Assembly (NCBI GenBank): GCA_022706825.1 | Contig: JAKJBU010000001.1 | Coordinates: 1 to 64,000 of the forward strand | Length of the DNA: 64,000 nt | Source: Bacillota bacterium | Lineage (GTDB): Bacteria; Bacillota; Clostridia; Lutisporales; Lutisporaceae | Reading direction: 5' to 3' | Shown: positions 1 through 64,000 of the stretch, piece by piece | Layout of the letters: each line of letters opens with the position of its first letter | Position numbering within the stretch: position 1 is the stretch's first letter | Program-made: the position numbers and the translations under genes | The notes under the pieces: model-generated | The model's database searches: none | What the model was told of the DNA's origin: nothing | What the model saw: the letters and a program-made list of their open reading frames with translations, nothing else

Positions 1-3000
1 CGGAAGCAGATCGGTATCTCCGGATTCTTCTATCTTGACTTTTCTCAGCATTTGTCTGACAATGACTTCTATATGCTTATCCGCAATATCAACACCCTGA
101 AGCCTGTATACCCTCTGAACTTCCTGAAGCAGATAGGATTGCACCCCGGCTACTCCTTTGATTTTCAATATATCATGAGGATTAACCGAACCTTCGGTTA
201 TTTCATCTCCTGCTTCAATTACATCTCCGTCGGCAACCCTAAGCCTTGAGCCGTATGGTATTGTATATGTCCTGGAATCGCCGTCTTCAGCCAGCACGAC
301 AACATCTTTCTTTTTCCTCTGGTCTATTATTTTTACAACACCGGAGATTTCGGATATTATTGCAAGCCCCTTAGGCTTCCTGGCTTCAAAAAGCTCTTCG
401 ACTCTGGGAAGACCCTGGGTTATATCATCACCGGCAACGCCTCCCGTATGGAAGGTTCTCATTGTAAGCTGCGTACCGGGTTCCCCGATTGACTGAGCCG
501 CAATTATTCCCACTGCCTCGCCGATATGCACGGGATCTCCTGTTGCCAGGTTTACCCCATAGCATTTGGTGCATACTCCATATTTTGAATGACATGTCAG
601 TACAGACCTTATCGGAACTTTCTTAATCCCCAGCTTGACAATATTATTTGCCTTCTTTTCGGTTATAAGCTCATTCCTCTTAACCAGTACCTCCCCTGTC
701 TCAGGATGCAGTATTTCGCTGCTGGCGTATCTGCCCATAAGCCTGTCTTTCAGCTTTTCAATTACTTCATTTCCGTCTTTGATTTCGCTGACCATCAAAC
801 CGTCTTCCGTACCGCAGTCCTCTTCTCTGGCTATTACATCCTGGCTTACGTCAACAAGGCGTCTTGTCAGATAGCCGGAGTCGGCAGTACGCAGCGCAGT
901 ATCTGCCAAGCCTTTTCTTGCGCCGTGGGTTGACGTGAAGAATTCCAGTACATCAAGGCCTTCACGGAAATTGGCCTTTATAGGAATCTCTATGATTCTG
1001 CCTGAGGTATCCGCCATCAGGCCTCTCATGCCGCACAACTGCTTGATCTGGTTTACGCTGCCCCTTGCGCCTGAGTTAGCCATCATATATACGGGATTAA
1101 GCCTCTCCAGGTTATCCATCAATGCTTTTGTTACATCTTCAGTTGCTATTTTCCAGGTCTCTATTACCTGCTCATATCTTTCATCGTTGGATATGAGGCC
1201 TCTTCTGTACATTTTTTCTATTTTGTCTACTCTCTCATCTGCTTTTGAAAGCAGCTCCTTCTTGGCCATCGGTATATCCATATCAGATATGCTTATTGTT
1301 ATTGCACCCTTTGTTGAGTAATGAAAGCCCAGTCTCTTAATTTCGTCCAGCACAATTGCGGTATTTGTGTTCCCATGCATTCTGTAGCATTTATCCACTA
1401 TTTTACCCAGGAGCGACTTATCCACGGGCATCAAATTTCCGTCCTTATCCCTTGGATCAAGCTCCAGAAGGAACATATCCTCTTCGGTATTTCTCTCAAC
1501 AAAACCAAGGTTCTGAGGAATTGACTGATTGAATATGAATCTTCCGACAGTATTTTCAACAAACCTGCTGACCATTCTCCCGTTAATCTCTTTGGTTATT
1601 CTTACCTTAACCTTTGCGTGAAGGGAAACCTCATCCAATTGATAAGCCATGAGCATTTCGTTCAAATCTGTAAATTCCTTGCCTTCGCCCTTCTGCCCCG
1701 GCACATAAATGGTAAGGTAGTATACCCCCATAACCATATCCTGAGTCGGGCTGACAACCGGCCTTCCATCCTTGGGAGCCAGTATATTATTGGCGGACAG
1801 CATCAGAAATCTTGCCTCTGCCTGTGCTTCAACCGATAATGGTACGTGCACCGCCATCTGGTCTCCGTCAAAGTCAGCGTTATATGCAGTACATACCAGG
1901 GGATGTATCTTCAATGCCCTGCCTTGTACAAGCACAGGTTCAAAAGCCTGTATCCCCAGCCTGTGAAGTGTTGGAGCACGGTTTAAAAGCACCGGATGCT
2001 CGCTTATTACCTCTTCGAGTATGTCCCAGACCTCCGGTTTCACTCTTTCAACCATTCTCTTGGCGCTTTTGATATTATGAGCAAGCCCGTCATTAACAAG
2101 CTTCTTCATTACAAAAGGTTTAAACAGCTCCAAGGCCATCTCATTAGGTAAACCGCATTGGAAAAGCTTCAGCTCAGGCCCTACAACTATAACTGAACGG
2201 CCTGAGTAGTCCACACGTTTTCCGAGGAGGTTTTGCCTGAACCTGCCCTGCTTTCCTTTAAGCATATCACTTAAGGATTTAAGAGGCCTGTTGCCGGGGC
2301 CGGTTACGGGCCTTCCTCTCCTGCCATTGTCGATAAGTGCGTCAACTGCTTCCTGGAGCATTCTCTTTTCATTTCTGACTATGATATCGGGTGCTCCCAA
2401 GTCTAACAGCCTCTTAAGCCTATTGTTCCTGTTTATTACTCTTCTATAAAGATCATTCAGGTCGGAGGTGGCAAATCTTCCGCCATCCAGCTGCACCATC
2501 GGCCTCAAATCCGGCGGTATTACAGGTATCGCCTCAAGAATCATCCACTCAGGCTTGTTTCCGGAATTCTTGAAAGCCTCGACAACCTCCAGCCTTCTGA
2601 CTGTTCTGAGCCTTTTCTGCCCTGTACTGCCTTTAAGGTCTTGCCTCAGTTCCTTTGACAGTTTTTCAAGGTCCAAATCCAGAAGCAGTTCTCTTATTGA
2701 TTCAGCTCCCATTCCTGCCCTGAATCTGTTGCCGAATTTCTCAATATTTTCTCTGTATTCCTTTTCACTTAGCAGCTGCTTTTTTGAAAGAGGAGTATCA
2801 CCGCTGTCAATTACAATGTATGAAGCAAAGTACAGAACCTTTTCCAAAGCCCTCGGGGACATATCAAGTATAAGCCCCATTCTGCTGGGTATCCCTTTAA
2901 AATACCAAATATGGGATACGGGAGCAGCAAGCTCTATATGCCCCATCCTTTCTCTTCTTACCTTAGCCTTGGTTATTTCAACACCGCAGCGGTCGCATAC

Positions 3001-3219
3001 TATTCCCTTGTACCTGATTCTCTTGTATTTCCCACAGTGGCATTCCCAATCCTTTGTAGGACCGAAAATCTTCTCGCAAAAAAGTCCTTCCTTCTCAGGC
3101 TTCAGTGTCCTGTAGTTTATTGTCTCAGGCTTCTTTACCTCTCCTCTTGACCACTCTCTTATTTTCTCCGGGGATGCCAAACCAATTTTTATTGCTTCAA
3201 AGTTATTTAATTCAAACAA
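1..3219 (-). CDS. rpoC: RNA polymerase beta' subunit, 3' end outside window
   Basis: Largest subunit of RNA polymerase, forming the clamp and active centre. The 1073 visible codons start at a TTG (3219) preceded by GGGAGAG; no better start fits and the N-terminus [20 protein letters not shown] is typical of the family. The N-terminal zinc site uses C60, C62, C75 and C78. The absolutely conserved catalytic motif NADFDGDQM, whose three Asp bind the active-site Mg, lies near residue 446. The reading frame is open to base 1, where the sequence ([12 protein letters not shown]) matches the region shortly before the family's C-terminus, so roughly 100 residues are missing. It follows rpoB by 26 bases and is surely cotranscribed with it. 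Confidence 0.98.
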
Positions 3220-3245
3220 GGAGTTATCTCTCCCTTCTAAAAATT

Positions 3246-6200
3246 TTAGAACTCTTCGTCATCCTCTTCAACTTCTTCTTCAACTTCATTATCATCTATG
3301 AGAAGGTCATCCAGGTCTATCTCTGCATCAAAGTCTTCCGCTCCTTCCGATCCCATCTCATAATCCTCGTAAAGATCGTCTGGAGCGATCGTTTCCCCTT
3401 TATATGAAAGACTTGAGAAATCCATGTCTTCCCTTACTTCCATATCAGTGCCCAGATCCTCCACATCTTCTTCCACCGATTCTCTTATAGTAATCTCTTC
3501 ATTCTCCTCGGTCAGAACCTTGACATCAAGGGCCAGGCTCTGGAGTTCTTTTATAAGAACCTTGAAAGATTCAGGCACGCCGGGCTCGGGTATGTTTTCG
3601 CCCTTGACAACGGATTCATAGGTCTTTACCCTTCCTACTACATCGTCAGACTTAACAGTGAGTATTTCCTGGAGTGTATGGGCTGAACCATAGGCTTCCA
3701 GTGCCCATACTTCCATTTCACCGAACCTCTGGCCGCCGAACTGAGCTTTACCGCCAAGAGGCTGCTGCGTTACAAGAGAGTATGGGCCTGTAGACCTTGC
3801 ATGAATCTTGTCATCTACAAGATGCAGCAGCTTCAGTATATACATATAGCCTACTGTAACATCATTGTCGAAGTACTCTCCGGTACGCCCGTCCCTCAGT
3901 GTAACTTTTCCCGTATGATTGAGTTCAATTCCGTCAATAGGAGTTTCACTAAATGCCTTGAGTATTTTCTCAACGGACTTTAATTCCGTAAGATCTGAAG
4001 ACCTTATCATTTCCCTTAAGGAGGTGAACTTGCTGTCAATGTCATAGATTTCATGATTTAACAGTTCGTAAATTATTTCAACATTTTCTTTTATTTCAGA
4101 CCTGATATCCGTTTCAGCAAGCTGCTGCCCCTCATAATCTTCATCATTCTGCTTGTCGGCAATAAGAATTCTCTCTTTTATTATTCTCAGGTTTTTCTTT
4201 ACCTGAAGCACCTTATTGGCACATTCGATTGTTTCTAAGATACTTTCCTCCGTTGCCCCGTCGAATACCGGAGTAGCTATTTTCCAGCCCAGTGCTTTAG
4301 CCGCAAGCCCAAGATGCACCTCAAGGACCTGGCCGATATTCATACGTGAAGGCACACCCAGAGGATTCAATACTATCTCAAGAGGTGTCCCGTTGGGCAT
4401 AAAGGGCATATCCTCTTCCGGAAGCACTCTCGATATAACACCCTTGTTCCCGTGGCGCCCTGCCATCTTGTCACCGACGGATATCTTTCTCTTTTGTGCT
4501 ATATAGCATCTTACCAGTTCGTTCACTCCCGGAGGAAGTTCATCTCCGTTTTCTCTGGTAAACACTTTTACGTCTACTATTATACCTGATTCACCGTGAG
4601 GAACTCTGAGCGAAGTATCTCTTACTTCCCTTGCCTTCTCACCGAATATCGCCCTTAAAAGCCTTTCCTCGGCAGTAAGCTCGGTTTCTCCTTTCGGAGT
4701 CACTTTACCTACCATTATATCTCCGGCTCTTACTTCGGCGCCTATTCTTATGATGCCCCTTTCATCCAGATCCTTCAAGGCTTCTTCCCCGACATTCGGT
4801 ATATCCCTTGTTATTTCCTCGGGGCCGAGCTTTGTATCCCTTGCCTCCGCCTCGTATTCCTCTATGTGTATGGAGGTGAAGGTATCCTCTTTTACAAGCT
4901 TTTCACTGATTAGTATAGCGTCCTCGTAATTGTAGCCCTCCCAAGTCATGAAGCCAATGAGTACGTTTCTTCCCAGCGCTATTTCACCCATATCGGTAGA
5001 AGGCCCGTCAGCTATTATGTCACCTTTTTTCAGCACTTCGCCCTTTCGTGCCACAGGCCTCTGGTTTATACAGGTTCCCTGGTTGGAGCGCAGGAACTTG
5101 AGAAGCTTGTATCGCTCCCTTTCACCTAAGCTGTTCCGCATAACTATTTCATTGGCGCTGACCTTTTCAACCACGCAATCGCTGTTTGCCAATCCTATGA
5201 CACCCGAATCCCTTGCGGATTTGAATTCCATGCCTGTACCCACTATAGGTGAATCGGGCTGTATTATCGGAACCGCCTGACGCTGCATGTTCGAACCCAT
5301 CAAGGCCCTATTGGCGTCATCATTTTCCAGGAAAGGTATCATTGCCGTTGCAACGGATACTACCTGCTTCGGCGATACGTCCATATATTCAACTTCTGTA
5401 GTCGGTACAATAACTATTTCATTGGCATCCCTTGCCGTAACCCTTCTGTTGACGAATCTTCCTTCTTCATCCAGGGGTTCGTTTGCCTGAGCAATTACGT
5501 ACTCGTCCTCAACGTCGGCAGTAAGATATACAATTTCATCAGTTACATATTTTTCACCATTATCATCAGTCTTGACAATTCTGTACGGCGTTTCGATAAA
5601 TCCGTACTCATCTACCTTGGCATAAGTACTCAAAGAACCAATCAGGCCTATATTCGGCCCTTCAGGGGTCTCTATGGGGCACATTCTGCCGTAGTGGGAG
5701 TGGTGAACGTCTCTGACTTCAAACCCTGCTCTTTCTCTCGACAAACCTCCGGGTCCGAGAGCTGACAGTCTTCTCTTATGCGTAAGCTCAGCAAGGGGAT
5801 TTGTCTGATCCATGAACTGTGATAACTGGGAACTTCCAAAAAACTCCTTGATTGCTGCGGCTACAGGCCTTATATTAACCAGCTGCTGCGGTGTGACAAC
5901 ATCAATATCCTGGATAGTCATTCTTTCCTTTACAACTCTCTCCATCCTGGATAAGCCTATTCTGAACTGGTTCTGCAGCAACTCTCCTACCGACCTGAGC
6001 CTTCTGTTGCCCAAATGGTCTATATCGTCTGTGTTCCCGATACCATTGGAAAGGTTTATATTATAATTAATAGAAGCAACTATATCATCAATCAGAATAT
6101 GCTTCGGTATAAGCTCCTTAATCCGGTTCCTGATCTCTTCCTTGATTTCGCTCTCAGAACCTGCCTTTTGCAGTATATCCTTCAGCACTGATAAATTGAC

Positions 6201-7283
6201 CAATTCCTTTATATTAAGATCCGATACATCAAAACTGAGGTATTTGTTTATATCCACAGTATTGTTCCCCAGTATCTTAACCGTCTTTCCCTCGGCTGTG
6301 ACATATACTTCGTTTATACCTGCATTCTGAATTTTCACAGCTTTATCCCTGGTGATTTTCTCCCCTGCTTCCGCCAGAATCTCTCCTGTCCTGGGATCCG
6401 CCAACTCTCTGTCCAGCTTTTGCCCGGTCAGCCTGCTGCTCAGGCTTAGCTTTTTATTGAATTTATATCTTCCGAATTTGGCAAGGTCATATCTTTTTGC
6501 ATCAAAAAACAAGGCTTCAAGCAGGGATTTTGCGCTTTCTACAGTCGGTGGCTCTCCCGGCCTCAGGCGCTTATACACTTCTATTAAGCCTTCTTCCTCA
6601 TTCTTTGTCCCATCCTTTTGCAGGGTTGCTTTTATCCTATCATCTTCCCCCAATATTCCATCAATCTGTTCATCGGTGCCAAAGCCTAAAGCTCTCAAAA
6701 AAACAGTTATAGGGATTTTTCGGGTTCTGTCGATTCTTACCCAAAGGATATCATTGGAATCCGTCTCATATTCCAGCCATGCACCTCTATTAGGTATAAC
6801 AGTGCTTGAATACAGCTTCTTCCCGGACTTGTCGATGGTCTCTGCATAATAAACCCCCGGTGACCTTACCAGCTGACTTACTATAACCCTTTCTGCGCCA
6901 TTGATAATAAAAGTACCCGTGTCTGTCATCAAAGGAAAATCGCCCATGAAAACTTCCTGTTCCTTGACCTCATTGGTTTCCTTATTGATGAGTCTGATCT
7001 TAACTTTTAAAGGAGCAGAGTATGTAACGTCCCTCTCCTTGCATTCCTCAACTGAATACTTCGGTTTTCCGTCTAACGAATAATCAACAAATTCCAGAAT
7101 CAGATTACCTGTGTAATCCTGAATAGGTGAAACATCATTGAAAACCTCTCTAAGACCCTCCTCCAGAAACCAGTTATAGGAGTTCTTCTGCACTTCGATC
7201 AGGTTAGGCATATCCATTACTTCGTCGATTTTTGAGTAGCTTATCCTCTGATTTCTTCCGGCAGAGATTGGATGTACCAGCAT
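3246..7283 (-). CDS. rpoB: RNA polymerase beta subunit
   Basis: Catalytic beta subunit of RNA polymerase. Family landmarks are present: the rifampicin-pocket segment ([20 protein letters not shown] followed by [12 protein letters not shown]) and the C-terminal [21 protein letters not shown] at 7295 is possible, but the ATG at 7283 is preferred because AAGGGGTGAAGG sits 5-13 bases before it, while the GTG overlaps that site; this gives 1345 residues. The C-terminus carries an unusually long acidic tail rich in Asp and Glu (about the last 60 residues). The gene has its own promoter upstream because it is separated from rplL by the pilus operon. Confidence 0.98.
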
Positions 7284-7467
7284 AAAGTCCTTCACCCCTT
7301 AAATTTAAATAAATTAAAATGCCCAAAAGCAAAAAAATTCCCAAAAAGTAACGCTTTTGGTTTGTCCGTACAGTTAAAGCACACCTATTTTAATATTGCC
7401 TTTTTTAATTATACTTATTCAAATGCAGCAGTATAGCGCAAAAAAACTTACTACAATGCAATATATA

Positions 7468-7496
7468 ATGTTAACATACCAATAAATGACTGTCAA
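7468..7496 (-). promoter_or_regulatory. rpoBC promoter
   Basis: On the minus strand TTGACA (7496-7491) is followed after 17 bases by TAACAT (7473-7468), with an extended -10 TATGT just upstream. It lies about 185 bases before the rpoB start. A perfect 9-bp inverted repeat (CATACCAAT at 7475-7483, ATTGGTATG at 7512-7520) brackets the -35 element and may be an operator. The interval 7296-7564 holds no gene; a second TTGACA (7550-7555) lacks a good -10. Confidence 0.75.
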
Positions 7497-7564
7497 GCAT
7501 AAACTGATAAAATTGGTATGTATTTTGCTAATTTTTCTATTTTCTGATTTGTCAATAGGTATTT

Positions 7565-8458
7565 TTATTTCGACAGCGAATACAATGCACCCAGAACAGC
7601 AGCAGTATATGAAGCTGCCGACAATAGTGCGATTGAAGCTATCTCAAGCTTGAAAACTGCTTTCTGCCTTGCTTTGTTTACTGCCAGCATATTTTTCACC
7701 GATTCAAGCTCCTTCTGTATATCCTCTACTCTCTGATACCTGTCCTCAGGCTTGCTTTCCATACATTTGGAAATTATCCTGCCGACATCGGATGCTGCCC
7801 TGCTCTTGCTGCGCCTCAGACTGTAATCGGCACTTCCGGGAAGCCTGCCATACAGCAAATGATATATGGTTACCCCCATGTTATATATATCGGTTCTCTG
7901 TTCTGTCTTTCCCCCATTTATCAACTGCTCCGGTGCCGCGTATGCACTTGTACCTGCAAAGAAGGTATCTCCGGATTCATACTCGCAGTACTCCTGAGAT
8001 ATCCCAAAGTCAACCAGCACCAGTCTGACCCCCTGTGCAAGTATAATATTTGACGGCTTCATATCCCTATATATAATAGGCCTCGGCTTCATGCCGTGCA
8101 GGTATTTCAGTATATCACACAGCTCCAGAAACCAGTCTGTTACTGTCTCGAGATCAAAACTGCCGTGCCTTTTAAGCAGTTTGTCCAAGGAGGAACCCTC
8201 TATATTGCTTTCTACAATATAAATACCCTGCTCATTGCGGAATGCGTCAACAACCCTTGGCAGGCTTGGGTGGTATAACCTTTTCAGTATCTCAATCTCC
8301 GACAAGGTTTTATCATTTATCTTGTCCGGCGGAATATGCTTTACAGCCCATTTGTTTCCGATCTCAATATTGGTGCATAAATAGACAGAGCCTGTCCCTC
8401 CTTTACCCAGAAGCCTTTCTATTCGGTACTTTCCATTTAACACGTCTCCGATTATCAT
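7565..8458 (-). CDS. Ser/Thr protein kinase with C-terminal membrane anchor
   Basis: Hanks-type protein kinase of 297 residues. The glycine loop GKGGTGSV is at 18-25, the ATP-anchoring Lys in AVKH is K40, the catalytic loop reads YRDMKPSN (130-137, D132; Tyr replaces the usual His of HRD), DFG is at 150-152, and AAPEQ marks the P+1 region. A single hydrophobic segment at about 270-295 ends the protein; there are no PASTA repeats, so nothing extends far outside the cell. ATG start with GGAGGGTG 7 bases upstream. It is the last gene of the pilus operon and lies two genes after an FHA protein, a natural phospho-Thr reader. Phosphorylation of pilus components is inference. Confidence 0.9.
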   Translation of the reverse strand: MIIGDVLNGKYRIERLLGKGGTGSVYLCTNIEIGNKWAVKHIPPDKINDKTLSEIEILKRLYHPSLPRVVDAFRNEQGIYIVESNIEGSSLDKLLKRHGSFDLETVTDWFLELCDILKYLHGMKPRPIIYRDMKPSNIILAQGVRLVLVDFGISQEYCEYESGDTFFAGTSAYAAPEQLINGGKTEQRTDIYNMGVTIYHLLYGRLPGSADYSLRRSKSRAASDVGRIISKCMESKPEDRYQRVEDIQKELESVKNMLAVNKARQKAVFKLEIASIALLSAASYTAAVLGALYSLSK

Positions 8459-8484
8459 CTTTCACCCTCCATTGCACAGTGCCG

Positions 8485-8700
8485 TCATTCCAGTGGCAGC
8501 GTATCATCACAGGGGGCTGCTGCAGTAGTTGCATCTTCAATACCTTCCGCTCCGGTCAGCCTGAAGGTTATCACTTCTTCACAGTCCGGGTTCTTTCGGC
8601 AGCTCTTATTTCTATGTCCTCTGATTATGTGCAGGGTAAGTGCAAGGTTTAGAATAAGAGTAAAAACTCCGATTGATATGTAAATCATATGAAGTTTCAT
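8485..8700 (-). CDS. Small single-pass membrane protein, unknown function
   Basis: A 71-residue protein with one N-terminal membrane segment (about residues 5-25) and a hydrophilic tail containing three cysteines. ATG start behind GGAGG at a 7-base spacing. It sits between the FHA gene and the kinase gene with short gaps on both sides, so it is probably part of the same signalling module. I recognise no family. An anchor or adaptor role is possible but nothing in the sequence shows it. Confidence 0.7.
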   Translation of the reverse strand: MKLHMIYISIGVFTLILNLALTLHIIRGHRNKSCRKNPDCEEVITFRLTGAEGIEDATTAAAPCDDTLPLE

Positions 8701-8726
8701 AAGGTTACCTCCGACATGTCCTGATT

Positions 8727-10064
8727 TTACAGTTCTTCCTGCATCCTGAAAACATATTCGTAATTTGAAAACTTTATTCTATCATTATCCTTTATTCCGT
8801 ATTCCCTGTTGCTGGGAATTTTTACGCCATTTACAAAAGTTCCATTTTTTGAGTTTAGATCTCTTATGTAATAAAACCCTTCGTTAAAGGTAATTTCTGC
8901 ATGAAGCTTTCCTATTGTACCTCCCTGTATGATATGGTCTGCCATACTGCCTAATCTTCCTATTATAAAGCTATCCTTGTTTATAATCACCCTTTCAACC
9001 CTATTGGGCCCTATGCTTTCAAGATAAGGACGGCAATCCTTAGGAATTTCAGAAATGCAAACGGTGTCACAGGCTTTTACTACATCCGGCGATGAAAACA
9101 CCGGTTTATACCTGCTCCTAAGGACTTCATCATGGCGGCCTGCACTTCTTTTTACTTTATCTTGTGCTATACGCTGAGTATCATCTGTTGCCGCTCTCTT
9201 ACCCTGGCTGCCCGATATCCTATTAATTACGAGAATATCCAGTGCAGCTGAAATAATCACCACCCCTGCAATGGATACAATATCGCCCATTTTCCGGGAT
9301 ATCAAAAATAGGCATGCGGCAGCTGCAGCTACTAAAAAAATCAGCTGCAGCAGCATGATGCTTCGGATATTGCTGCTTTTTCCCGCATCTTCATATACCC
9401 TTTCCTTCGGGCTTCTGCTGCTGGGGGTGCTTATGCCGGCAGCTGCTTCTTGAACGGCTGCCCCCTGTCCATATTCATATAATTCTCCGCTGCTCCTCAA
9501 ATCCACTATCAACCTGTTAAAATCAATGAGACTGAATGTATCTGATTTTAAATAATTCAGTATTCTCTGCAGATAATTATCCCTTGCATTATCATCTGCA
9601 TTGGATGAATTAACCACAATATCCTTAAAAAAGGATCTTAATATCTCCGTTACATTCCTATTGCAGGAAACAGGTACATATAACAGCGAAGCTTCCGCCG
9701 TCGCAGGATTAATAAAAATATAATCCGGATGGATGATGAATCCGGAAAGATCCAATAAGTAATTACCGCTAAGCATCAGGTTTTTTGCAATGCTTCTGAG
9801 CAGATCCAAAAGCCCCGCCCTGTTAAGGCTTTTTCTTTCGATGTAATGGGATAATGATATTTTGGAGGTTATATTATAATAGATAAAGGTGTTTTCATTT
9901 TCCCGCCTTACATGGAATGGCATAAAAGCAGAATTCGGATTCTGACATAGTATCTCTACCTGATGCTTCAACAGTGCAGATTCACTGTCAATCTTAAGAA
10001 CCAAATAACTGCCGGCAGCATTATTATCATAGCTGTATTCAAAATCCAATACTGTATTTCTCAC
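8727..10064 (-). CDS. FHA-domain membrane protein
   Basis: A 445-residue protein. The C-terminal ~90 residues form a forkhead-associated domain, which binds phosphothreonine peptides: the signature pieces FIIGRLG, KLHAEI and RDLNSKNGTFVNG are all present. Two hydrophobic stretches near residues 235-280 predict a membrane hairpin, placing both ends in the cytoplasm. The N-terminal ~200 residues resemble a domain (I believe DUF6382) often joined to FHA in clostridia. GTG start with GGAGG 8 bases upstream. With the kinase two genes on, it probably reads a phosphorylation signal that acts on the pilus machinery; the partner is unknown. Confidence 0.87.
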   Translation of the reverse strand: MRNTVLDFEYSYDNNAAGSYLVLKIDSESALLKHQVEILCQNPNSAFMPFHVRRENENTFIYYNITSKISLSHYIERKSLNRAGLLDLLRSIAKNLMLSGNYLLDLSGFIIHPDYIFINPATAEASLLYVPVSCNRNVTEILRSFFKDIVVNSSNADDNARDNYLQRILNYLKSDTFSLIDFNRLIVDLRSSGELYEYGQGAAVQEAAAGISTPSSRSPKERVYEDAGKSSNIRSIMLLQLIFLVAAAAACLFLISRKMGDIVSIAGVVIISAALDILVINRISGSQGKRAATDDTQRIAQDKVKRSAGRHDEVLRSRYKPVFSSPDVVKACDTVCISEIPKDCRPYLESIGPNRVERVIINKDSFIIGRLGSMADHIIQGGTIGKLHAEITFNEGFYYIRDLNSKNGTFVNGVKIPSNREYGIKDNDRIKFSNYEYVFRMQEEL

Positions 10065-10085
10065 ATCAACTACCTCCCGGTTTAA

Positions 10086-10514
10086 TTAAGGTATTATTAC
10101 TGCCAGCACTCCTGCCAGTATAAAGGGCGCAAAAGGTATTTCGCTTTTCTTGTTGTCAGGATTCAGGCATATTAATACTATGCTGAACAAGCCGCTTAGA
10201 ACTGCAGAAATCAGCATTGCGGATATTATTCTTTCAAAGCCCAGGAATATTCCTGAACAGCCAAAGAGTTTTACATCTCCGAGTCCAAGGCCGCCCTTAG
10301 TAATATAATGGATAAGAAGCAGCACCAATCCTGCTGTCACACCGCCCAAAATGCTGTTTAAAAATTCTCTTTGGGGGTCAATCAACACAAAGGCCATTCC
10401 GGCTATTGTACCTGCAAGCACCAGCTTATCCGGTATCCTCTTCTTTCTGATATCAATAATTGCTGCTGCAGCAAGTAATATGATAATTGTTAAATATGGA
10501 AGATAATGACTCAT
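10086..10514 (-). CDS. Prepilin peptidase (A24, TadV/CpaA-like), second copy
   Basis: Membrane aspartyl protease of 142 residues that removes the leader of type IV prepilins. The two catalytic aspartates lie in DIRKKRIPD (D21) and GLGDVKL (D79), with four to five membrane segments. It is the short form, without the N-terminal methyltransferase domain of PilD. ATG start with GGAGG 6 bases upstream. The same operon begins with another A24 peptidase (18832-19371), so two enzymes may divide the Flp pilin and the TadE-like substrates between them; that division is inference. Confidence 0.88.
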   Translation of the reverse strand: MSHYLPYLTIIILLAAAAIIDIRKKRIPDKLVLAGTIAGMAFVLIDPQREFLNSILGGVTAGLVLLLIHYITKGGLGLGDVKLFGCSGIFLGFERIISAMLISAVLSGLFSIVLICLNPDNKKSEIPFAPFILAGVLAVIIP

Positions 10515-10539
10515 AATACCCTCCTAATGAGTATTTGCC

Positions 10540-11487
10540 CTATCCCAGCGGTTTGCATACCTTGCACGGAGTATAGCCCGATCCTTCGGCTTCTTCAATT
10601 AATATTGGAATCCTGCTTTTTCTAAGATATCGGCAGTCCCCTTCATGGAAGCGGATACCCGTCCTTGTAATATATATGATACTGCCTTCCGGCTCCAGGT
10701 CCAAACCTTCATCCTCGGCTGTCAGTATTCCGAAGCTGCCGTTGATCCACGCCCTTTCCACAGCTGTATGAATCATTCTTATATTGAAAGGCTCAATAAA
10801 AGGAAGTCTCACCAAATATTCGTACTCCAGCTGAAGCACAACGTCATCCCTGCTGAAATCCTTATCCGGAGTCAACCCAAGTTCACTATATATTGCTCTT
10901 TGTGACCTTGCGTTATATTCTTCCTCGCCCTGAGGAAACTCAACAAGCCGCAGCCTTATATTCTCCCGATTAATCAGCGGGCTTTCCAGGTGTTCCTTGA
11001 TAAACGCTTCGGCAATATAATATTTGGCATCAGACTTCATGTCCCAATATGCAGGTGTTATTCTACCGACAACATTTCCTATTGCGCCTTTACCGTAATC
11101 CTTTAATATGTCCTGCACCGCTTCAGTGAAGTCTGTTCCTTTAAGCTCCCCCGATACAATAGCTCGAAACAGGTTACCAGAGCTGCCTCCCGAAACTTTC
11201 CCAGCCAGCTTTTCCAGTTCCTCTTCAAGAGTAGGTATTTTTGCATTCCCATACTCTTGAAGCTTTTCATCCTCCAGTTCATTAATGAAGGATATGGGAT
11301 ATGCCGCTGCAGCTATTTCTTTTGCTGCTTCATTTACAGCATGATCAAGCACCATCCCGGTACATGTGAATTTGATAAGAAAAAGCATCAGAAAAAAAAC
11401 GCTTATGAAAACCGGAAATACAGCACAAGCCTCTACTGTTATTGAACCTTTGGAACGTAGTTTCTTATAACCTTTATGCAATTTCAA
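10540..11487 (-). CDS. TadE-like pseudopilin with C-terminal Cys motif
   Basis: A 315-residue secreted or membrane protein. The N-terminus KGSITVEACAVFPVF followed by a hydrophobic run is the TadE-type leader, with processing expected at the Gly before Ser. The rest is extracellular. The last 40 residues read HEGDCRYLRKSR ... GYTPCKVCKP, a His/Cys pattern seen at the end of some nucleases and Ada-like metal sites; it could bind zinc or form disulfides. The start is a TTG at 11487, or the TTG at 11481 which is better spaced from AGGGTGG. It lies 5 bases after the TadG-like gene, within the pilus operon. Confidence 0.8.
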   Translation of the reverse strand: MKLHKGYKKLRSKGSITVEACAVFPVFISVFFLMLFLIKFTCTGMVLDHAVNEAAKEIAAAAYPISFINELEDEKLQEYGNAKIPTLEEELEKLAGKVSGGSSGNLFRAIVSGELKGTDFTEAVQDILKDYGKGAIGNVVGRITPAYWDMKSDAKYYIAEAFIKEHLESPLINRENIRLRLVEFPQGEEEYNARSQRAIYSELGLTPDKDFSRDDVVLQLEYEYLVRLPFIEPFNIRMIHTAVERAWINGSFGILTAEDEGLDLEPEGSIIYITRTGIRFHEGDCRYLRKSRIPILIEEAEGSGYTPCKVCKPLG

Positions 11488-11492
11488 CCACC

Positions 11493-13547
11493 CTAATAGC
11501 CTACGTATATTTGCTTACGTATTAAATACTTTCCGCTTTCAAAACTGCCGGGCAACATCCTGTCAACCTTTAGCAGGGGAAGAAAAAAAAGATTTACCTT
11601 CGCCTTAACAGAGGCGGATATGACGGTGCTGTAATCTCCCAGCCTGAAATCCGACCTTGTAAGCCCTGTATTTGCATCCACAACCTGCTTAATGTTTACT
11701 TGAATAAGCTGTCTTGCCCTTCTTAAAATTTCTTCCTCCGGCTTCATCAGAAGCAGTATCTTTAAGTGGTCCGAATACTTTAATCTAATTGCTGTAAAGC
11801 TCTTCGGGCATATTGGCACAGCCTCGCCGTTAAGCATATTGAAAATGTCCAAACTTGAGTCAAGAGCACCTTCGGCAAGGGCAAATGCCAGTCTTTGAGG
11901 CGGAAATACCACAGTGCTCCTTATAAACGCATCTATTGTATCTATTGCAAACCTCAATGCCCAAACCTGAAGCAGCACTTTTGTTACTACATAATACTCG
12001 GTATTTTTTATCGGACTGTATCCTTCCTCAATATCTGATCCGCTGATTATATACTCCACTTCACTCTTTCTGAAGTAATGACCCCTTTCTGTCCTGGAGG
12101 TCAGGAAGGTATATTTGTCCATTACATATTCAATGGTATTTACCTTTTCCAATGTGTTTGATGCAATATCTTCAATTGCTTTTACAAGCTTTTCCAAGGT
12201 TTTGATTATCGCATCATTACTTCTCTCGGCTTCTTCTTCCCGCATTGATGCGCTGAAATATGTACTTTCGTCCATTTCGCCAGAGTCCTCGCCGGTTATC
12301 AGACTGCTGTCTTCGAATTCTTCGGGCCCTATCAGCCAATCCTTTTCCAGCCTCCTGAACAATGCTTCCTTAATTTCTTTTTTTGTCTTGCTGATAAAGC
12401 TTTTCAATTCTTCCGCCTTTTTGTCCGGCAGCTGTACAGCTTCTTCATTCAAGGAATAGCCCTCAAGAGAAACCCTTCCAAGCTTCATTTTCAAATCTGA
12501 CATTTTCTCATCAATTTCTGATTCCAGCTGACTTATTTTATCTTTTACCTCATCAATATCTTCTCTGGTTTCATCTATCTCGTCAGCAACACCGGCATCA
12601 TCATCCTGAACATCCGAGAGCTTTTCTTTTAATTCATCCAGCTTATCCTTAAGGCTTTCAAGCTTTTCTTCCACAAGCTCAAGCTCCCTCTGCAAGGGCT
12701 TAACCAGAAGAAGTGTCTTATCTATCTCCTTTATATACATTTGAATCCCGGGAGTCAGGTTTTCATTGTTTTTCTTTATGCTGTCAAACTCCCGGGACTG
12801 ATTTCCTACAAACTGGCCTTCCTCAGCCTTAATGTTCGTTTCATCCCTGCTTTGGATATAATCGGCAAGAAGGCCTCCGGCATTCTCATTGCAAACTAAG
12901 CTGTTGATTTCCAAGATTTCTGACAGCTCACCCCTTATATCCTCAAGTTTTTTCGCGCTTATATTTGTCAGCTTCTTCTTAATACCTGTAAGTTTTATAT
13001 TTACTTCACTTGCCTTGGCTCTTAGCTCACTTGCCTTATCTCTGGTAATCTTCTCACTTTTTGCAAATTCAATCCCTTTATTCAGCTTAATATTCTGCAG
13101 CTGCTCTATAAGGCTGCCGGTTGCTGAAATTACTGTTCTGTATTTCATATATTCCTGGACCTGTCTCTTGAAAGCCTCATGGTTCAACAGGTTTTCCATG
13201 CCTTCTATTTCAATATCCTCATAATCTATACTGATATCTATGAATTTTATGTTCTTATGCCGCTCCTTCAGATTTACACTCATATATCTATAAAAGTCCT
13301 CTTTTACATTTCCTTCTGCAGCATTCACTCCGTATATTCCATAGCTGCCCATAAGCTCACTGTCATAGTCTGCCAATACAGACCTGGCTGAGGTGTTCAG
13401 TGCACTTTGAACTCTCCGGTCGGCAGCGATAATTCTCACAATATCAATTACTGTTCCTGCAAAAATTATCAGAGACATGAAAATAAGCGCCAGAAAAACA
13501 GTAATTGCCCCTTTCTCTTTTCTTATGCTGCCATCCCTTTGGTACAT
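11493..13547 (-). CDS. TadG-like pilus-locus protein with long coiled coil
   Basis: A 684-residue protein. One N-terminal membrane segment follows the short cytoplasmic stretch EKGAITVFLALIFMS, in the style of TadG/DUF5702 proteins of Gram-positive Tad loci. The centre (about 160-390) is strongly charged with heptad-like Leu/Glu/Lys spacing and should form long coiled coils. The C-terminal third is mixed. The ATG at 13547 is chosen because AAAGGGGAG precedes it; an upstream TTG at 13571 would remove that site. Probable role: an extracellular scaffold or minor structural subunit of the pilus. That role is inferred from context. Confidence 0.75.
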   Translation of the reverse strand: MYQRDGSIRKEKGAITVFLALIFMSLIIFAGTVIDIVRIIAADRRVQSALNTSARSVLADYDSELMGSYGIYGVNAAEGNVKEDFYRYMSVNLKERHKNIKFIDISIDYEDIEIEGMENLLNHEAFKRQVQEYMKYRTVISATGSLIEQLQNIKLNKGIEFAKSEKITRDKASELRAKASEVNIKLTGIKKKLTNISAKKLEDIRGELSEILEINSLVCNENAGGLLADYIQSRDETNIKAEEGQFVGNQSREFDSIKKNNENLTPGIQMYIKEIDKTLLLVKPLQRELELVEEKLESLKDKLDELKEKLSDVQDDDAGVADEIDETREDIDEVKDKISQLESEIDEKMSDLKMKLGRVSLEGYSLNEEAVQLPDKKAEELKSFISKTKKEIKEALFRRLEKDWLIGPEEFEDSSLITGEDSGEMDESTYFSASMREEEAERSNDAIIKTLEKLVKAIEDIASNTLEKVNTIEYVMDKYTFLTSRTERGHYFRKSEVEYIISGSDIEEGYSPIKNTEYYVVTKVLLQVWALRFAIDTIDAFIRSTVVFPPQRLAFALAEGALDSSLDIFNMLNGEAVPICPKSFTAIRLKYSDHLKILLLMKPEEEILRRARQLIQVNIKQVVDANTGLTRSDFRLGDYSTVISASVKAKVNLFFLPLLKVDRMLPGSFESGKYLIRKQIYVGY

Positions 13548-13576
13548 TTGCCTCTCCCCTTTGATGACCAATCATC

Positions 13577-14278
13577 TCAACGTTTTGCCCCTATTCTGCC
13601 TGCCAGTTCACCGAGGTCAAGTTCCTCTCCAAGCCTCTTTGATAACTCCAGTATAAGGTCAACATTCCTTATATACTCATCCGGCTCTGATACTGCTGCT
13701 TCGGATTGAACACTCAAAGTCAGAGTATCCTTACCGTCAAAGAATTCCTTTATGCCGCCTAAAGGCACCTTAATCTCCTGGATTAACTCAACTATGAGTC
13801 TTCCCCTAAGAGCGTTGTTATTGAATGTAATCCTTATTCTTGTACTTTCGGGCTTCAGGATTGTGCTTTCAATCTTTTTGCACAAATCCTCCCCAATCAG
13901 AAGGGCTTTATGCCCGGGCAGATTATTCCCCGCATCCATTTTAAAAACCACCCTGGTTTTGCCATTGTCAGATGCTTCTCTTTCAAAATATCCTTCATAG
14001 GTTGTACTTGAAAACAGCAGATTGTCAAAAATTCTGTAGCCCATTGAATCTTCAGGCCTTTTATTGTTTATTTTCCCATCCTCCATATTTCTTCTGCTGT
14101 CAAGCCATAACTCCGCCCCCTGCTGAGCAGCAAAGGAGGCAAAGCTTTCAAGGCTTGCCCTTTGCCCCATGTATAAGAATGTAAACAAAAGTGCCAATAA
14201 GGCCAGCATAATCGTCACAAACACCATGGAGGCTTCAACAGTATAGCTTCCCCTGTCACATATATGCTTGTCCAGCAA
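13577..14278 (-). CDS. TadE-like pseudopilin
   Basis: A 233-residue protein with leader CDRGSYTVEASMVFVTIML followed by a hydrophobic segment, the typical TadE arrangement with cleavage after Gly and Glu at position +5. The remainder is an extracellular domain without recognised motifs. It starts with TTG behind GGAGGTGA. It lies in the order Flp pilin, TadE, TadG-like, TadE, as in many Tad loci. It probably acts as a minor pilin priming or capping assembly; that is family knowledge rather than something visible here. Confidence 0.82.
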   Translation of the reverse strand: MLDKHICDRGSYTVEASMVFVTIMLALLALLFTFLYMGQRASLESFASFAAQQGAELWLDSRRNMEDGKINNKRPEDSMGYRIFDNLLFSSTTYEGYFEREASDNGKTRVVFKMDAGNNLPGHKALLIGEDLCKKIESTILKPESTRIRITFNNNALRGRLIVELIQEIKVPLGGIKEFFDGKDTLTLSVQSEAAVSEPDEYIRNVDLILELSKRLGEELDLGELAGRIGAKR

Positions 14279-14326
14279 TCATCACCTCCGCACCCTTTTC
14301 AGGAAGTAAATATCCTGTACAAGGCG

Positions 14327-14539
14327 CTAGTCCGTCGGCAACGGTGCAGTCATGTCAATTTCGTTATTTTCAACAGCAGGGGCAGTATCAATAAAATTTC
14401 TTATAACCCTCTGCACATAAGCAGTTATCGACTTTCTGAAGAGCAATGCTATTCCTATAAGAATTGCAATTATTACCACAATTTCAACCGTGCTTATGCC
14501 ATCCTCCTCAACAATAAATCCTTTTACTTCCTTTAACAT
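14327..14539 (-). CDS. flp: Flp-type type IVb pilin
   Basis: The presumed major pilin, 70 residues. Start at ATG 14539 behind GGAGG (6-base spacing); a longer reading to 14626 has no such site. The prepilin cleavage motif is EEDG|ISTVEI, with Glu at +5 of the mature protein, then a hydrophobic segment IVVIIAILIGIALLF, which packs in the fibre core. The tail is short and acidic. It is followed by TadE and preceded by TadC, the expected position. Maturation would be by one of the two A24 peptidases in this operon. Confidence 0.88.
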   Translation of the reverse strand: MLKEVKGFIVEEDGISTVEIVVIIAILIGIALLFRKSITAYVQRVIRNFIDTAPAVENNEIDMTAPLPTD

Positions 14540-14642
14540 TTTGCTACCTCCTTTTACAATATCTATTTTATATTCCTTAAACTCCGCATCCTTGAAATCC
14601 GACATTCCTTTCTCCGGCCTGCTCAAATCTCGCGTCTCATAT

Positions 14643-15506
14643 TTACAGATACCTTAACTGCATAACTGCAGGGAGTATTACAATAATAAGTATTCCTACA
14701 AACATAATCATCAGCGGAAGCACCAGCTTGGTTGAAGCCTCTTCTCCCAGCCTCTTCGCCATATTTTTTCTAAGCTGCCAGCATTCATTCGATTGAAGCT
14801 TCAGCAGCGGGACCAAATCACTATTGCCTTTTTTCAGGTTCTGTATCACAGCAGTAATGAACTTGGTTATTTCCTTTACCCTGCATCGTCTTGCAAAATC
14901 CTCATAAGCTTCCATTTCAGGCTTTCCGTTCTTAATCTCAATATAGGTTGTTCTTAATTCTTCATATAGGGGAGTTATGTTTTTTCTGTCCCTGACTATC
15001 TTCTCCCAAGCCCTGGGTACAGTCATTCCTGCATTGATAAGGAGCACCATCTTATTAAGAAAATCAGGGAAATCGTATCGGATGTTAAAATTCCTTTTTT
15101 TGATTTTTTCATCCAACTCTCTGTCTGAAGCATAGAAAACAATCCCCAGCGCTGACAATGCAAATATTGCATAGCTGATATCAGGCTTTTCCATTAATGC
15201 CCCCAACAGAGTAACTGATAACAGTGCAATAATCATGTGAATTACCTTATGTACAAAATGGAGCTTGAGCATGTACTTTATGTCCCTGCCTCCGTAAAGT
15301 TCAGCCAGCTTTATGCTGAGCTTCCTTTCATAAGCAATGAACCTCCCTGCAATGAGCTTGTCTGTAATGAATAAAGCGGCAGGCGCCAAAACTTTGTATA
15401 TATGCCTTTTTTTAAAGCCTGTTTCGGTAAAATCTTCATATTTGCCCTTTACATAAAAGCAAATAAATCCAAGAACAATAATTTCCGTAATAAATACCGG
15501 CAGCAT
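14643..15506 (-). CDS. tadC: Tad inner-membrane platform protein TadC
   Basis: A 287-residue member of the type II secretion F family. It has membrane segments at the N-terminus, near residues 90-125 and at the C-terminus, with the conserved cytoplasmic T2SF domain (FPDFLNKMVLLINAGMTVPR) between. It would pair with TadB to form the platform on which CpaF acts. ATG start behind GAGGTATAG; it begins 3 bases after the tadB stop, indicating translational coupling. Confidence 0.88.
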   Translation of the reverse strand: MLPVFITEIIVLGFICFYVKGKYEDFTETGFKKRHIYKVLAPAALFITDKLIAGRFIAYERKLSIKLAELYGGRDIKYMLKLHFVHKVIHMIIALLSVTLLGALMEKPDISYAIFALSALGIVFYASDRELDEKIKKRNFNIRYDFPDFLNKMVLLINAGMTVPRAWEKIVRDRKNITPLYEELRTTYIEIKNGKPEMEAYEDFARRCRVKEITKFITAVIQNLKKGNSDLVPLLKLQSNECWQLRKNMAKRLGEEASTKLVLPLMIMFVGILIIVILPAVMQLRYL

Positions 15507-15509
15507 AAG

Positions 15510-16325
15510 CTATACCTCAATATCCATGATTTTTCTCGATACAAAATAAGCGGCTCCAAAAAGCACTAATGAAAAAGTCATTGCCGCTCTGCCAAGGGGC
15601 TCCGAAAATACCGGAGCCATGAATTCCTCAGCGCTGGCGGACAGCAGAAGCACGATAAGCACCGGCATCAGGTTAAGCACTTTATGTTCCAGCCTTTTTT
15701 CCATAAGCAGAAGATTTATCTCCTGCCTTATATCAATTTTCTCGGTTATTATTTCCGCAGTATTCTTTACTACCTGGACAAGATTACCTCCTGTGCGCTT
15801 GCATATTGCAAAAACATCGGCAAAGTTTATTATATCCTCCAAATGCGACCTTGCAGCAAAGTCAGCCAATGCTTCCTCTATGGTTTCATTCATCTCAATT
15901 CTTCTGCTTATATGCTCAAGCTCGATCAATATATATGTATCATTGTTGGGATACTGTATGGAAAGCTCCTTAATAGAGCCCTTGATCGCAGTTTCTATTG
16001 ACTTTCCGGCAGACAGAGAAGATGACAATGAGTAAAGGGCTTCTCTGAACTGCAAGTTGAGTTCGTTTTTTCTTTTTTTTATTATTTCTTTTGTCCTGAA
16101 TCCGGGATACAAAAGGGCAAAGGGCGTTAATAGCAGCGATAACAAAGCACTTCTGTAGAAAATATAACCTGTCGCAAATATAACTGTACCCGCCATAAAT
16201 ATGCATAAAAGCTTTTCTTTTAATGACATTATATAAGTATCATAGTCTGCGAGAGATGCATGTGCAGCAGTACCCCTCCCATATTCGTACTCCGTTGAGA
16301 CTGCCGGCCATTTTCTAAGATCCAT
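15510..16325 (-). CDS. tadB: Tad inner-membrane platform protein TadB
   Basis: A 271-residue type II secretion F family protein: two N-terminal membrane segments, a cytoplasmic domain with FREALYSLSSSLSAGKSIE and FAICKRTGGNLVQVV, and two C-terminal membrane segments. It is the TadB half of the TadBC platform, linking the CpaF motor to pilin insertion. ATG start with GAGGTGA upstream. It lies between cpaF (11-base gap) and tadC. Confidence 0.88.
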   Translation of the reverse strand: MDLRKWPAVSTEYEYGRGTAAHASLADYDTYIMSLKEKLLCIFMAGTVIFATGYIFYRSALLSLLLTPFALLYPGFRTKEIIKKRKNELNLQFREALYSLSSSLSAGKSIETAIKGSIKELSIQYPNNDTYILIELEHISRRIEMNETIEEALADFAARSHLEDIINFADVFAICKRTGGNLVQVVKNTAEIITEKIDIRQEINLLLMEKRLEHKVLNLMPVLIVLLLSASAEEFMAPVFSEPLGRAAMTFSLVLFGAAYFVSRKIMDIEV

Positions 16326-16336
16326 AAAAAATCACC

Positions 16337-17575
16337 TCATATCACTTCATTCAACCCTGCCATTCTGAGCTTTGCCAGGTTTTTCATAGTATTGCCGGTT
16401 CTTACAAGACACCCTTCAACCTTTTCTGACATTGATCCGCCTCTCTCCACAAATTCAAAGAGAGGATTAAGCCCTATCATTCCTTCTCTGCAGTCTGTTA
16501 CCTCCACTATTTCCACTACTTTTCTCGTGCTGTCCCTGAACCTTGAAAGGTGTATCATAATATCAACGGCTGAAGCAATCTGCTGCCTAATAGCCTCCAA
16601 AGGCATCATTGCGCCGCTCAGCACCATGGTTTCAAGCCGTGAGAGCATATCAGCGGTGGAATTTCCATGGCCTGTTGAAATTGAACCGTCATGACCGGTA
16701 TTCATTGCCTGAAGCATATCAAAGGCTTCAGCTCCTCTTACTTCACCAATGATGATTCTCTCAGGCCTCATCCTCAATGAGGTCCTTATCAGATCCCTTA
16801 TGGTTATTTCTCCTTTACCCTCGGTGTTTGCATTTCTGGTTTCCAGCTTGACTATGTTCTTTATATTCTTTATTTGCAGCTCAGCCGGATCCTCAATGGT
16901 GACAATTCTTTCATCCCGGGGAATGAAATCTGAAAGGGCGTTGAGGAAAGAAGTTTTGCCTGATCCCGTACCCCCGCATATGAAAATGTTATATTTGGCC
17001 TTTACCAACCTTTCCAGGACTTCGGCAGCCTCTTCCGTAATAGAGCCCCATTCAATCAAGTCCTTCATTGATATGGGCCTTTCAGAAAACTTCCTTATTG
17101 TTAGTATAGGCCCGTTCAATGCAATAGGGGGAAGCACCACATTTACTCTTGATCCGTCCGCCAATCTGGCATCCGCTATCGGCGAAGCTTCATTTACGAC
17201 TCTGTTTACCTTCGAAACAACTGATTGTATGACGTCCTCGAGCTTCTGCCGGCTTTCAAAGCTGCTTTCAATACTGTATATCCTTCCGTGTTTTTCAATA
17301 AAAATATTATCCTCACCGTTTACCATTATCTCGGTTATGGACTTGTCATCAATAAGAGGCTGCAGTATATCAAGCTTCCGTATGGAATTGAAAAGCACGG
17401 ATATAAGTTCCTGCTTTTCCCTAATGCTCAAAGACCGCAGCCTGGCCTCCTCAAAAACCTTATCTGTTATCAGTTCATTTATATCTTCATCAGTGACTTG
17501 GCTTTTAATGTCCAGACTATCTCTTATTTCTTTTCTCAAATTATTTATCACCAAGTTCTTCGCATCATCATCCAT
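16337..17575 (-). CDS. cpaF: Tad pilus assembly ATPase CpaF/TadA
   Basis: Secretion ATPase of the VirB11/CpaF family, 412 residues from the ATG at 17575 (GAGGTG 6 bases upstream; the GTG at 17584 lies inside that site). The Walker A motif GGTGSGKTS is near residues 201-209, the Asp box reads IVTIEDPAEL, Walker B is in RIIIGEVRGAEA, and a His-rich NTGHDGSISTGHGN segment completes the active site. It should power pilin extrusion, and in Tad systems the same enzyme can also drive retraction. Confidence 0.94.
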   Translation of the reverse strand: MDDDAKNLVINNLRKEIRDSLDIKSQVTDEDINELITDKVFEEARLRSLSIREKQELISVLFNSIRKLDILQPLIDDKSITEIMVNGEDNIFIEKHGRIYSIESSFESRQKLEDVIQSVVSKVNRVVNEASPIADARLADGSRVNVVLPPIALNGPILTIRKFSERPISMKDLIEWGSITEEAAEVLERLVKAKYNIFICGGTGSGKTSFLNALSDFIPRDERIVTIEDPAELQIKNIKNIVKLETRNANTEGKGEITIRDLIRTSLRMRPERIIIGEVRGAEAFDMLQAMNTGHDGSISTGHGNSTADMLSRLETMVLSGAMMPLEAIRQQIASAVDIMIHLSRFRDSTRKVVEIVEVTDCREGMIGLNPLFEFVERGGSMSEKVEGCLVRTGNTMKNLAKLRMAGLNEVI

Positions 17576-17597
17576 GTACTCCACCTCAACGGCCTGC

Positions 17598-17744
17598 TAT
17601 AACAAGATTTCAATGAGGGTTTTTGCATACTTGCAAAAACCTACCCGAGCGTTTCAACGAGGCGAGATATGCTCACTGCCTGTGGGGCAACGAAAGGGGT
17701 TCCCGTCACTTGTAGAAGTGGTAACATCCTTTCGCCTCGTTATA
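17598..17744. repeat. Palindromic insertion-like element at the cpaE 3' end
   Basis: A 147-bp stretch bounded by TATAAC (17598-17603) and its complement GTTATA (17739-17744). Inside are a 10-bp hairpin (GGTTTTTGCA, TACT, TGCAAAAACC), a second inverted pair AACGAGGCGA / TCGCCTCGTT, and a small hairpin CACTT-GTAG-AAGTG. It covers the last ~27 codons of the cpaE-like gene, whose Ser/Thr/Pro-rich tail looks unrelated to the rest of the protein. It resembles a miniature inverted-repeat element that provided a new C-terminus. No target duplication is evident. Confidence 0.45.
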
Positions 17745-18829
17745 ATATCAATAATCCGGTTAACGGCTTTCCTGAAATCATCATTTTCAATAAAAATCCT
17801 CCCATCCTCTCTGATCAGTGTCCTTGAGTATTCAGGAATCTTAACTGCTGCAGCGGCATTTTCTCCAAAGCTTTCGAAGTCTTCATCCCCTTTGTTTTTA
17901 TACTTGTTTACCACTGTAATGAATTTATCGGAAATGCTTCCACCGTCCGTATCCCGCAGCTTGGCAAGCTCATTCAGCAATACTCTTTCTTTATACGATG
18001 CAATTGGCTCCCGCAAAGTAACAAGTACAATACGGTCACATAAGTTCATTATCTTGTAATTTTTTGAGTCAAAATTGCTGGACATATCGATAAAAACATA
18101 GTCACAGCATCCCATGCCTTTTATCCCTTTTATAAGCTGTTCCAATTCCTCCGGATTTATTTCCTCGTATTCCATGGGGCTATCAGGAGGATTGAAATAT
18201 TCCACCCCATCATCTGTACTTTTTATCCCCTCCATTTTAAAGGAGAGGTTCCGGCTTTTTTCTTTGATATAGTAATAAACATAAGAAAGATTTCTTTTGC
18301 TGCCTAAACCGAAAAACATTCCGGTGGATTGAATGGACTCTAGATTCAAATAAAATGATTTCAAGCCCAGTTCGGCACATTGTGTTGATAAGGATGTCGC
18401 TATTGTAGTTTTTCCTGTACCCCCTGCAGGAGAATATACACCTATGAACTCAGTATCCTTTGAACAGGATGAAAGCCTAATCTCTTGGGGATTGGCCCTG
18501 GAGTACAAATACAGCAAATCCCGAATCAGCTTGTCTCCGGTACTGTACTTACTGATGGCCTGAAACCCGGGATACTCCCTGTTCAAAGCTTCCCCTGAAA
18601 GTATTACCTTAAGCTTAATATTCGGATATTCAACCGAAATATCATAAAAATCGGAACTGATTGCCAGAATATCGGTTGGAGGCTGCTTCTCAAAATATCC
18701 GGCAAAAGAATCAAGCTTTGTAAAGCAGCTGACCATGAAGGATGAGGAATGATTTGAATTGATATATTCAAACAGCCCCCTTGCATAACTTTCGTCGCAA
18801 TCTGCGATAACCAGATTCAATCTTGCCAT
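17654..18829 (-). CDS. CpaE-like MinD/ParA-family ATPase
   Basis: A 391-residue protein. The N-terminal ~120 residues resemble a degenerate receiver domain, as in CpaE/TadZ. This is followed by a deviant Walker A motif, SPAGGTGKTT (around residue 135), typical of MinD-type ATPases, and Walker B in YVFIDMSSN. CpaE/TadZ proteins localise the pilus machine. The start is ATG 18829 behind GGGGAG (7 bases), next to the stop of the peptidase gene. The extreme C-terminus (about residues 365-391) is encoded inside a palindromic element and may not be original. Confidence 0.85.
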   Translation of the reverse strand: MARLNLVIADCDESYARGLFEYINSNHSSSFMVSCFTKLDSFAGYFEKQPPTDILAISSDFYDISVEYPNIKLKVILSGEALNREYPGFQAISKYSTGDKLIRDLLYLYSRANPQEIRLSSCSKDTEFIGVYSPAGGTGKTTIATSLSTQCAELGLKSFYLNLESIQSTGMFFGLGSKRNLSYVYYYIKEKSRNLSFKMEGIKSTDDGVEYFNPPDSPMEYEEINPEELEQLIKGIKGMGCCDYVFIDMSSNFDSKNYKIMNLCDRIVLVTLREPIASYKERVLLNELAKLRDTDGGSISDKFITVVNKYKNKGDEDFESFGENAAAAVKIPEYSRTLIREDGRIFIENDDFRKAVNRIIDIITRRKDVTTSTSDGNPFRCPTGSEHISPR

Positions 18830-18831
18830 AT

Positions 18832-19371
18832 TCAAACTCCCCTCATTATTATGGCTGCCGCAGTTCCTGATGCTATAGCTATTGAAAAATGAAACTTCCC
18901 TCCGTCCTGCCTATTTTTTAAGTCGGTATATTGAAGAATATCCATAGTCAGAAAACAACTTTTGAGGTACACAAAAAGATGATTGAATCTTTCTGAAGCA
19001 TTTTCCCTTGCCAGCATTAGGCCTGAAGCAATAAAACCTCCAAAGATAAATGAATATATTGCGGCATATAAGGCAAATGCTGCGCCCATTACCGCTCCTA
19101 CAGCGCATAAAAGCTTTACATCCCCTGCTCCTACAATCCTTGTAACATATAAGACAAAAAGGCATGCGGCGGGAATTATAATGCCCTGCAGTGAAAATAC
19201 CAGGCCCCCAATACCTTCTATTGCAAGATTTACTGCCAGTCCTATCAGCATGAAGCCGTAAGTAATGTAATTTTTAACACTGTAAGTCCTGAAATCAGAT
19301 ACTAATGCAAGCAGCATAAGCATTGAAACTATAATCAGCTTAAATACTATTGCAATCACTCCCAATTGCAT
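18832..19371 (-). CDS. Prepilin peptidase (A24, CpaA/TadV-like)
   Basis: A 179-residue membrane protease, first gene of the pilus operon. The catalytic aspartates are in LVSDFRTYSVKN (D26) and GAGDVKLL (D86), with about five membrane segments. It is slightly longer than the second copy at 10086-10514. The ATG at 19371 lies about 40 bases from the likely transcription start, but no clear ribosome-binding site precedes it, so the start is uncertain. The gene stops beside the ATG of the cpaE-like gene. Confidence 0.85.
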   Translation of the reverse strand: MQLGVIAIVFKLIIVSMLMLLALVSDFRTYSVKNYITYGFMLIGLAVNLAIEGIGGLVFSLQGIIIPAACLFVLYVTRIVGAGDVKLLCAVGAVMGAAFALYAAIYSFIFGGFIASGLMLARENASERFNHLFVYLKSCFLTMDILQYTDLKNRQDGGKFHFSIAIASGTAAAIIMRGV

Positions 19372-19417
19372 TGTATAACATATTACATTTTATACAAATT
19401 TTATATGATTTTGTTAA

Positions 19418-19428
19418 ATTATAGCATA
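19418..19428 (-). promoter_or_regulatory. Pilus operon promoter (extended -10)
   Basis: On the minus strand the perfect extended -10 TATGC-TATAAT occupies 19428-19418, about 47 bases before the first start codon; no good -35 exists at 17 bases. Upstream lie a dyad, AATACAGT (19487-19494) facing ACTGTATT (19501-19508), and a 10-bp perfect hairpin, TGCAGGAAAA (19525-19534) with TTTTCCTGCA (19538-19547). These are candidate regulatory sites. The interval 19372-19560 holds no gene. Confidence 0.6.
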
Positions 19429-19560
19429 TAATTGAAATTTTTGTATATATATGATATATTTGGTATGTCCTATTATACGAATGAATAATACAGTCTATTT
19501 ACTGTATTTTTACATCCCCCACTGTGCAGGAAAATATTTTTCCTGCATAATAATTGCAAA

Positions 19561-19586
19561 TAAAAAAGCCGCAATAAATGCGGCTT
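19561..19586 (-). terminator. rplL terminator
   Basis: On the minus strand the 8-bp stem AAGCCGCA / TGCGGCTT with a 5-base loop is followed by a T-run (complement of 19562-19567). It lies 17 bases after the rplL stop. It ends the ribosomal-protein operon before the pilus operon, so the two are separate transcription units. Confidence 0.88.
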
Positions 19587-19603
19587 CTTATACCTGGTAT
19601 GAC

Positions 19604-19987
19604 TTACTTTATTTCTATCTTTGCGCCTGTTTCTGCAAACTTTGCAGCTATTTCTTCTGCTTCCTGCTTGCTTACAGCTTCTTTTACAGGCTTTGGAGCA
19701 CCGTCAACCAGATCCTTTGCTTCCTTGAGCCCAAGACCGGTAACTTCTCTAACAACCTTGATAACCTTGATCTTTTCTGCTCCTACTTCTGCAAGAACTA
19801 CGTTGAACTCAGTCTGTTCTTCTGCCGGAGCTGCTGCTGCACCTGCTGCTGCCGGTCCTGCAACTGCTACAGGAGCTGCTGCTGTTACGCCGAATTCCTC
19901 TTCAATTGCCTTAACCAATTCAGCCAGTTCGAGAACTGTCATATTCTTTATTTCTTCAATAAACTTTAAAGTCTTTTCACTTGCCAT
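19604..19987 (-). CDS. rplL: Ribosomal protein bL12 (L7/L12)
   Basis: Stalk protein of the large ribosomal subunit that recruits translation GTPases. The length (127 residues), the Ala/Gly-rich hinge and the C-terminal domain ([20 protein letters not shown]) are diagnostic. ATG start behind AGGAGG. It follows rplJ by 25 bases and ends in a strong terminator, rather than continuing into rpoB as in most bacteria. Confidence 0.98.
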
Positions 19988-20012
19988 TTTAAATTACCTC
20001 CTAATTTTTTAA

Positions 20013-20516
20013 TTAAGCTTCCGCTTCTTTCTTTTCTTTAATAGTATTAAGCGCATATGCGAGATTTCTGATTGAACCCTGTAATCCTCCAAGGAGCATT
20101 GCAATGAGCACTTCTCTTGATGGAAGGTCTCCCAAGGCCTTTACTTCATCAACGTTCATAATCTTGCCTTCAATATATCCGGCTTTTATTGATATCGGCG
20201 TCTTGGGATTATCCTTAACAAACTGATTGATGGTCTTCGCGGGTGCAACTGCATCGTCATATCCGAAAGCAACTGCAACTGTGCCCTGAAGATATTCATG
20301 AAGCGCTTCCATGCCCAATTCTGATGCTGCTCTTTTGAAAAGGGTATTTTTGTACACCTTATAGTCAACGCCGGCCTCTCTGAACCTTTTTCTCAAATCG
20401 GTCACATCTTCAACACTTATTCCCTTATAGTCCACCAATACAACTGCATTGGACTTCTGAAGCTTTTCTTTCACTTCACTTACTTGCTGTTTTTTCTGTT
20501 CAAGGTTTTTTGCCAT
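20013..20516 (-). CDS. rplJ: Ribosomal protein uL10
   Basis: Base of the L7/L12 stalk, 167 residues. Family features include VVLVDYKGISVEDVTDLRK near the N-terminus and the C-terminal helix that carries L12 dimers (LAYALNTIKEKKE). ATG start behind GAGGAGGTG. An L10 leader RNA with terminator precedes it, so excess L10-L12 complex should shut down its own synthesis; that mechanism is established for this leader family. Confidence 0.98.
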   Translation of the reverse strand: MAKNLEQKKQQVSEVKEKLQKSNAVVLVDYKGISVEDVTDLRKRFREAGVDYKVYKNTLFKRAASELGMEALHEYLQGTVAVAFGYDDAVAPAKTINQFVKDNPKTPISIKAGYIEGKIMNVDEVKALGDLPSREVLIAMLLGGLQGSIRNLAYALNTIKEKKEAEA

Positions 20517-20570
20517 TTTTACACCTCCTCATGGTAAAGCTTAAATCTCTCTTATGGATAAGGCCTTCAT

Positions 20571-20680
20571 AAAATCAAAAGACCTCTCCGTAGACATAGA
20601 GAGGTCATAATATCTTTATGACAAACCTCGGCAGGAATTTACGGCCTGAGCCAACCTACTGTCTACGGTATATATTCGTT
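20571..20680 (-). ncRNA. Ribosomal protein L10 leader with terminator
   Basis: Between rplA and rplJ the minus strand reads CGTAGACAGTAGG, then TTCCTGCCGAGGT, the two conserved strands of the L10 leader that mimics the 23S rRNA binding site of L10. Directly after comes the 8-bp hairpin GACCTCTC / GAGAGGTC (20606-20581) followed by TTTTGATTTT, an intrinsic terminator. Binding of L10(L12)4 is expected to favour termination. Confidence 0.88.
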
Positions 20681-20693
20681 TCAAACACGGGCA

Positions 20694-21389
20694 CTAATCG
20701 GTTACGCGGGTAGGATTGATTTTTATAGCCGGTCCCATAGTGCTTGTAACTACAACGCTCTTAAGGTAAGTACCCTTTGCAGCTGCCGGCTTTGCCTTTA
20801 TAACTGCTTCCATAAGAGTCCTGAAGTTGTCAAGAAGCTTTTCCGTACCGAAAGAGACCTTCCCAAAACCAACGTGAACTATTGATGTCTTGTCTACCCT
20901 GTACTCAACCTTACCGGCTTTGATTTCATTGATGGCTCTTTCAACATCAAAGGTGACCGTACCGGATTTCGGGTTTGGCATTAGGCCTTTAGGTCCAAGT
21001 ATCTTACCAAGTCTTCCGACTACACCCATCATATCCGGAGTAGCAACTACCACGTCATAATCAAACCAGTTTTCACCCTGGATTTTTGCAACCAATTCTT
21101 CAGCACCTACATAGTCAGCTCCTGCTGCCTCTGCTTCCTTGGCCTTGTCGCCTTTTGCAAATACCAAGACCTTAAGGGTCTTGCCTGTACCATGGGGAAG
21201 CACAACAACTCCTCTGACCTGCTGGTCTGCATGTCTTGGATCAACACCAAGCTTTACGTGAATTTCAACAGACTCATCAAATTTAGCCTTTGCTGTCTGC
21301 TGAACAAGCTCCATAGCTTCCTTAGGGTCATATAATTTGGTTCTGTCAATAAGCTTTGCACTTTCCTGATATTTCTTTCCTCTAAACAT
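20694..21389 (-). CDS. rplA: Ribosomal protein uL1
   Basis: Large-subunit protein of the L1 stalk, 231 residues, the usual length. The signature segments [32 protein letters not shown] and [10 protein letters not shown] are present. ATG start behind AAGGAGG. It lies between rplK and the L10 leader in the standard order. Confidence 0.98.
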
Positions 21390-21437
21390 TACAAATTCCT
21401 CCTTGTGGTATTAGCGGAACATGTCCTCCCACTGATA

Positions 21438-21863
21438 TTAATCTTCTACTGATATACCCATACTTCTTGCCGTACCGGCAACCATGCTCATTGCCGTCTC
21501 AATGCTTCCTGCATTCAAGTCAGGCATCTTCATCTCTGCGATTTCTCTGACCTTGGCTTTTGAAATCTTTCCTACCTTGGTCTTGTTCGGTATACCTGAT
21601 CCGCTTTCGATACCGGCCGCTTTCTTTATAAGTACCGATGCCGGCGGAGTCTTGAGTATGAATGTAAATGATCTGTCCTGATAAACAGTTATTACTACAG
21701 GAATAATAAGTCCTGCCTGTTTAGCCGTTCTTTCATTGAACTCTTTGCAGAATCCCATGATGTTGACACCATGCTGACCTAAAGCCGGGCCTATTGGTGG
21801 TGCCGGAGTTGCTTTACCTGCCGGAACCTGCAGCTTAACCAATGCTGAAACCTTCTTTGCCAT
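21438..21863 (-). CDS. rplK: Ribosomal protein uL11
   Basis: Protein of the GTPase-associated centre, 141 residues. The start at ATG 21863 follows GAGGAGGTG and gives the standard N-terminus [20 protein letters not shown]; a longer reading to 21884 would overlap the site. The proline-rich loop [17 protein letters not shown] and the C-terminal RNA-binding domain are typical. Confidence 0.98.
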
Positions 21864-21905
21864 TATTACACCTCCTCTCAGCAAATGATATATGTCTATC
21901 CGGGT

Positions 21906-22424
21906 CTATAGCCTTTCAATCTGAGTAAACTCCAGTTCCACAGGAGTCTCCCTCCCGAACATCGAAATCATAACCTTTACCTTATGCTTCTCGTTATTGA
22001 TCTCTTGTATTACACCGACGAAATTTTCAAAAGGCCCGGAAATAACTCTTATATGATCCTTAACCTTCGCATCCAACTTGATTGGAATCTTTTCAACGCC
22101 TAAATTCTTTATTTCCGCATCGGTAAGAGGCACAGGCTTAGATCCAGGTCCTACAAATCCGGTAACCCCTCTTGTATTCCGAACAACATACCATGATTCA
22201 TCCGTCATAATCATCTTGACCAGTACATATCCCGGAAATACTTTTTTCTGGGTTATTTTTTTCTTACCGCCTTTGATTTCGACCTGTTCTTCTACCGGCA
22301 CTTTTACTTCGAAGATAACATCCTGCATGTTTCTGTTTTCTACTATCTTCAAAATATTAGCCATTACCTTGTTTTCGTAGCCCGAATAAGTGTGGACTAC
22401 ATACCATTTGCCTCTTTCTTCCAT
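21906..22424 (-). CDS. nusG: Transcription elongation/termination factor NusG
   Basis: Factor that joins RNA polymerase to Rho or the ribosome, 172 residues. The NGN domain (WYVVHTYSGYENKV ... VFPGYVLVKM ... RNTRGVTGFVG) is followed by a KOW motif (HIRVISGPFENFVGVIQEI). ATG start at 22424; the nearest ribosome-binding sequence, AGGG, is rather distant. Standard position between secE and rplK. Confidence 0.97.
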   Translation of the reverse strand: MEERGKWYVVHTYSGYENKVMANILKIVENRNMQDVIFEVKVPVEEQVEIKGGKKKITQKKVFPGYVLVKMIMTDESWYVVRNTRGVTGFVGPGSKPVPLTDAEIKNLGVEKIPIKLDAKVKDHIRVISGPFENFVGVIQEINNEKHKVKVMISMFGRETPVELEFTQIERL

Positions 22425-22493
22425 AGATGCACAACCCTAAAGTATCTTTAAGGTTTTCCTCCTAATCAATAATATGGTTATACAGAAGCCCTT

Positions 22494-22694
22494 CTATTTA
22501 ATTAAAAGGTTAAGCACTTTCCCAAATATAAAGTCTATCACCCAAAGAACTGCTCCTACCAGTATAATTGAAGTAATAACCACTTCGGTATGCTGTAAAA
22601 GCTCCTTCCTGTTGGGCCAGGTAACCTTCTTGACTTCTGCTTTTGTCTCTTTAAAAGATTTTGCCACATCAAATCTTTTTGCTGCACCAGCCAT
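22494..22694 (-). CDS. secE: Preprotein translocase subunit SecE
   Basis: Small essential subunit of the SecYEG channel. It has the conserved amphipathic helix (KAEVKKVTWPNRKELLQHT) and one membrane segment, as in single-span Gram-positive SecE. The start is either ATG 22694 (66 residues, AAAGG 11 bases upstream) or GTG 22703, which is too near that site. It lies between rpmG and nusG. Confidence 0.95.
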   Translation of the reverse strand: MAGAAKRFDVAKSFKETKAEVKKVTWPNRKELLQHTEVVITSIILVGAVLWVIDFIFGKVLNLLIK

Positions 22695-22715
22695 GCCATT
22701 CACATCCTTTACAGG

Positions 22716-22865
22716 CTATTTCGTTTCCTTATGCGATGTATGCTTCCTGCAGAATCTGCAGTACTTGTTCATTTCCATTCTATCCGGGTTGTTCTTTTTG
22801 TTCTTCATGGAATCATAGTTCCTTTGTTTGCATTCGCTGCAAGCAAGTGTTATTTTAACTCTCAT
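22716..22865 (-). CDS. rpmG: Ribosomal protein bL33, zinc-binding form
   Basis: A 49-residue protein, [19 protein letters not shown] at the N-terminus, with two CxxC pairs (CSEC and CRFC) forming a zinc ribbon. Start at ATG 22865 behind GGGAGGTG. It is the first gene of the rpmG-secE-nusG-rplK run. Confidence 0.96.
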
Positions 22866-22965
22866 ATCTACACCTCCCAACGACTTGGCACTACAATACT
22901 GTATAATAAAGATACTAAAATGCCGCAAAAATACATAAAAATTGCATTTTGAGACTACTCAATAA

Positions 22966-22994
22966 AATCTATCATAATTTAACTTCAATGTCAA
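22966..22994 (-). promoter_or_regulatory. rpmG-secE-nusG promoter
   Basis: Minus-strand TTGACA (22994-22989), a 17-base spacer ending in TATGA, then TAGATT (22971-22966), about 100 bases upstream of rpmG. No other promoter of this quality is seen before rplK, so it probably serves the whole operon. The rest of the interval 22866-23222 holds only this promoter and the tuf terminator. Confidence 0.85.
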
Positions 22995-23141
22995 TAATAT
23001 TTTGTGCCCTCCCTCATGCATAACAGCAGTATACATGAGACGTTGCCCTGCTTATAGTATTGCCTGTTTTAGACATGTTAATCGCAATAAGCCCAATCCG
23101 GCTTAAATCTGCAATTAAGTTTTCAGGTATTATGCTTTTTA

Positions 23142-23169
23142 AAGGACTAGGATCAAAGACCTAGTCCTT
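23142..23169 (-). terminator. tuf terminator
   Basis: A perfect 10-bp stem, AAGGACTAGG / CCTAGTCCTT, with an 8-base loop lies about 55 bases after the tuf stop. The following tract (TTTAAAAAGC on the minus strand) is a weak U-run, so termination may be partial. Confidence 0.65.
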
Positions 23170-23222
23170 AGCTAACTCTGCACTCTGAAGCTCTTCTCTG
23201 AGATCCTGCGAATAGGCGCAGC

Positions 23223-24425
23223 CTATTCGATTACCGATGCAACAGCACCTGATCCGACTGTTCTTCCGCCTTCACGTATAGCGAATCTCAAGCCTTCTTC
23301 TATTGCTATCGGAGTGATAAGCTTTATTGTCATTTCTATATGGTCACCGGGCATGCACATTTCTACTCCTGCCGGTAATTCAATTACTCCCGTTACGTCT
23401 GTTGTCCTGAAATAAAACTGCGGCCTGTATCCGTTGAAGAATGGAGTATGCCTTCCGCCTTCTTCCTTTGTCAGTACGTATACCTGTGCTTTGTAGTGTG
23501 TATGAGGCTTTATTGATCCGGGCTTTGCAAGTACCTGCCCTCTTTCTATCTCATTCCTCTGTACTCCTCTTAACAGTACTCCTATGTTGTCTCCTGCCTG
23601 TGCCTGCTCAAGAAGCTTCCTGAACATTTCCACTCCTGTTACTACCGTGGATCTCGGCGCATCTGCAAGCCCTACTATTTCTACCGTATCCGATACCTTT
23701 ACTGTTCCTCTTTCTACTCTTCCTGTCGCCACTGTTCCTCTTCCCGTTATCGAGAATACGTCTTCCACAGGCATAAGGAACGGTTTGTCTGTCTGTCTCT
23801 GTGGTGTGGGTATATAGGTATCTACTGCATTCATAAGCTCATGTACGCTCTTGCACCATTCACAGTCTTCTTTTCCGCATCCGCACTCCAGTGCCTTTAA
23901 TGCCGATCCCGCTATAATCGGGGTATTATCTCCATCGAATTCATACTCTGTAAGCAGTTCCCTTACTTCCATTTCTACAAGTTCGATAAGTTCTGCGTCA
24001 TCTACCATGTCAACCTTGTTCAGAAATACCACTATGTAGGGTACTCCTACCTGACGGGACAACAGTATGTGCTCTCTTGTCTGAGGCATCGGACCGTCTG
24101 CCGCCGATACGACAAGGATTGCTCCGTCCATCTGTGCTGCTCCTGTTATCATATTCTTTACATAGTCAGCGTGGCCCGGGCAGTCAACATGGGCATAATG
24201 CCTGTTGGCTGTCTCATACTCAACATGGGCTGTGTTTATTGTTATTCCTCTTTCCTTTTCTTCCGGTGCCTTGTCTATTTCGTCATACTTTGTTGCAGTT
24301 GCCTGACCATACTTTGAAAGCACAACTGTTATAGCTGCTGTAAGTGTAGTCTTGCCATGGTCAACATGACCTATTGTCCCTATGTTTACATGGGGTTTGG
24401 TCCTTTCATATTTTGCCTTTGCCAT
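23223..24425 (-). CDS. tuf: Elongation factor Tu
   Basis: GTPase that delivers aminoacyl-tRNA to the ribosome, 400 residues. G1 is GHVDHGKT (19-26), G3 DCPGH (81-85), G4 NKVD; domains 2 and 3 are complete. An insert in domain 1 carries four cysteines, C181, C183, C188 and C191 ([11 protein letters not shown]), as I recall from thermophilic clostridia and Thermoanaerobacter; it may bind metal. ATG start behind GGAGGAG. It is transcribed with three upstream tRNA genes. Confidence 0.98.
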
Positions 24426-24578
24426 TATACTTCTCCTCCTCTAAGTTTCAAGATTATAGGTTAAACGTGCAGACAGCCCGAAACTATCTGTACAGCATAC
24501 TCGCCGGCTCCAATCCGGCTGCTCACTAAAGCCGCCATAGAGTTGCAGCAAACTCATCCGTGTGTGTCTATATAAAGA

Positions 24579-24655
24579 TGGAGCTCACGAGCGGGCTTGA
24601 ACCGCCGAACCTCTTCCTTACCAAGGAAGTGCTCTACCTACTGAGCTACGTGAGC
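24579..24655 (-). tRNA. tRNA-Thr (GGT)
   Basis: A 77-nt cloverleaf including encoded CCA. The acceptor stem is GCTCACG / CGTGAGC, and the anticodon stem CTTCC / GGAAG encloses loop TTGGTAA, giving anticodon GGT. The T-arm has GGTTCAAGCC. It is the last tRNA before tuf. Confidence 0.97.
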
Positions 24656-24669
24656 ATAACACATTATAT

Positions 24670-24743
24670 TGGAGCGGGCAACGGGAATCGAACCCGCATA
24701 GCCAGCTTGGGAAGCTGGTATTCTACCACTGAACTATGCCCGC
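24670..24743 (-). tRNA. tRNA-Gly (CCC)
   Basis: A 74-nt cloverleaf including CCA. The acceptor is GCGGGCA / TGCCCGC; the anticodon stem CCAGC / GCTGG encloses TTCCCAA, giving anticodon CCC, which reads GGG. The T-arm has GGTTCGATTCC. Confidence 0.95.
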
Positions 24744-24746
24744 AAA

Positions 24747-24831
24747 TGGTGGAGAGGGATGGATTTGAACCATCGAAGTCTGCGACAACAGATTTACAGT
24801 CTGCCCCCTTTGGCCACTCGGGAACCTCTCC
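24747..24831 (-). tRNA. tRNA-Tyr (GTA)
   Basis: An 85-nt class II tRNA with a long variable arm and encoded CCA. The acceptor is GGAGAGG / CCTCTCC; the anticodon loop CTGTAAA gives GTA. It is the first gene of the tRNA-tuf unit. Confidence 0.97.
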
Positions 24832-24843
24832 GTACAATATGGT

Positions 24844-24872
24844 ATTATAATGCTAATTTATAGTTTTGTCAA
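24844..24872 (-). promoter_or_regulatory. tRNA-tuf promoter, full consensus
   Basis: Minus-strand TTGACA (24872-24867), exactly 17 bases, then TATAAT (24849-24844), twelve bases before the tRNA-Tyr gene. It matches the sigma-A consensus perfectly, as expected for stable RNA and EF-Tu. Between it and the plus-strand promoter at 25114 I see nothing else. Confidence 0.92.
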
Positions 24873-25113
24873 TATGGTTAAAGCCTAGAGAAATATATAA
24901 CTCAAGAGTATATTACATGCAATTAATGTGACATTTAATACTTTTTATATAATGTCCGGGCGGGAATATATGCTTGCTTTTAATTTTGTTTCATCATAAA
25001 TATTATGAAACTTTTTATAATATTTATTAACGCATTTTGATAACACATGAGGAAGCATAAATTTCCCTTGTAATGCTTCTCTGAATGTATTACACAATTG
25101 CTGAAGAGAGGTA

Positions 25114-25142
25114 TTGAAATTAAATATATATTGGGTTACAAT
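25114..25142 (+). promoter_or_regulatory. iclR-panB promoter
   Basis: TTGAAA (25114-25119), 17 bases, TACAAT (25137-25142), 66 bases before the iclR start. The transcript would begin just ahead of a long palindrome (25149-25185). Confidence 0.75.
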
Positions 25143-25148
25143 AATAGT

Positions 25149-25185
25149 GTACTATATTATAGAATATTGTTCTGCATTATAGTAC
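25149..25185 (+). promoter_or_regulatory. 37-bp palindrome, candidate IclR operator
   Basis: Two nested inverted repeats share one centre at 25167: GTACTATA (25149-25156) with TATAGTAC (25178-25185), and AGAA (25161-25164) with TTCT (25170-25173). It lies immediately downstream of the -10 and before the ribosome-binding site of the regulator gene, a usual place for an autoregulatory operator. Binding by the encoded regulator is inference. Confidence 0.55.
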
Positions 25186-25207
25186 GTTATGGCGGGGAGG
25201 GATCGTA

Positions 25208-25981
25208 TTGAATAAATCCGGTGAAAATGTAATACAGTCAGTATGCAGAGCAATACAAATAATTCGCTGTTTTGAAAAAAATGAAGAACTGGGAGTTACC
25301 GAAATAAGCAAAATAGCCGGGCTTCATAAAAGTACTGCTTTTGGTTTAATATCCACACTTGAAGCAAACAAATTGATTGAAAAGAATGAGCTTACCGGAA
25401 AGTACAGATTGGGGCTTGAATTGTTCAGGCTGGGTACCAAGGTTAACTCCGCCCTTAGGCACATAGCCGTACCATACCTGGAACAGCTGGTAAAAATGTA
25501 TCAGGAAACAGCAAACCTTGTTGTTATGGACGACCTTTCCATTATCTACCTTGAAAAAGTTGAGAGCACACAGTCAATGCGTATCAGCACCTTGGTAGGA
25601 GGCAGGCTGCCTCTGTATTGTACTGCGGTGGGAAAAGCGATATTGGCCAATCTTCCCCCGGAGGAGCTTAACAGCAAACTCAAAAGGATGGAATTCAGAA
25701 AATACACCGGCAATACCGTTTCTGACAGAAACTCGCTGATGGAATCCCTTGAATTAACAAGAAACAGAGGGTATGCAGAGGATAACGAAGAGCTTGAGAT
25801 AGGGCTAAGCTGCATAGCTGCACCCATTTATAACCACTTCAATATTCCCTTTGCCGCTATAAGCTTATCCGGCCCAACCTTTAGAATGGACGAGGTCTTC
25901 CGAAAGGAAGCAAGTGTGACATTAATGAATTACACTGGGGAAATATCTATGAAACTCGGGTATGACAATAATAATCAATAA
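25208..25981 (+). CDS. IclR-family transcriptional regulator
   Basis: A 257-residue regulator. A winged helix-turn-helix occupies about residues 8-75 (AIQIIRCFEKNEELGVTEIS ... KSTAFGLISTLEANKLI). The C-terminal effector-binding domain carries the family motif LPLYCTAVGKAILANLP and ends with GLSCIAAPI and the AISLSGP segment. TTG start behind GGGGAGGG (6-base spacing). It is followed after 27 bases by panB, so it probably controls that gene; the ligand is unknown. Confidence 0.92.
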   Translation: MNKSGENVIQSVCRAIQIIRCFEKNEELGVTEISKIAGLHKSTAFGLISTLEANKLIEKNELTGKYRLGLELFRLGTKVNSALRHIAVPYLEQLVKMYQETANLVVMDDLSIIYLEKVESTQSMRISTLVGGRLPLYCTAVGKAILANLPPEELNSKLKRMEFRKYTGNTVSDRNSLMESLELTRNRGYAEDNEELEIGLSCIAAPIYNHFNIPFAAISLSGPTFRMDEVFRKEASVTLMNYTGEISMKLGYDNNNQ

Positions 25982-26008
25982 AATATCAAAATTTAAGGAG
26001 GAATTCAA

Positions 26009-26860
26009 ATGGCAAAGAAAAAATCAATCAACGACTTCTATGAAATGAAGAAGACGGGGGAAAAAGTTTCATGGATTACCGCCTACGATTTTCCGATGGC
26101 CTCATTTGCTGAACAGGCCGGCATGGACATGATACTTGTGGGTGACTCTTTAGGTATGGTTGTATTGGGATATCAAGGTACAGTTCCGGTTACAATGGAC
26201 GATTGCATATCTCACTGCCAGGCTGTCAGAAGAGGTGCTCCGAATACTTTTGCAATAGGTGATATGCCCTTTGGTTCATATCAGGTATCTGATGAAGAAG
26301 CAGTAAGAAACGCATGCAGATTCCTGAAGGAAGCCGATATGGATGCCATAAAGCTTGAAGGCGGAATTCGTGTACTAAGCAGGATTAAAGCAATCTCTGA
26401 CGCAGGAATCGTTGTATTCGGGCATATAGGCTTAACACCTCAAAGCTCAGGACAGTTGGGAGGATTCAAAGCACAGGGAAGAACAGTTGACAGTGCAAGA
26501 GAATTGATTAAGGATGCCCTCGCAATTCAGGAAGCGGGAGCAAGAGCACTGCTTCTGGAAGCAGTTCCTCCGGAATTGACAGAATACTTAAGCCATAAAT
26601 TGACTATCCCGGTATATTCCATTGGTGCAGGACTTCCCTGCGACGGCCAGTTAATAATATGCGGGGATATGCTGGGCCTTTTCCAGGCCTTCACTCCAAA
26701 ATTCGTCAAAAAATATGCAAATGTAGCTGAAGTTATTATTAATGCATTCAAAGAATACGTGGCAGATGTCAAAGAGGAAAAATTCCCCGAAGACAAGCAT
26801 GTATACCATGCAATAGACAGCAAGGAAGCCTTTGAAGCTTTATTCAAGGAATTTGAGTAA
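26009..26860 (+). CDS. panB: 3-methyl-2-oxobutanoate hydroxymethyltransferase
   Basis: PanB makes ketopantoate from 2-ketoisovalerate and methylene-tetrahydrofolate, the first pantothenate step. The 283-residue protein has the TIM-barrel motifs TAYDFPMASFAEQAGMDMIL, VGDSLGMVVLGY (metal-binding Asp), GDMPFGSY, KLEGG, and HIGLTPQS. ATG start behind AAGGAGG. No panC or panD is adjacent and the partner gene is an IclR regulator, which is not the usual pan operon. A related branched-keto-acid aldolase role cannot be excluded. Confidence 0.9.
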   Translation: MAKKKSINDFYEMKKTGEKVSWITAYDFPMASFAEQAGMDMILVGDSLGMVVLGYQGTVPVTMDDCISHCQAVRRGAPNTFAIGDMPFGSYQVSDEEAVRNACRFLKEADMDAIKLEGGIRVLSRIKAISDAGIVVFGHIGLTPQSSGQLGGFKAQGRTVDSARELIKDALAIQEAGARALLLEAVPPELTEYLSHKLTIPVYSIGAGLPCDGQLIICGDMLGLFQAFTPKFVKKYANVAEVIINAFKEYVADVKEEKFPEDKHVYHAIDSKEAFEALFKEFE

Positions 26861-26867
26861 ATAAACA

Positions 26868-26896
26868 TTGACATCTTGCAGATATTTACATAGAAT
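26868..26896 (+). promoter_or_regulatory. Promoter of the mutS2-like leader
   Basis: TTGACA (26868-26873), 17 bases, TAGAAT (26891-26896). It starts 7 bases after the panB stop and about 330 bases before the next start codon, leaving a long leader that is described separately. Confidence 0.85.
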
Positions 26897-26902
26897 AAAA
26901 TA

Positions 26903-27123
26903 TGAAAGTCGTAGAAATCAATAATTTGATAAACGCCGAAATTTAAAGTTCGAGGTATTTTATGTCTGAGAGTGTTCATAACTAGATAAATGAATCTAGC
27001 ATCGAAAGGGAATCCTATTAATTGCTTTGCGCATTAATAGGCTTGGTTAGTTGCCCTTTTGATATTATGAACACGGAACCAATTGTATATATTGTACAGT
27101 ACCGTGCTCTTGCACGGTTTTTT
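26903..27123 (+). ncRNA. Structured leader with riboswitch-like attenuator, class not recognised
   Basis: From the predicted start near 26903 the leader contains P1 (26972-26981 with 27065-27074, 10 bp), P2 (CTAGAT 26982-26987 with ATCTAG 26994-26999, 6-base loop) and P3 (27001-27010 with 27054-27063, 10 bp including one G-U). P3 is capped by P3b (CCTATTAAT with ATTAATAGG) and has an asymmetric internal loop at 27042-27053. The junction has only 0, 1 and 1 unpaired bases. A terminator follows at 27101. CACGGAAC (27072-27079) overlaps the 3' strand of P1 and can pair with GTACCGTG (27099-27106), the 5' half of the terminator, so P1 and antiterminator exclude each other. I see no T-box, SAM, TPP, purine or lysine signature. 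Confidence 0.6.
27101..27123 (+). terminator. Attenuator terminator in the mutS2-like leader
   Basis: A perfect 7-bp stem ACCGTGC / GCACGGT with loop TCTT, then six T. It sits within the leader, about 105 bases before the start codon, so it must be bypassed for expression of the gene. Confidence 0.85.
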
Positions 27124-27229
27124 CATATTTGGCGTTTATCTGCAGGATACGTATGACTGTACCGGATATAAAGGTTGTGATTGGACGTGGTCTGATTACG
27201 GCCTTTTCCCATTTAAGGAGGAATATAAA

Positions 27230-29182
27230 TTGAATTCAACAGCTATTAAAATTTTAGAATTTGATAAAATCAAGGAACTGCTGAAAACCTATACAGTATC
27301 CAATCTGGGAAAGGATTTGGCAGACAAGCTTGAACCATCTCTGAATACTGACACCATATTGTCGTGGATGAATGAAACTACCGAGGCTTGTGCCATATTG
27401 CAGAGGAGCGGCAGCGTGCCAATCCACAGCCTTAACGGTATAGAAAGTATTGTTGGCAAGTTAGGAAAGAATATGACTCTGCTTCCCGAAGAATTCGAAG
27501 TAATACTTGGATTGCTCCAGGAGGTGGGCAAACTTAAGCGGTTCATGGAGGATAAATCGGCAATAGCCCCTATAGTAAGCAGCTTTGCCTTGTCCGCCTA
27601 TGAGCTTGAGGAGTTGTCCGAGGAAATAGAAAGGTGCATTCAGAACGGAGCGGTTGCTGACAAGGCCAGCAGCGAGCTGTCCAGAGTAAGAAAGAAAATA
27701 ATAATACTTGAAGACAGGATAAAGGGCAAGCTTGAAAGTATTTTGAGATCCCCGGCCTATGCCAGGTATCTTCAGGACGGAATAATAAGTACCCGAAACG
27801 GCAGATATGTTATACCCGTTAAAAGAGAGTACCGTAAAAATGTAGACGGAGAAGTGATGGACAGTTCAGTCAGCGGGTCTACTGTCTTCATTGAGCCTTC
27901 GGAAGTAAGAAAGCTCCAGGATGAACTGAATCACTGCAGGATAGAGGAAGAAAAAGAAGTCTACAGGATATTGTCAATGCTCACAAATCTTGTAGAATCA
28001 TACAAAAAGGAAATAACAACCAATATACAGGTTATGTCATATTATGACTTCCTGTTCGCCAAGGGAAGGTTCAGCAGGTCTCTGGAAGCCAACCCTGTAA
28101 GCGTCAATACCTGCAGCAGGCTGGATATACGCGGAGCAAGGCACCCATTAATAGGAAAGTCAGCTGTGCCTCTGGATGTAAGCATTGGGGATTCATACAG
28201 GACATTGGTCATAACAGGCCCCAATACAGGAGGCAAAACTGTGGCTTTAAAAACTATAGGCCTGCTGACGCTTATGGTACAGTCGGGGCTCCATGTACCG
28301 GCAGATCCCGGGAGTGAATTTGCCGTCTTTACCGACATACTTGCCGATATCGGAGACGGCCAAAGCATTGAACAATCCTTAAGCACCTTCTCCTCCCACA
28401 TCAGAAATATAATAAGCATTGTAGAGTGCGCAGGCGGCAATACACTGGTCATATTGGATGAACTGGGGGCAGGCACCGACCCCGGAGAAGGCATGGGCCT
28501 TGCCATTGCAATTCTGGAAGAGGCATACAGGAAAGGTGCGGTCACAATTGCCACTACCCATTACAGCGAGATAAAGCACTACGCATATGAAAAGGACGGA
28601 TTTGAAAACGGCTGCATGGAATTTGACCTTGATACGCTGCAGCCCCTGTATAGATTGAAAATAGGAGAGCCGGGTGAAAGCAATGCTTTTCTTATTGCCT
28701 TAAGACTGGGAATGAAACGGGATATAATCGAAAGGGCCCATGAAATCACCTATAAGGAAAGGAAAGCTTACGATGAATTCATTTCCCCGGGCAGGATAAC
28801 CCAGGTCAAGAACACCGAGATGGTTCAAAAACACGCGGAACAGACAAATAAAAGCGTTAAACTGAAGGAGGATAAAAAGAATTATGAAAAAACCTCACGT
28901 CAAACCTCTTTTAAAATCGGTGATTGTGTGTATATAAGCACTATGGACCGCACCGGAATCGTGTGTGAGCAGGAGGACGGAAAAGGGAATCTCGGAGTCA
29001 TGGTGATGCACAAGAAGTTCATAATAAACAGAAAGAGGCTCTCCCTTTATATAGATTCAAAGGAGCTTTACCCGGAAGATTATGATTTTGATGTGATATT
29101 GGAGAGCAAGGATAACAGAAAGAAGAGAAAAGCAATGGGGAAAAGGCATATGGAAGGCATGACAATTGAAATAAAGGAATAA
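27230..29182 (+). CDS. MutS2-family ATPase lacking the Smr domain
   Basis: A 650-residue MutS2-like protein. The core and lever region are followed by the ABC-type ATPase: Walker A GPNTGGKT near 329-336, the Q/signature region SIEQSLSTFSSH, Walker B LVILDELGAGTDPGEG and the ATTHYSE switch. MutS2 proteins are usually near 780-790 residues and end with a Smr nuclease domain; here the C-terminus is a short basic stretch after a KOW-like segment (FKIGDCVYISTMDRTGIV). TTG start at 27230 behind AAGGAGG. Known MutS2 proteins act on collided ribosomes or recombination intermediates; which applies here is not visible. Confidence 0.88.
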   Translation: MNSTAIKILEFDKIKELLKTYTVSNLGKDLADKLEPSLNTDTILSWMNETTEACAILQRSGSVPIHSLNGIESIVGKLGKNMTLLPEEFEVILGLLQEVGKLKRFMEDKSAIAPIVSSFALSAYELEELSEEIERCIQNGAVADKASSELSRVRKKIIILEDRIKGKLESILRSPAYARYLQDGIISTRNGRYVIPVKREYRKNVDGEVMDSSVSGSTVFIEPSEVRKLQDELNHCRIEEEKEVYRILSMLTNLVESYKKEITTNIQVMSYYDFLFAKGRFSRSLEANPVSVNTCSRLDIRGARHPLIGKSAVPLDVSIGDSYRTLVITGPNTGGKTVALKTIGLLTLMVQSGLHVPADPGSEFAVFTDILADIGDGQSIEQSLSTFSSHIRNIISIVECAGGNTLVILDELGAGTDPGEGMGLAIAILEEAYRKGAVTIATTHYSEIKHYAYEKDGFENGCMEFDLDTLQPLYRLKIGEPGESNAFLIALRLGMKRDIIERAHEITYKERKAYDEFISPGRITQVKNTEMVQKHAEQTNKSVKLKEDKKNYEKTSRQTSFKIGDCVYISTMDRTGIVCEQEDGKGNLGVMVMHKKFIINRKRLSLYIDSKELYPEDYDFDVILESKDNRKKRKAMGKRHMEGMTIEIKE

Positions 29183-29209
29183 AAAATGCGTCTCACGACG
29201 CATTTTTTT
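29181..29209. terminator. Bidirectional terminator between mutS2-like and sigH
   Basis: The stem ATGCGTC / GACGCAT with loop TCAC is flanked by an A-run and a T-run, so it works on both strands and serves the two convergent genes. It abuts the sigH stop codon. Confidence 0.9.
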
Positions 29210-29852
29210 ATATATCTTTAATTTCCAGATACTTTTCAAGCTTTCTCTTCACTCGCTGAAGTGCATTGTCGATGGATTTCACATGCCTGTCCAAATCACA
29301 GGCAATCTCCTGGTAGGACTTCCCTTGAAGATATGACATCAGCACCTCAAGCTCCAATTCGCTCAATATCTCACCAATTTTGGATTCTATTGAGACAAGC
29401 TCCTCCCTGCTGATTATCAGCTCTTCGGGGTCTGTTATTTTTGTTGCGGTAAGTATGTCAAGGAGTGTCCTGTCTGATTCTTCGTCATAAATGGGCTTAT
29501 TCAGCGAAACATATGAATTAAGCGGAATATGCTTCTGCCTCGTGGCAGTCTTTATAGCCGTTATTATCTGCCTGGTGATGCAAAGCTCTGCAAAGGCTCT
29601 GAAGGAAGACAGCTTATCATTTCTAAAATCTCTTATGGCTTTATATAATCCTATCATGCCTTCCTGTACTATGTCCTCCTTGTCGGCGCCTATCAGGAAG
29701 TAGGATCTGGCTTTCGCCCTTACAAAGTTCTTGTACTTGTTTATAATATACTCAAGAGATGTGGCATTCCCATCCCTGGCACTAAGCACTATTTCTTCAT
29801 CAAACATGCTGTCGTATCTTTCAACGTATTTTTCTTCTGCATTTACTTCCAA
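29208..29852 (-). CDS. sigH: RNA polymerase sigma-H factor (stationary phase/sporulation)
   Basis: A 214-residue sigma factor. Region 2 (YFLIGADKEDIVQEGMIGLY followed by KAIRDF) binds the core enzyme and -10, and region 4 (SYQEIACDLDRHVKSIDNAL) contains the helix-turn-helix for the -35. It matches Spo0H/SigH of Firmicutes, which starts sporulation and competence programmes. TTG start behind GGAGG (7 bases). It has its own strong promoter, while rlmB lies directly upstream. Confidence 0.95.
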   Translation of the reverse strand: MEVNAEEKYVERYDSMFDEEIVLSARDGNATSLEYIINKYKNFVRAKARSYFLIGADKEDIVQEGMIGLYKAIRDFRNDKLSSFRAFAELCITRQIITAIKTATRQKHIPLNSYVSLNKPIYDEESDRTLLDILTATKITDPEELIISREELVSIESKIGEILSELELEVLMSYLQGKSYQEIACDLDRHVKSIDNALQRVKRKLEKYLEIKDI

Positions 29853-29893
29853 TCTATCGCCTCCATGTATCAGACATAGAAAACCACACTATT

Positions 29894-29922
29894 ATTATAC
29901 ATATACCTGCAGTTTTAGTCAA
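29894..29922 (-). promoter_or_regulatory. sigH promoter
   Basis: Minus-strand TTGACT (29922-29917), 17 bases, TATAAT (29899-29894), 42 bases before the sigH start. It looks like a vegetative sigma-A promoter, so sigH need not depend on rlmB transcription. Confidence 0.85.
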
Positions 29923-29925
29923 GTT

Positions 29926-30900
29926 TTAGCGGTTCGCCCGCTGCTTTTGAATCTCAAACAGTATAATCGCGGCAGAAACGGCTGCATTAAGCGATGAGAT
30001 CTTTCCTTTCATCGGGATGCTGACAAGGTAATCGCAGTTTTCCTTGATAAGGCGTCCGAGTCCTTCACCTTCGCTGCCGATTACCAACGCAACAGGGCCG
30101 GTCATGTCCTTGCCGTAATATGGTTCTCCTCCCATTTCAGCCCCCGCAATCCACAGGCCTTCTTTTTTCAGATACTCTATTGTATGGTTCAGATTGGTTA
30201 CTTTTGCAACAGGCACATATTCAATTGCACCTGCGGAAATCTTTGCCACAGCAGGCGTAAGCCCGACAGCTCTCCTTTTTGGTATGATTATGCCGTGAAC
30301 TCCCGCCGCTTCAGCTGTTCGAAGTACTGAGCCAAGATTATTGTTGTCGGTTATTTCATCAAGTATTACGATAAAGGGTTCTTCACCCTTTTCCCTTGCA
30401 GCTTGCAGAATATCATCCACTTCATAATACTTGTATAAAGCTGCCGAAGCTATCACTCCCTGATGGTTCCTTGTCCTTGAAAGGCCGTCCAGCTTGGCTT
30501 TATCCACTTCCTTTATAAGTATCTTCTTTTCTCTGGCAATGGCTATTATCTGCCTTATGGAACCTTCTCCAACGCCTTTCTGTACAAAAATCTTATCGAT
30601 TTCTCTGCCGGATTTCAGAGCTTCAAGTACGGGATTTCTTCCTTCAATCAGATTGATATTGTCGTCATCTTCTTCTTCCTGCCGGAAGTCAGCTTTAAAC
30701 ATATTCTTCGGCTTACCTGCCTCATAAGGTGCGGCCTTTTCAAAAGGCCTTTTCTTTTCAAAAGGCTTCTCTGTCTTTTTGTCTTTGACAGAACCCTTGG
30801 AATACCTGCCTTCATCCTTTACAAACCTGCTGTCTTTCTTTTGGGTTTTTCCCGGCCTTCCCGGCCTTGAAGGTTTTGAATAATTCTTATTAAACGCCAT
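29926..30900 (-). CDS. rlmB: TrmH-family rRNA 2'-O-methyltransferase (RlmB-like)
   Basis: SpoU-class SAM-dependent methyltransferase of 324 residues. The substrate-binding domain begins at NLIEGRNPVLEAL; the catalytic SPOUT knot has ITDNNNLGSVLRTAEAAG, LVIGSEGEGLG and SIPMKGKISSLNAAVSAAI. Family members methylate G2251 of 23S rRNA. The first ~90 residues are a Lys/Pro/Arg-rich, low-complexity extension that may help bind RNA. ATG 30900 is favoured over 30909 because AAAGG is then better spaced. Confidence 0.92.
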   Translation of the reverse strand: MAFNKNYSKPSRPGRPGKTQKKDSRFVKDEGRYSKGSVKDKKTEKPFEKKRPFEKAAPYEAGKPKNMFKADFRQEEEDDDNINLIEGRNPVLEALKSGREIDKIFVQKGVGEGSIRQIIAIAREKKILIKEVDKAKLDGLSRTRNHQGVIASAALYKYYEVDDILQAAREKGEEPFIVILDEITDNNNLGSVLRTAEAAGVHGIIIPKRRAVGLTPAVAKISAGAIEYVPVAKVTNLNHTIEYLKKEGLWIAGAEMGGEPYYGKDMTGPVALVIGSEGEGLGRLIKENCDYLVSIPMKGKISSLNAAVSAAIILFEIQKQRANR

Positions 30901-30974
30901 AATTCTCATCCTTTATAGTTAGTTTTGCCTCGGGTATAGTTCCGGTATTCATATGCTTATTATCTGTAATTTTT

Positions 30975-31472
30975 TTATAAAAATTTAATGTTTTTATATT
31001 TTGTAAATCTATAATTGATATCCTTGTATGTATGTAAATCACTTACTGATACCAATTCCCATTCCTCTTCGCTGTCCAAATTTGGGAAATATTTGTCTGC
31101 TTCATACTTGTGCTCTATTTTTGTTACATAAGCCTCGGTACAATAGGGCAGAAACTGTTTATATACTGATTCCCCGCCGATTACAAATACATCCTCACTC
31201 TTATATCCCTTCAGCATGTCAAAAATATCCTCTGCCGAATGACATATAGTAATTCTGCCATCCCCGTAGCCTTCCTTCCTGCTTAATATGATGTTTTTTC
31301 TGTCTTTAAGGGGCTCCCTGCCCGGTAATGATTCAAAGGTTTCTCTTCCCATAATTACAGCTTTCCCCAACGTCATCTCTTTAAAAAATCTCATATCCTC
31401 AGGAATCCTCACCAATAAGCTGCCTTTATACCCTATTCCCCAATTCATGTCTGCAGCAACAATTGCCTTCAT
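30975..31472 (-). CDS. dfrA: Dihydrofolate reductase
   Basis: NADPH-dependent reduction of dihydrofolate, 165 residues, the usual size. Motifs are MKAIVAADMNWGIGYKGSLL, the acidic active-site residue in PEDMRFFKEMT, VIMGRETFESLPG and VIGGESVYKQFLPY. It lies 14 bases after thyA, which consumes methylene-tetrahydrofolate and yields the dihydrofolate that this enzyme recycles. Confidence 0.96.
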   Translation of the reverse strand: MKAIVAADMNWGIGYKGSLLVRIPEDMRFFKEMTLGKAVIMGRETFESLPGREPLKDRKNIILSRKEGYGDGRITICHSAEDIFDMLKGYKSEDVFVIGGESVYKQFLPYCTEAYVTKIEHKYEADKYFPNLDSEEEWELVSVSDLHTYKDINYRFTKYKNIKFL

Positions 31473-31486
31473 GCCATCTCTCCTTA

Positions 31487-32317
31487 TTACACAGCAACAG
31501 GAATACCTTTGATCTGTTGGCCGCTCTGGTACCCCTCCAACTCAAAATCTTCAACCTTGAAGTCATAAAAGTCTTTTACTTCTTTGTTTATCAACAGCTT
31601 TGGCGCCGGATACGGGTTCCTTTGAATAAGCTCCTCAACTAGCGGGATATGCCTGTCGTATATATGGGCATCCGCAATAACGTGCACGAACTCCCCAACC
31701 TCAAGGCCACTAACTTGTGCCATCATATGCATAAGAATTGAATATTGTGCGACATTCCAATTGTTGGCAACCAGAACGTCCTGTGACCTCTGGTTAAGTA
31801 TTCCGTTAAGCTTCCTGCCCGTAACATTAAAAGTCATGCTGTAAGCACAGGGGTATAAGTGCATTTCATGCAAATCGCTGTGATTGTATATATTAGTCAT
31901 AATCCTTCTGCTGTAAGGATTATGCTTTAAATCGTATATTACCCGGTCAACCTGGTCGAATTCTCCTTCGGGATATTTATGCTTGATACCCAGCTGATAT
32001 CCATATGCCTTTCCTATGGATCCGCTCTCATCCGCCCAACTATCCCAAATATGACTCTTAAGGTATTTGATATTGTTGGACTTCTTTTGCCATATCCAAA
32101 GCAGTTCGTCAATTGCAGCTTTTAGGTTTGTCGGCCTTAATGTAAGAATCGGAAACTCTTCTGAAAGATCATACCTATTGATTACGCAAAACTTCTTAAT
32201 CGTATGGGCCGGACTGCCATCCTCCCACTTGGCTCTCACATTTTGCCCTTCTGTTGAAAAACCGTTTTTTAAAATGTCTTTACACATCTCAATAAATATT
32301 TTATCAGCCTTACTCAA
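31487..32317 (-). CDS. thyA: Thymidylate synthase ThyA
   Basis: Makes dTMP from dUMP using methylene-tetrahydrofolate; 276 residues. The catalytic Cys is in YPCAYSMTFNV (PCAY rather than the commoner PCHxxxQ, as in the Bacillus subtilis ThyA/phage-type enzymes), followed by LNQRSQDVLVANNWNVAQY and HVIADAHIYDRHI. TTG start at 32317 with GAGGTG 7 bases upstream; the GTG at 32332 has no site. Operon with dfrA. Confidence 0.95.
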   Translation of the reverse strand: MSKADKIFIEMCKDILKNGFSTEGQNVRAKWEDGSPAHTIKKFCVINRYDLSEEFPILTLRPTNLKAAIDELLWIWQKKSNNIKYLKSHIWDSWADESGSIGKAYGYQLGIKHKYPEGEFDQVDRVIYDLKHNPYSRRIMTNIYNHSDLHEMHLYPCAYSMTFNVTGRKLNGILNQRSQDVLVANNWNVAQYSILMHMMAQVSGLEVGEFVHVIADAHIYDRHIPLVEELIQRNPYPAPKLLINKEVKDFYDFKVEDFELEGYQSGQQIKGIPVAV

Positions 32318-32413
32318 TACAAAACACCTCACTTACATTTTATCCTGCGGGCCTGCAAAAACATCCTATTTATTACATTCTACCCGTAAAATCCATCCCA
32401 TGTCCAGACAATT

Positions 32414-32887
32414 CTACTTCTGCCGGCCTGTTTTTACATTGATTACCATCCTTATTACTTCCATTAGGCGGTCAATCTGTCCGGTCAGATACAAGTATCC
32501 TATCAGGGCTTCAAAACCGGTAGCATACCTGTAGTCAAGAATGTCTGCGTTTTTCGGCATGGTTGACGACTTTGTATTTCTTCCCCTCCGTACAATGTCC
32601 TGCTCTTCGGGAGTCAACAGCTCATTTATCTCCCCCAGAATATCCGCCTGGGCTTTTGCCTTCACAAACTCAATAGACATTTTGTGAAGCTTCGCAACCT
32701 GCCCGTGGCCTCCGAATACCAGCAGGGTCCTGACGAAAGTGTCATAGACTGAATCCCCCGCATATGCAAGCACGAGAGGGTTCAGCATCTTGACATCCGT
32801 AGCCGAAAGCTTGCCGCTGTCCATCATAAGCTGATGCAGCTCCTCCAGCAGTTTTTTGTAGTTCTTTTCCAAATAATCATTTCCCAT
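32414..32887 (-). CDS. mrnC: Mini-ribonuclease III
   Basis: A 157-residue RNase III catalytic domain without a double-strand binding domain. The metal-binding motifs are LAYAGDSVYDTFVR and TGFEALIGYLYLTG. MrnC matures 23S rRNA ends in Firmicutes. The position next to cysS (separated by rmuC here) echoes the usual cysS-mrnC-rlmB neighbourhood. The ribosome-binding site is weak (GCAGG). Confidence 0.93.
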   Translation of the reverse strand: MGNDYLEKNYKKLLEELHQLMMDSGKLSATDVKMLNPLVLAYAGDSVYDTFVRTLLVFGGHGQVAKLHKMSIEFVKAKAQADILGEINELLTPEEQDIVRRGRNTKSSTMPKNADILDYRYATGFEALIGYLYLTGQIDRLMEVIRMVINVKTGRQK

Positions 32888-32909
32888 AATATACCTGCTA
32901 TTCCAATCT

Positions 32910-34232
32910 CTAATCCTCTTTTGCGGAAGCTATCTGGGAGAAGTCCTCGTCATCGGCTTCTTCCAGCAGCATCTCAGCATCCTCCGATGCCAGCTCCTGC
33001 ACATTCTTCAGCTTTCTGCCTATGCTTCTGGATCTTCTTGCAGCATCTTCAATTGTGTTGCTTGCCTCCTGAAGCTTTTTCCGTGTTTTGTCCAGTATGT
33101 CACCGAACTTTCCGAATTCTGTCTTGACCGTCCCAAGGAGGCTCCATACCTCGCTGGAACGCTTTTCTATCGCAATAGTCCTGAAGCCCATCTGCAGGCT
33201 GTTTAATAATGCAATCAATGTTGTGGGCCCGGCTATAACTATCCTGTATTCCCGCTGCAGACAGTCGCACAGCCCCGGCCTTCTTAAAATCTCGGCATAA
33301 AGGCCTTCCGTAGGTAAAAACATTATTCCAAAGTCAGTTGTCCAGGGGGGGCTTATGTATTTATCCCTTATATCCCTGGCAAAGCCTTTTACCTTAAACT
33401 CCATAGCCTTTGCCGCTTCTTCCGCTTTAACGGGATTCCCATTCTCCTGCGCATCCAGCAGCCTCTGATAATCCTCCTGAGGGAACTTGGAATCAATAGG
33501 CAGCCATACCGTTTCTGTCCCCTTTATATCTCTCCCCGGCAGCTTTACTGCAAATTCAACCCTTTCAGAGGAACCCTTTACTGTAGCCACGTTCTTCGAG
33601 TACTGCTCCGGTGTCAAAATCTGTTCCAGTATGTTGCCAAGCTGGATTTCTCCCCAGGTCCCTCTGGCCTTGACATTGGTAAGCACCTTTTTTAGGTCCC
33701 CCACTCCCGAGGCCAGTGTCTGCATTTCTCCCAGGCCCTTGTGAACCATTTCCAGCCTTTCGCTTACCAACCTGAAGGATTCCCCAAGCCGCTGCTCAAG
33801 GGTGGAGCTTAGCCTTTCGTCCACAGTTGCCCTCATCTGGTCAAGCTTTTTACTGTTATCCTCCTGCAGATACTTCAGCTTTTCCTCTATTGTATCCCTC
33901 ATTCTGTCAAGCCTGTATTCGTTGGTCTGCGTAAGATTTGCAAGCTGTTGGGAAAATATGTCCAGCTGGTTGCGCTGCATATTGGATATTTCCGACATTT
34001 GAGAGGCTATCATTTCGTTAAATATCTTTATCGAGCCTGAAATCTCCTCTCTGTTCTGCAGCATCCCCTCCATAATCGTCCTGTCCAGCTTGTCAATGCT
34101 CTTCTCCATGGCATCAAGCCTGGCTTCAAGCTTTATCAGCTTACCAGCCGGGCTGGTATTCATTATGATAATAAGAATAATTGAATTTATTGCAAGCAAG
34201 CCTATGACAATATAAAGCATTATATCAGACAT
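32910..34232 (-). CDS. rmuC: RmuC-domain protein
   Basis: A 440-residue protein with an N-terminal membrane anchor (about residues 5-24), a long coiled coil (25-165), and a C-terminal RmuC domain related to PD-(D/E)XK nucleases (ARGTWGEIQLGNILEQIL ... LPIDSKFPQEDYQRLL). RmuC limits DNA inversion recombination in Escherichia coli; its biochemical activity is not established. ATG start behind AAAGGAAG. Confidence 0.9.
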   Translation of the reverse strand: MSDIMLYIVIGLLAINSIILIIIMNTSPAGKLIKLEARLDAMEKSIDKLDRTIMEGMLQNREEISGSIKIFNEMIASQMSEISNMQRNQLDIFSQQLANLTQTNEYRLDRMRDTIEEKLKYLQEDNSKKLDQMRATVDERLSSTLEQRLGESFRLVSERLEMVHKGLGEMQTLASGVGDLKKVLTNVKARGTWGEIQLGNILEQILTPEQYSKNVATVKGSSERVEFAVKLPGRDIKGTETVWLPIDSKFPQEDYQRLLDAQENGNPVKAEEAAKAMEFKVKGFARDIRDKYISPPWTTDFGIMFLPTEGLYAEILRRPGLCDCLQREYRIVIAGPTTLIALLNSLQMGFRTIAIEKRSSEVWSLLGTVKTEFGKFGDILDKTRKKLQEASNTIEDAARRSRSIGRKLKNVQELASEDAEMLLEEADDEDFSQIASAKED

Positions 34233-34256
34233 GGTTATACTTCCTTTATTTAAATT

Positions 34257-35651
34257 TTATACCCTTTTCCACTTGACTCCCTCGGGGGTATCCTCAAGAA
34301 TTATTCCCTGTTCTTTCAGATCATCTCTTATTTTGTCGGCCAATGCCCAGTTCTTTTCCTTTCTTGCCTTCTGCCTTTCCTCTATAAGCTTTTCGATTTC
34401 CGAATCCAGGCTTTCTTCCTTTTTGTAAAGCAAGCCCAGTACTCCCGTAAGCTCCATAAGCATGTCATAGGATACTTTCACCAATTCTGCCGGGGATTCT
34501 GCCTTGACGTTGGAATTTATATCTCTTACCATGTCAAAAATAACAGCCAATCCGTCAGCGGTATTCAAGTCATCATCCATAGCCTCGTTGAACTTGTTCC
34601 TGTACCCCAAAAGAGCCTCTTTGAAATCCTTCTCCTCCTGAACCAAAGGCTTCTCCTCTGACTTATCCATAAGATAAACAAGGTTGTTCTTTGCATTATA
34701 CAGCCTTTCCAGTGCACTTTTTGCCTGATCCAAAAGCTCGGCGCTGAAATTCAAAGGACTCCTGTAATGAGCCGAAATCATAAAAAGCCTGAAGACCTCA
34801 AGGTCAAATTTTTCTTCAATATCCCTTACTGTGAAAAAGTTGTTCAGGGATTTGGACATCTTTTCATTATTTATATTGAGGAACGCATTATGCAGCCAGT
34901 ACCTGGCAAAAGGCTTTCCCGTCGCGCCTTCACTCTGTGCGATTTCATTTTCATGATGGGGAAATACCAGGTCCTGTCCTCCTGAATGGATATCTATAGT
35001 CTCTCCCAGGTATTTCATAGACATGGCGGAGCATTCAATGTGCCATCCCGGCCTGCCCATTCCCCAGGGGCTTTCCCATGCAGGCTCTCCGGGCTTTTGA
35101 GCCTTCCAAAGCACAAAATCAAAGGGATTCCTTTTTACCTCATTTACATCTACCCTGGCGCCTGCCTCCAGCTCTTCGAGATTCTGCTTGGAAAGCTTGC
35201 CGTATCCGACAAACTTCGCAGTATCATAATATACGTCTCCGCCGACAGTGTATGTAAAGCTATTGGCTTCCAGCCTTTTTATTATGTCTATTATTTCCTT
35301 GATATGCTCCGTAACCCTGGGATGATAATCAGCCTTCCTTATATTTAAGGCCTCGGCATCCTTGAAGTATTCCTTTATGTACCTGTCAGATACCTCTTTC
35401 TCTGTTGTGTTCTCATCCTTGGCTCTTTTGATTATTTTATCGTCTACATCCGTAAAATTTTGAACAAAGGTTACCTTATACCCTCTATATTCAAGATATC
35501 TCCTTAGAATATCGAATATTATGAATGGCCTTGCATTTCCTATATGAAAGAAGTTGTAGACAGTCGGCCCGCAGGAGTACATTTTTACTTCCCCCGGCGT
35601 CATCGGTTCAAACTCTTCCTTTTTCCTTGTCATTGTGTTGTACAGCTTCAT
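34257..35651 (-). CDS. cysS: Cysteinyl-tRNA synthetase
   Basis: Class I aminoacyl-tRNA synthetase, 464 residues. The HIGH motif is HIGN in [10 protein letters not shown], and KMSKS appears intact in [11 protein letters not shown]. The zinc ligands are the Cys in YSCGPTVYN and the later CSAMS, HHENE region. Start at ATG 35651 behind GGAAGGTG; a GTG at 35660 is too near the site. Confidence 0.97.
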
Positions 35652-35722
35652 TTTTAACACCTTCCCATTAATTATTATCGTTTACAGTATTATGTCAATA
35701 CTTATTTTTATATGCATTGCCT

Positions 35723-36040
35723 CTATTCTCTTAACGCCTCATAGCGCCGGTATTTACGAAATCCTTCGTACACATAGATCTCTTCCTGAGTGTCGGTACC
35801 TCTTCGGACAAGTATTATAAATCCTTCCTCGCTTACCGGCCTCTTCCGCACGAACATAAACGGAAGACCCTTCACAGTCTCCGCATACTCATATTTTACA
35901 TTATTATAATGCATTGTATCGGGATATTCTATCTCCTTCTGGGGCGATATAAGCCTAAAAATATATATGACTGCGATTATCATTATAATCGAAATAAATG
36001 TGAATTTGTTTCCGCTGCCTTTATTTCTTATTATAAACAT
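35723..36040 (-). CDS. Small membrane-anchored protein, unknown function
   Basis: A 105-residue protein with one N-terminal membrane segment (FTFISIIMIIAVIYIF) and a basic, beta-rich C-terminal part. ATG 36040 follows GAAGGAGG; a longer reading to 36082 would span that site. It lies between ispF and cysS. I recognise no family. Confidence 0.7.
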   Translation of the reverse strand: MFIIRNKGSGNKFTFISIIMIIAVIYIFRLISPQKEIEYPDTMHYNNVKYEYAETVKGLPFMFVRKRPVSEEGFIILVRRGTDTQEEIYVYEGFRKYRRYEALRE

Positions 36041-36114
36041 TTTCAGGCGCCTCCTTCGTATAAAATGGCTGGAAGCGAGCAAGACAACTCAGTATTGCGA
36101 CGCTTACGGACATT

Positions 36115-36594
36115 TTATTTATATATGATTGCTGCGGCATAAGCCGCAATTCCTTCACCTCTGCCGGTAAAACCCAAACCTTCCGAAGTGGTGGCCTTGA
36201 TACCTATGCAATTCTTGTCAAGCTGCAGCACTGCTGCTATATTTGCCTTCATTTCATCTATAAACGGCGAAAGTTTTGGTTTTTCAGCTATTATTGTACT
36301 GTCAATATTTGAAATCCGATATCCCTTGGAATAAAGAATATCCTTGACTTTTTTCAATAGAACAAGGCTTGATATCCCTTTATAGGATATATCACTGTCA
36401 GGAAAGTGCCTGCCTATATCCGATTCCCCGCAGGCACCCAATAATGCATCCATTATTGAATGCACAAGCACATCTGCGTCCGAATGCCCCAACAGGCCTT
36501 TCGCATTAGGAATCTCTACGCCTCCCAGTATCAGCTTCCTTCCCTCTGCCAGCTTATGTACGTCGTAGCCGTTTCCAACCCTGAATCCATGCAT
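36115..36594 (-). CDS. ispF: 2-C-methyl-D-erythritol 2,4-cyclodiphosphate synthase
   Basis: Fifth enzyme of the MEP isoprenoid pathway, 159 residues. The metal-binding motifs GNGYDVHKL and [20 protein letters not shown] are complete, as is the C-terminal [23 protein letters not shown] start behind GAGGTGAA. It directly follows ispD (9-base gap). Confidence 0.96.
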
Positions 36595-36603
36595 GCTTTC
36601 ACC

Positions 36604-37293
36604 TCATTCCACAGTTTTTCTCATTATCGCTTCAGCAAGAATTATATCCTCAGGAGTTGTAATCTTGATATTCTCATAGCTTCCCTCCAGCATTTTTACC
36701 TTTATCCCCATACACTCAACCAGAAACGCATCGTCAGTGCCTGATATGCCTTTGATATTGGCCATTTTGTGGGCTTTCTCAATTATATCCCTCTTAAAAG
36801 CCTGAGGCGTCTGGGTAACCCATACCTTTCCCCGCTCAGGCGTATATTGCACAAAACCCTCTTCATTCAATATCTTTATAGTTTCTTTCGCCGGCATACC
36901 GGCGGAAACCGCTCCGTAAATTTTTGCACCGTCAATGCACTTTTCAATAATTCCCTCCGGCAATATAGGCCTGGCTCCGTCATGAATTACAACTATGCTG
37001 CAATCATCTTCCAGTTCCAGTATACCATTGTAAACCGACTGCTGGCGCTCACTGCCCCCGGAGACCAGCTTGTCCACTTTATCGAAGCCATAGACATCAA
37101 GTATTTGCTCCTTGCAGGTCTTAAGCTCCTCCCTGCCTGCAACAAGTATGATGCTGTCTATTGCACTGCAGCTTTGAAAAGCCGCCAGAGTCTGTGCAAG
37201 AAGAGGCTTATCATTTATCAGCATAAACTGCTTGTTCATTCCTGCATTCATTCTGGTCCCTTTGCCTGCAGCAAGTACAATTGCAGTATTCAT
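36604..37293 (-). CDS. ispD: 2-C-methyl-D-erythritol 4-phosphate cytidylyltransferase
   Basis: Third enzyme of the MEP pathway, 229 residues. The CTP-binding signature VLAAGKGTRMN followed by KQF is at the N-terminus, with HDGARPILP and TQTPQAFKRDII later. The order ispD-ispF is common in Firmicutes, often after the PIN/TRAM gene as here. Confidence 0.96.
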   Translation of the reverse strand: MNTAIVLAAGKGTRMNAGMNKQFMLINDKPLLAQTLAAFQSCSAIDSIILVAGREELKTCKEQILDVYGFDKVDKLVSGGSERQQSVYNGILELEDDCSIVVIHDGARPILPEGIIEKCIDGAKIYGAVSAGMPAKETIKILNEEGFVQYTPERGKVWVTQTPQAFKRDIIEKAHKMANIKGISGTDDAFLVECMGIKVKMLEGSYENIKITTPEDIILAEAIMRKTVE

Positions 37294-37323
37294 AGCCCTT
37301 CAATCCCCCATTTTTTAATAAAT

Positions 37324-37381
37324 ATACCCTAAGCGGACTTTATTTCTGCTTAGGGTAAAACAAATGCGGCTTGCGCCGCAA
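37324..37381 (-). terminator. Hairpins after the PIN/TRAM gene
   Basis: Two stems stand between the PIN/TRAM stop and ispD. The first, TGCGGC / GCCGCA (37365-37380), is followed on the minus strand by TTTGTTTT. The second, TACCCTAAGC / GCTTAGGGTA (37324-37357), is followed by an AT-rich tract. At least the first should terminate. Confidence 0.7.
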
Positions 37382-37385
37382 TGTT

Positions 37386-38507
37386 TTACGATACTTTATC
37401 TGCGGCGGATTTTGGCTTTACAAATATCATCCTTCCGGCTGCAGTCTGCAGAACGCTTGTCACTACAACCTCAATAGTGTCTCCAATGTACCGTTTTCCG
37501 CCATCTACAACTATCATTGTCCCGTCATCAAGATATGCGACTCCTTGGCCAAACTCCTTGCCGTCTTTTATTACCTGCACTACCATTTCTTCTCCCGGAA
37601 GTACAACAGGCTTCACCGCGTTTGCAAGCTCATTGATATTCAAAACAGGCACCCTTTGGAATTCCGCCACTTTATTCAGATTGTAATCGTTTGTTATTAC
37701 CTTGCCGTTCATATACTGAGCCAGCTTCAAAAGCTTGGTATCAACCTCGGTCAGTTCTTCAAAATCCTTTTCCACTATTTCTACGTTTATATCCAGTTCC
37801 TTTTGAATCCTGTTTAGTATATCCAAACCTCTGCGGCCCCTGTTTCTTTTTAATGCATCCGATGAATCCGCAATATGTCTGAGTTCCTCCAGGACAAATG
37901 CAGGTATGATAAGCGGGCCTTCAATAAACCCTGTCTTACATATATCCGCTATTCTTCCATCTATGATAACACTTGTATCGAGAATTTTGGGCTGCATAAC
38001 GCTTTCAACCTTTGCAGCCTGCTTTTCCTTGTCCTTCTGCACTAATCTTTTCCAAGGAATAAGCAATCCTAATATGTCCTCCCTTTTTTTAGTTGCTATA
38101 CTTACTCCCAGGTATCCCAGAAGCAAATATATCAGTATTGACAACAAAGTGCCCAACCATGCAAAAGGTATAAGCTTTATAGGACCGCTGCTTATAAGAT
38201 AAGCAATAATAAGCCCTGTAATCAGTCCTATCGCTCCCACCAGCATTTCGCTGGTTGGTATTTTTTGAAGCATTCTCTCAACTCTTGTGGTAGACTCCTT
38301 ACCAAAATTAATAAGCCAGGAAGATATTAAATAAAATATAATTCCACCAATAACCCCGCCGAATAAAACCGGCACAATAGAACCTGAACCTGAAAAGTCA
38401 AAACCGAGAAACCGTGTCACTTTAAAATAATTCGTAAGAAGATATACCGACTCCGCACCCAGAGCGGCACCCAGAATCATTAACACCCAAACAATAACTT
38501 TTCGCAT
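37386..38507 (-). CDS. PIN/TRAM-domain membrane protein (YacL-like)
   Basis: A 373-residue protein with four N-terminal membrane segments (1-150), a PIN nuclease-like domain ([39 protein letters not shown]) and a C-terminal TRAM domain ([20 protein letters not shown]). It matches YacL of Bacillus, found between radA/disA and ispD there. Its substrate is not established. ATG start behind AAAGGAGGTGA. Confidence 0.92.
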
Positions 38508-38588
38508 TTACAACTTCACCTCCTTTTATCTAGTATATCCAGTTTGATACTTTTTAAGCTATAATAAACCAATTATAAGGCCAATTAT

Positions 38589-38594
38589 ATTATA
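38589..38594 (-). promoter_or_regulatory. Probable -10 of the PIN/TRAM-ispDF promoter
   Basis: Minus-strand TATAAT preceded by TGT (extended -10), about 80 bases upstream of the start codon; the -35 at 17 bases is poor (TTCTTT). The surrounding 150-base interval is very AT-rich and holds nothing else. Confidence 0.45.
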
Positions 38595-38657
38595 ACAAAT
38601 AAATCTGCATTAAAGAATAACAATTGCCTATTTATTTGAACCAAATATATAAATAAT

Positions 38658-39137
38658 TTACTGTTTTATAATGCCCAGCACCTTTTTCTCTATTTTCTCA
38701 TAGGGCTCATCCAACATAAGCATAAGCTCGCTTACCAGCAGCTGCCTTACGTTTTCAAGCATCCTTTTCTCCCCTGTGGACAATCTTTTCCCGCGATCTG
38801 CAACCGTAAGGTTTTTTACAAGTTCAGATATCTCGAAAACATCGCCCCTCCTTATTATTGCCTCATTCTCCCTGTACCTCTTGCTCCAGCTCTTGCACAT
38901 ACAGCTTGTTTCTCCCGACAGTATATTATATATATCGTCAATTCTGTCCCTGGATGTTATATTTCTGATGCCATGAAACTCCGTCTTGCTTATGGGCACC
39001 ATCACCTTCATATCTCCCAATGCAATCCTTATAACATAATACTTGCATTTTTCACCAAGAACTTCTTTTTCCTCAATACCTTCAATTATCCCTGCCCCAT
39101 GACGGGGATAATATATCATATCACCTATACTAAACAT
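38658..39137 (-). CDS. CarD/CdnL-family transcription regulator
   Basis: A 159-residue member of the CarD_CdnL_TRCF family. The N-terminal Tudor-like RNA-polymerase-interacting domain reads MFSIGDMIYYPRHGAGIIEG, and the C-terminal part is an all-helical DNA-binding domain. Family members bind the RNA polymerase beta subunit and stabilise open complexes, mostly at rRNA promoters. ATG start behind GGAGG. Confidence 0.9.
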   Translation of the reverse strand: MFSIGDMIYYPRHGAGIIEGIEEKEVLGEKCKYYVIRIALGDMKVMVPISKTEFHGIRNITSRDRIDDIYNILSGETSCMCKSWSKRYRENEAIIRRGDVFEISELVKNLTVADRGKRLSTGEKRMLENVRQLLVSELMLMLDEPYEKIEKKVLGIIKQ

Positions 39138-39224
39138 TGATTTGCCTCCAGTTGATTTTTTGCAATCTTACTTGATTTCCATAATCTTCTATAGCCGATA
39201 GAATGTCCACATTGCAATTATAAA

Positions 39225-39253
39225 TTGACATTGGAATTCCTTATACTTATAAT
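39225..39253 (+). promoter_or_regulatory. Full-consensus promoter of the plus-strand orphan
   Basis: TTGACA (39225-39230), exactly 17 bases, TATAAT (39248-39253), about 87 bases before the start codon at 39340. One of only two perfect sigma-A promoters in the window, the other driving the tRNA-tuf unit. Confidence 0.88.
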
Positions 39254-39339
39254 GGATATATAACAAAGCTGAAACAGCAGCTGACAATATCAGTTTGATA
39301 CTATATTTTATGTTTACTTTTATATAGGAGTGATACCTG

Positions 39340-39735
39340 ATGAAAGATTTGCTTTATGATAACTTCCAGGACAGCGTTGGTGAACTCTTGGTACGCCACA
39401 AAAGTATTCTTGATGTGCTGACGAAATATCAGGAGTCGCAGTCGAGAGTGAGCAGAGCTGTGGTTAAGGCGGTAACCTCCTGCGGATGTATAGAAATCAA
39501 CTCGAAAAAACAGAACTACGATAATGAGATAACGCTGCAGGAGCTGAAGAATTATATGGATACCCATCTTAAGGGAAGCCTTTGTGCGAATTGCAGAGAT
39601 GTTATTGAAAAAGAGCTGGGCAATAATCTTTTCTATATTGCAGCTCTATGCAACATAATGGATATCAGCATGTATGACGTACTTCTGAAGGAATATGAAA
39701 AAATGCATACCCTTGGAATTTACAATTTGTTTTAA
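39340..39735 (+). CDS. Conserved-looking protein of unknown function with Cys pairs
   Basis: A 131-residue soluble protein. The N-terminal half is helical (VGELLVRHKSILDVLTKYQE followed by SQSRVSRAVVKAV, possibly a helix-turn-helix) and is followed by two cysteine pairs, SCGCIE and CANCRD, about 50 residues apart, that could bind metal. ATG start behind ATAGGAGTG. It stands alone on the plus strand between carD and disA, with a full-consensus promoter, so it should be well expressed. I believe homologues occur at this locus in other clostridia but cannot name a family. Confidence 0.75.
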   Translation: MKDLLYDNFQDSVGELLVRHKSILDVLTKYQESQSRVSRAVVKAVTSCGCIEINSKKQNYDNEITLQELKNYMDTHLKGSLCANCRDVIEKELGNNLFYIAALCNIMDISMYDVLLKEYEKMHTLGIYNLF

Positions 39736-39743
39736 ATAAATAA

Positions 39744-39820
39744 ATGAGACAGGGGGACGTTTCTCTTGTCCCGCAAACGGGACAAGAGAAACGTCCCCCT
39801 GTCTCATCCCCCTGTCTCAT
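39744..39820. repeat. REP-like perfect palindrome, 30-bp arms
   Basis: Arms 39744-39773 and 39778-39807 are exactly complementary over 30 bases with loop CAAA. The core words are GGGGGACGTTTCTCTTGTCC and its complement. The outer 13 bases (CCCCCTGTCTCAT) are repeated directly at 39808-39820, touching the disA stop codon. Words of this kind (GGGGACGTTTC..GTCCC) are widespread palindromic repeats in clostridial genomes. It lies between convergent genes and may also terminate transcription. Confidence 0.85.
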
Positions 39821-40899
39821 TATATATGCCTTTCGGTCTGTATCTGCTCATATACTCTCTTGAGGCTTTCCTTGATTATCCTGGCCCTGACCTCTCCTAT
39901 GCCCTCCACTTCATCCAGCTCCTCGATGGAAGCCCCAAGAATCCTTTGCAGCCTTTCAAAATCAGATACCAGGTTTTCAATTATGTTCATGGGCAGCCTT
40001 GGAATTTTACTCAGTATCCTATATCCTCTTGTTGATATCGGAAGGTCTAAAGTATTGATATTATTCCCCAATCCCAATATCCTGGCTACAAAAGGCAGCT
40101 CAAGGAGGTCCTCTGAAGACTGGTTCCTCAAGGTTCTGGTTATTTCCTTATAATTATTTTCCTCTCCCCTGGGCAGATAGTCCCTGATCAGGAGTACTTC
40201 CTCCTCCTTCAGGCCTGCAACAAGTTCTTCCAGCTGCATACTGACAAGCTTTCCTTCAACGCCCAGTTCATATATGTATTGTTCAACCTCAGTCACAATC
40301 CTGTTTACAATCTCAATTTTCTGTACTGCCAGCGCTACATCCAGCACAGTTGCAATATCATCAAACTCTAAAGCCCCAAGATTCGCCAAGGTTCCGTCCA
40401 GCACCGATTTATACTTGGTCAGGGTCTGCAGCGCCTGATTGGCTTTGGACAGTATTATACTTATATCCTTAAGAACATATTTCAGATATCCTTTATAAAT
40501 AGTTATGACGTTCCTTCTTTGAGAAATAGAAATAACCAATTCCCCGGTCTGCCGTGCAACCCTCTCCGCTGTTCTGTGCCTGATACCGGTTTCGGAAGAT
40601 GGTATTGAAGGATCGGGAATCAATTGAGTATTGGCATATAGTATTTTCTTGCAATCCCTGCTGAGTATGATTGCACCGTCCATCTTTGCCAACTCGTACA
40701 TGTACGCCGGCAAGAAGTCCGAATTGATATGAAAGCCTCCATCTACAAGGGACATAACCTCCTTACTGTCACCAACCACAATGAGTCCGCCTGTTTTCGC
40801 CTTCAGTACGCTTTCCAGGCCTTCCCTCAGAGGAGTGCCGGGAGCAATCATCCTGAGGCAGCTCTGAAGGCCGTCATCCCTTCCCATTTCATCTCTCAT
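39820..40899 (-). CDS. disA: DNA integrity scanning diadenylate cyclase
   Basis: Makes c-di-AMP and scans DNA for branched structures; 359 residues. The DAC domain has the catalytic MDGAIILS (DGA) and GIRHRTAERVA (RHR) motifs. A helical linker follows, and a C-terminal helix-hairpin-helix domain (LDEVEGIGEVRARIIKESL) binds DNA. ATG start behind GGAGG. It follows radA by 4 bases, the conserved order in sporulating Firmicutes; RadA can modulate DisA activity. Confidence 0.96.
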   Translation of the reverse strand: MRDEMGRDDGLQSCLRMIAPGTPLREGLESVLKAKTGGLIVVGDSKEVMSLVDGGFHINSDFLPAYMYELAKMDGAIILSRDCKKILYANTQLIPDPSIPSSETGIRHRTAERVARQTGELVISISQRRNVITIYKGYLKYVLKDISIILSKANQALQTLTKYKSVLDGTLANLGALEFDDIATVLDVALAVQKIEIVNRIVTEVEQYIYELGVEGKLVSMQLEELVAGLKEEEVLLIRDYLPRGEENNYKEITRTLRNQSSEDLLELPFVARILGLGNNINTLDLPISTRGYRILSKIPRLPMNIIENLVSDFERLQRILGASIEELDEVEGIGEVRARIIKESLKRVYEQIQTERHI

Positions 40900-40903
40900 A
40901 TGC

Positions 40904-42268
40904 CTATCCTCCTATTATTATGTCAAGCATATTATTTACATTTGACACCCCAAGTACCTCTATGCCTGATTTATCATTAAGCCTGCTTAAATTGTTCGCG
41001 GGTATTATGCATCTTTTAAAACCAAGCTTCGCAGCTTCGTTTACCCTCTTCTCGGCAAAGTTCACCGCTCTTACTTCTCCGGCAAGCCCTACTTCTCCAA
41101 TAATTACAGTGCTGCCGTCAATTTCCCTGTCTCTGAAGCTGGAGGCAATAGCTGCAACTATTCCAAGGTCTGCTGCAGGCTCGTTAAGCTTGATCCCGCC
41201 TACTACATTCACATATGAATCACTGCTCCCAAGCTGCATGCCGACTCTCTTCTCCAGTACGGCCATCAGCAGCGCAACCCTGTTGTAATCAACTCCCGTA
41301 GCATTCCTTCTTGGAACCCCGAAACCTGTATGGCTGAGTAAAGCCTGAACCTCTACCAGCATTGCCCTTGTACCTTCCATAGCAGAAATAACACAGGATC
41401 CGGTGGCTCCCTCCATTCTTCCGGACAAAAGCATCTCAGAAGGATTGGGCACCTCTGTAAGCCCTTTATCTCCCATTTCAAATATTCCTATCTCATTTGT
41501 GGAGCCGTATCTGTTTTTAACAGCCCTAAGCACTCTGTATGACATATGGGTCTCTCCTTCAAAATAAAGAACAGTGTCAACCATATGTTCAAGCACCCTG
41601 GGGCCTGCTATTGCTCCCTGCTTTGTCACATGCCCCACAATAAAAGTCGCTATACCGTCCTGTTTTGCAATTTTCATAAGCCCGAGGGTCGCCTCCCTGA
41701 CTTGGCTGACACTGCCGGGAGCCGATGTTATTACAGGGCTGTACATTGTTTGTATAGAATCCACCACCAGAATATCAGGCTTCATGTCCCTGACATAAAT
41801 ATCAACATTCTGAGTGTTGTTTTCGGATACCAGAAATATATTCCCCGATCTGATGCCCATTCGGAATGCCCTCAGCTTTATCTGCGCGGTTGATTCTTCT
41901 CCGGATACATATAAGACTTTTTTGCCGTTGTTTCCTATATTGTTTGCAATCTGAAGCAGCAAGGTTGACTTCCCGATTCCCGGATCTCCTCCTACGAGTA
42001 CCAGGGAACCTTTGACAATGCCCCCTCCCAGAACCCTGTCCAATTCATAGCTGCCTGTGCTTAGTCTTTCCTCAATATCCTCCGAAATATCCAACAGGGA
42101 CTCCGGCTTCGACAGAATTCCTGCAAAACTTTGCTGAGCCTGGGAATCCCTCTGTTCCACTTCTTCAACAAGAGTATTCCACTGTCCGCACTCGGGGCAT
42201 TTGCCCATCCATTTGGGTGATTCGCTTCCACATTCGCTGCATACAAATTTTGTTCTTATTTTAGCCAT
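40904..42268 (-). CDS. radA: DNA repair protein RadA
   Basis: RecA-related ATPase that extends recombination intermediates, 454 residues. A zinc finger (CSECGSESPKWMGKCPECG) opens the protein, the Walker A motif is GGDPGIGKST, the RadA-specific motif reads KNRYG (Tyr for the usual Phe), and the C-terminal Lon-type domain has AADLGIVAAIAS. It is preceded by a clpC terminator, so it may have its own promoter; a TATAAT (minus strand, about 42371) is a candidate. Confidence 0.96.
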   Translation of the reverse strand: MAKIRTKFVCSECGSESPKWMGKCPECGQWNTLVEEVEQRDSQAQQSFAGILSKPESLLDISEDIEERLSTGSYELDRVLGGGIVKGSLVLVGGDPGIGKSTLLLQIANNIGNNGKKVLYVSGEESTAQIKLRAFRMGIRSGNIFLVSENNTQNVDIYVRDMKPDILVVDSIQTMYSPVITSAPGSVSQVREATLGLMKIAKQDGIATFIVGHVTKQGAIAGPRVLEHMVDTVLYFEGETHMSYRVLRAVKNRYGSTNEIGIFEMGDKGLTEVPNPSEMLLSGRMEGATGSCVISAMEGTRAMLVEVQALLSHTGFGVPRRNATGVDYNRVALLMAVLEKRVGMQLGSSDSYVNVVGGIKLNEPAADLGIVAAIASSFRDREIDGSTVIIGEVGLAGEVRAVNFAEKRVNEAAKLGFKRCIIPANNLSRLNDKSGIEVLGVSNVNNMLDIIIGG

Positions 42269-42418
42269 TTAAACACCTCAAGAATTATATCGGAATTTTC
42301 ACAGATTTTGTAAATCAGTATGAGTATTTCCCAATCATTCCAACTTTTTTCATTAAAATATATTTCTATTATACTATATTTGACATCGTCATAACCATAC
42401 AAAATTGCTAAAAGCAAA

Positions 42419-42462
42419 GGGGTATCGCCAGCCATTTGATTCAAGCGGTTTTGCGATACCCC
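42419..42462 (-). terminator. clpC terminator
   Basis: The perfect 10-bp stem GGGGTATCGC / GCGATACCCC is followed on the minus strand by TTTGCTTTT, just after the clpC stop. It separates ctsR-mcsAB-clpC from radA-disA, at least partly. Confidence 0.75.
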
Positions 42463-42470
42463 CGGATATT

Positions 42471-44906
42471 TTATTTATTCCTGAAAATCAACTTGTCATC
42501 CTCAACATCTACCAACACTTCCGAACCCGGCTTTATTTCTCCCTTAAGCATTTCCTCTGACAACCGATCCTCTACCATCTTTTGTATGGCACGGCGCAGA
42601 GGCCTTGCCCCATAAGTCTGGTCATAGCCCTTTTCTGCCAGAAATGCTCTTGCCTTATCGGTAACTTCCACATTGATATTCATTTCCCTGATTCTGACAA
42701 GCAGCGACTTAAGCATCAAATCTACAATCTTTCGGATATGTTCTTCCTGCAGCTGGTGGAATACAATAATTTCATCGACCCTGTTCAGGAACTCCGGCCT
42801 GAAGGTTTTTTTAAGCTCTTCCAGGACATTTTCTTTCATTTTTTCATAGGCATCTTCTCTCTCGTTAGATGATGTGGCAAACCCAAGAACAGCCTGCTTT
42901 CTTATTGTACTTACCCCAACATTGGAGGTCATAATAACAACTGAGTTTTTGAAGTCAACCGTTCTTCCCTTGCCGTCAGTCAGTCTGCCGTCATCGAGTA
43001 TCTGAAGCAGTACATTGAATACATCCGGGTGAGCCTTTTCTATCTCATCAAGAAGTATGACCGAATATGGCTTTCTTCTTACCTTTTCAGTCAGCTGCCC
43101 CCCTTCCTCATAACCCACATAGCCCGGAGGGGAACCTATAAGCTTTGAAACTGTATGCTTTTCCATGTATTCGGACATATCAATCCTGATTACTGCATTT
43201 TCATCACCGAACAATGCTTCTGCCAGAGCCTTGGAAAGCTCTGTTTTCCCTACTCCTGTGGGGCCCAGGAATATAAAGGAACCCACCGGCCTTTTAGGAT
43301 CCTTCAGCCCTACTCTCGCCCTTCTGATTGCCTTGGAGACTGCCAATACCGCCTCTTCCTGCCCAATAACCCGCTGATGCAATATTGATTCCAGATTAAG
43401 CAGTCTCTCGGATTCCTCCTCTGCCAGCTTGGTTACAGGAATCCCGGTCCAGCCGGATACGATGGAAGCAATGTCTTCTTCGGTAACAACGGAATCCTTT
43501 AAGCTGGCCTTGTCATTCCAGTTCTTCCTGCTATCCTCCAGCTTTTGCCTGATTTGCTGCAATCTATCCCGAAGCTCTGCCGCCCTCTCATAATTCTGAA
43601 GGCTTATTGCTTCAGCCTTTTCCTTTTCCAAAGCCGCGAGATCCTCCTCCATTTTTTTAAGATCCGGAGGTGCGGTAAATATCTTTATTCTGACTTTGGA
43701 CGCAGCTTCATCCACCAGGTCTATGGCCTTATCGGGAAGGAACCTGTCTGCAATATACCTGTCGGACAATTCGACTGCCGCCTTTATTGCTTCATCGGTT
43801 ATCTTAACCTTGTGATGGGCTTCATACTTGTCTCTCAGCCCCTCAAGTATAAGCAAAGTCTCCTCTTTTGTGGGTTCCCCCACCATCACAGGCTGAAAAC
43901 GCCTTTCCAGTGCCGCATCCTTCTCAACATGCTTGCGGTACTCATCAAGAGTTGTCGCCCCGATTGCCTGAATTTCACCTCTTGCCAAAGCAGGTTTCAA
44001 TATATTGGAAGCGTCTATAGCCCCTTCAGCTCCGCCTGCTCCGATAATGGTATGCATTTCATCCAGAAAAAGTATCACATTCTTTGATTCACGTATCTCA
44101 TTCATTACGTTCTTGAGTCTTTCCTCAAATTCACCCCTGTACTTGGAGCCGGCCACCATGGAAGACAAATCCAATGTAACGACCCTTTTCCCTTTTAGTA
44201 TTTCGGGAATATTCCCTTCAATTATTTTCTGGGCCAATCCTTCTGCAATGGCTGTTTTGCCTACCCCGGGATCGCCGATCAAGGCCGGATTGTTTTTTGT
44301 CCTTCTGCTCAATATCTGTATTACACGCTCTATTTCTTTTTCTCTTCCTATAATAGGGTCCAGCTTCCCCTCCCTGGCCATTTCAGTCAGATCCCTGCCG
44401 TATTGATTCAGATTCGGTGTGTTGGAGCCTTTTGCCGATGCCTCGCCGCGCTTGCCCCTTGCCCCTTCGCTGTCCAGCAGTCCTATTATCTCCTGCCTTA
44501 TACTGTCGAAATTCAGGCCCATTGCCGCAAGTATCTGTGCCGCCACACCTTCACCTTCGCGGATTAACGCCAAAAGCAGATGTTCAGTTCCGATATAGTT
44601 TTGCCCCAAGCTTCTTGCCTCTTCTACACTCAGTTCAAGAATCGTCTTTGTTCTCGGAGTATAGCCTACAACCTGTCCAACTTCCTGCTGCCCCTTTCCG
44701 ACTAAGGCCTCCACCTGCTGTCTCACAGTATCCAAATTAACTCCCTTATTATTAAGCACTTGGGCGGCAATGCCCTCTCCTTCCCTTAGGATACCCAGTA
44801 ATATGTGTTCAGTGCCTATATAGTTGTAATTCTGCCGGATAGCTTCCTCCTGTGAATATACCATTACCTTTTGGGCTCTCTCAGTAAATCTATCAAATAA
44901 TCCCAT
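42471..44906 (-). CDS. clpC: ATP-dependent Clp protease ATPase subunit ClpC
   Basis: AAA+ unfoldase of 811 residues feeding ClpP. The double Clp_N repeat binds McsB-marked or adaptor-bound substrates; NBD1 has GDPGVGKT, the middle domain holds a UVR motif ([18 protein letters not shown]), and NBD2 has GPTGVGKTE. The C-terminal part is complete. It is the last gene of the CtsR operon, with ATG behind GGAGG. Confidence 0.97.
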
Positions 44907-44984
44907 ATTATTTCCTCCTATATGTCTTGCTGCGGGCTTCGCAGCTTAGCTCTTCCATTGAAGCCCTGTTTGAAATTCCCGTAT

Positions 44985-46010
44985 CTAACTGTCAAGTTTG
45001 CTTCTTACCATCTCTGCTCTTATTATATCTCTCTCATCCGGGGTTAATTCTTTCCTGCTGCTCTTTTGTATATTTGCTGTTTGGGCCTCTATCATGATTT
45101 CATTCAAAAGCCTTGTGGGGATATTGCCGATAATATTCAAATCCACCCCCAGCCTTACATCCGAAAGCAGCTTCATACACTCCTGCGAACTCATCACTCT
45201 GGCATTTTTCATAATACCCCATGAACGCCAGATTTTATCCTCTATCTTTATCCTGTTGCTTTCCAGCAGCACCCTTCTTGCTTCCTTTTCCTTGTCAATT
45301 ATTTGCTTTGTTACAGCAGTGAGATTTTCTACTATTTCCTCCTCCGCTCTTCCAAGGGTTATTTGGTTGGAAATCTGAAATATATTACCCACAATTTCTG
45401 TGCCTTCGCCATACAAGCCTCTTATTGTAAGGCCTATATGAGCTACTGTCTGAAGTATCTTGTTCATATTGCCCGTTATATTGAGTGCCGGCAGATGCAC
45501 CATTACAGATGCTCTCATACCTGTGCCCACATTAGTAGGGCAGCTTGTAAGATAGCCCCAGTTTTCACTGTACGCGTATTCAAGGCTCTGCTCCAAAATA
45601 TCATCTATATCACTGGCCATTTTCCAGGACTTCTTTATTTGAAGCCCCGGAAGTATTGTCTGTATCCTTATATGATCCTCCTCATTGACCATTATGCTTA
45701 CCAATTCGTCGCTGCTTATAAGCGCCGCCCCTCCGGCGCAGTTCCTGGAAAGCCCCGGACTTATAAGGTGCCTTTCCACAAAACACTGTCTCTCCAAGGA
45801 CGGAAGCTTCTGCATGATATATTCCTTGAATTCCAATTTTGATTCCGGCTTGGAAAGACTATTTCTGACACTATCCACAACTTCTTTTGCTTTTTCAGCA
45901 CTTAATCCTGACGGAAACGGAATATCCGCTATGTTTCTGGCCAACCTTATACGGCTGCTCAAAATTATGTCGCTCTGAGGGCCGTTGCCCAGCACCCAGC
46001 CTTTCATCAT
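44985..46010 (-). CDS. mcsB: Protein-arginine kinase McsB
   Basis: ATP:guanido phosphotransferase that phosphorylates arginines and marks proteins for ClpCP; 341 residues. Nucleotide-binding arginines lie in ILSSRIRLARN; the catalytic Cys is in TSCPTNVGTGMRASVMVHLP, and RLYGEGTE-like RGLYGEGTEIVG follows. It overlaps the mcsA stop by 4 bases, which indicates translational coupling. Confidence 0.96.
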   Translation of the reverse strand: MMKGWVLGNGPQSDIILSSRIRLARNIADIPFPSGLSAEKAKEVVDSVRNSLSKPESKLEFKEYIMQKLPSLERQCFVERHLISPGLSRNCAGGAALISSDELVSIMVNEEDHIRIQTILPGLQIKKSWKMASDIDDILEQSLEYAYSENWGYLTSCPTNVGTGMRASVMVHLPALNITGNMNKILQTVAHIGLTIRGLYGEGTEIVGNIFQISNQITLGRAEEEIVENLTAVTKQIIDKEKEARRVLLESNRIKIEDKIWRSWGIMKNARVMSSQECMKLLSDVRLGVDLNIIGNIPTRLLNEIMIEAQTANIQKSSRKELTPDERDIIRAEMVRSKLDS

Positions 46011-46519
46011 GCTTCCTCCTTTCCTGCCTTGTTCAAATCCCTAATCTTATCCCTTATAGCTGCGGCTTTTTCATACTCTTCATTTCGTATTGCCTCATCC
46101 AACTGCTGTTTGAGTTTTTCGACCTCCCGCAGCACCTTTATCCTGCCGCCTGCCCTGTTTGGTATCTTGCCTGTATGGCCGGTATTGCCATGAACCTTTT
46201 TAAAAAGCGGATTAAGCCTTTCACCAAACACTTTGTAGCAATTACCGCATCCGAACCTTCCGGTTTCCCTGAACTTCCCATAGGACAATCCGCAAACATT
46301 ACATTTGATATCATTCACCATTTCGGTCTTAATATGAGATGCTCCTCCTGAATTCAACAATCCGGCCAATAAATCATTCACCGAAAAGCTTGTGCTTAAA
46401 CTCAGCAGGTTCTTCTGCATGGCACACTGCTCACACAAATGCATATCCGACTTTTTCCCATTCTCAACCTTTGTTATATGAACCGCTGCCGGCCTTTTCC
46501 CGCATTCATCACAAATCAA
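46007..46519 (-). CDS. mcsA: McsA, activator of McsB
   Basis: A 170-residue zinc protein. Four CxxC pairs (CDECG, CEQC, CNVCG, CGNC) form two zinc sites, and a C-terminal UVR motif (EEYEKAAAIRDKIRDLNK) mirrors that of ClpC. McsA stimulates the arginine kinase McsB and helps regulate CtsR. It lies between ctsR and mcsB. Confidence 0.95.
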   Translation of the reverse strand: MICDECGKRPAAVHITKVENGKKSDMHLCEQCAMQKNLLSLSTSFSVNDLLAGLLNSGGASHIKTEMVNDIKCNVCGLSYGKFRETGRFGCGNCYKVFGERLNPLFKKVHGNTGHTGKIPNRAGGRIKVLREVEKLKQQLDEAIRNEEYEKAAAIRDKIRDLNKAGKEEA

Positions 46520-46544
46520 AACAATAACCTCCTAACGAAGTAAT

Positions 46545-47003
46545 CTAAACCAGTGCTGCAACAATTACAGCCTTCAATATCTCTGCCCTCAAATTGTCCC
46601 TGTATGGTTTTCCCACCTTGGAGAGGGTACTGTCATCGGTTGCTGCCTTAAGAATATTCACAGTATTACGGTCAATCAGCTTCTGCTTGTACAAAGCTTC
46701 CGCCAGGGCAAAAGCCCCTTCCTTGTTGATGCTGTCCCCTATACTGGTGGAAAGCATATTCATCAGATAATCATCCTTGTCAATGTCAATACGGGTGATC
46801 TTAATACAGCCTCCGCCGCCCCTCCGGGATTCTATGAAATAACCTCTTTCGGTAGTGAACCTTGTCATCAGCACATAGTTTATCTGTGATGGGGCACAAT
46901 CGAAATAATTGGCCATTTCATTTCTCTGAATCTCAACAACACCCTTGCTCTCTTCTATCATGTCACTTATGAACTTTTCAATTAAATCACTAATCCTTGA
47001 CAT
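46545..47003 (-). CDS. ctsR: Class III stress repressor CtsR
   Basis: Repressor of clp genes, 152 residues. The winged helix-turn-helix (NYFDCAPSQINYVLMTRFT) and the glycine-rich heat-sensing loop RRGGGGCI are diagnostic. The C-terminal domain mediates dimerisation and McsB control. A perfect CtsR operator lies 19 bases upstream of its start codon, so the operon is autoregulated. Confidence 0.96.
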   Translation of the reverse strand: MSRISDLIEKFISDMIEESKGVVEIQRNEMANYFDCAPSQINYVLMTRFTTERGYFIESRRGGGGCIKITRIDIDKDDYLMNMLSTSIGDSINKEGAFALAEALYKQKLIDRNTVNILKAATDDSTLSKVGKPYRDNLRAEILKAVIVAALV

Positions 47004-47021
47004 ATCATCACTCTTTCTGAC

Positions 47022-47076
47022 TTTGACTTTCTTTGACCTTGACTATATTATATTATACATGATGTCACTTTTTCAA
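47022..47076 (-). promoter_or_regulatory. ctsR promoter with CtsR operator
   Basis: The minus strand has TTGAAA (47076-47071), 18 bases, TATAAT (47052-47047), then the direct heptad repeat GGTCAAA-GAA-AGTCAAA (47038-47022), an exact match to the CtsR consensus RGTCAAANANRGTCAAA. The operator covers the start region, as in other Firmicutes. Confidence 0.93.
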
Positions 47077-47151
47077 GTATTATGCAAAAATATTATTTAT
47101 TATCTTTAGTATTTTTCAGTTAAATTATTATGGAACTGCTGCATAAAGTAG

Positions 47152-47281
47152 GAATAATGCGACGTGAGGACATGGGGACGTTTCTCCCGGGGACACGGGG
47201 ACGTTTCGCGTGTCCCACTGGAAGTGGGACAGGGGAAACGTCCCCGTGTCCCCGCGTCCCCATGTCCCCGTCGCATTATTC
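47152..47281. repeat. REP-like nested palindrome
   Basis: A 130-bp element with outer arms AATAATGCGACG / CGTCGCATTATT, middle arms containing GGACATGGGGACG and complement, and an inner palindrome GGGGACACGGGGACGTTTC ... AGTGGGACAG with loop near 47219. The word GGGGACGTTTC occurs twice in the left half, as if one palindrome had inserted into another. Related to the element at 39744. The short reading frames within it are not genes. Confidence 0.85.
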
Positions 47282-47291
47282 TTCGCATATG

Positions 47292-47329
47292 AAAAAAGTG
47301 CCGCTAACTGCTTAAATAGTTTGCGGCAC
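47292..47329 (-). terminator. Terminator after the 56-residue orphan
   Basis: The stem GTGCCGC / GCGGCAC, extended by AACT / AGTT inside, is followed on the minus strand by a T-run (TTTTTTC). It lies about 20 bases after the stop of the small gene at 47349. Confidence 0.85.
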
Positions 47330-47348
47330 CCATTCTGTAAGATATAGT

Positions 47349-47519
47349 TTATTTTCTATTTTTGATTCCCTTGGGCTTTCCTATGGACTGCAAGTGCTGA
47401 GCCTTGTTTTTCTGTTCTTCTGAACTCACCCAATAATTGTAGGTAGACATGAATTCTCCGTACAAGCTGATATCGTTAAGTTTGTCTTCAAGTTCCTTGT
47501 TATTATCATTTTGATCCAT
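47349..47519 (-). CDS. Small hydrophilic protein, unknown function
   Basis: A 56-residue frame starting MDQNDNNKELEDKLND with ATG at 47519 behind GGAGGAG (5-base spacing), ending in a basic GIKNRK. It is hydrophilic and probably helical. It has a strong ribosome-binding site, a terminator directly downstream and lies 21 bases after the 78-residue gene, so it is likely real. No family recognised. Confidence 0.65.
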   Translation of the reverse strand: MDQNDNNKELEDKLNDISLYGEFMSTYNYWVSSEEQKNKAQHLQSIGKPKGIKNRK

Positions 47520-47540
47520 GTTACTCCTCCTTACGGTAGT

Positions 47541-47777
47541 TTATAACTTTTTTCTGGCTATGATGTAGTAGTCCCTGCCCCCATGTCCGCCTTTGGTAGA
47601 CCACTCAAAGTTGTTTTTTTCCAGTACCGAAAAAATATTTTGGGCATTGTATGAATCCTGACTGTTCATTGATACCACCAACTGCTCATTCGTATCCATA
47701 TGCTTGACAGTATCAACAATTCTTCTCACATCGTTCAACGTAACATTTCCTCCAACACTTATCATCCTCTCAACCAT
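47541..47777 (-). CDS. Small alpha/beta protein, unknown function
   Basis: A 78-residue soluble protein, ATG behind AGGAGGCAG. The pattern (VTLNDVRRIVDTVKHM ... QLVVSMNSQDSYNAQNIFSV ... GGRDYYIIARKKL) suggests a small alpha/beta fold somewhat like TusA-type proteins, but no catalytic Cys is present. It pairs with the 56-residue gene downstream. Confidence 0.65.
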   Translation of the reverse strand: MVERMISVGGNVTLNDVRRIVDTVKHMDTNEQLVVSMNSQDSYNAQNIFSVLEKNNFEWSTKGGHGGRDYYIIARKKL

Positions 47778-47859
47778 TCAACTGCCTCCTATTATTGAGT
47801 GCTTTTCACAAAAATCCATGAAATTGCTCATTTATAGTTTATGAAACAGTTTTTTAAAT

Positions 47860-48030
47860 ATACACAACAAAAAAAACTGTCTCACGACGTTTTTTTTTCG
47901 CTAGGGAACCCTATGGTTCCCTTCGACGGATGCAGAATGCATCCTGAGCACCCTCCTTCCACGGCAGGTGGATTCTCCCCCTTGCATCCCCCCATTTTAT
48001 AGGAAAGTATCCTTTCCTATAAAATAAAAA
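47860..48030. other. Multi-hairpin intergenic segment
   Basis: Gene-free stretch with consecutive hairpins: GTC-TCAC-GAC flanked by A8 and T9 (about 47871-47898), AGGGAACC / GGTTCCCT (47903-47922), GGATGCA / TGCATCC (47928-47944), TCCAC / GTGGA (about 47958-47972) and a 13-bp stem TTTTATAGGAAAG / CTTTCCTATAAAA (47995-48024). The first resembles a bidirectional terminator with the same GTCTCACGAC core as that at 29188. A small RNA or mobile-element relic is possible. Confidence 0.45.
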
Positions 48031-48037
48031 AATGCAA

Positions 48038-48072
48038 TAAAAAAACATGGCAAGTTTTTAATTTGCCATGTT
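48038..48072 (-). terminator. Terminator of the EF-G paralogue
   Basis: The perfect 10-bp stem AACATGGCAA / TTGCCATGTT with a 9-base loop is followed on the minus strand by a long T-run, 12 bases after the stop codon. Confidence 0.92.
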
Positions 48073-48083
48073 GTTTCTGTTCC

Positions 48084-50165
48084 CTATTCCTTTTCTCTTT
48101 CTGCATTAGCCGCTTCGATAATCTTCTGGGCTATCTGTGCAGGTACTTCCTCATATCTTTCAAATTCCATCGTAAAGCTTCCTCTTGCCTGGGTCATAGA
48201 TCTTAAGTCGGTAGCATATTTGAACATCTCAGCCAAAGGCGCTTCCGCAGAAACCTTCTGCATCTTTCCGCAGGGTTCCATTCCTAAAATCCTGCCTCTC
48301 TTTTTGTTCAAATCTCCGATTATATCTCCCATGTATTCATCCGGAACCAGCACTTCCACATGATATATTGGCTCAAGCAATACGGGGCTTGCAGCTGCCA
48401 TACCCTTCTTATATGCCAGAGATGCTGCAATCTTAAAAGGCATTTCCGCCGAGTCAACAGGGTGGAAGGATCCGTCATAAAGAGTGCATCTGAGATTAAC
48501 AACCGGATAACCTGCCAGCACACCTTCTTCGATGCATTCCCTGAGTCCCTTCTCAACTGCAGGTATATACTGCCTTGGAACTACGCCTCCAACTATCTTG
48601 TCAACAAATTCAAAATCAGCGCTTCCGTCAAGTATCGGCTCAAACTCAACCCAAACATGGCCGTACTGTCCATGTCCGCCGGACTGCTTCTTATGCTTTC
48701 CTTCAGCCTTAGCCGATTTTCTTATGGTTTCTCTGAAAGGTATCTTTGGATCCTTAAGAACCACTTCCACACCAAATTTATTCTGCAGCTTCTTTGTTAC
48801 AACTTCAAGATGCTGCTCGCCCATTCCCGAAATCAATGTCTGTTTTGTTTCGGTATTCTTCTCTACTTTTAAAGTAGGATCTTCTTCAACAAGCCTTTGC
48901 AGGCCGCTTCCTATCTTATCTTCGTCCCCTTTTGCCTTGGGCTCAATAGCCATTGAAATACTTGGAGCCGGGAATTGTATGGGTTCAAATACCACCGGAT
49001 TATTGGCATCACACAGGGTATCTCCTGTAGTAGTAAACTGTAATTTTGCAACTGCAGCTATATCTCCTGCCACAAGCTTATCTGCAGCCACCTGCTTCTT
49101 ACCTCTTAAAAGGAACAGGCTGCTGAGCTTTTCCTTCTTTTCCTTGCTGCTGTTTAATACTTCCATATCTGCAGTCAATTTTCCCGACATTACCTTGAAC
49201 ATTGAAATCTTTCCGACAAAGGGGTCGGCAACTGTTTTGTATACCTGTGCGCTGAAAGGAGCATTTACATCAGCGGGAATCTTAACCTTCTCATTGCTCT
49301 TTGGGTTGACTGCTTCAGGAGCCTGTGCATCAGCCGGTGACGGCATATAATTCATTACAGTGTCCATGAGCACATCTATTCCTATATTCTTTATTGCAGC
49401 GCCGCATAGTACCGGCGCTACATCCCCGGCTACAACTCCAAGCCTCAGCCCTCTTATTATCTCTTCTCTTGAAAGCTCTTCGCCGCCGAAGTATTTGTCC
49501 ATGAGTTCTTCATCAGTCTGGGCCGCTGCTTCTATTATCGCATTCCTGTATTCTTCGGCTTCAGCTTTGAGTTCTGCGGGAATATCCCCTTCAACAGTTT
49601 TATTGCCCTCTCTAATCTTGGCCTTCATATCTATAATATCGACTATTCCCTTGAAGCTTGCTTCTGATCCTATCGGAAGAGCAAAAGGAACTATTTTATT
49701 TCCAAAAACTCCCCTAAGCTGTTCAACAACCTTCGAGAAGCTTGCATTTTCTCTGTCAAGCTTGTTTACGAAGAACACACATGCCTTCTTGCCTTCGTTA
49801 ACAAAATCCCAAGCCTTCTCCGCACCTACTTCAACTCCTCCGATGCTGTCAAGAGCTATTACCGCTCCGTCAACAACCTTCAGGCTTGCAACTGTTTCAC
49901 CTACAAAGTCGAAATATCCGGGAATATCAATTGCATTGATTCTGCATTCCTTCCAGTCACATGGAGCTGTTGCCGCACTAATGGAAATTTTTCTTTTGAT
50001 TTCTTCCGGGTCAAAGTCTGTAACAGTATTTCCATCATCAACCTTTCCGAACCTATCCAGAACTCCGGTATTAAACAGCATAGCTTCTGCTATTGTTGTC
50101 TTTCCGGCGCTGCCGTGGCCAAATAAACCAATATTCCTTAGGTTTTCCGTTTTGTAATCTTTCAT
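48084..50165 (-). CDS. EF-G paralogue (EF-G-like translation GTPase)
   Basis: A 693-residue GTPase with the five-domain EF-G layout. G1 reads GHGSAGKTT instead of the AHIDAGKTT of canonical FusA; G3 is DIPGYFDF instead of DTPGHVDF; G4 NKLDRE is intact. This is the EF-G-like subgroup (as I recall, with Thermotoga TM1651), a second copy beside fusA whose role is unclear. ATG start behind AAGGGGG. It has a separate promoter and terminator. Confidence 0.88.
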   Translation of the reverse strand: MKDYKTENLRNIGLFGHGSAGKTTIAEAMLFNTGVLDRFGKVDDGNTVTDFDPEEIKRKISISAATAPCDWKECRINAIDIPGYFDFVGETVASLKVVDGAVIALDSIGGVEVGAEKAWDFVNEGKKACVFFVNKLDRENASFSKVVEQLRGVFGNKIVPFALPIGSEASFKGIVDIIDMKAKIREGNKTVEGDIPAELKAEAEEYRNAIIEAAAQTDEELMDKYFGGEELSREEIIRGLRLGVVAGDVAPVLCGAAIKNIGIDVLMDTVMNYMPSPADAQAPEAVNPKSNEKVKIPADVNAPFSAQVYKTVADPFVGKISMFKVMSGKLTADMEVLNSSKEKKEKLSSLFLLRGKKQVAADKLVAGDIAAVAKLQFTTTGDTLCDANNPVVFEPIQFPAPSISMAIEPKAKGDEDKIGSGLQRLVEEDPTLKVEKNTETKQTLISGMGEQHLEVVTKKLQNKFGVEVVLKDPKIPFRETIRKSAKAEGKHKKQSGGHGQYGHVWVEFEPILDGSADFEFVDKIVGGVVPRQYIPAVEKGLRECIEEGVLAGYPVVNLRCTLYDGSFHPVDSAEMPFKIAASLAYKKGMAAASPVLLEPIYHVEVLVPDEYMGDIIGDLNKKRGRILGMEPCGKMQKVSAEAPLAEMFKYATDLRSMTQARGSFTMEFERYEEVPAQIAQKIIEAANAEREKE

Positions 50166-50228
50166 AAAAATTCCCCCTTTTTATGTTTATTCTGTCCGTC
50201 ATTAGCAATTTTAAACGTGCAAATACTT

Positions 50229-50258
50229 TATTAACATACCCTGCTTCCTGCTGTTCAA
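50229..50258 (-). promoter_or_regulatory. Probable promoter of the EF-G paralogue
   Basis: Minus-strand TTGAAC (50258-50253), 18 bases ending in TATG, then TTAATA (50234-50229). The word GGTATGTTAA spans the -10 here and also at the rpoB promoter. It lies about 65 bases before the start codon. Confidence 0.5.
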
Positions 50259-50367
50259 TGTATCAGCACACTTTCCAATGTGTGCCCTGAGGATATATGT
50301 GCACTGTAACTCTAATTTTATCTTTCCGTGAAATAAATGTAAAGAGGAAAATAGCAAATGACTGGTT

Positions 50368-52041
50368 TCAAACCTCTATCCTTTCAAAAAGCCTTACTCC
50401 TATCGTTGAGAGTATATTGTACAGCAGCAGGTCCAATATCCCAAAGACCAGCACCAGTGTAAGCAATGTTATCCACAGGGTAAAGTGCAATGCTATAATT
50501 GTAAAAATCGGTATACCCGCGACTAATACACTGACAAGCATATTGAGCACAACATTAAAATTCTGCTTTACCGCCTTCTGTTCATTATCCCATATAAGCT
50601 TTGGAAAGTTCAGGTCTATAAGTATTCCCGCAAAGGAGCTGAAAGCTATTCCAAAAATACTTACAACAGCAATAAGCAGCATGAGGTAGGCCGGAACCGT
50701 TATAAATACTGCAGCTGTCAATAGCATTGAAAGTGTGCCAACCATACCTATGCTCATACCGGATAGCACCTTTGCCGTTATCTGAGTCTTATAGCTTACA
50801 GGCAGATACTTGCACACTAATATGTTAGTGCCCTCCCTGGATATTGCGGAAGCTGCAATTCCATTTGTTGAAGTGACAAAAACACTTATGCCGAAGGCCG
50901 CCGCCAAAGCTATGGCACTCCCTCTTTCACCACTTAAATATATGCTTAATCCTTGAAGCTCCTTCATTTCATCAGGCTGCACAATAAAAGGCAGTATAAT
51001 AAATAACGGAAAAATTAAACTCGTCAGCACACAGTTCATAAAATATACCGGAGTCCTGAAAAGCAGCTTAAGCTCCTTTATGGTATATGCCCTCAGAACC
51101 GGCTTCTGCCTGCCGTACCTTTCAAGCTCGGTTTCTGAAAACTTCTTCCTTTTGACGGAAGCCTCCGATATGCCCACCACACCTTTGTAATACACTCCTT
51201 CTCCAAAGCTCAGGAACAAAATCACAAAAAGCATACAAATAAGCATAAACAGAGCCAGGTTCACAAAGCCCTTCAGTACTTCACTGTTCAGCAGCGCCAG
51301 CACCGCAAACCTATTGCTGAAAAAAATACCCGATATGATTTCCGCATAGGAATTGTTGCCCTGTTCCAGCAGTTTCTGAAGCTCCAGGGCGCTCGTGGTG
51401 GAACTGGTGAGTTTTGTTACAAAAGCGTTTATCCCTACAGCCAAAAACATGGCTGTTATCCCGCCCGCTATCCTGAACCTGTCTTTATTTTTGGCAAGGT
51501 TGGTAAACCCCATTACCAGCATGCTTATTGCAGAGGCATATACAAGGGGCAGCACCGGCAACGCAAGAAACAGAAGGGTACCGTATAAATAGTATAACAA
51601 CCCCGCCTTGCTTGCAATTCCGTAGCCTATGAGAATAGGCCCCAGGAATATCGCTTCTGTCAGGTATTCATAAAGCATAGCAACTGTAAACTTGGCCGCC
51701 AGTATTTCCGACGGCTTTAAAGGCAGCGGCAGCAGGCTTTCGATGTCCTTGGAAAAATAAAAAACACTCATAACGTAGAATATGCCGAAAAAGAATATTG
51801 TCAGGCTGGATATGGAAAAGCCTGTTACAAGGATCAAACCCTCCTGCCGGATCTCAAAAAGCACGTCATATCCTACCATGGCCAGACTGCCGATACCTAA
51901 CATCATGGGTAAAAACGCGGCAAATATCAGCAGGGATAGCAATATTCCCCTAATGGGATTTTTGCCGGATTTCCCCAGCCTCAAATTCAGCAAATTGAAA
52001 TTTTTCAGCATTACTCCGGTAAGTACAATATATCTATTCAT
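50368..52041 (-). CDS. ABC transporter permease, ABC-2 type
   Basis: A 557-residue integral membrane protein with about twelve hydrophobic segments in two groups separated by a cytoplasmic stretch (GISEASVKRKKFSETELERYG). This is the layout of fused ABC-2 exporter permeases. It overlaps the stop of the ATPase gene by 8 bases. The substrate is unknown; peptide or drug export would be typical. Confidence 0.85.
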   Translation of the reverse strand: MNRYIVLTGVMLKNFNLLNLRLGKSGKNPIRGILLSLLIFAAFLPMMLGIGSLAMVGYDVLFEIRQEGLILVTGFSISSLTIFFFGIFYVMSVFYFSKDIESLLPLPLKPSEILAAKFTVAMLYEYLTEAIFLGPILIGYGIASKAGLLYYLYGTLLFLALPVLPLVYASAISMLVMGFTNLAKNKDRFRIAGGITAMFLAVGINAFVTKLTSSTTSALELQKLLEQGNNSYAEIISGIFFSNRFAVLALLNSEVLKGFVNLALFMLICMLFVILFLSFGEGVYYKGVVGISEASVKRKKFSETELERYGRQKPVLRAYTIKELKLLFRTPVYFMNCVLTSLIFPLFIILPFIVQPDEMKELQGLSIYLSGERGSAIALAAAFGISVFVTSTNGIAASAISREGTNILVCKYLPVSYKTQITAKVLSGMSIGMVGTLSMLLTAAVFITVPAYLMLLIAVVSIFGIAFSSFAGILIDLNFPKLIWDNEQKAVKQNFNVVLNMLVSVLVAGIPIFTIIALHFTLWITLLTLVLVFGILDLLLYNILSTIGVRLFERIEV

Positions 52042-52759
52042 TTTCCGTCAGCTCCAGGAATATTTTTTCAAGAGACCCGTTGCTTCTGAAGTTTTCCCGC
52101 ATCTCCTCCATAGTACCATAGAACAGCAGCTTGCCTTTATTGATAATGGCCACCCTGTCGCACAGCTTCTCTGCCACCTCAAGGACGTGGGTGGAGAAGA
52201 ACACCGTTTTACCAGCGGCTGCATGGGTTTTCATCATCTCCTTGAGAGTGAAGGAGGACTTGGGGTCGAGTCCCGTCATCGGCTCATCCAATATCCACAC
52301 CGAAGGATCATGGATAAGCACTCCCATAATGACTATCTTCTGTCTCATTCCATGAGAATAACTCTGTATCTGATCCGTAAGAGCCGCTTCCATTTCAAAG
52401 CTTTCAGCAAGCCCCTTAATCCTTTCCCTTCTCAGTTCACCGGGGACATTATAAATGTCAGCCATGAAATTCAGGTACTCCATACCCTTCAAGCGAAGGA
52501 ACATATCAGGGTTATCAGGGACATAACCGAACTGCCTTTTTGCCTCAAGAGGGTTCTCCCTGATATTTGTCCCATTAATGGTTATGCTTCCGCTGTCGGC
52601 ATTCAGTACTCCCGTTATAATTTTTATGGTAGTTGTCTTTCCCGCCCCATTGGGGCCCAGAAATCCTGTGATCTGACCTTCCGGGATGGTGAGAGTCAGA
52701 TCATCCACTGCCTTTACAATACCGCTGTATGACTTGTTTACATTAATCAGCTCTATCAT
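52034..52759 (-). CDS. ABC transporter ATP-binding protein
   Basis: A 241-residue ATPase: Walker A GPNGAGKTT (about 35-43), signature SYSHGMRQK, Walker B VWILDEPMTGLDPKS, and the His switch FFSTHVLEVAE. It belongs to the ABC-2/CcmA-type exporters and works with the permease encoded next. ATG start behind GGGAGGG. An extended -10 TATGTTATAAT (minus strand, 52805-52795) stands about 36 bases upstream. Confidence 0.93.
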   Translation of the reverse strand: MIELINVNKSYSGIVKAVDDLTLTIPEGQITGFLGPNGAGKTTTIKIITGVLNADSGSITINGTNIRENPLEAKRQFGYVPDNPDMFLRLKGMEYLNFMADIYNVPGELRRERIKGLAESFEMEAALTDQIQSYSHGMRQKIVIMGVLIHDPSVWILDEPMTGLDPKSSFTLKEMMKTHAAAGKTVFFSTHVLEVAEKLCDRVAIINKGKLLFYGTMEEMRENFRSNGSLEKIFLELTENE

Positions 52760-52819
52760 GTGTTTCCCTCCCGTCTGGCTATTTTTGCCATTTAATTATA
52801 ACATATATGTCAGAAAAAT

Positions 52820-52857
52820 AAAGCCTTCTAAGTAATATTTCACTATCGGAAGGCTTT
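52820..52857 (-). terminator. Orphan hairpin upstream of the ABC operon
   Basis: The perfect 9-bp inverted repeat AAAGCCTTC (52820-52828) / GAAGGCTTT (52849-52857) is followed on the minus strand by TTTATTTTTC. It has terminator form for minus-strand transcripts, but no minus-strand gene ends there, so it may attenuate or insulate the divergent promoters. Confidence 0.5.
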
Positions 52858-52917
52858 CATACACTTTAGTGTTCCTTCCATACATACCCTGGACTTACAG
52901 TATTCTACAGCATACTA

Positions 52918-52946
52918 TTTACAAAGGAAAGCTATTATCTTATGAT
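52918..52946 (+). promoter_or_regulatory. ilvE promoter
   Basis: TTTACA (52918-52923), 17 bases, TATGAT (52941-52946), 48 bases before the ilvE start. No T-box or other leader is seen. Confidence 0.65.
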
Positions 52947-52993
52947 ATTGATATAATCATTTATTAACATTATTTACTTGGAGGAATGAATTA

Positions 52994-54019
52994 ATGAAAA
53001 ATGCTGTTAATATCGAATGGAATAAGCTGGGGTTCTCCTATATTAAAACAGATTACCGCTACGTTTCGTACTGGAAAGAAGGTGCCTGGGACAACGGAAA
53101 GCTTACTTCCGACAACAGTATTACAATCAGCGAGGGTTCCCCCTGCCTGCATTACGGCCAGCAGTGCTTTGAAGGTTTGAAGGCTTACACCACAAAGGAA
53201 GGCAAAATACAGCTTTTCAGGCCCGACCAGAATGCAAAGCGTATGATAAAGAGCTGTAAAAGGCTTTTCATGCCGGAAGTACCTGAAGAAAAATTCATTG
53301 ACACCTGTATACAGGTAGTAAAAGCCAATGAAGCCTGGGTTCCTCCTTACGGAACGGGGGCTACACTTTACATCAGGCCTCTGGTCATTGGTGTCGGAGA
53401 CAATATCGGTGTAAGACCCGCCACTGAATATCTATTTACAGTATTCTGCATGCCGGTAGGCCCGTATTTCAAAGGCGGATTGACACCTTTGAATTTCTCG
53501 GTTTCGGACTATGACAGGGCAGCGCCTCAGGGAACCGGTGCGGCCAAAGTGGGAGGCAATTATGCGGCAAGCCTGCTTCCTCATGAACAGGCAAGGGAAG
53601 AGGGTTATGCCGACTGCATATATCTTGATCCGGCGACCCATACAAAGATTGAGGAAGTAGGCGCTGCGAATTTCTTCGGCATAACAAAAGACAACAGGTT
53701 TGTCACTCCCATATCGGATTCCATTTTGCCCAGTATAACAAAGTATTCCCTTCTGCATGTGGCAAAAGAATATTTGGAGCTTAAAACGGAAGAAAGAGAC
53801 ATATATATCGACAAGCTTGATGAGCTTGCTGAAGCAGGGGCATGCGGAACGGCCGCAGTTATTTCGCCAATAGGAAGCATTACCTACAAGGGCAAAAAAC
53901 ATGTATTCCACAGCCTGACTGAGGTAGGGCCTGTAACAAAAAAGCTGTATGATACGCTTGTCGGAATCCAATTCGGAGATGTAAAGGCTCCCGAAGGCTG
54001 GATAGTGGAAGTGAAGTAA
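52994..54019 (+). CDS. ilvE: Branched-chain amino acid aminotransferase
   Basis: PLP-dependent fold-type IV transaminase of 341 residues that interconverts branched-chain amino acids and their keto acids. The segment [20 protein letters not shown] holds the PLP Lys, followed by CIYLDP and [10 protein letters not shown]. The later [16 protein letters not shown] forms the phosphate site. ATG start behind GGAGG. It is a single-gene unit, convergent with the macro-domain gene. Confidence 0.95.
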
Positions 54020-54020
54020 C

Positions 54021-54053
54021 AAAGAGAGGCATATCCCATAATGATATGCCTCT
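54021..54053. terminator. Terminator between ilvE and the macro-domain gene
   Basis: The stem GAGGCATATC / GATATGCCTC (54026-54035, 54043-54052) lies 6 bases after the ilvE stop. Short A/T runs are present on both sides, so it may serve both convergent genes. Confidence 0.7.
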
Positions 54054-54065
54054 TATGCAATCCTG

Positions 54066-54980
54066 TCATGCCCCCAGCAAACTTTCATCAAAAGCGAATA
54101 ATGCCTCGTTTATCTCAAATATATTATAATTTCCTTCTCTTATGAAATACTCCACAATCAGGTCAAAGCGGCTGCCGGGAGATAGGGCATATCCTGCCCG
54201 GCGGAGCAAATCGGCGGTTCGGTCAAGGTCCAGCTCCAATGCAACAGCCAGGGCTAATGCGGTGTTCTTGCCGGGCTTATACTTCAGATTGCTGCTTATC
54301 TTTAAAAACTGCTTTCGGTCAAGGTTGGCGCGTTTATATACCTCCGGATCGGCTTTACCGCTTTCATCGATAAGCCGAAGCAGCATTTCGGTAAAGCTCT
54401 CGCCGATACGGTTTCCCACATCGTCCGGATTTATGCGTGAAGTATGCTTCTCCGCATACTTCTCATCTATATATGCCTTAATTGGCTTAAATAATTTATC
54501 ACTTATTTTATATGCCGCCCTGTCAAATATGACAATATAAACCATCATATCGTACTTCAGGAGAAAGCTTCCGATGGCCGATACAGCCACTCTCAGAGCT
54601 TCGTCCTTAGGGTATCCGAAAATACCGGAGGATATGAGAGGGAAGGCAACGGAACTGAGCCCATGCTTCAAAGCAAGCTCCAGAGTATTTGTATAACATG
54701 AGGAAAGAAGTTTTTCCTCGTTATAACCGCCGCCTTGCCATACCGGGCCGACGGTATGAATAATATGCTTCGCAGGGAGCGCATAACCGTCGGTAATAAC
54801 CGCGCTTCCAACCGGGCAATAGCCGATTCGGTTACATTCATCCCGAAGCTTGTCCGCTCCGGCTGCGGCAAAAATTGCGCCGCAGGCACCACCCCCTTGC
54901 TGCAGGCGGCTGTTGGCTGCATTTACAATAGCGTCAACACGCATTTTAGTTATATCGTTGCAGATAATTTCCAGTGGCAT
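54066..54980 (-). CDS. Macro-domain protein with C-terminal helical domain
   Basis: A 304-residue two-domain protein. The macro domain (1-170) binds ADP-ribose derivatives: NDITKMRVDAIVNAANSRLQ, GGGACGAIFAAAG, HTVGPVWQGG and FPLISSGIFGYP are typical of the hydrolase-type clade. The C-terminal ~110 residues (FTEMLLRLIDESGKADPEVY ... KFLKISSN-like FLKISSNLKY ... DLIVEYFIREGNYNIFEINE) form a helical domain like an XRE/Cro fold. I have seen it joined to macro and other domains in Firmicutes. ATG start behind GAAGGGAG. Function of the pair is unknown. Confidence 0.88.
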   Translation of the reverse strand: MPLEIICNDITKMRVDAIVNAANSRLQQGGGACGAIFAAAGADKLRDECNRIGYCPVGSAVITDGYALPAKHIIHTVGPVWQGGGYNEEKLLSSCYTNTLELALKHGLSSVAFPLISSGIFGYPKDEALRVAVSAIGSFLLKYDMMVYIVIFDRAAYKISDKLFKPIKAYIDEKYAEKHTSRINPDDVGNRIGESFTEMLLRLIDESGKADPEVYKRANLDRKQFLKISSNLKYKPGKNTALALAVALELDLDRTADLLRRAGYALSPGSRFDLIVEYFIREGNYNIFEINEALFAFDESLLGA

Positions 54981-55005
54981 TGATTACACTCCCTTCAGAA
55001 TATTA

Positions 55006-57933
55006 TTACTCAAAAACCTCCACAAGACTTCCGAACAGTTCACTGTTCTCCCTGATTTTTATTTCACTTCCCAATACACAATAGCTCCGTCTCTTAATAA
55101 GCTCAAACATCATATCGGACAGTTCCCTGATATCCTGCTGCCTTGTGCCGAGAATTTCCTCCCTCTCCTTCTGCAAATCCTCTGATGTGATTTTCCTCAT
55201 GTAATTCTCAATGGCCCTTTCCCCCTTCATATACGGGGTCAACGGCAAGTCCAGCTTGCTGATTGTTCCGATAATATATTTTGTCATTTCTCTTTCTTCA
55301 ATCTGAAAATTCCTCATATAGTCATACATTTCATCGTATACCTTTAAGGTTTCCTTCAGGTTTGGATCCCTGTACGAAACCATAAACATATTGCCGTTCT
55401 TTTCAAAGCCTGAAAAAGCGCCGTAAGCTCCCCCCTGAACCCTGATACGGTTCCATAGGTAGCTGTATCTGGATATTGTCCTTAATACCTGCAGTTTCCC
55501 CGTATAGGGATAACCCAGCCTGATGAAGTTATAGCCCTGAGCTACGTACTGAACCTTACCCTGGGTCATCAGCCCTTCATTAAGGGACTCAACTTTAAAA
55601 GCGTATTTAAACGCCGGATGCTTCTCATTGCTTAAATCCTTAAGCACCAGACCCAGGCCCCCGGCAAACCTGTTGTAATCATCCTCTTCACAGGTCACTC
55701 CTGCAATAAGGCCTTCTTTTCTGAATATCAGCCTCTGCAGCTTCTGAAGGTTTTCTTTCACCTTTTCTATTCTGTTTTCAAAATTCCTTTCTATATCGGC
55801 GATGAACCTGTAATAAGTCAGCCCGGAAATAGCCTCCAGATAGCTCCCTTCCTGGGAGAAGTACGAGAACAGCCTTTTGCAGGCAATTGTGTATCCCTCA
55901 TTGGATATCCTCATTTCGATTCTGGACCTGAGTTCTTGTATTATTTCCTTGATCCTTCTGGAATCATCGAATTTAGTCCTTGCAACAATCTCACTTATGA
56001 GTTCAAACATCTTTTCCGTCTTGCTTGCAAGAGCCCTGCCCCTTATTGAAAATACAGGGTGGTATTTGCTGTCATCATCCTTTTCGCCGTAGACCTGTGT
56101 GCTGAACCTGATGCCTCCGGTATGCATGTCAATTTCCTTTGAAAGCTCCCCATAGCTGTAGTTTTCAGTGCTTATCCTCCCCAGTATCCCTGACAGCAAA
56201 GGAATATACGGCAGCAGCTCCTGGGGCACCGCCGTTGTATCAAATAAAAGGCCGGCATATACAATGTCATTGGTAAACATGTGGTGTGCAAGCACCTTAA
56301 CCCCCGCTTCCTCCTTAACCTGCTGAGGAAGCACCTCGCCCTTCCTGTCTATGTCCTCTATTGAAAGCATCGGTATAAGCGCAAGCTGCTCGGGTGTATC
56401 AGGAGTATTCTGCCACTTTTTAAGCTCTCCGGTCTCCTTCACCAACTCCCGAAGCTGCTCTTCGCTCATTTTGGCCTTGATGCTCCTGAGCTTTTCTTTT
56501 GTTTCTTTATCCTTCTCCTCTGACAGGCCTTTCTTGGGCTTAAGCACCAGCAGCGAGCTGTGGTTGTTTTTCAGCAAGTATTTTTCTATCAGGCCTTCAA
56601 AATACCTGTTATTGAATTCTGCTCTTATCTTTTCAAATATGCGCTCATAACGGAGATGCATTGTGGGATCCTTGTCGTAAAGCCAGCTGTCCATGATTTT
56701 TATATTATATATCAAACCCTTGGGATAACCTTCAAAATCCGCTTCCCTCAGTTGGAACTCTTTCAGGTTGACCGCCGCCTCCGCCAATTGACTGTCCAGC
56801 CCGTTACGAACAAGGCCTTCCAAGGTATTTGAGACCACTCTTTTAAAATCTTCCAGGACTTCTGTATTTGAGTTTTTTACAATAATACTGAAAACAGGCT
56901 GAAGTATGCTGTTGTCATATTTACCAAAAACATCCCTGCCAAGATCGGCTTCAATCAATGCTTTCTTCAGAGGAGATGCCGGAGTTGCCAGCAGTATATG
57001 CTCCAATATCTCCATTGCAATATAAAGCTCGGGGTCGGTAGACAGCCCTACGGCATAATTCAGGCTGAGATATGTCTTGTCTCTTTCATCTTCCTGGGCG
57101 GATATGGGGTATTCCAGTTCATAGCTTTGCATTTCCTCAAAAGCTTTCTGCACCGGTATGGCTGAATCCACATGGATTGCTTCAAAATCCTTAAGGTATT
57201 CTTCATCAATAAACTTCAGGCGTCCAAGCACATCCAGCTTGCCATACAGGAACATATAACTGTTTGAAGGATAATAGTACTTTTTATGGAAGGAAATAAA
57301 CCCCTCCTGTGTAAGCTCCGGTATCACCTCAGGGTCGCCCCCGGATTCGTAACCGTATGGGCCGTCCGGAAACAAGGTCTCCTGGAGCTTTCTCGAAAGC
57401 ACCGATTCCGGCGATGAGAGTGCCCCCTTCATTTCATTATATACGACACCCTTGTATTTCAGCTCCCCGGAAGTGTCTTCCAACTCATAGTGCCAGCCTT
57501 CCTGCTTAAGAATCTCCGGATATTTGTATATGTTGGGATGGAATACTGAATCCAGATAAACATCCATCAGGTTCTCAAAGTCCTTGTCGTTCCTGCTTGC
57601 TACCGGATACATCGTCTTGTCTCCGAAGGTAAAGGCATTCAGGAAGGTATTCAGGGAGCCTTTCACCAACTCCACGAAGGGCTCCTTTGTGGGAAACTTC
57701 CTGGAGCCGCAGAGTACGGAATGTTCCAGTATATGGGGCAGTCCCGTACTGTCCCTGGGGGGTGTTCTGAAAGTAACCGAAAACACCTTGTTATCATCTT
57801 CATTTTCCATATAAAAGAGTCTGGCTCCGCTCTTTTCATGCCTAAAAAGCCTAACTTTCGAATTTGTTTCCTTGATATCATTTTCCTCAACCAACCGGAA
57901 ACCGTGATATATGTCACCAACTTTAAATTGCAT
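55006..57933 (-). CDS. Zinc metalloprotease, M16C (presequence protease) family
   Basis: A 975-residue cryptidase-like peptidase. The inverted zinc motif HILEH (about residues 67-71) with the following GSRKFPTKEPFVELVKGSLN is the M16C hallmark. The second half is the inactive M16 repeat that closes the chamber. No signal peptide is seen, so it is cytoplasmic and probably degrades short peptides. ATG 57933 is used since GGAGG lies 10 bases before it; a longer reading to 57966 overlaps the site. Confidence 0.92.
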   Translation of the reverse strand: MQFKVGDIYHGFRLVEENDIKETNSKVRLFRHEKSGARLFYMENEDDNKVFSVTFRTPPRDSTGLPHILEHSVLCGSRKFPTKEPFVELVKGSLNTFLNAFTFGDKTMYPVASRNDKDFENLMDVYLDSVFHPNIYKYPEILKQEGWHYELEDTSGELKYKGVVYNEMKGALSSPESVLSRKLQETLFPDGPYGYESGGDPEVIPELTQEGFISFHKKYYYPSNSYMFLYGKLDVLGRLKFIDEEYLKDFEAIHVDSAIPVQKAFEEMQSYELEYPISAQEDERDKTYLSLNYAVGLSTDPELYIAMEILEHILLATPASPLKKALIEADLGRDVFGKYDNSILQPVFSIIVKNSNTEVLEDFKRVVSNTLEGLVRNGLDSQLAEAAVNLKEFQLREADFEGYPKGLIYNIKIMDSWLYDKDPTMHLRYERIFEKIRAEFNNRYFEGLIEKYLLKNNHSSLLVLKPKKGLSEEKDKETKEKLRSIKAKMSEEQLRELVKETGELKKWQNTPDTPEQLALIPMLSIEDIDRKGEVLPQQVKEEAGVKVLAHHMFTNDIVYAGLLFDTTAVPQELLPYIPLLSGILGRISTENYSYGELSKEIDMHTGGIRFSTQVYGEKDDDSKYHPVFSIRGRALASKTEKMFELISEIVARTKFDDSRRIKEIIQELRSRIEMRISNEGYTIACKRLFSYFSQEGSYLEAISGLTYYRFIADIERNFENRIEKVKENLQKLQRLIFRKEGLIAGVTCEEDDYNRFAGGLGLVLKDLSNEKHPAFKYAFKVESLNEGLMTQGKVQYVAQGYNFIRLGYPYTGKLQVLRTISRYSYLWNRIRVQGGAYGAFSGFEKNGNMFMVSYRDPNLKETLKVYDEMYDYMRNFQIEEREMTKYIIGTISKLDLPLTPYMKGERAIENYMRKITSEDLQKEREEILGTRQQDIRELSDMMFELIKRRSYCVLGSEIKIRENSELFGSLVEVFE

Positions 57934-58019
57934 CCCTTTCCAGCCTCCAACAAAATATTTCATCATTTATATTAATTATAATATATGCCCGCCGTGTTTT
58001 ACATATTATTATGTGAACA

Positions 58020-59858
58020 CTACCTTACATATAAATGGGTGCGCCGTGCAAAAGCGGTTCTTTTCCACCGGTGCTTGATCCACGGTATCACATAATAGTC
58101 CAGGCCGAAAGCCCTCCCTGCTCCGCCGAACATTGCAATGCCGGCAAATATATACCAGAATATTTCAGAGCCTGCCATTGCCGACAATATGAAATTCAGG
58201 CACAAAAATATAGAGCCCAGAGATGCAAGTATGGTGAATAAGCCTGCAATAAGTGCAAGGCCTATAGCTACTTCCGTAAGTACAATCAAGACCTGGAACA
58301 GGTAGGCGTTCGGCTCTATAAAGGTTTCCATGAACCACTGAAATACCCGGGGGGGCTCTTTAAGCAGCGGTTCCGGATAATACTGTGTAACCTGAGTTGC
58401 ATTAGTTACGGCATCGGTGGATTCCAGGGGCACATCTTCAGGCCTCGGCATTGCCTCAATAAAGCTCTTCCCCGGGTCAAGCCAACCCTCATTTATTTTC
58501 TTTACGCCTTCAATGAGCCATATAACACCAAGGTATACCCTGAGTATGGCCAGCCACAATATAGGCGTCCTGGCGGACAAGTGGCCTCCCAGTATGGATC
58601 TGCCCTCCCTCACATAAATAAATTCATGCATTATATAATCCCATATCCTTGCAAATCCTCCCACCCCATATTGATAGTGGATATTTACCAGATGCTTCAG
58701 CGCCATTGCGAAGAATCCGTCCATGGATCTTCCCCCTATGTTGGCTACTGCATACCGGCCTCCTATGGATACCATGAATCCGTGGTAATTGGACCTGAAG
58801 GGCTTTTTATCCCTCTTATCAATTGATGCAAGTATGTTATGCACCGCTGTCTCCGCAGTCTGGAGTGCCGCTTCTACAATCTGGGGGATTGGCTTCTTTC
58901 CGCCTTTGCCGTCCGGCTCTTCATAGAATGCATTGTCTCCTACGGCAAAGACATTTTGGTAATCTACCGACTGCATGTATTCATTAACCTGTATCCTCCC
59001 CCTGCCTCCGTGAGTAAGCTCTGTTTTGGCGGCAAAGTCGCTCCCCTGCACGCCGCAGGTCCAGATGAGGGTTCTGGCAGGTATCTCCCTTCCGTCCTTC
59101 AGTATTATGAACTCCTTTTTTACCTCTGTTATGGGTGCTGATGTTATTATTTCAACATCATGCCTCTTCATATATCTTTCGGATTTCTTTATGAGCCTCT
59201 CATTGAGTATCGGAAGTATGCTGCCCATTGCCTCCACAACCATAAGGCTTACTTCCCTGCTGTCGATTTCGTATTCCCTGCAAAGCTCCTTTCTCCACTC
59301 CAGAAGCTCCCCCATGGTCTCTATCCCCGTAAAGCCTGCCCCCGCTACGATAAATGTAAGCATTGCCCTTCTTCTGCTTTGGTCCTTTTCTGCCCTGGCA
59401 TTGTCAAACATATTTTTCACATGTTCCCTGATCCTTATTGCGTCTTCAAAGGACCATAGAGTAAAACCATTTTCCTTTACTCCCGGTGTTCCGAAAAAAG
59501 CAGGTTCCGCTCCTGTATCTATAATGAGATAATCGTAGGAATAGCTTTCTGATTCAGATTCAAGCTTCCGGCCCTTAAAATCTATGCTCTTGATTTCATC
59601 TGTTGCCACATGAACCCCTGATGCGCCGAATATCTCCCTAAGGTCTATCTGTACCGATTCAGCCTCTACTCTGTTTCCTGCCACCTCATGGAGTTCCGTC
59701 ATCAAGGTGTGATACGGCTTTTTGTCCACCAGCAGCACGCTGATATCCGCTCCTTTTCGGGCAGCCTTGCCTAAAAGCCTTGCTGCGTGAACTCCTCCGT
59801 AACCGCCGCCTATTATTGCTATTTGCTTTGTATCTTTTCCCATTTTATCAAGATTCAC
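58020..59858 (-). CDS. Type II NADH dehydrogenase fused to a DoxX-like domain
   Basis: A 612-residue membrane protein. The first ~400 residues are an NDH-2 flavoprotein: the FAD loop IGGGYGGVHAARLL near 15-28, the NAD loop VAGAGFTGIETMGEL near 170, and VFAVGDNAF for FAD. The next ~200 residues have four membrane segments (ILWLAILRVYLGVIWLIEGV ... FQVLIVLTEVAIGLALIAGL) like DoxX/TQO small subunits. Electron transfer from NADH to menaquinone is likely. The start is uncertain: GTG 59858 or ATG 59843. Confidence 0.88.
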   Translation of the reverse strand: MNLDKMGKDTKQIAIIGGGYGGVHAARLLGKAARKGADISVLLVDKKPYHTLMTELHEVAGNRVEAESVQIDLREIFGASGVHVATDEIKSIDFKGRKLESESESYSYDYLIIDTGAEPAFFGTPGVKENGFTLWSFEDAIRIREHVKNMFDNARAEKDQSRRRAMLTFIVAGAGFTGIETMGELLEWRKELCREYEIDSREVSLMVVEAMGSILPILNERLIKKSERYMKRHDVEIITSAPITEVKKEFIILKDGREIPARTLIWTCGVQGSDFAAKTELTHGGRGRIQVNEYMQSVDYQNVFAVGDNAFYEEPDGKGGKKPIPQIVEAALQTAETAVHNILASIDKRDKKPFRSNYHGFMVSIGGRYAVANIGGRSMDGFFAMALKHLVNIHYQYGVGGFARIWDYIMHEFIYVREGRSILGGHLSARTPILWLAILRVYLGVIWLIEGVKKINEGWLDPGKSFIEAMPRPEDVPLESTDAVTNATQVTQYYPEPLLKEPPRVFQWFMETFIEPNAYLFQVLIVLTEVAIGLALIAGLFTILASLGSIFLCLNFILSAMAGSEIFWYIFAGIAMFGGAGRAFGLDYYVIPWIKHRWKRTAFARRTHLYVR

Positions 59859-59944
59859 TTCCTTATGATTTTAAATACAATCAATAAGAAGTATTCCACA
59901 AATACTTTCGCAATATGAATTCTTCAAAAAACAATAAAATGAAA

Positions 59945-59978
59945 CAAGCAAGGCACTTCGAGGGAAGTGCCTTGCTTG
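59945..59978 (-). terminator. Terminator of the large surface-protein gene
   Basis: A perfect 15-bp stem (CAAGCAAGGCACTTC / GAAGTGCCTTGCTTG) with a 4-base loop, followed on the minus strand by TTTCATTTTATTG. It lies 15 bases after the stop codon. Confidence 0.9.
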
Positions 59979-59993
59979 CGTGTCCTGCAATCA

Positions 59994-62900
59994 TCAGTCA
60001 GCCCGTATTTGTATATATCTGTATGTTGCTATGTCGCCTGAATCATAGATGACTCCGCCCGAGCCGTCTGCGCTTGTACTGGCACAGAAAGCCTCAGCAT
60101 TATCGAGTACAGGAGCCTTGTTCATCGCCAGCGCATCCTTGCCTGCCGCTATGACGGTGCTGCCGGATATGTAAATAGAACCTGTATCCGCATAAATACC
60201 GCTGCCTGTGCCGGGTCCTCCGAAATCACTGCACCTTGCGGTTACCGCTGCGCTGCCGGTGATTGCGACCCCGGCGGCGGCGTAAATTCCGTAGCCATTA
60301 GCAGACTGCGAAGTGATATATACCGTTCCGCCGGTGATTGCCACGTTGTTCCCATAGATTCCGTAATAGTTGAATACGTCGTCGGGGTATTCAATTCCGG
60401 AGTTGAGCGCGTTGACCGTGCTTTCGCTAATCGCCGCGTCGCCGGATGCGTAAATACCGCTGGGCGTATTTACTGTACTGTTGGTAATGTCTATATCCCC
60501 GCTTGCGTAAATACCGCAGCGGATGCCATTTGCCGATTCATTACTTGAAGCTAAGACCGTGCTGTCTGTGATATATACGTCTTCCGCAAAAATGCCGCAG
60601 CTGTTAAAGGTAGCGCCCGTGCTTTTAGCTATTACGGCAGCGTCGTTCTCTATAGTGATGGTTCCGGCTGCGTAAATACCATAGCAAACAACTTGGTCGG
60701 CTAAGCTCATGAAGTTTGGTGTACCCAAAGCGGTGAGCGTGCCCGGCCCCTGAATTATCAAGTCGCCGTCACACAGAATGCCGTAACTGTTTATTCCTGG
60801 TCCCTTACCTGATTGCAGATAGTTGGAGCCGACCAATATGATAGTCGTGCCGTCAGGTACCTTTAAGGCAAAATTGTCAACCCCGCTATCGGTAGAATCC
60901 GGCGCTGTGATTACTACGTTGGTCAATGTGAGGGTTTGGGCTTCGTAATCCCAGTCCACACCGCTGACTGAATAGTCTTGGCTGGAATATACCGCTGTCG
61001 CTACGTCAAGCGCTTCCGAAATATTTGACGTCCACTGTGCCGTATAGGTTGTGTCCTCCGCCGGAGCTGTTCCCATAAAGGCGGGGGACCAGCCGTTAAA
61101 GGCATAGCCCTCTATTGTTCCCGGCGGGAATTCATTGAAAAAGTCGCCGTATTGGTAATCAAGCTCATTGTCTCCCGCACTGCCGCCATCTGCATCAAAC
61201 TCCAGAGTAACGTTATTCCGCATATAGTATAATTTGAGGACCAGACTCCCGTCAGCTGCTATCTCTCCGGAAGCGACGGTCGGAAAACCGGCAAGATATT
61301 CAAACCCGTTATAGCTTTTCGTGCTTGCCGTCGCCGTATCTCCTTCAGCCCCGCTTAGATTCTCGATATCCGTAAGAATGTAGCCATCATCGAGATTCTC
61401 AAGATAATGCTCCACCCTATACGGAATCAGCCCAACAGCTTGCCACTGTGCCGTATAGGTTGCATTCTCCGCCGGCATAGTGGCCGGGACAGCGGGAGAC
61501 CAACCGGTCAGACTGTAGCCTTCCCTCGCGACTGCGGGCGCGCTGATAGGTTCGCCGAACTTCGCCTGGCGGGTAATGCCTCCCGTACCGCCGTTAGCGT
61601 CAAAGGTCAGAGTATAGCTGTTCCGTGTATAGTACAGCTTGAGTACGAGATTGCCGTCAGATGTGACTATACCTGACGGAACCGTACCCGGGGCGTTACG
61701 GTTATAGCTAAATCCGCCATAGCTTTTTGCTGTTGCCGTTACCATCTGATTTGCGACGTCGGTGAGGTTTTCCGTTTCGGCTAAGGCATAGCTGCCGTCC
61801 AAGCCTTCTTTGTAATGTTCGACCTTATAGGCTACCTGCCCCACCGTCGTCCATTGGGCTTCGAAAGTCATATTCTGCGCGGGCATTGTCTCGGGGACAG
61901 CCGGAGACCAGCCGGCAAAAGAGTGCCTTGCCCTTGTAAAGACAGGTACGTTGATTTTTCCGCCGAACTTGACTGTGTTTTCGACGTCCGCGCCAATCTT
62001 ACCGTTATTCGGTTGGAATGTTGCGCTATAGCTGTTGCGGTTATAATGAAACACATGCACAGTGCTGCCGTCAGGCAAAATCTGGACGATTTGCGGTGAT
62101 GGCACTAATGTAAATCCTTCATAGCTTTTTGGTGAAACGTGAACTACTGAGTCGGTCGTGCCTGTACGATATTCTGTTTCTGCCAGCGTGTACAGGTCGT
62201 TTTCGAGGTTCTGCTTATAATGCTCCACCCTGTACTTAGTGTTAGGAGCCGGTACCCACCTGGCATAGAGTACAGTGTCCTCAGCCGGCATCGTGGCGGG
62301 GAAGGTATAGCTTTGCGTCAAGGCTTCGTCCTTATACCAGCCGCCGAATACATAGCCAGCCTTTACAGGATTCGCCGGAGGCACAATTACTCCTCTATAA
62401 GGTAATGCGATGGTGTCCACCGCGCTGCCTCCGCGTGAATTGAAGCTTATAGTATACGCGCTTTTCAGGTCCTCCCAATGCAGCGGGACCGCGCGCGCAA
62501 TGGGCACGGAAGTGAAGGCAACAGGATTGCCCTTCCATATGAGAACCAACGCACCTTCGGTGATGTCCTTTTCGCCCGGCGCAACTGTGACGGTTTTCGT
62601 CGCCGGATCGTACGTAAAATCGCTGTTTGTAGTACTATAATCAAAATTAGATGGGTCATAATTTTTGCTTTCAATATCTCCCGTTTTCATATCCATATAA
62701 TTCATGCTGAAGACGCTGTCCGGCAGGACAAAGCTTTTTGTCTGCTTGGCCATGAAAGCGGTTGGTGCCTCGTCGGCACTATACTCAAAGTCATAGACAT
62801 CCTCCTGCGACCCGAAGGTTAGCAGCGGCCACTGGTTTTCATAAAGCGTCGCCTCGTATTCAAACATATTGTCAATCGCCTGCGCAACAAAGCTTATTTC

Positions 62901-64000
62901 AAGATAAATGCCAAATTCCAGGTACATCGCGCCGCCATATTTGGATGTTAAGCCTGTTGCTTGCCGATAACTTGCCTCGTAGTAAAAATATCCCCATAAT
63001 TGCACATAAGCGCCCACCTCGCCTTCAATACCTATACTCGCCAAGTCTAAAGAAAACAAACCTACTTTAAGCTCAACGCTGATACCAGCGCGCAAGCCCA
63101 GCGTTCCCATAATATAAAAGGTGAAATTATACTGTTCCGGTCTGAGATCTATAGTATCGCTGGTGGCAGTCTGGGCATTTATATATAGCGAGAATATATA
63201 TCTCTTTTCGCTTTCATAGGAGAAATTGCAGCCGATGGACACGTTCATTTTTGCGCCTACCACAAAGTCTACATCCATCCCGAAGACTACGATGTGGAAG
63301 GGGTCAATCGCCTGTTCAAAGGTAAATATCTCCTTTTTGTATATGTCGACCCAGTCGCTGTCCTCTTCGAGCATGGATTTGTATTTTTCCCGGAGTGTAT
63401 CAGCTATAGCACTGTCCTCCGGCTTTTTGCCGTTCATGATGTCTTTTATCTGCTTACCAATATCCTGGAACTTACTTAAGTCATATTGCGCTCCTCTTTC
63501 AAAAGTGCCTATGCTGGCGTTGATATTGATACTGGTATAAGTTCCAGTATCGATACTCGCGGTCACAAGAGTGTCTTCAGCCCACCAAAACCATCCATTT
63601 AATAATGTCCATTTTGTTTCGCAGCTGACATTCAGATCGACCTTTACCTCTTGCTCAAAGGAGCCGGACAGACGTATGACAATATTATTATCTTCTCCTG
63701 CCGCCTGAAACACGATATCGCAGCTGATGGTCAGCGTCACACGGGCGCCGCTTCCGCCTAGATGCGGGAGATAACTGAAGACCCTAGCGTTAACTCTGAG
63801 ATTTTTCACTTCAGGCCCGCTGCCGGGAGCTGCAAGCATGGGCATATACCCGGGGGAGGACGTGTCAGCCATGGCTATAAGATTCAACTGCCTGAAGCTG
63901 TCGGTCTTCATCGCCATCTCCATCAGATATTGGGCGGCTTCGTCCGCAAATCCGCTCTGTATCGCCTGCCGCTCAACGCTCTCTTCTAACGCGGCTATAT
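59994..64000 (-). CDS. Large repeat-containing surface protein, 5' end outside window
   Basis: Reading frame open to the window edge: the visible part is at least 1335 residues. The first ~500 are beta-rich without a family I recognise. Next come alternating InlB B-type (Listeria-Bacteroides) repeats (FDANGGTGG ... GWSPAVPATMPAENATYTAQW) and RVEHY-type modules. The last ~230 residues repeat short units such as GIYASGDIDITNSTVN, suggesting a right-handed beta-helix. No sortase motif or membrane anchor ends the protein. Codon use is visibly more G+C-rich than in the neighbours, consistent with horizontal gain. Likely an extracellular adhesin; function unknown. Confidence 0.75.
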   Translation of the reverse strand, partial: IAALEESVERQAIQSGFADEAAQYLMEMAMKTDSFRQLNLIAMADTSSPGYMPMLAAPGSGPEVKNLRVNARVFSYLPHLGGSGARVTLTISCDIVFQAAGEDNNIVIRLSGSFEQEVKVDLNVSCETKWTLLNGWFWWAEDTLVTASIDTGTYTSININASIGTFERGAQYDLSKFQDIGKQIKDIMNGKKPEDSAIADTLREKYKSMLEEDSDWVDIYKKEIFTFEQAIDPFHIVVFGMDVDFVVGAKMNVSIGCNFSYESEKRYIFSLYINAQTATSDTIDLRPEQYNFTFYIMGTLGLRAGISVELKVGLFSLDLASIGIEGEVGAYVQLWGYFYYEASYRQATGLTSKYGGAMYLEFGIYLEISFVAQAIDNMFEYEATLYENQWPLLTFGSQEDVYDFEYSADEAPTAFMAKQTKSFVLPDSVFSMNYMDMKTGDIESKNYDPSNFDYSTTNSDFTYDPATKTVTVAPGEKDITEGALVLIWKGNPVAFTSVPIARAVPLHWEDLKSAYTISFNSRGGSAVDTIALPYRGVIVPPANPVKAGYVFGGWYKDEALTQSYTFPATMPAEDTVLYARWVPAPNTKYRVEHYKQNLENDLYTLAETEYRTGTTDSVVHVSPKSYEGFTLVPSPQIVQILPDGSTVHVFHYNRNSYSATFQPNNGKIGADVENTVKFGGKINVPVFTRARHSFAGWSPAVPETMPAQNMTFEAQWTTVGQVAYKVEHYKEGLDGSYALAETENLTDVANQMVTATAKSYGGFSYNRNAPGTVPSGIVTSDGNLVLKLYYTRNSYTLTFDANGGTGGITRQAKFGEPISAPAVAREGYSLTGWSPAVPATMPAENATYTAQWQAVGLIPYRVEHYLENLDDGYILTDIENLSGAEGDTATASTKSYNGFEYLAGFPTVASGEIAADGSLVLKLYYMRNNVTLEFDADGGSAGDNELDYQYGDFFNEFPPGTIEGYAFNGWSPAFMGTAPAEDTTYTAQWTSNISEALDVATAVYSSQDYSVSGVDWDYEAQTLTLTNVVITAPDSTDSGVDNFALKVPDGTTIILVGSNYLQSGKGPGINSYGILCDGDLIIQGPGTLTALGTPNFMSLADQVVCYGIYAAGTITIENDAAVIAKSTGATFNSCGIFAEDVYITDSTVLASSNESANGIRCGIYASGDIDITNSTVNTPSGIYASGDAAISESTVNALNSGIEYPDDVFNYYGIYGNNVAITGGTVYITSQSANGYGIYAAAGVAITGSAAVTARCSDFGGPGTGSGIYADTGSIYISGSTVIAAGKDALAMNKAPVLDNAEAFCASTSADGSGGVIYDSGDIATYRYIQIRAD
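61020..62465 (-). repeat. InlB B-type repeats, about 405-bp period
   Basis: Within the large protein the RVEHY/KVEHY motif recurs at about 62221, 61816 and 61410, a period of 405-408 bp (135-136 residues). Each unit combines an RVEHY-module and a beta-grasp repeat ending in AQW. The copies have diverged at the DNA level, so they are old duplications. Confidence 0.75.

Follow-up and report, generated by a model that had tools for sequence, protein, structure and literature searches.

What does the leader of a MutS2-like gene sense, if it folds like a riboswitch and resembles none that is known? The question arises in a 64,000-nucleotide stretch of a Bacillota genome (contig JAKJBU010000001.1, positions 1 to 64,000), referred to here as the window, for which an earlier note had proposed a transcription attenuator in which closure of a basal stem, P1, goes with termination, with ligand sensing as an inference. 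The attenuator and the role of P1 in it are supported by our analysis. Ligand sensing is not, as P1 turned out to hold a conserved, translated-looking upstream open reading frame (uORF), which makes the ribosome the natural effector.

All elements of the leader lie on the forward (+) strand. As had been claimed, a sigma-A type promoter is present, TTGACA-N17-TAGAAT (26868–26896); it matches the consensus at 11 of 12 positions, and the same boxes are found at the equivalent place upstream in the leaders L003, L004, and L011. Minimum free energy (MFE) folding returns the three stems of the earlier note at the positions given there. P1, of 10 bp, joins GTGTTCATAA (26972–26981) to TTATGAACAC (27065–27074); P2 is a 6-bp hairpin (26982–26999, strands 26982–26987 and 26994–26999), and P3 is a long arm (about 27001–27063) with a mid-leader hairpin, followed by AGGCTTGGTTAGTTG (27039–27053), which corresponds to the AGGTTTATTTG tail that other leaders have. 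The last bases of the P1 3′ strand are common to the antiterminator, whose 5′ strand (27072–27079) does pair with 27099–27106 with one mismatch, and the proposed intrinsic terminator T1, CCGTGC/GCACGG with a T run (27101–27123), was found with its hairpin at 27101–27118. The leader region contains two terminator-like sites where 0.2 are expected, and the fold of 26903–27125 has an MFE of −64.9 kcal/mol (z = −5.3), a stability equaled in 0 of 200 shuffles.

Three further elements had been overlooked. A Shine–Dalgarno motif, GAGG (26952–26955), can be read 6 nt upstream of the ATG of a seven-codon uORF, ATGTCTGAGAGTGTTCATAACTAG (26962–26985), with the leader peptide MSESVHN-stop, of which L003 and L004 have an identical copy; a second terminator-like hairpin, T2 (27170–27206), with a T run that is weak in the window, lies directly before the gene, whose own Shine–Dalgarno sequence reads AAGGAGG (27215–27221). 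Thus, a short uORF with a Shine–Dalgarno motif stands upstream of the terminator, and it overlaps the anti-antiterminator of a covarying stem: the P1 5′ strand comprises bases 11–20 of the uORF, that is, its last codons.

In agreement with the view that no known class is present, an Rfam scan of 26700–27400 returned nothing better than E = 0.84 (RF00512, Leu_leader). Rfam 15, used at the gathering threshold and at E up to 10, produced chance matches only on the window leader, with no match to the T-box (RF00230), and matched no family on the leader in eight canonical examples. The same scan detected a T-box elsewhere in L066, which shows that it works. Repeated regulatory codons, as in amino-acid attenuators of the trp or leu type, are absent from the leader peptide.

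The gene behind the leader (27230–29182, also on the forward strand, TTG start) encodes a 650-residue ATPase with a MutS core, an ATPase domain, and a KOW-like C-terminus. It scores 654.7 bits against the MutS2 model TIGR01069 (cut-off 400), the match stopping at model position 523 of 790; no Smr domain was found at its C-terminus, and MutS_V is its sole Pfam match, which bears out its earlier description as a MutS2-like ATPase lacking the Smr domain. Residues 4–546 align with Bacillus subtilis MutS2 (E = 4e-132), to which the fold corresponds too (PDB 7QV3, 8QPP), and the C-terminus, a five-strand unit in the structural model, can be aligned by hhalign to the KOW stretch of full-length MutS2 (E = 3.8e-5, probability 71%). 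The window protein differs from B. subtilis MutS2 in having neither the long coiled coil nor the Smr domain. A protein search of the window's family yielded full-length MutS2 of about 793 residues as against Smr-less homologues of about 650 residues. The latter retain Walker A (GPNTGGKT), Walker B, and the signature residues, and one branch with support of 100/100 separates them from full-length MutS2.

In B. subtilis, MutS2 acts by splitting collided ribosomes, an activity that an ATPase mutation abolishes; mutating KOW or Smr changes erythromycin sensitivity only modestly, and the authors of that work considered that partial activity may persist without Smr (PMC10897456). Loss of mutS2 sensitizes B. 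subtilis to chloramphenicol, tetracycline, and erythromycin (PMC10897456). Given the ribosome splitting and the modest effect of Smr, it is plausible by analogy that the Smr-less form is a ribosome-rescue factor. The earlier note had found such an ATPase an unusual target for a regulatory leader; as a ribosome-splitting factor (PMC10897456), MutS2 is instead a typical target of uORF attenuators.

Some observations on the genomes themselves may be added. The window's genome bin (G000, 1.8 Mb, 71% complete) contains no full-length mutS2 while its relatives have both forms, which is probably a matter of bin incompleteness. The record titled 'Calditrichales bacterium MX18-03' (L040) has a gene 66% identical to that of the window; the title looks wrong, and the genome (G014) was grouped in the window's own family. 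In G020, a partial second Smr-less MutS2 C-terminal tail (C151:18570-18701) lies 7 kb from the full gene.

With the tail at the C-terminus of the Smr-less proteins as query, we obtained 80 loci from named Clostridia and Bacilli genomes and compiled 79 leaders of Smr-less mutS2. In the leaders of the Smr-less genes from the window's family (L003, L004, L011, L013, L014, L015, L016, L017, and L025), a Shine–Dalgarno motif was always present, together with a short reading frame, 7 to 11 codons long, near a stem strand. Leaders were scored for a Shine–Dalgarno-like motif together with a uORF ending in V-[LHFQ]-[NIRS], at most one further residue being allowed. Such a pair is present in 66 of the 79 leaders, usually as M-[S/L/I]-x-x-V-L-N-stop, compared with a mean of 1.5 and a maximum of 4 of 79 for block-shuffled leaders; the same test on full-length mutS2 genes of the window's own family gave 0 of 17. 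From the start of the chosen uORFs to the gene, the median distance is 366 bases. Exactly seven codons were counted in 63 of 72 uORFs, and all 72 stop with TAA or TAG. Among the 63 seven-codon uORFs, 57 start with ATG, and Val, Leu, and Asn occupy codons 5, 6, and 7 in 58, 56, and 53 cases, respectively. The residues in the N-terminal part vary. Where codon 2 is Ser, it is written TCN in 20 cases and AGY in 13, and such use of both codon families, which is hard to explain unless the peptide is under selection, suggests that the amino acid itself is selected. The invariant codons double as a P1 strand, so that there a constraint from peptide arrest is not separable from one on the RNA.

Structural conservation was assessed with an alignment of 55 leaders (A3) built by MAFFT without structure. 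It lines up the uORF core GTTCTTAACTAA, the motif AATTnnATA just after the stop, the mid-leader AGGTTTATTTG, the P1 3′ strand TTAGTTAAGAACA, and the terminator CCGTGC-GCACGG-T run, and P1 and T1 are the only structures that RNAalifold predicts from it. Over these 55 leaders, 88.0% of the cells of P1 and T1 are paired, compared with 82.4% after shuffling, and the figure drops to at most 44% when the strands are slid by 1 to 3 columns. Double changes occur in 19 of 21 pairs, and the covariation score is 0.213 versus 0.115 for shuffled alignments, with 0 of 500 shuffles as high. In the window clade, for example, CTT has become CAT in the uORF, and the opposite P1 strand has changed from AAG to ATG. 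Gapless pairing judged against shuffles leader by leader did not separate P1 from chance; the comparative test alone did. Recurrent among the leaders are P1, the mid-leader hairpin with a AGGTTTATTTG-like tail, and the terminator. Covariation, which had been suggested as a check on all three stems, was found for P1 and T1; beyond the window, P2 can be seen only in its two close relatives, L003 and L004, and the same limit applies to the exact form of the three-way junction.

Two hairpins, T1 and T2, follow P1 in 56 of 68 leaders. In Clostridia, T2 often has a Shine–Dalgarno-like arm and a start codon in its loop; from the Shine–Dalgarno-like 5′ arm, a second uORF might be suspected to begin there. 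The clostridial loops also contain GTGTTC, which could pair with the P1 3′ strand; such pairing of the freed strand, a possible second use of it, scores 13.8, versus 11.5 in shuffles, over 59 leaders, but is not seen in the window.

Two side observations concern the sequences of the leaders. Columns 29–41 of A3, GTTCTTAAC, are nearly invariant, third codon positions included, despite the tolerance of P1 for compensated changes, which suggests an additional constraint beyond P1 pairing. In Thermoclostridium-type leaders (L041, L042, L045, and L046), the peptide is another one, ending in (Y/N)-L-A-stop, P1 is compensated, and the terminator is CCGTTC.

Whether covering the uORF would shift the fold was modelled for 68 leaders with transcripts ending before the T1 3′ arm and the uORF either masked or unmasked. 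On masking, the T1 5′ arm pairs more with the region of the P1 3′ strand, the mean going from 0.06 to 0.35; the antiterminator gains more than 0.2 in 33 of the 68 leaders and loses that much in none, and in the window it goes from 0.42 to 0.71. True T1 arms surpass shuffled arms (0.384 vs 0.217, Wilcoxon p = 5e-6, a value that serves only as a guide because the leaders are related and not independent). In these models, competition between antiterminator and terminator is thus supported for the cut-back transcripts but not for the complete window leader at equilibrium, where the terminator still wins even with the uORF masked; a switch would therefore have to act kinetically, during transcription. 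A decision made during transcription is normal for attenuators. In vmlR and msrD, NusG acts on a TTNTTT pause element (PMC9226507, PMC10314930), which the hairpin in the middle of the leader, with its TTTATTTG, resembles. An exact TTNTTT is missing from the tail in the window, where the P3-arm hairpin and AGGCTTGGTTAGTTG form a possible RNA polymerase pause element by analogy with vmlR (PMC9226507).

The distribution of the element was mapped by genome scans with a covariance model (R1), since searching 391 genomes of the class for the uORF by a DNA pattern had proved too strict and yielded a single copy, located upstream of a GNAT gene. With R1, the element was detected in 44 of the 46 genomes holding the Smr-less gene, in 125 of 150 genomes of a Paenibacillus family (that of L077), and, for a Clostridium family (that of L056), in 33 of 195; the window's own genome has one copy. 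Mostly, the element sits before Smr-less mutS2. Among 40 Paenibacillus leaders with inspected downstream genes, 31 precede Smr-less mutS2, 5 a homologue of BpsA_C-type branched-polyamine synthase, 2 an APH-family kinase, and 2 GNAT acetyltransferases, counts that are not frequencies because second copies per genome were chosen on purpose. Ten copies outside the Paenibacillus and Clostridium sets (eight extra copies) precede BpsA-type genes (6), GNAT genes (2), an S4-domain gene (1), and an ABC-F gene (1). In the Clostridium set, L250, L255, L257, and L259 stand before ABC-F proteins 56–64% identical to that of L168, which scores 460 against the NCBIfam cut-off of 380 for ribosomal-protection-like ABC-F; weak ABC-F matches at L249, L253, and L258 were left out of the counts. 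L240, also of this set, precedes a SAM-dependent methyltransferase-like protein, assigned from its motif. The leaders of these companion genes retain the uORF, the P1 strands, T1, and the AATTnnATA motif. Those before ABC-F genes keep the RNA core and are mostly read in another frame, with peptides of the FLTK/FLTR-stop type.

Taken with the companion genes of the ABC-F, GNAT, and APH-like kinds and an architecture like that of vmlR, msrD, and hflXr, which we count in its favor, the leader is very probably a ribosome-dependent transcription attenuator of the kind represented by those three systems, which control resistance and rescue genes. We count against this reading the equilibrium fold, the overlap of the invariant codons with P1, the other reading frame of the ABC-F uORFs, the BpsA companions, and the presence of T2 before the gene. 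Without stress, a ribosome would translate the seven-codon uORF and depart, or none would sit there; P1 would then close, the antiterminator strand would be hidden, and T1 would end transcription ahead of the mutS2-like gene. Were a ribosome to arrest on the uORF, its footprint would instead cover the P1 5′ strand, and the freed P1 3′ strand could pair with the T1 5′ arm, letting RNA polymerase read into the gene. We infer that such arrest would most likely be caused by a ribosome-targeting antibiotic or a similar stress on elongation or termination, the inducer probably being a translation-inhibiting antibiotic, and that the gene product would most likely be an ATPase that splits or rescues ribosomes and so relieves the arrest.

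The same attenuator might respond to slow or missing translation in general (starvation, slow termination, or collision), the peptide sequence being incidental. The ABC-F versions, which use a different frame over the same RNA, the variable N-terminal residues, and the action of MutS2 on collided ribosomes (PMC10897456) would all suit such a sensor. We nevertheless regard it as rather unlikely: V-L-N in 53–58 of the 63 seven-codon uORFs and the spelling of Ser2 suggest that the peptide matters, there is no run of one regulatory codon as amino-acid attenuators have, and the ABC-F, GNAT, and APH-like companions fit drugs.

The BpsA-type genes, for which an antibiotic link is not obvious, bring polyamines into consideration. 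In the eukaryotic AdoMetDC uORF, which encodes MAGDIS, a ribosome arrests at the stop codon when the polyamine level changes, and the present uORF could act likewise. BpsA_C homologues (E = 1e-41) are found behind the leader in five genera, Brevibacillus, Geosporobacter, Tissierella, Clostridium, and Paenibacillus (L161, L162, L163, L165, L166, L167, L196, L199, L203, L211, and L235). Yet speD is adjacent in just 1 of 11 inspected loci (L165, Tissierella, where it follows), and most copies of the element precede Smr-less mutS2 and others precede ABC-F, GNAT, or kinase genes, none of which make polyamines, so polyamine control seems very unlikely.

That the three-way junction binds a metabolite, which would stabilize P1 and cause termination, is a still fainter prospect, even though a stable structured leader, mutually exclusive terminator and antiterminator, and a covarying P1 would suit a riboswitch. 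The conserved sequence lies in the shared uORF/P1 strand and in the P1 3′ strand and not in the junction core, and neither P2 nor the junction geometry is kept beyond the closest relatives. The Shine–Dalgarno motif, start, length, and stop of the uORF are all conserved, and the downstream genes share no metabolite and fit ribosome stress or resistance, which, with the lack of an Rfam match, leaves little room for a ligand. Autoregulation, in which the MutS2-like protein would bind the leader and the uORF be incidental, suits a nucleic-acid- or ribosome-binding type of ATPase with a KOW-like end, but we give it almost no credence because the uORF is conserved and the same leader precedes unrelated genes, for which the MutS2-like product cannot be the common effector.

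The ribosome-dependent attenuator that we favor has close parallels among known systems. In the vmlR leader of B. subtilis, stalling of a ribosome on a uORF leads to read-through, and the order of parts is the same, with a uORF in the anti-antiterminator stem, a pause hairpin, an intrinsic terminator, and a last hairpin before the gene; the vmlR uORF, however, is the tripeptide MIN, arrested at initiation (PMC9226507), whereas the family of the window leader has seven codons ending in V-L-N-stop inside P1, another sequence, and another main target. The hflXr (rli80) leader of Listeria monocytogenes, for which induction by antibiotics has been demonstrated, is likewise a uORF attenuator before a ribosome-splitting factor, although its uORF has 14 residues with an RLR motif and the factor is the GTPase HflX rather than a MutS2-type ATPase (PMC6310831). 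The uORFC-6-1 motif before hflX in Bacillales is also a uORF attenuator upstream of a splitting factor (PMC8632094). With the msrD leader peptide MsrDL (MYLIFM-stop), the window leader shares a very short peptide and a terminator to be relieved; MsrDL arrests with the stop codon in the A site, with a preference for UAA, but there arrest by macrolides has been shown, the sequence is unrelated, and msrD encodes an ABC-F protein (PMC10314930).

In the open-access papers searched, we found no leader reported for MutS2 and no report of a Smr-less MutS2, and the main texts of two surveys of intergenic RNAs mention no mutS motif. The leader family and its MutS2-like target appear to be new, while the kind of attenuator is known; the leader belongs to a family of RNA switches that is widespread and, it seems, has not been described. 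An apparent orphan riboswitch thereby becomes a testable ribosome sensor, and a large group of uncharacterized MutS2-like proteins acquires a functional hypothesis, stress-induced ribosome rescue in parallel to HflXr. Other genes that stand behind the element may, through that association, be recognized as new candidates for resistance or ribosome protection, and its leader peptide offers new material for studies of nascent-chain arrest. A bolder, tentative reading, which we think somewhat more apt to fail than to hold, is that Smr-less MutS2 represents a new class of inducible factor for antibiotic resistance, one that splits ribosomes stalled by a drug, and that the leader is a portable drug sensor, in which M-x-x-x-V-L-N-stop arrests at termination, serving at least six unrelated gene families, including the branched-polyamine synthases. 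If true, Clostridia and Bacilli would have a translation-stress regulon that is as yet uncharted.

Elsewhere in the window, Rfam matched a Clostridiales-2 sRNA (47916–48000) and an L10 ribosomal leader (20566–20686), both on the reverse (−) strand.
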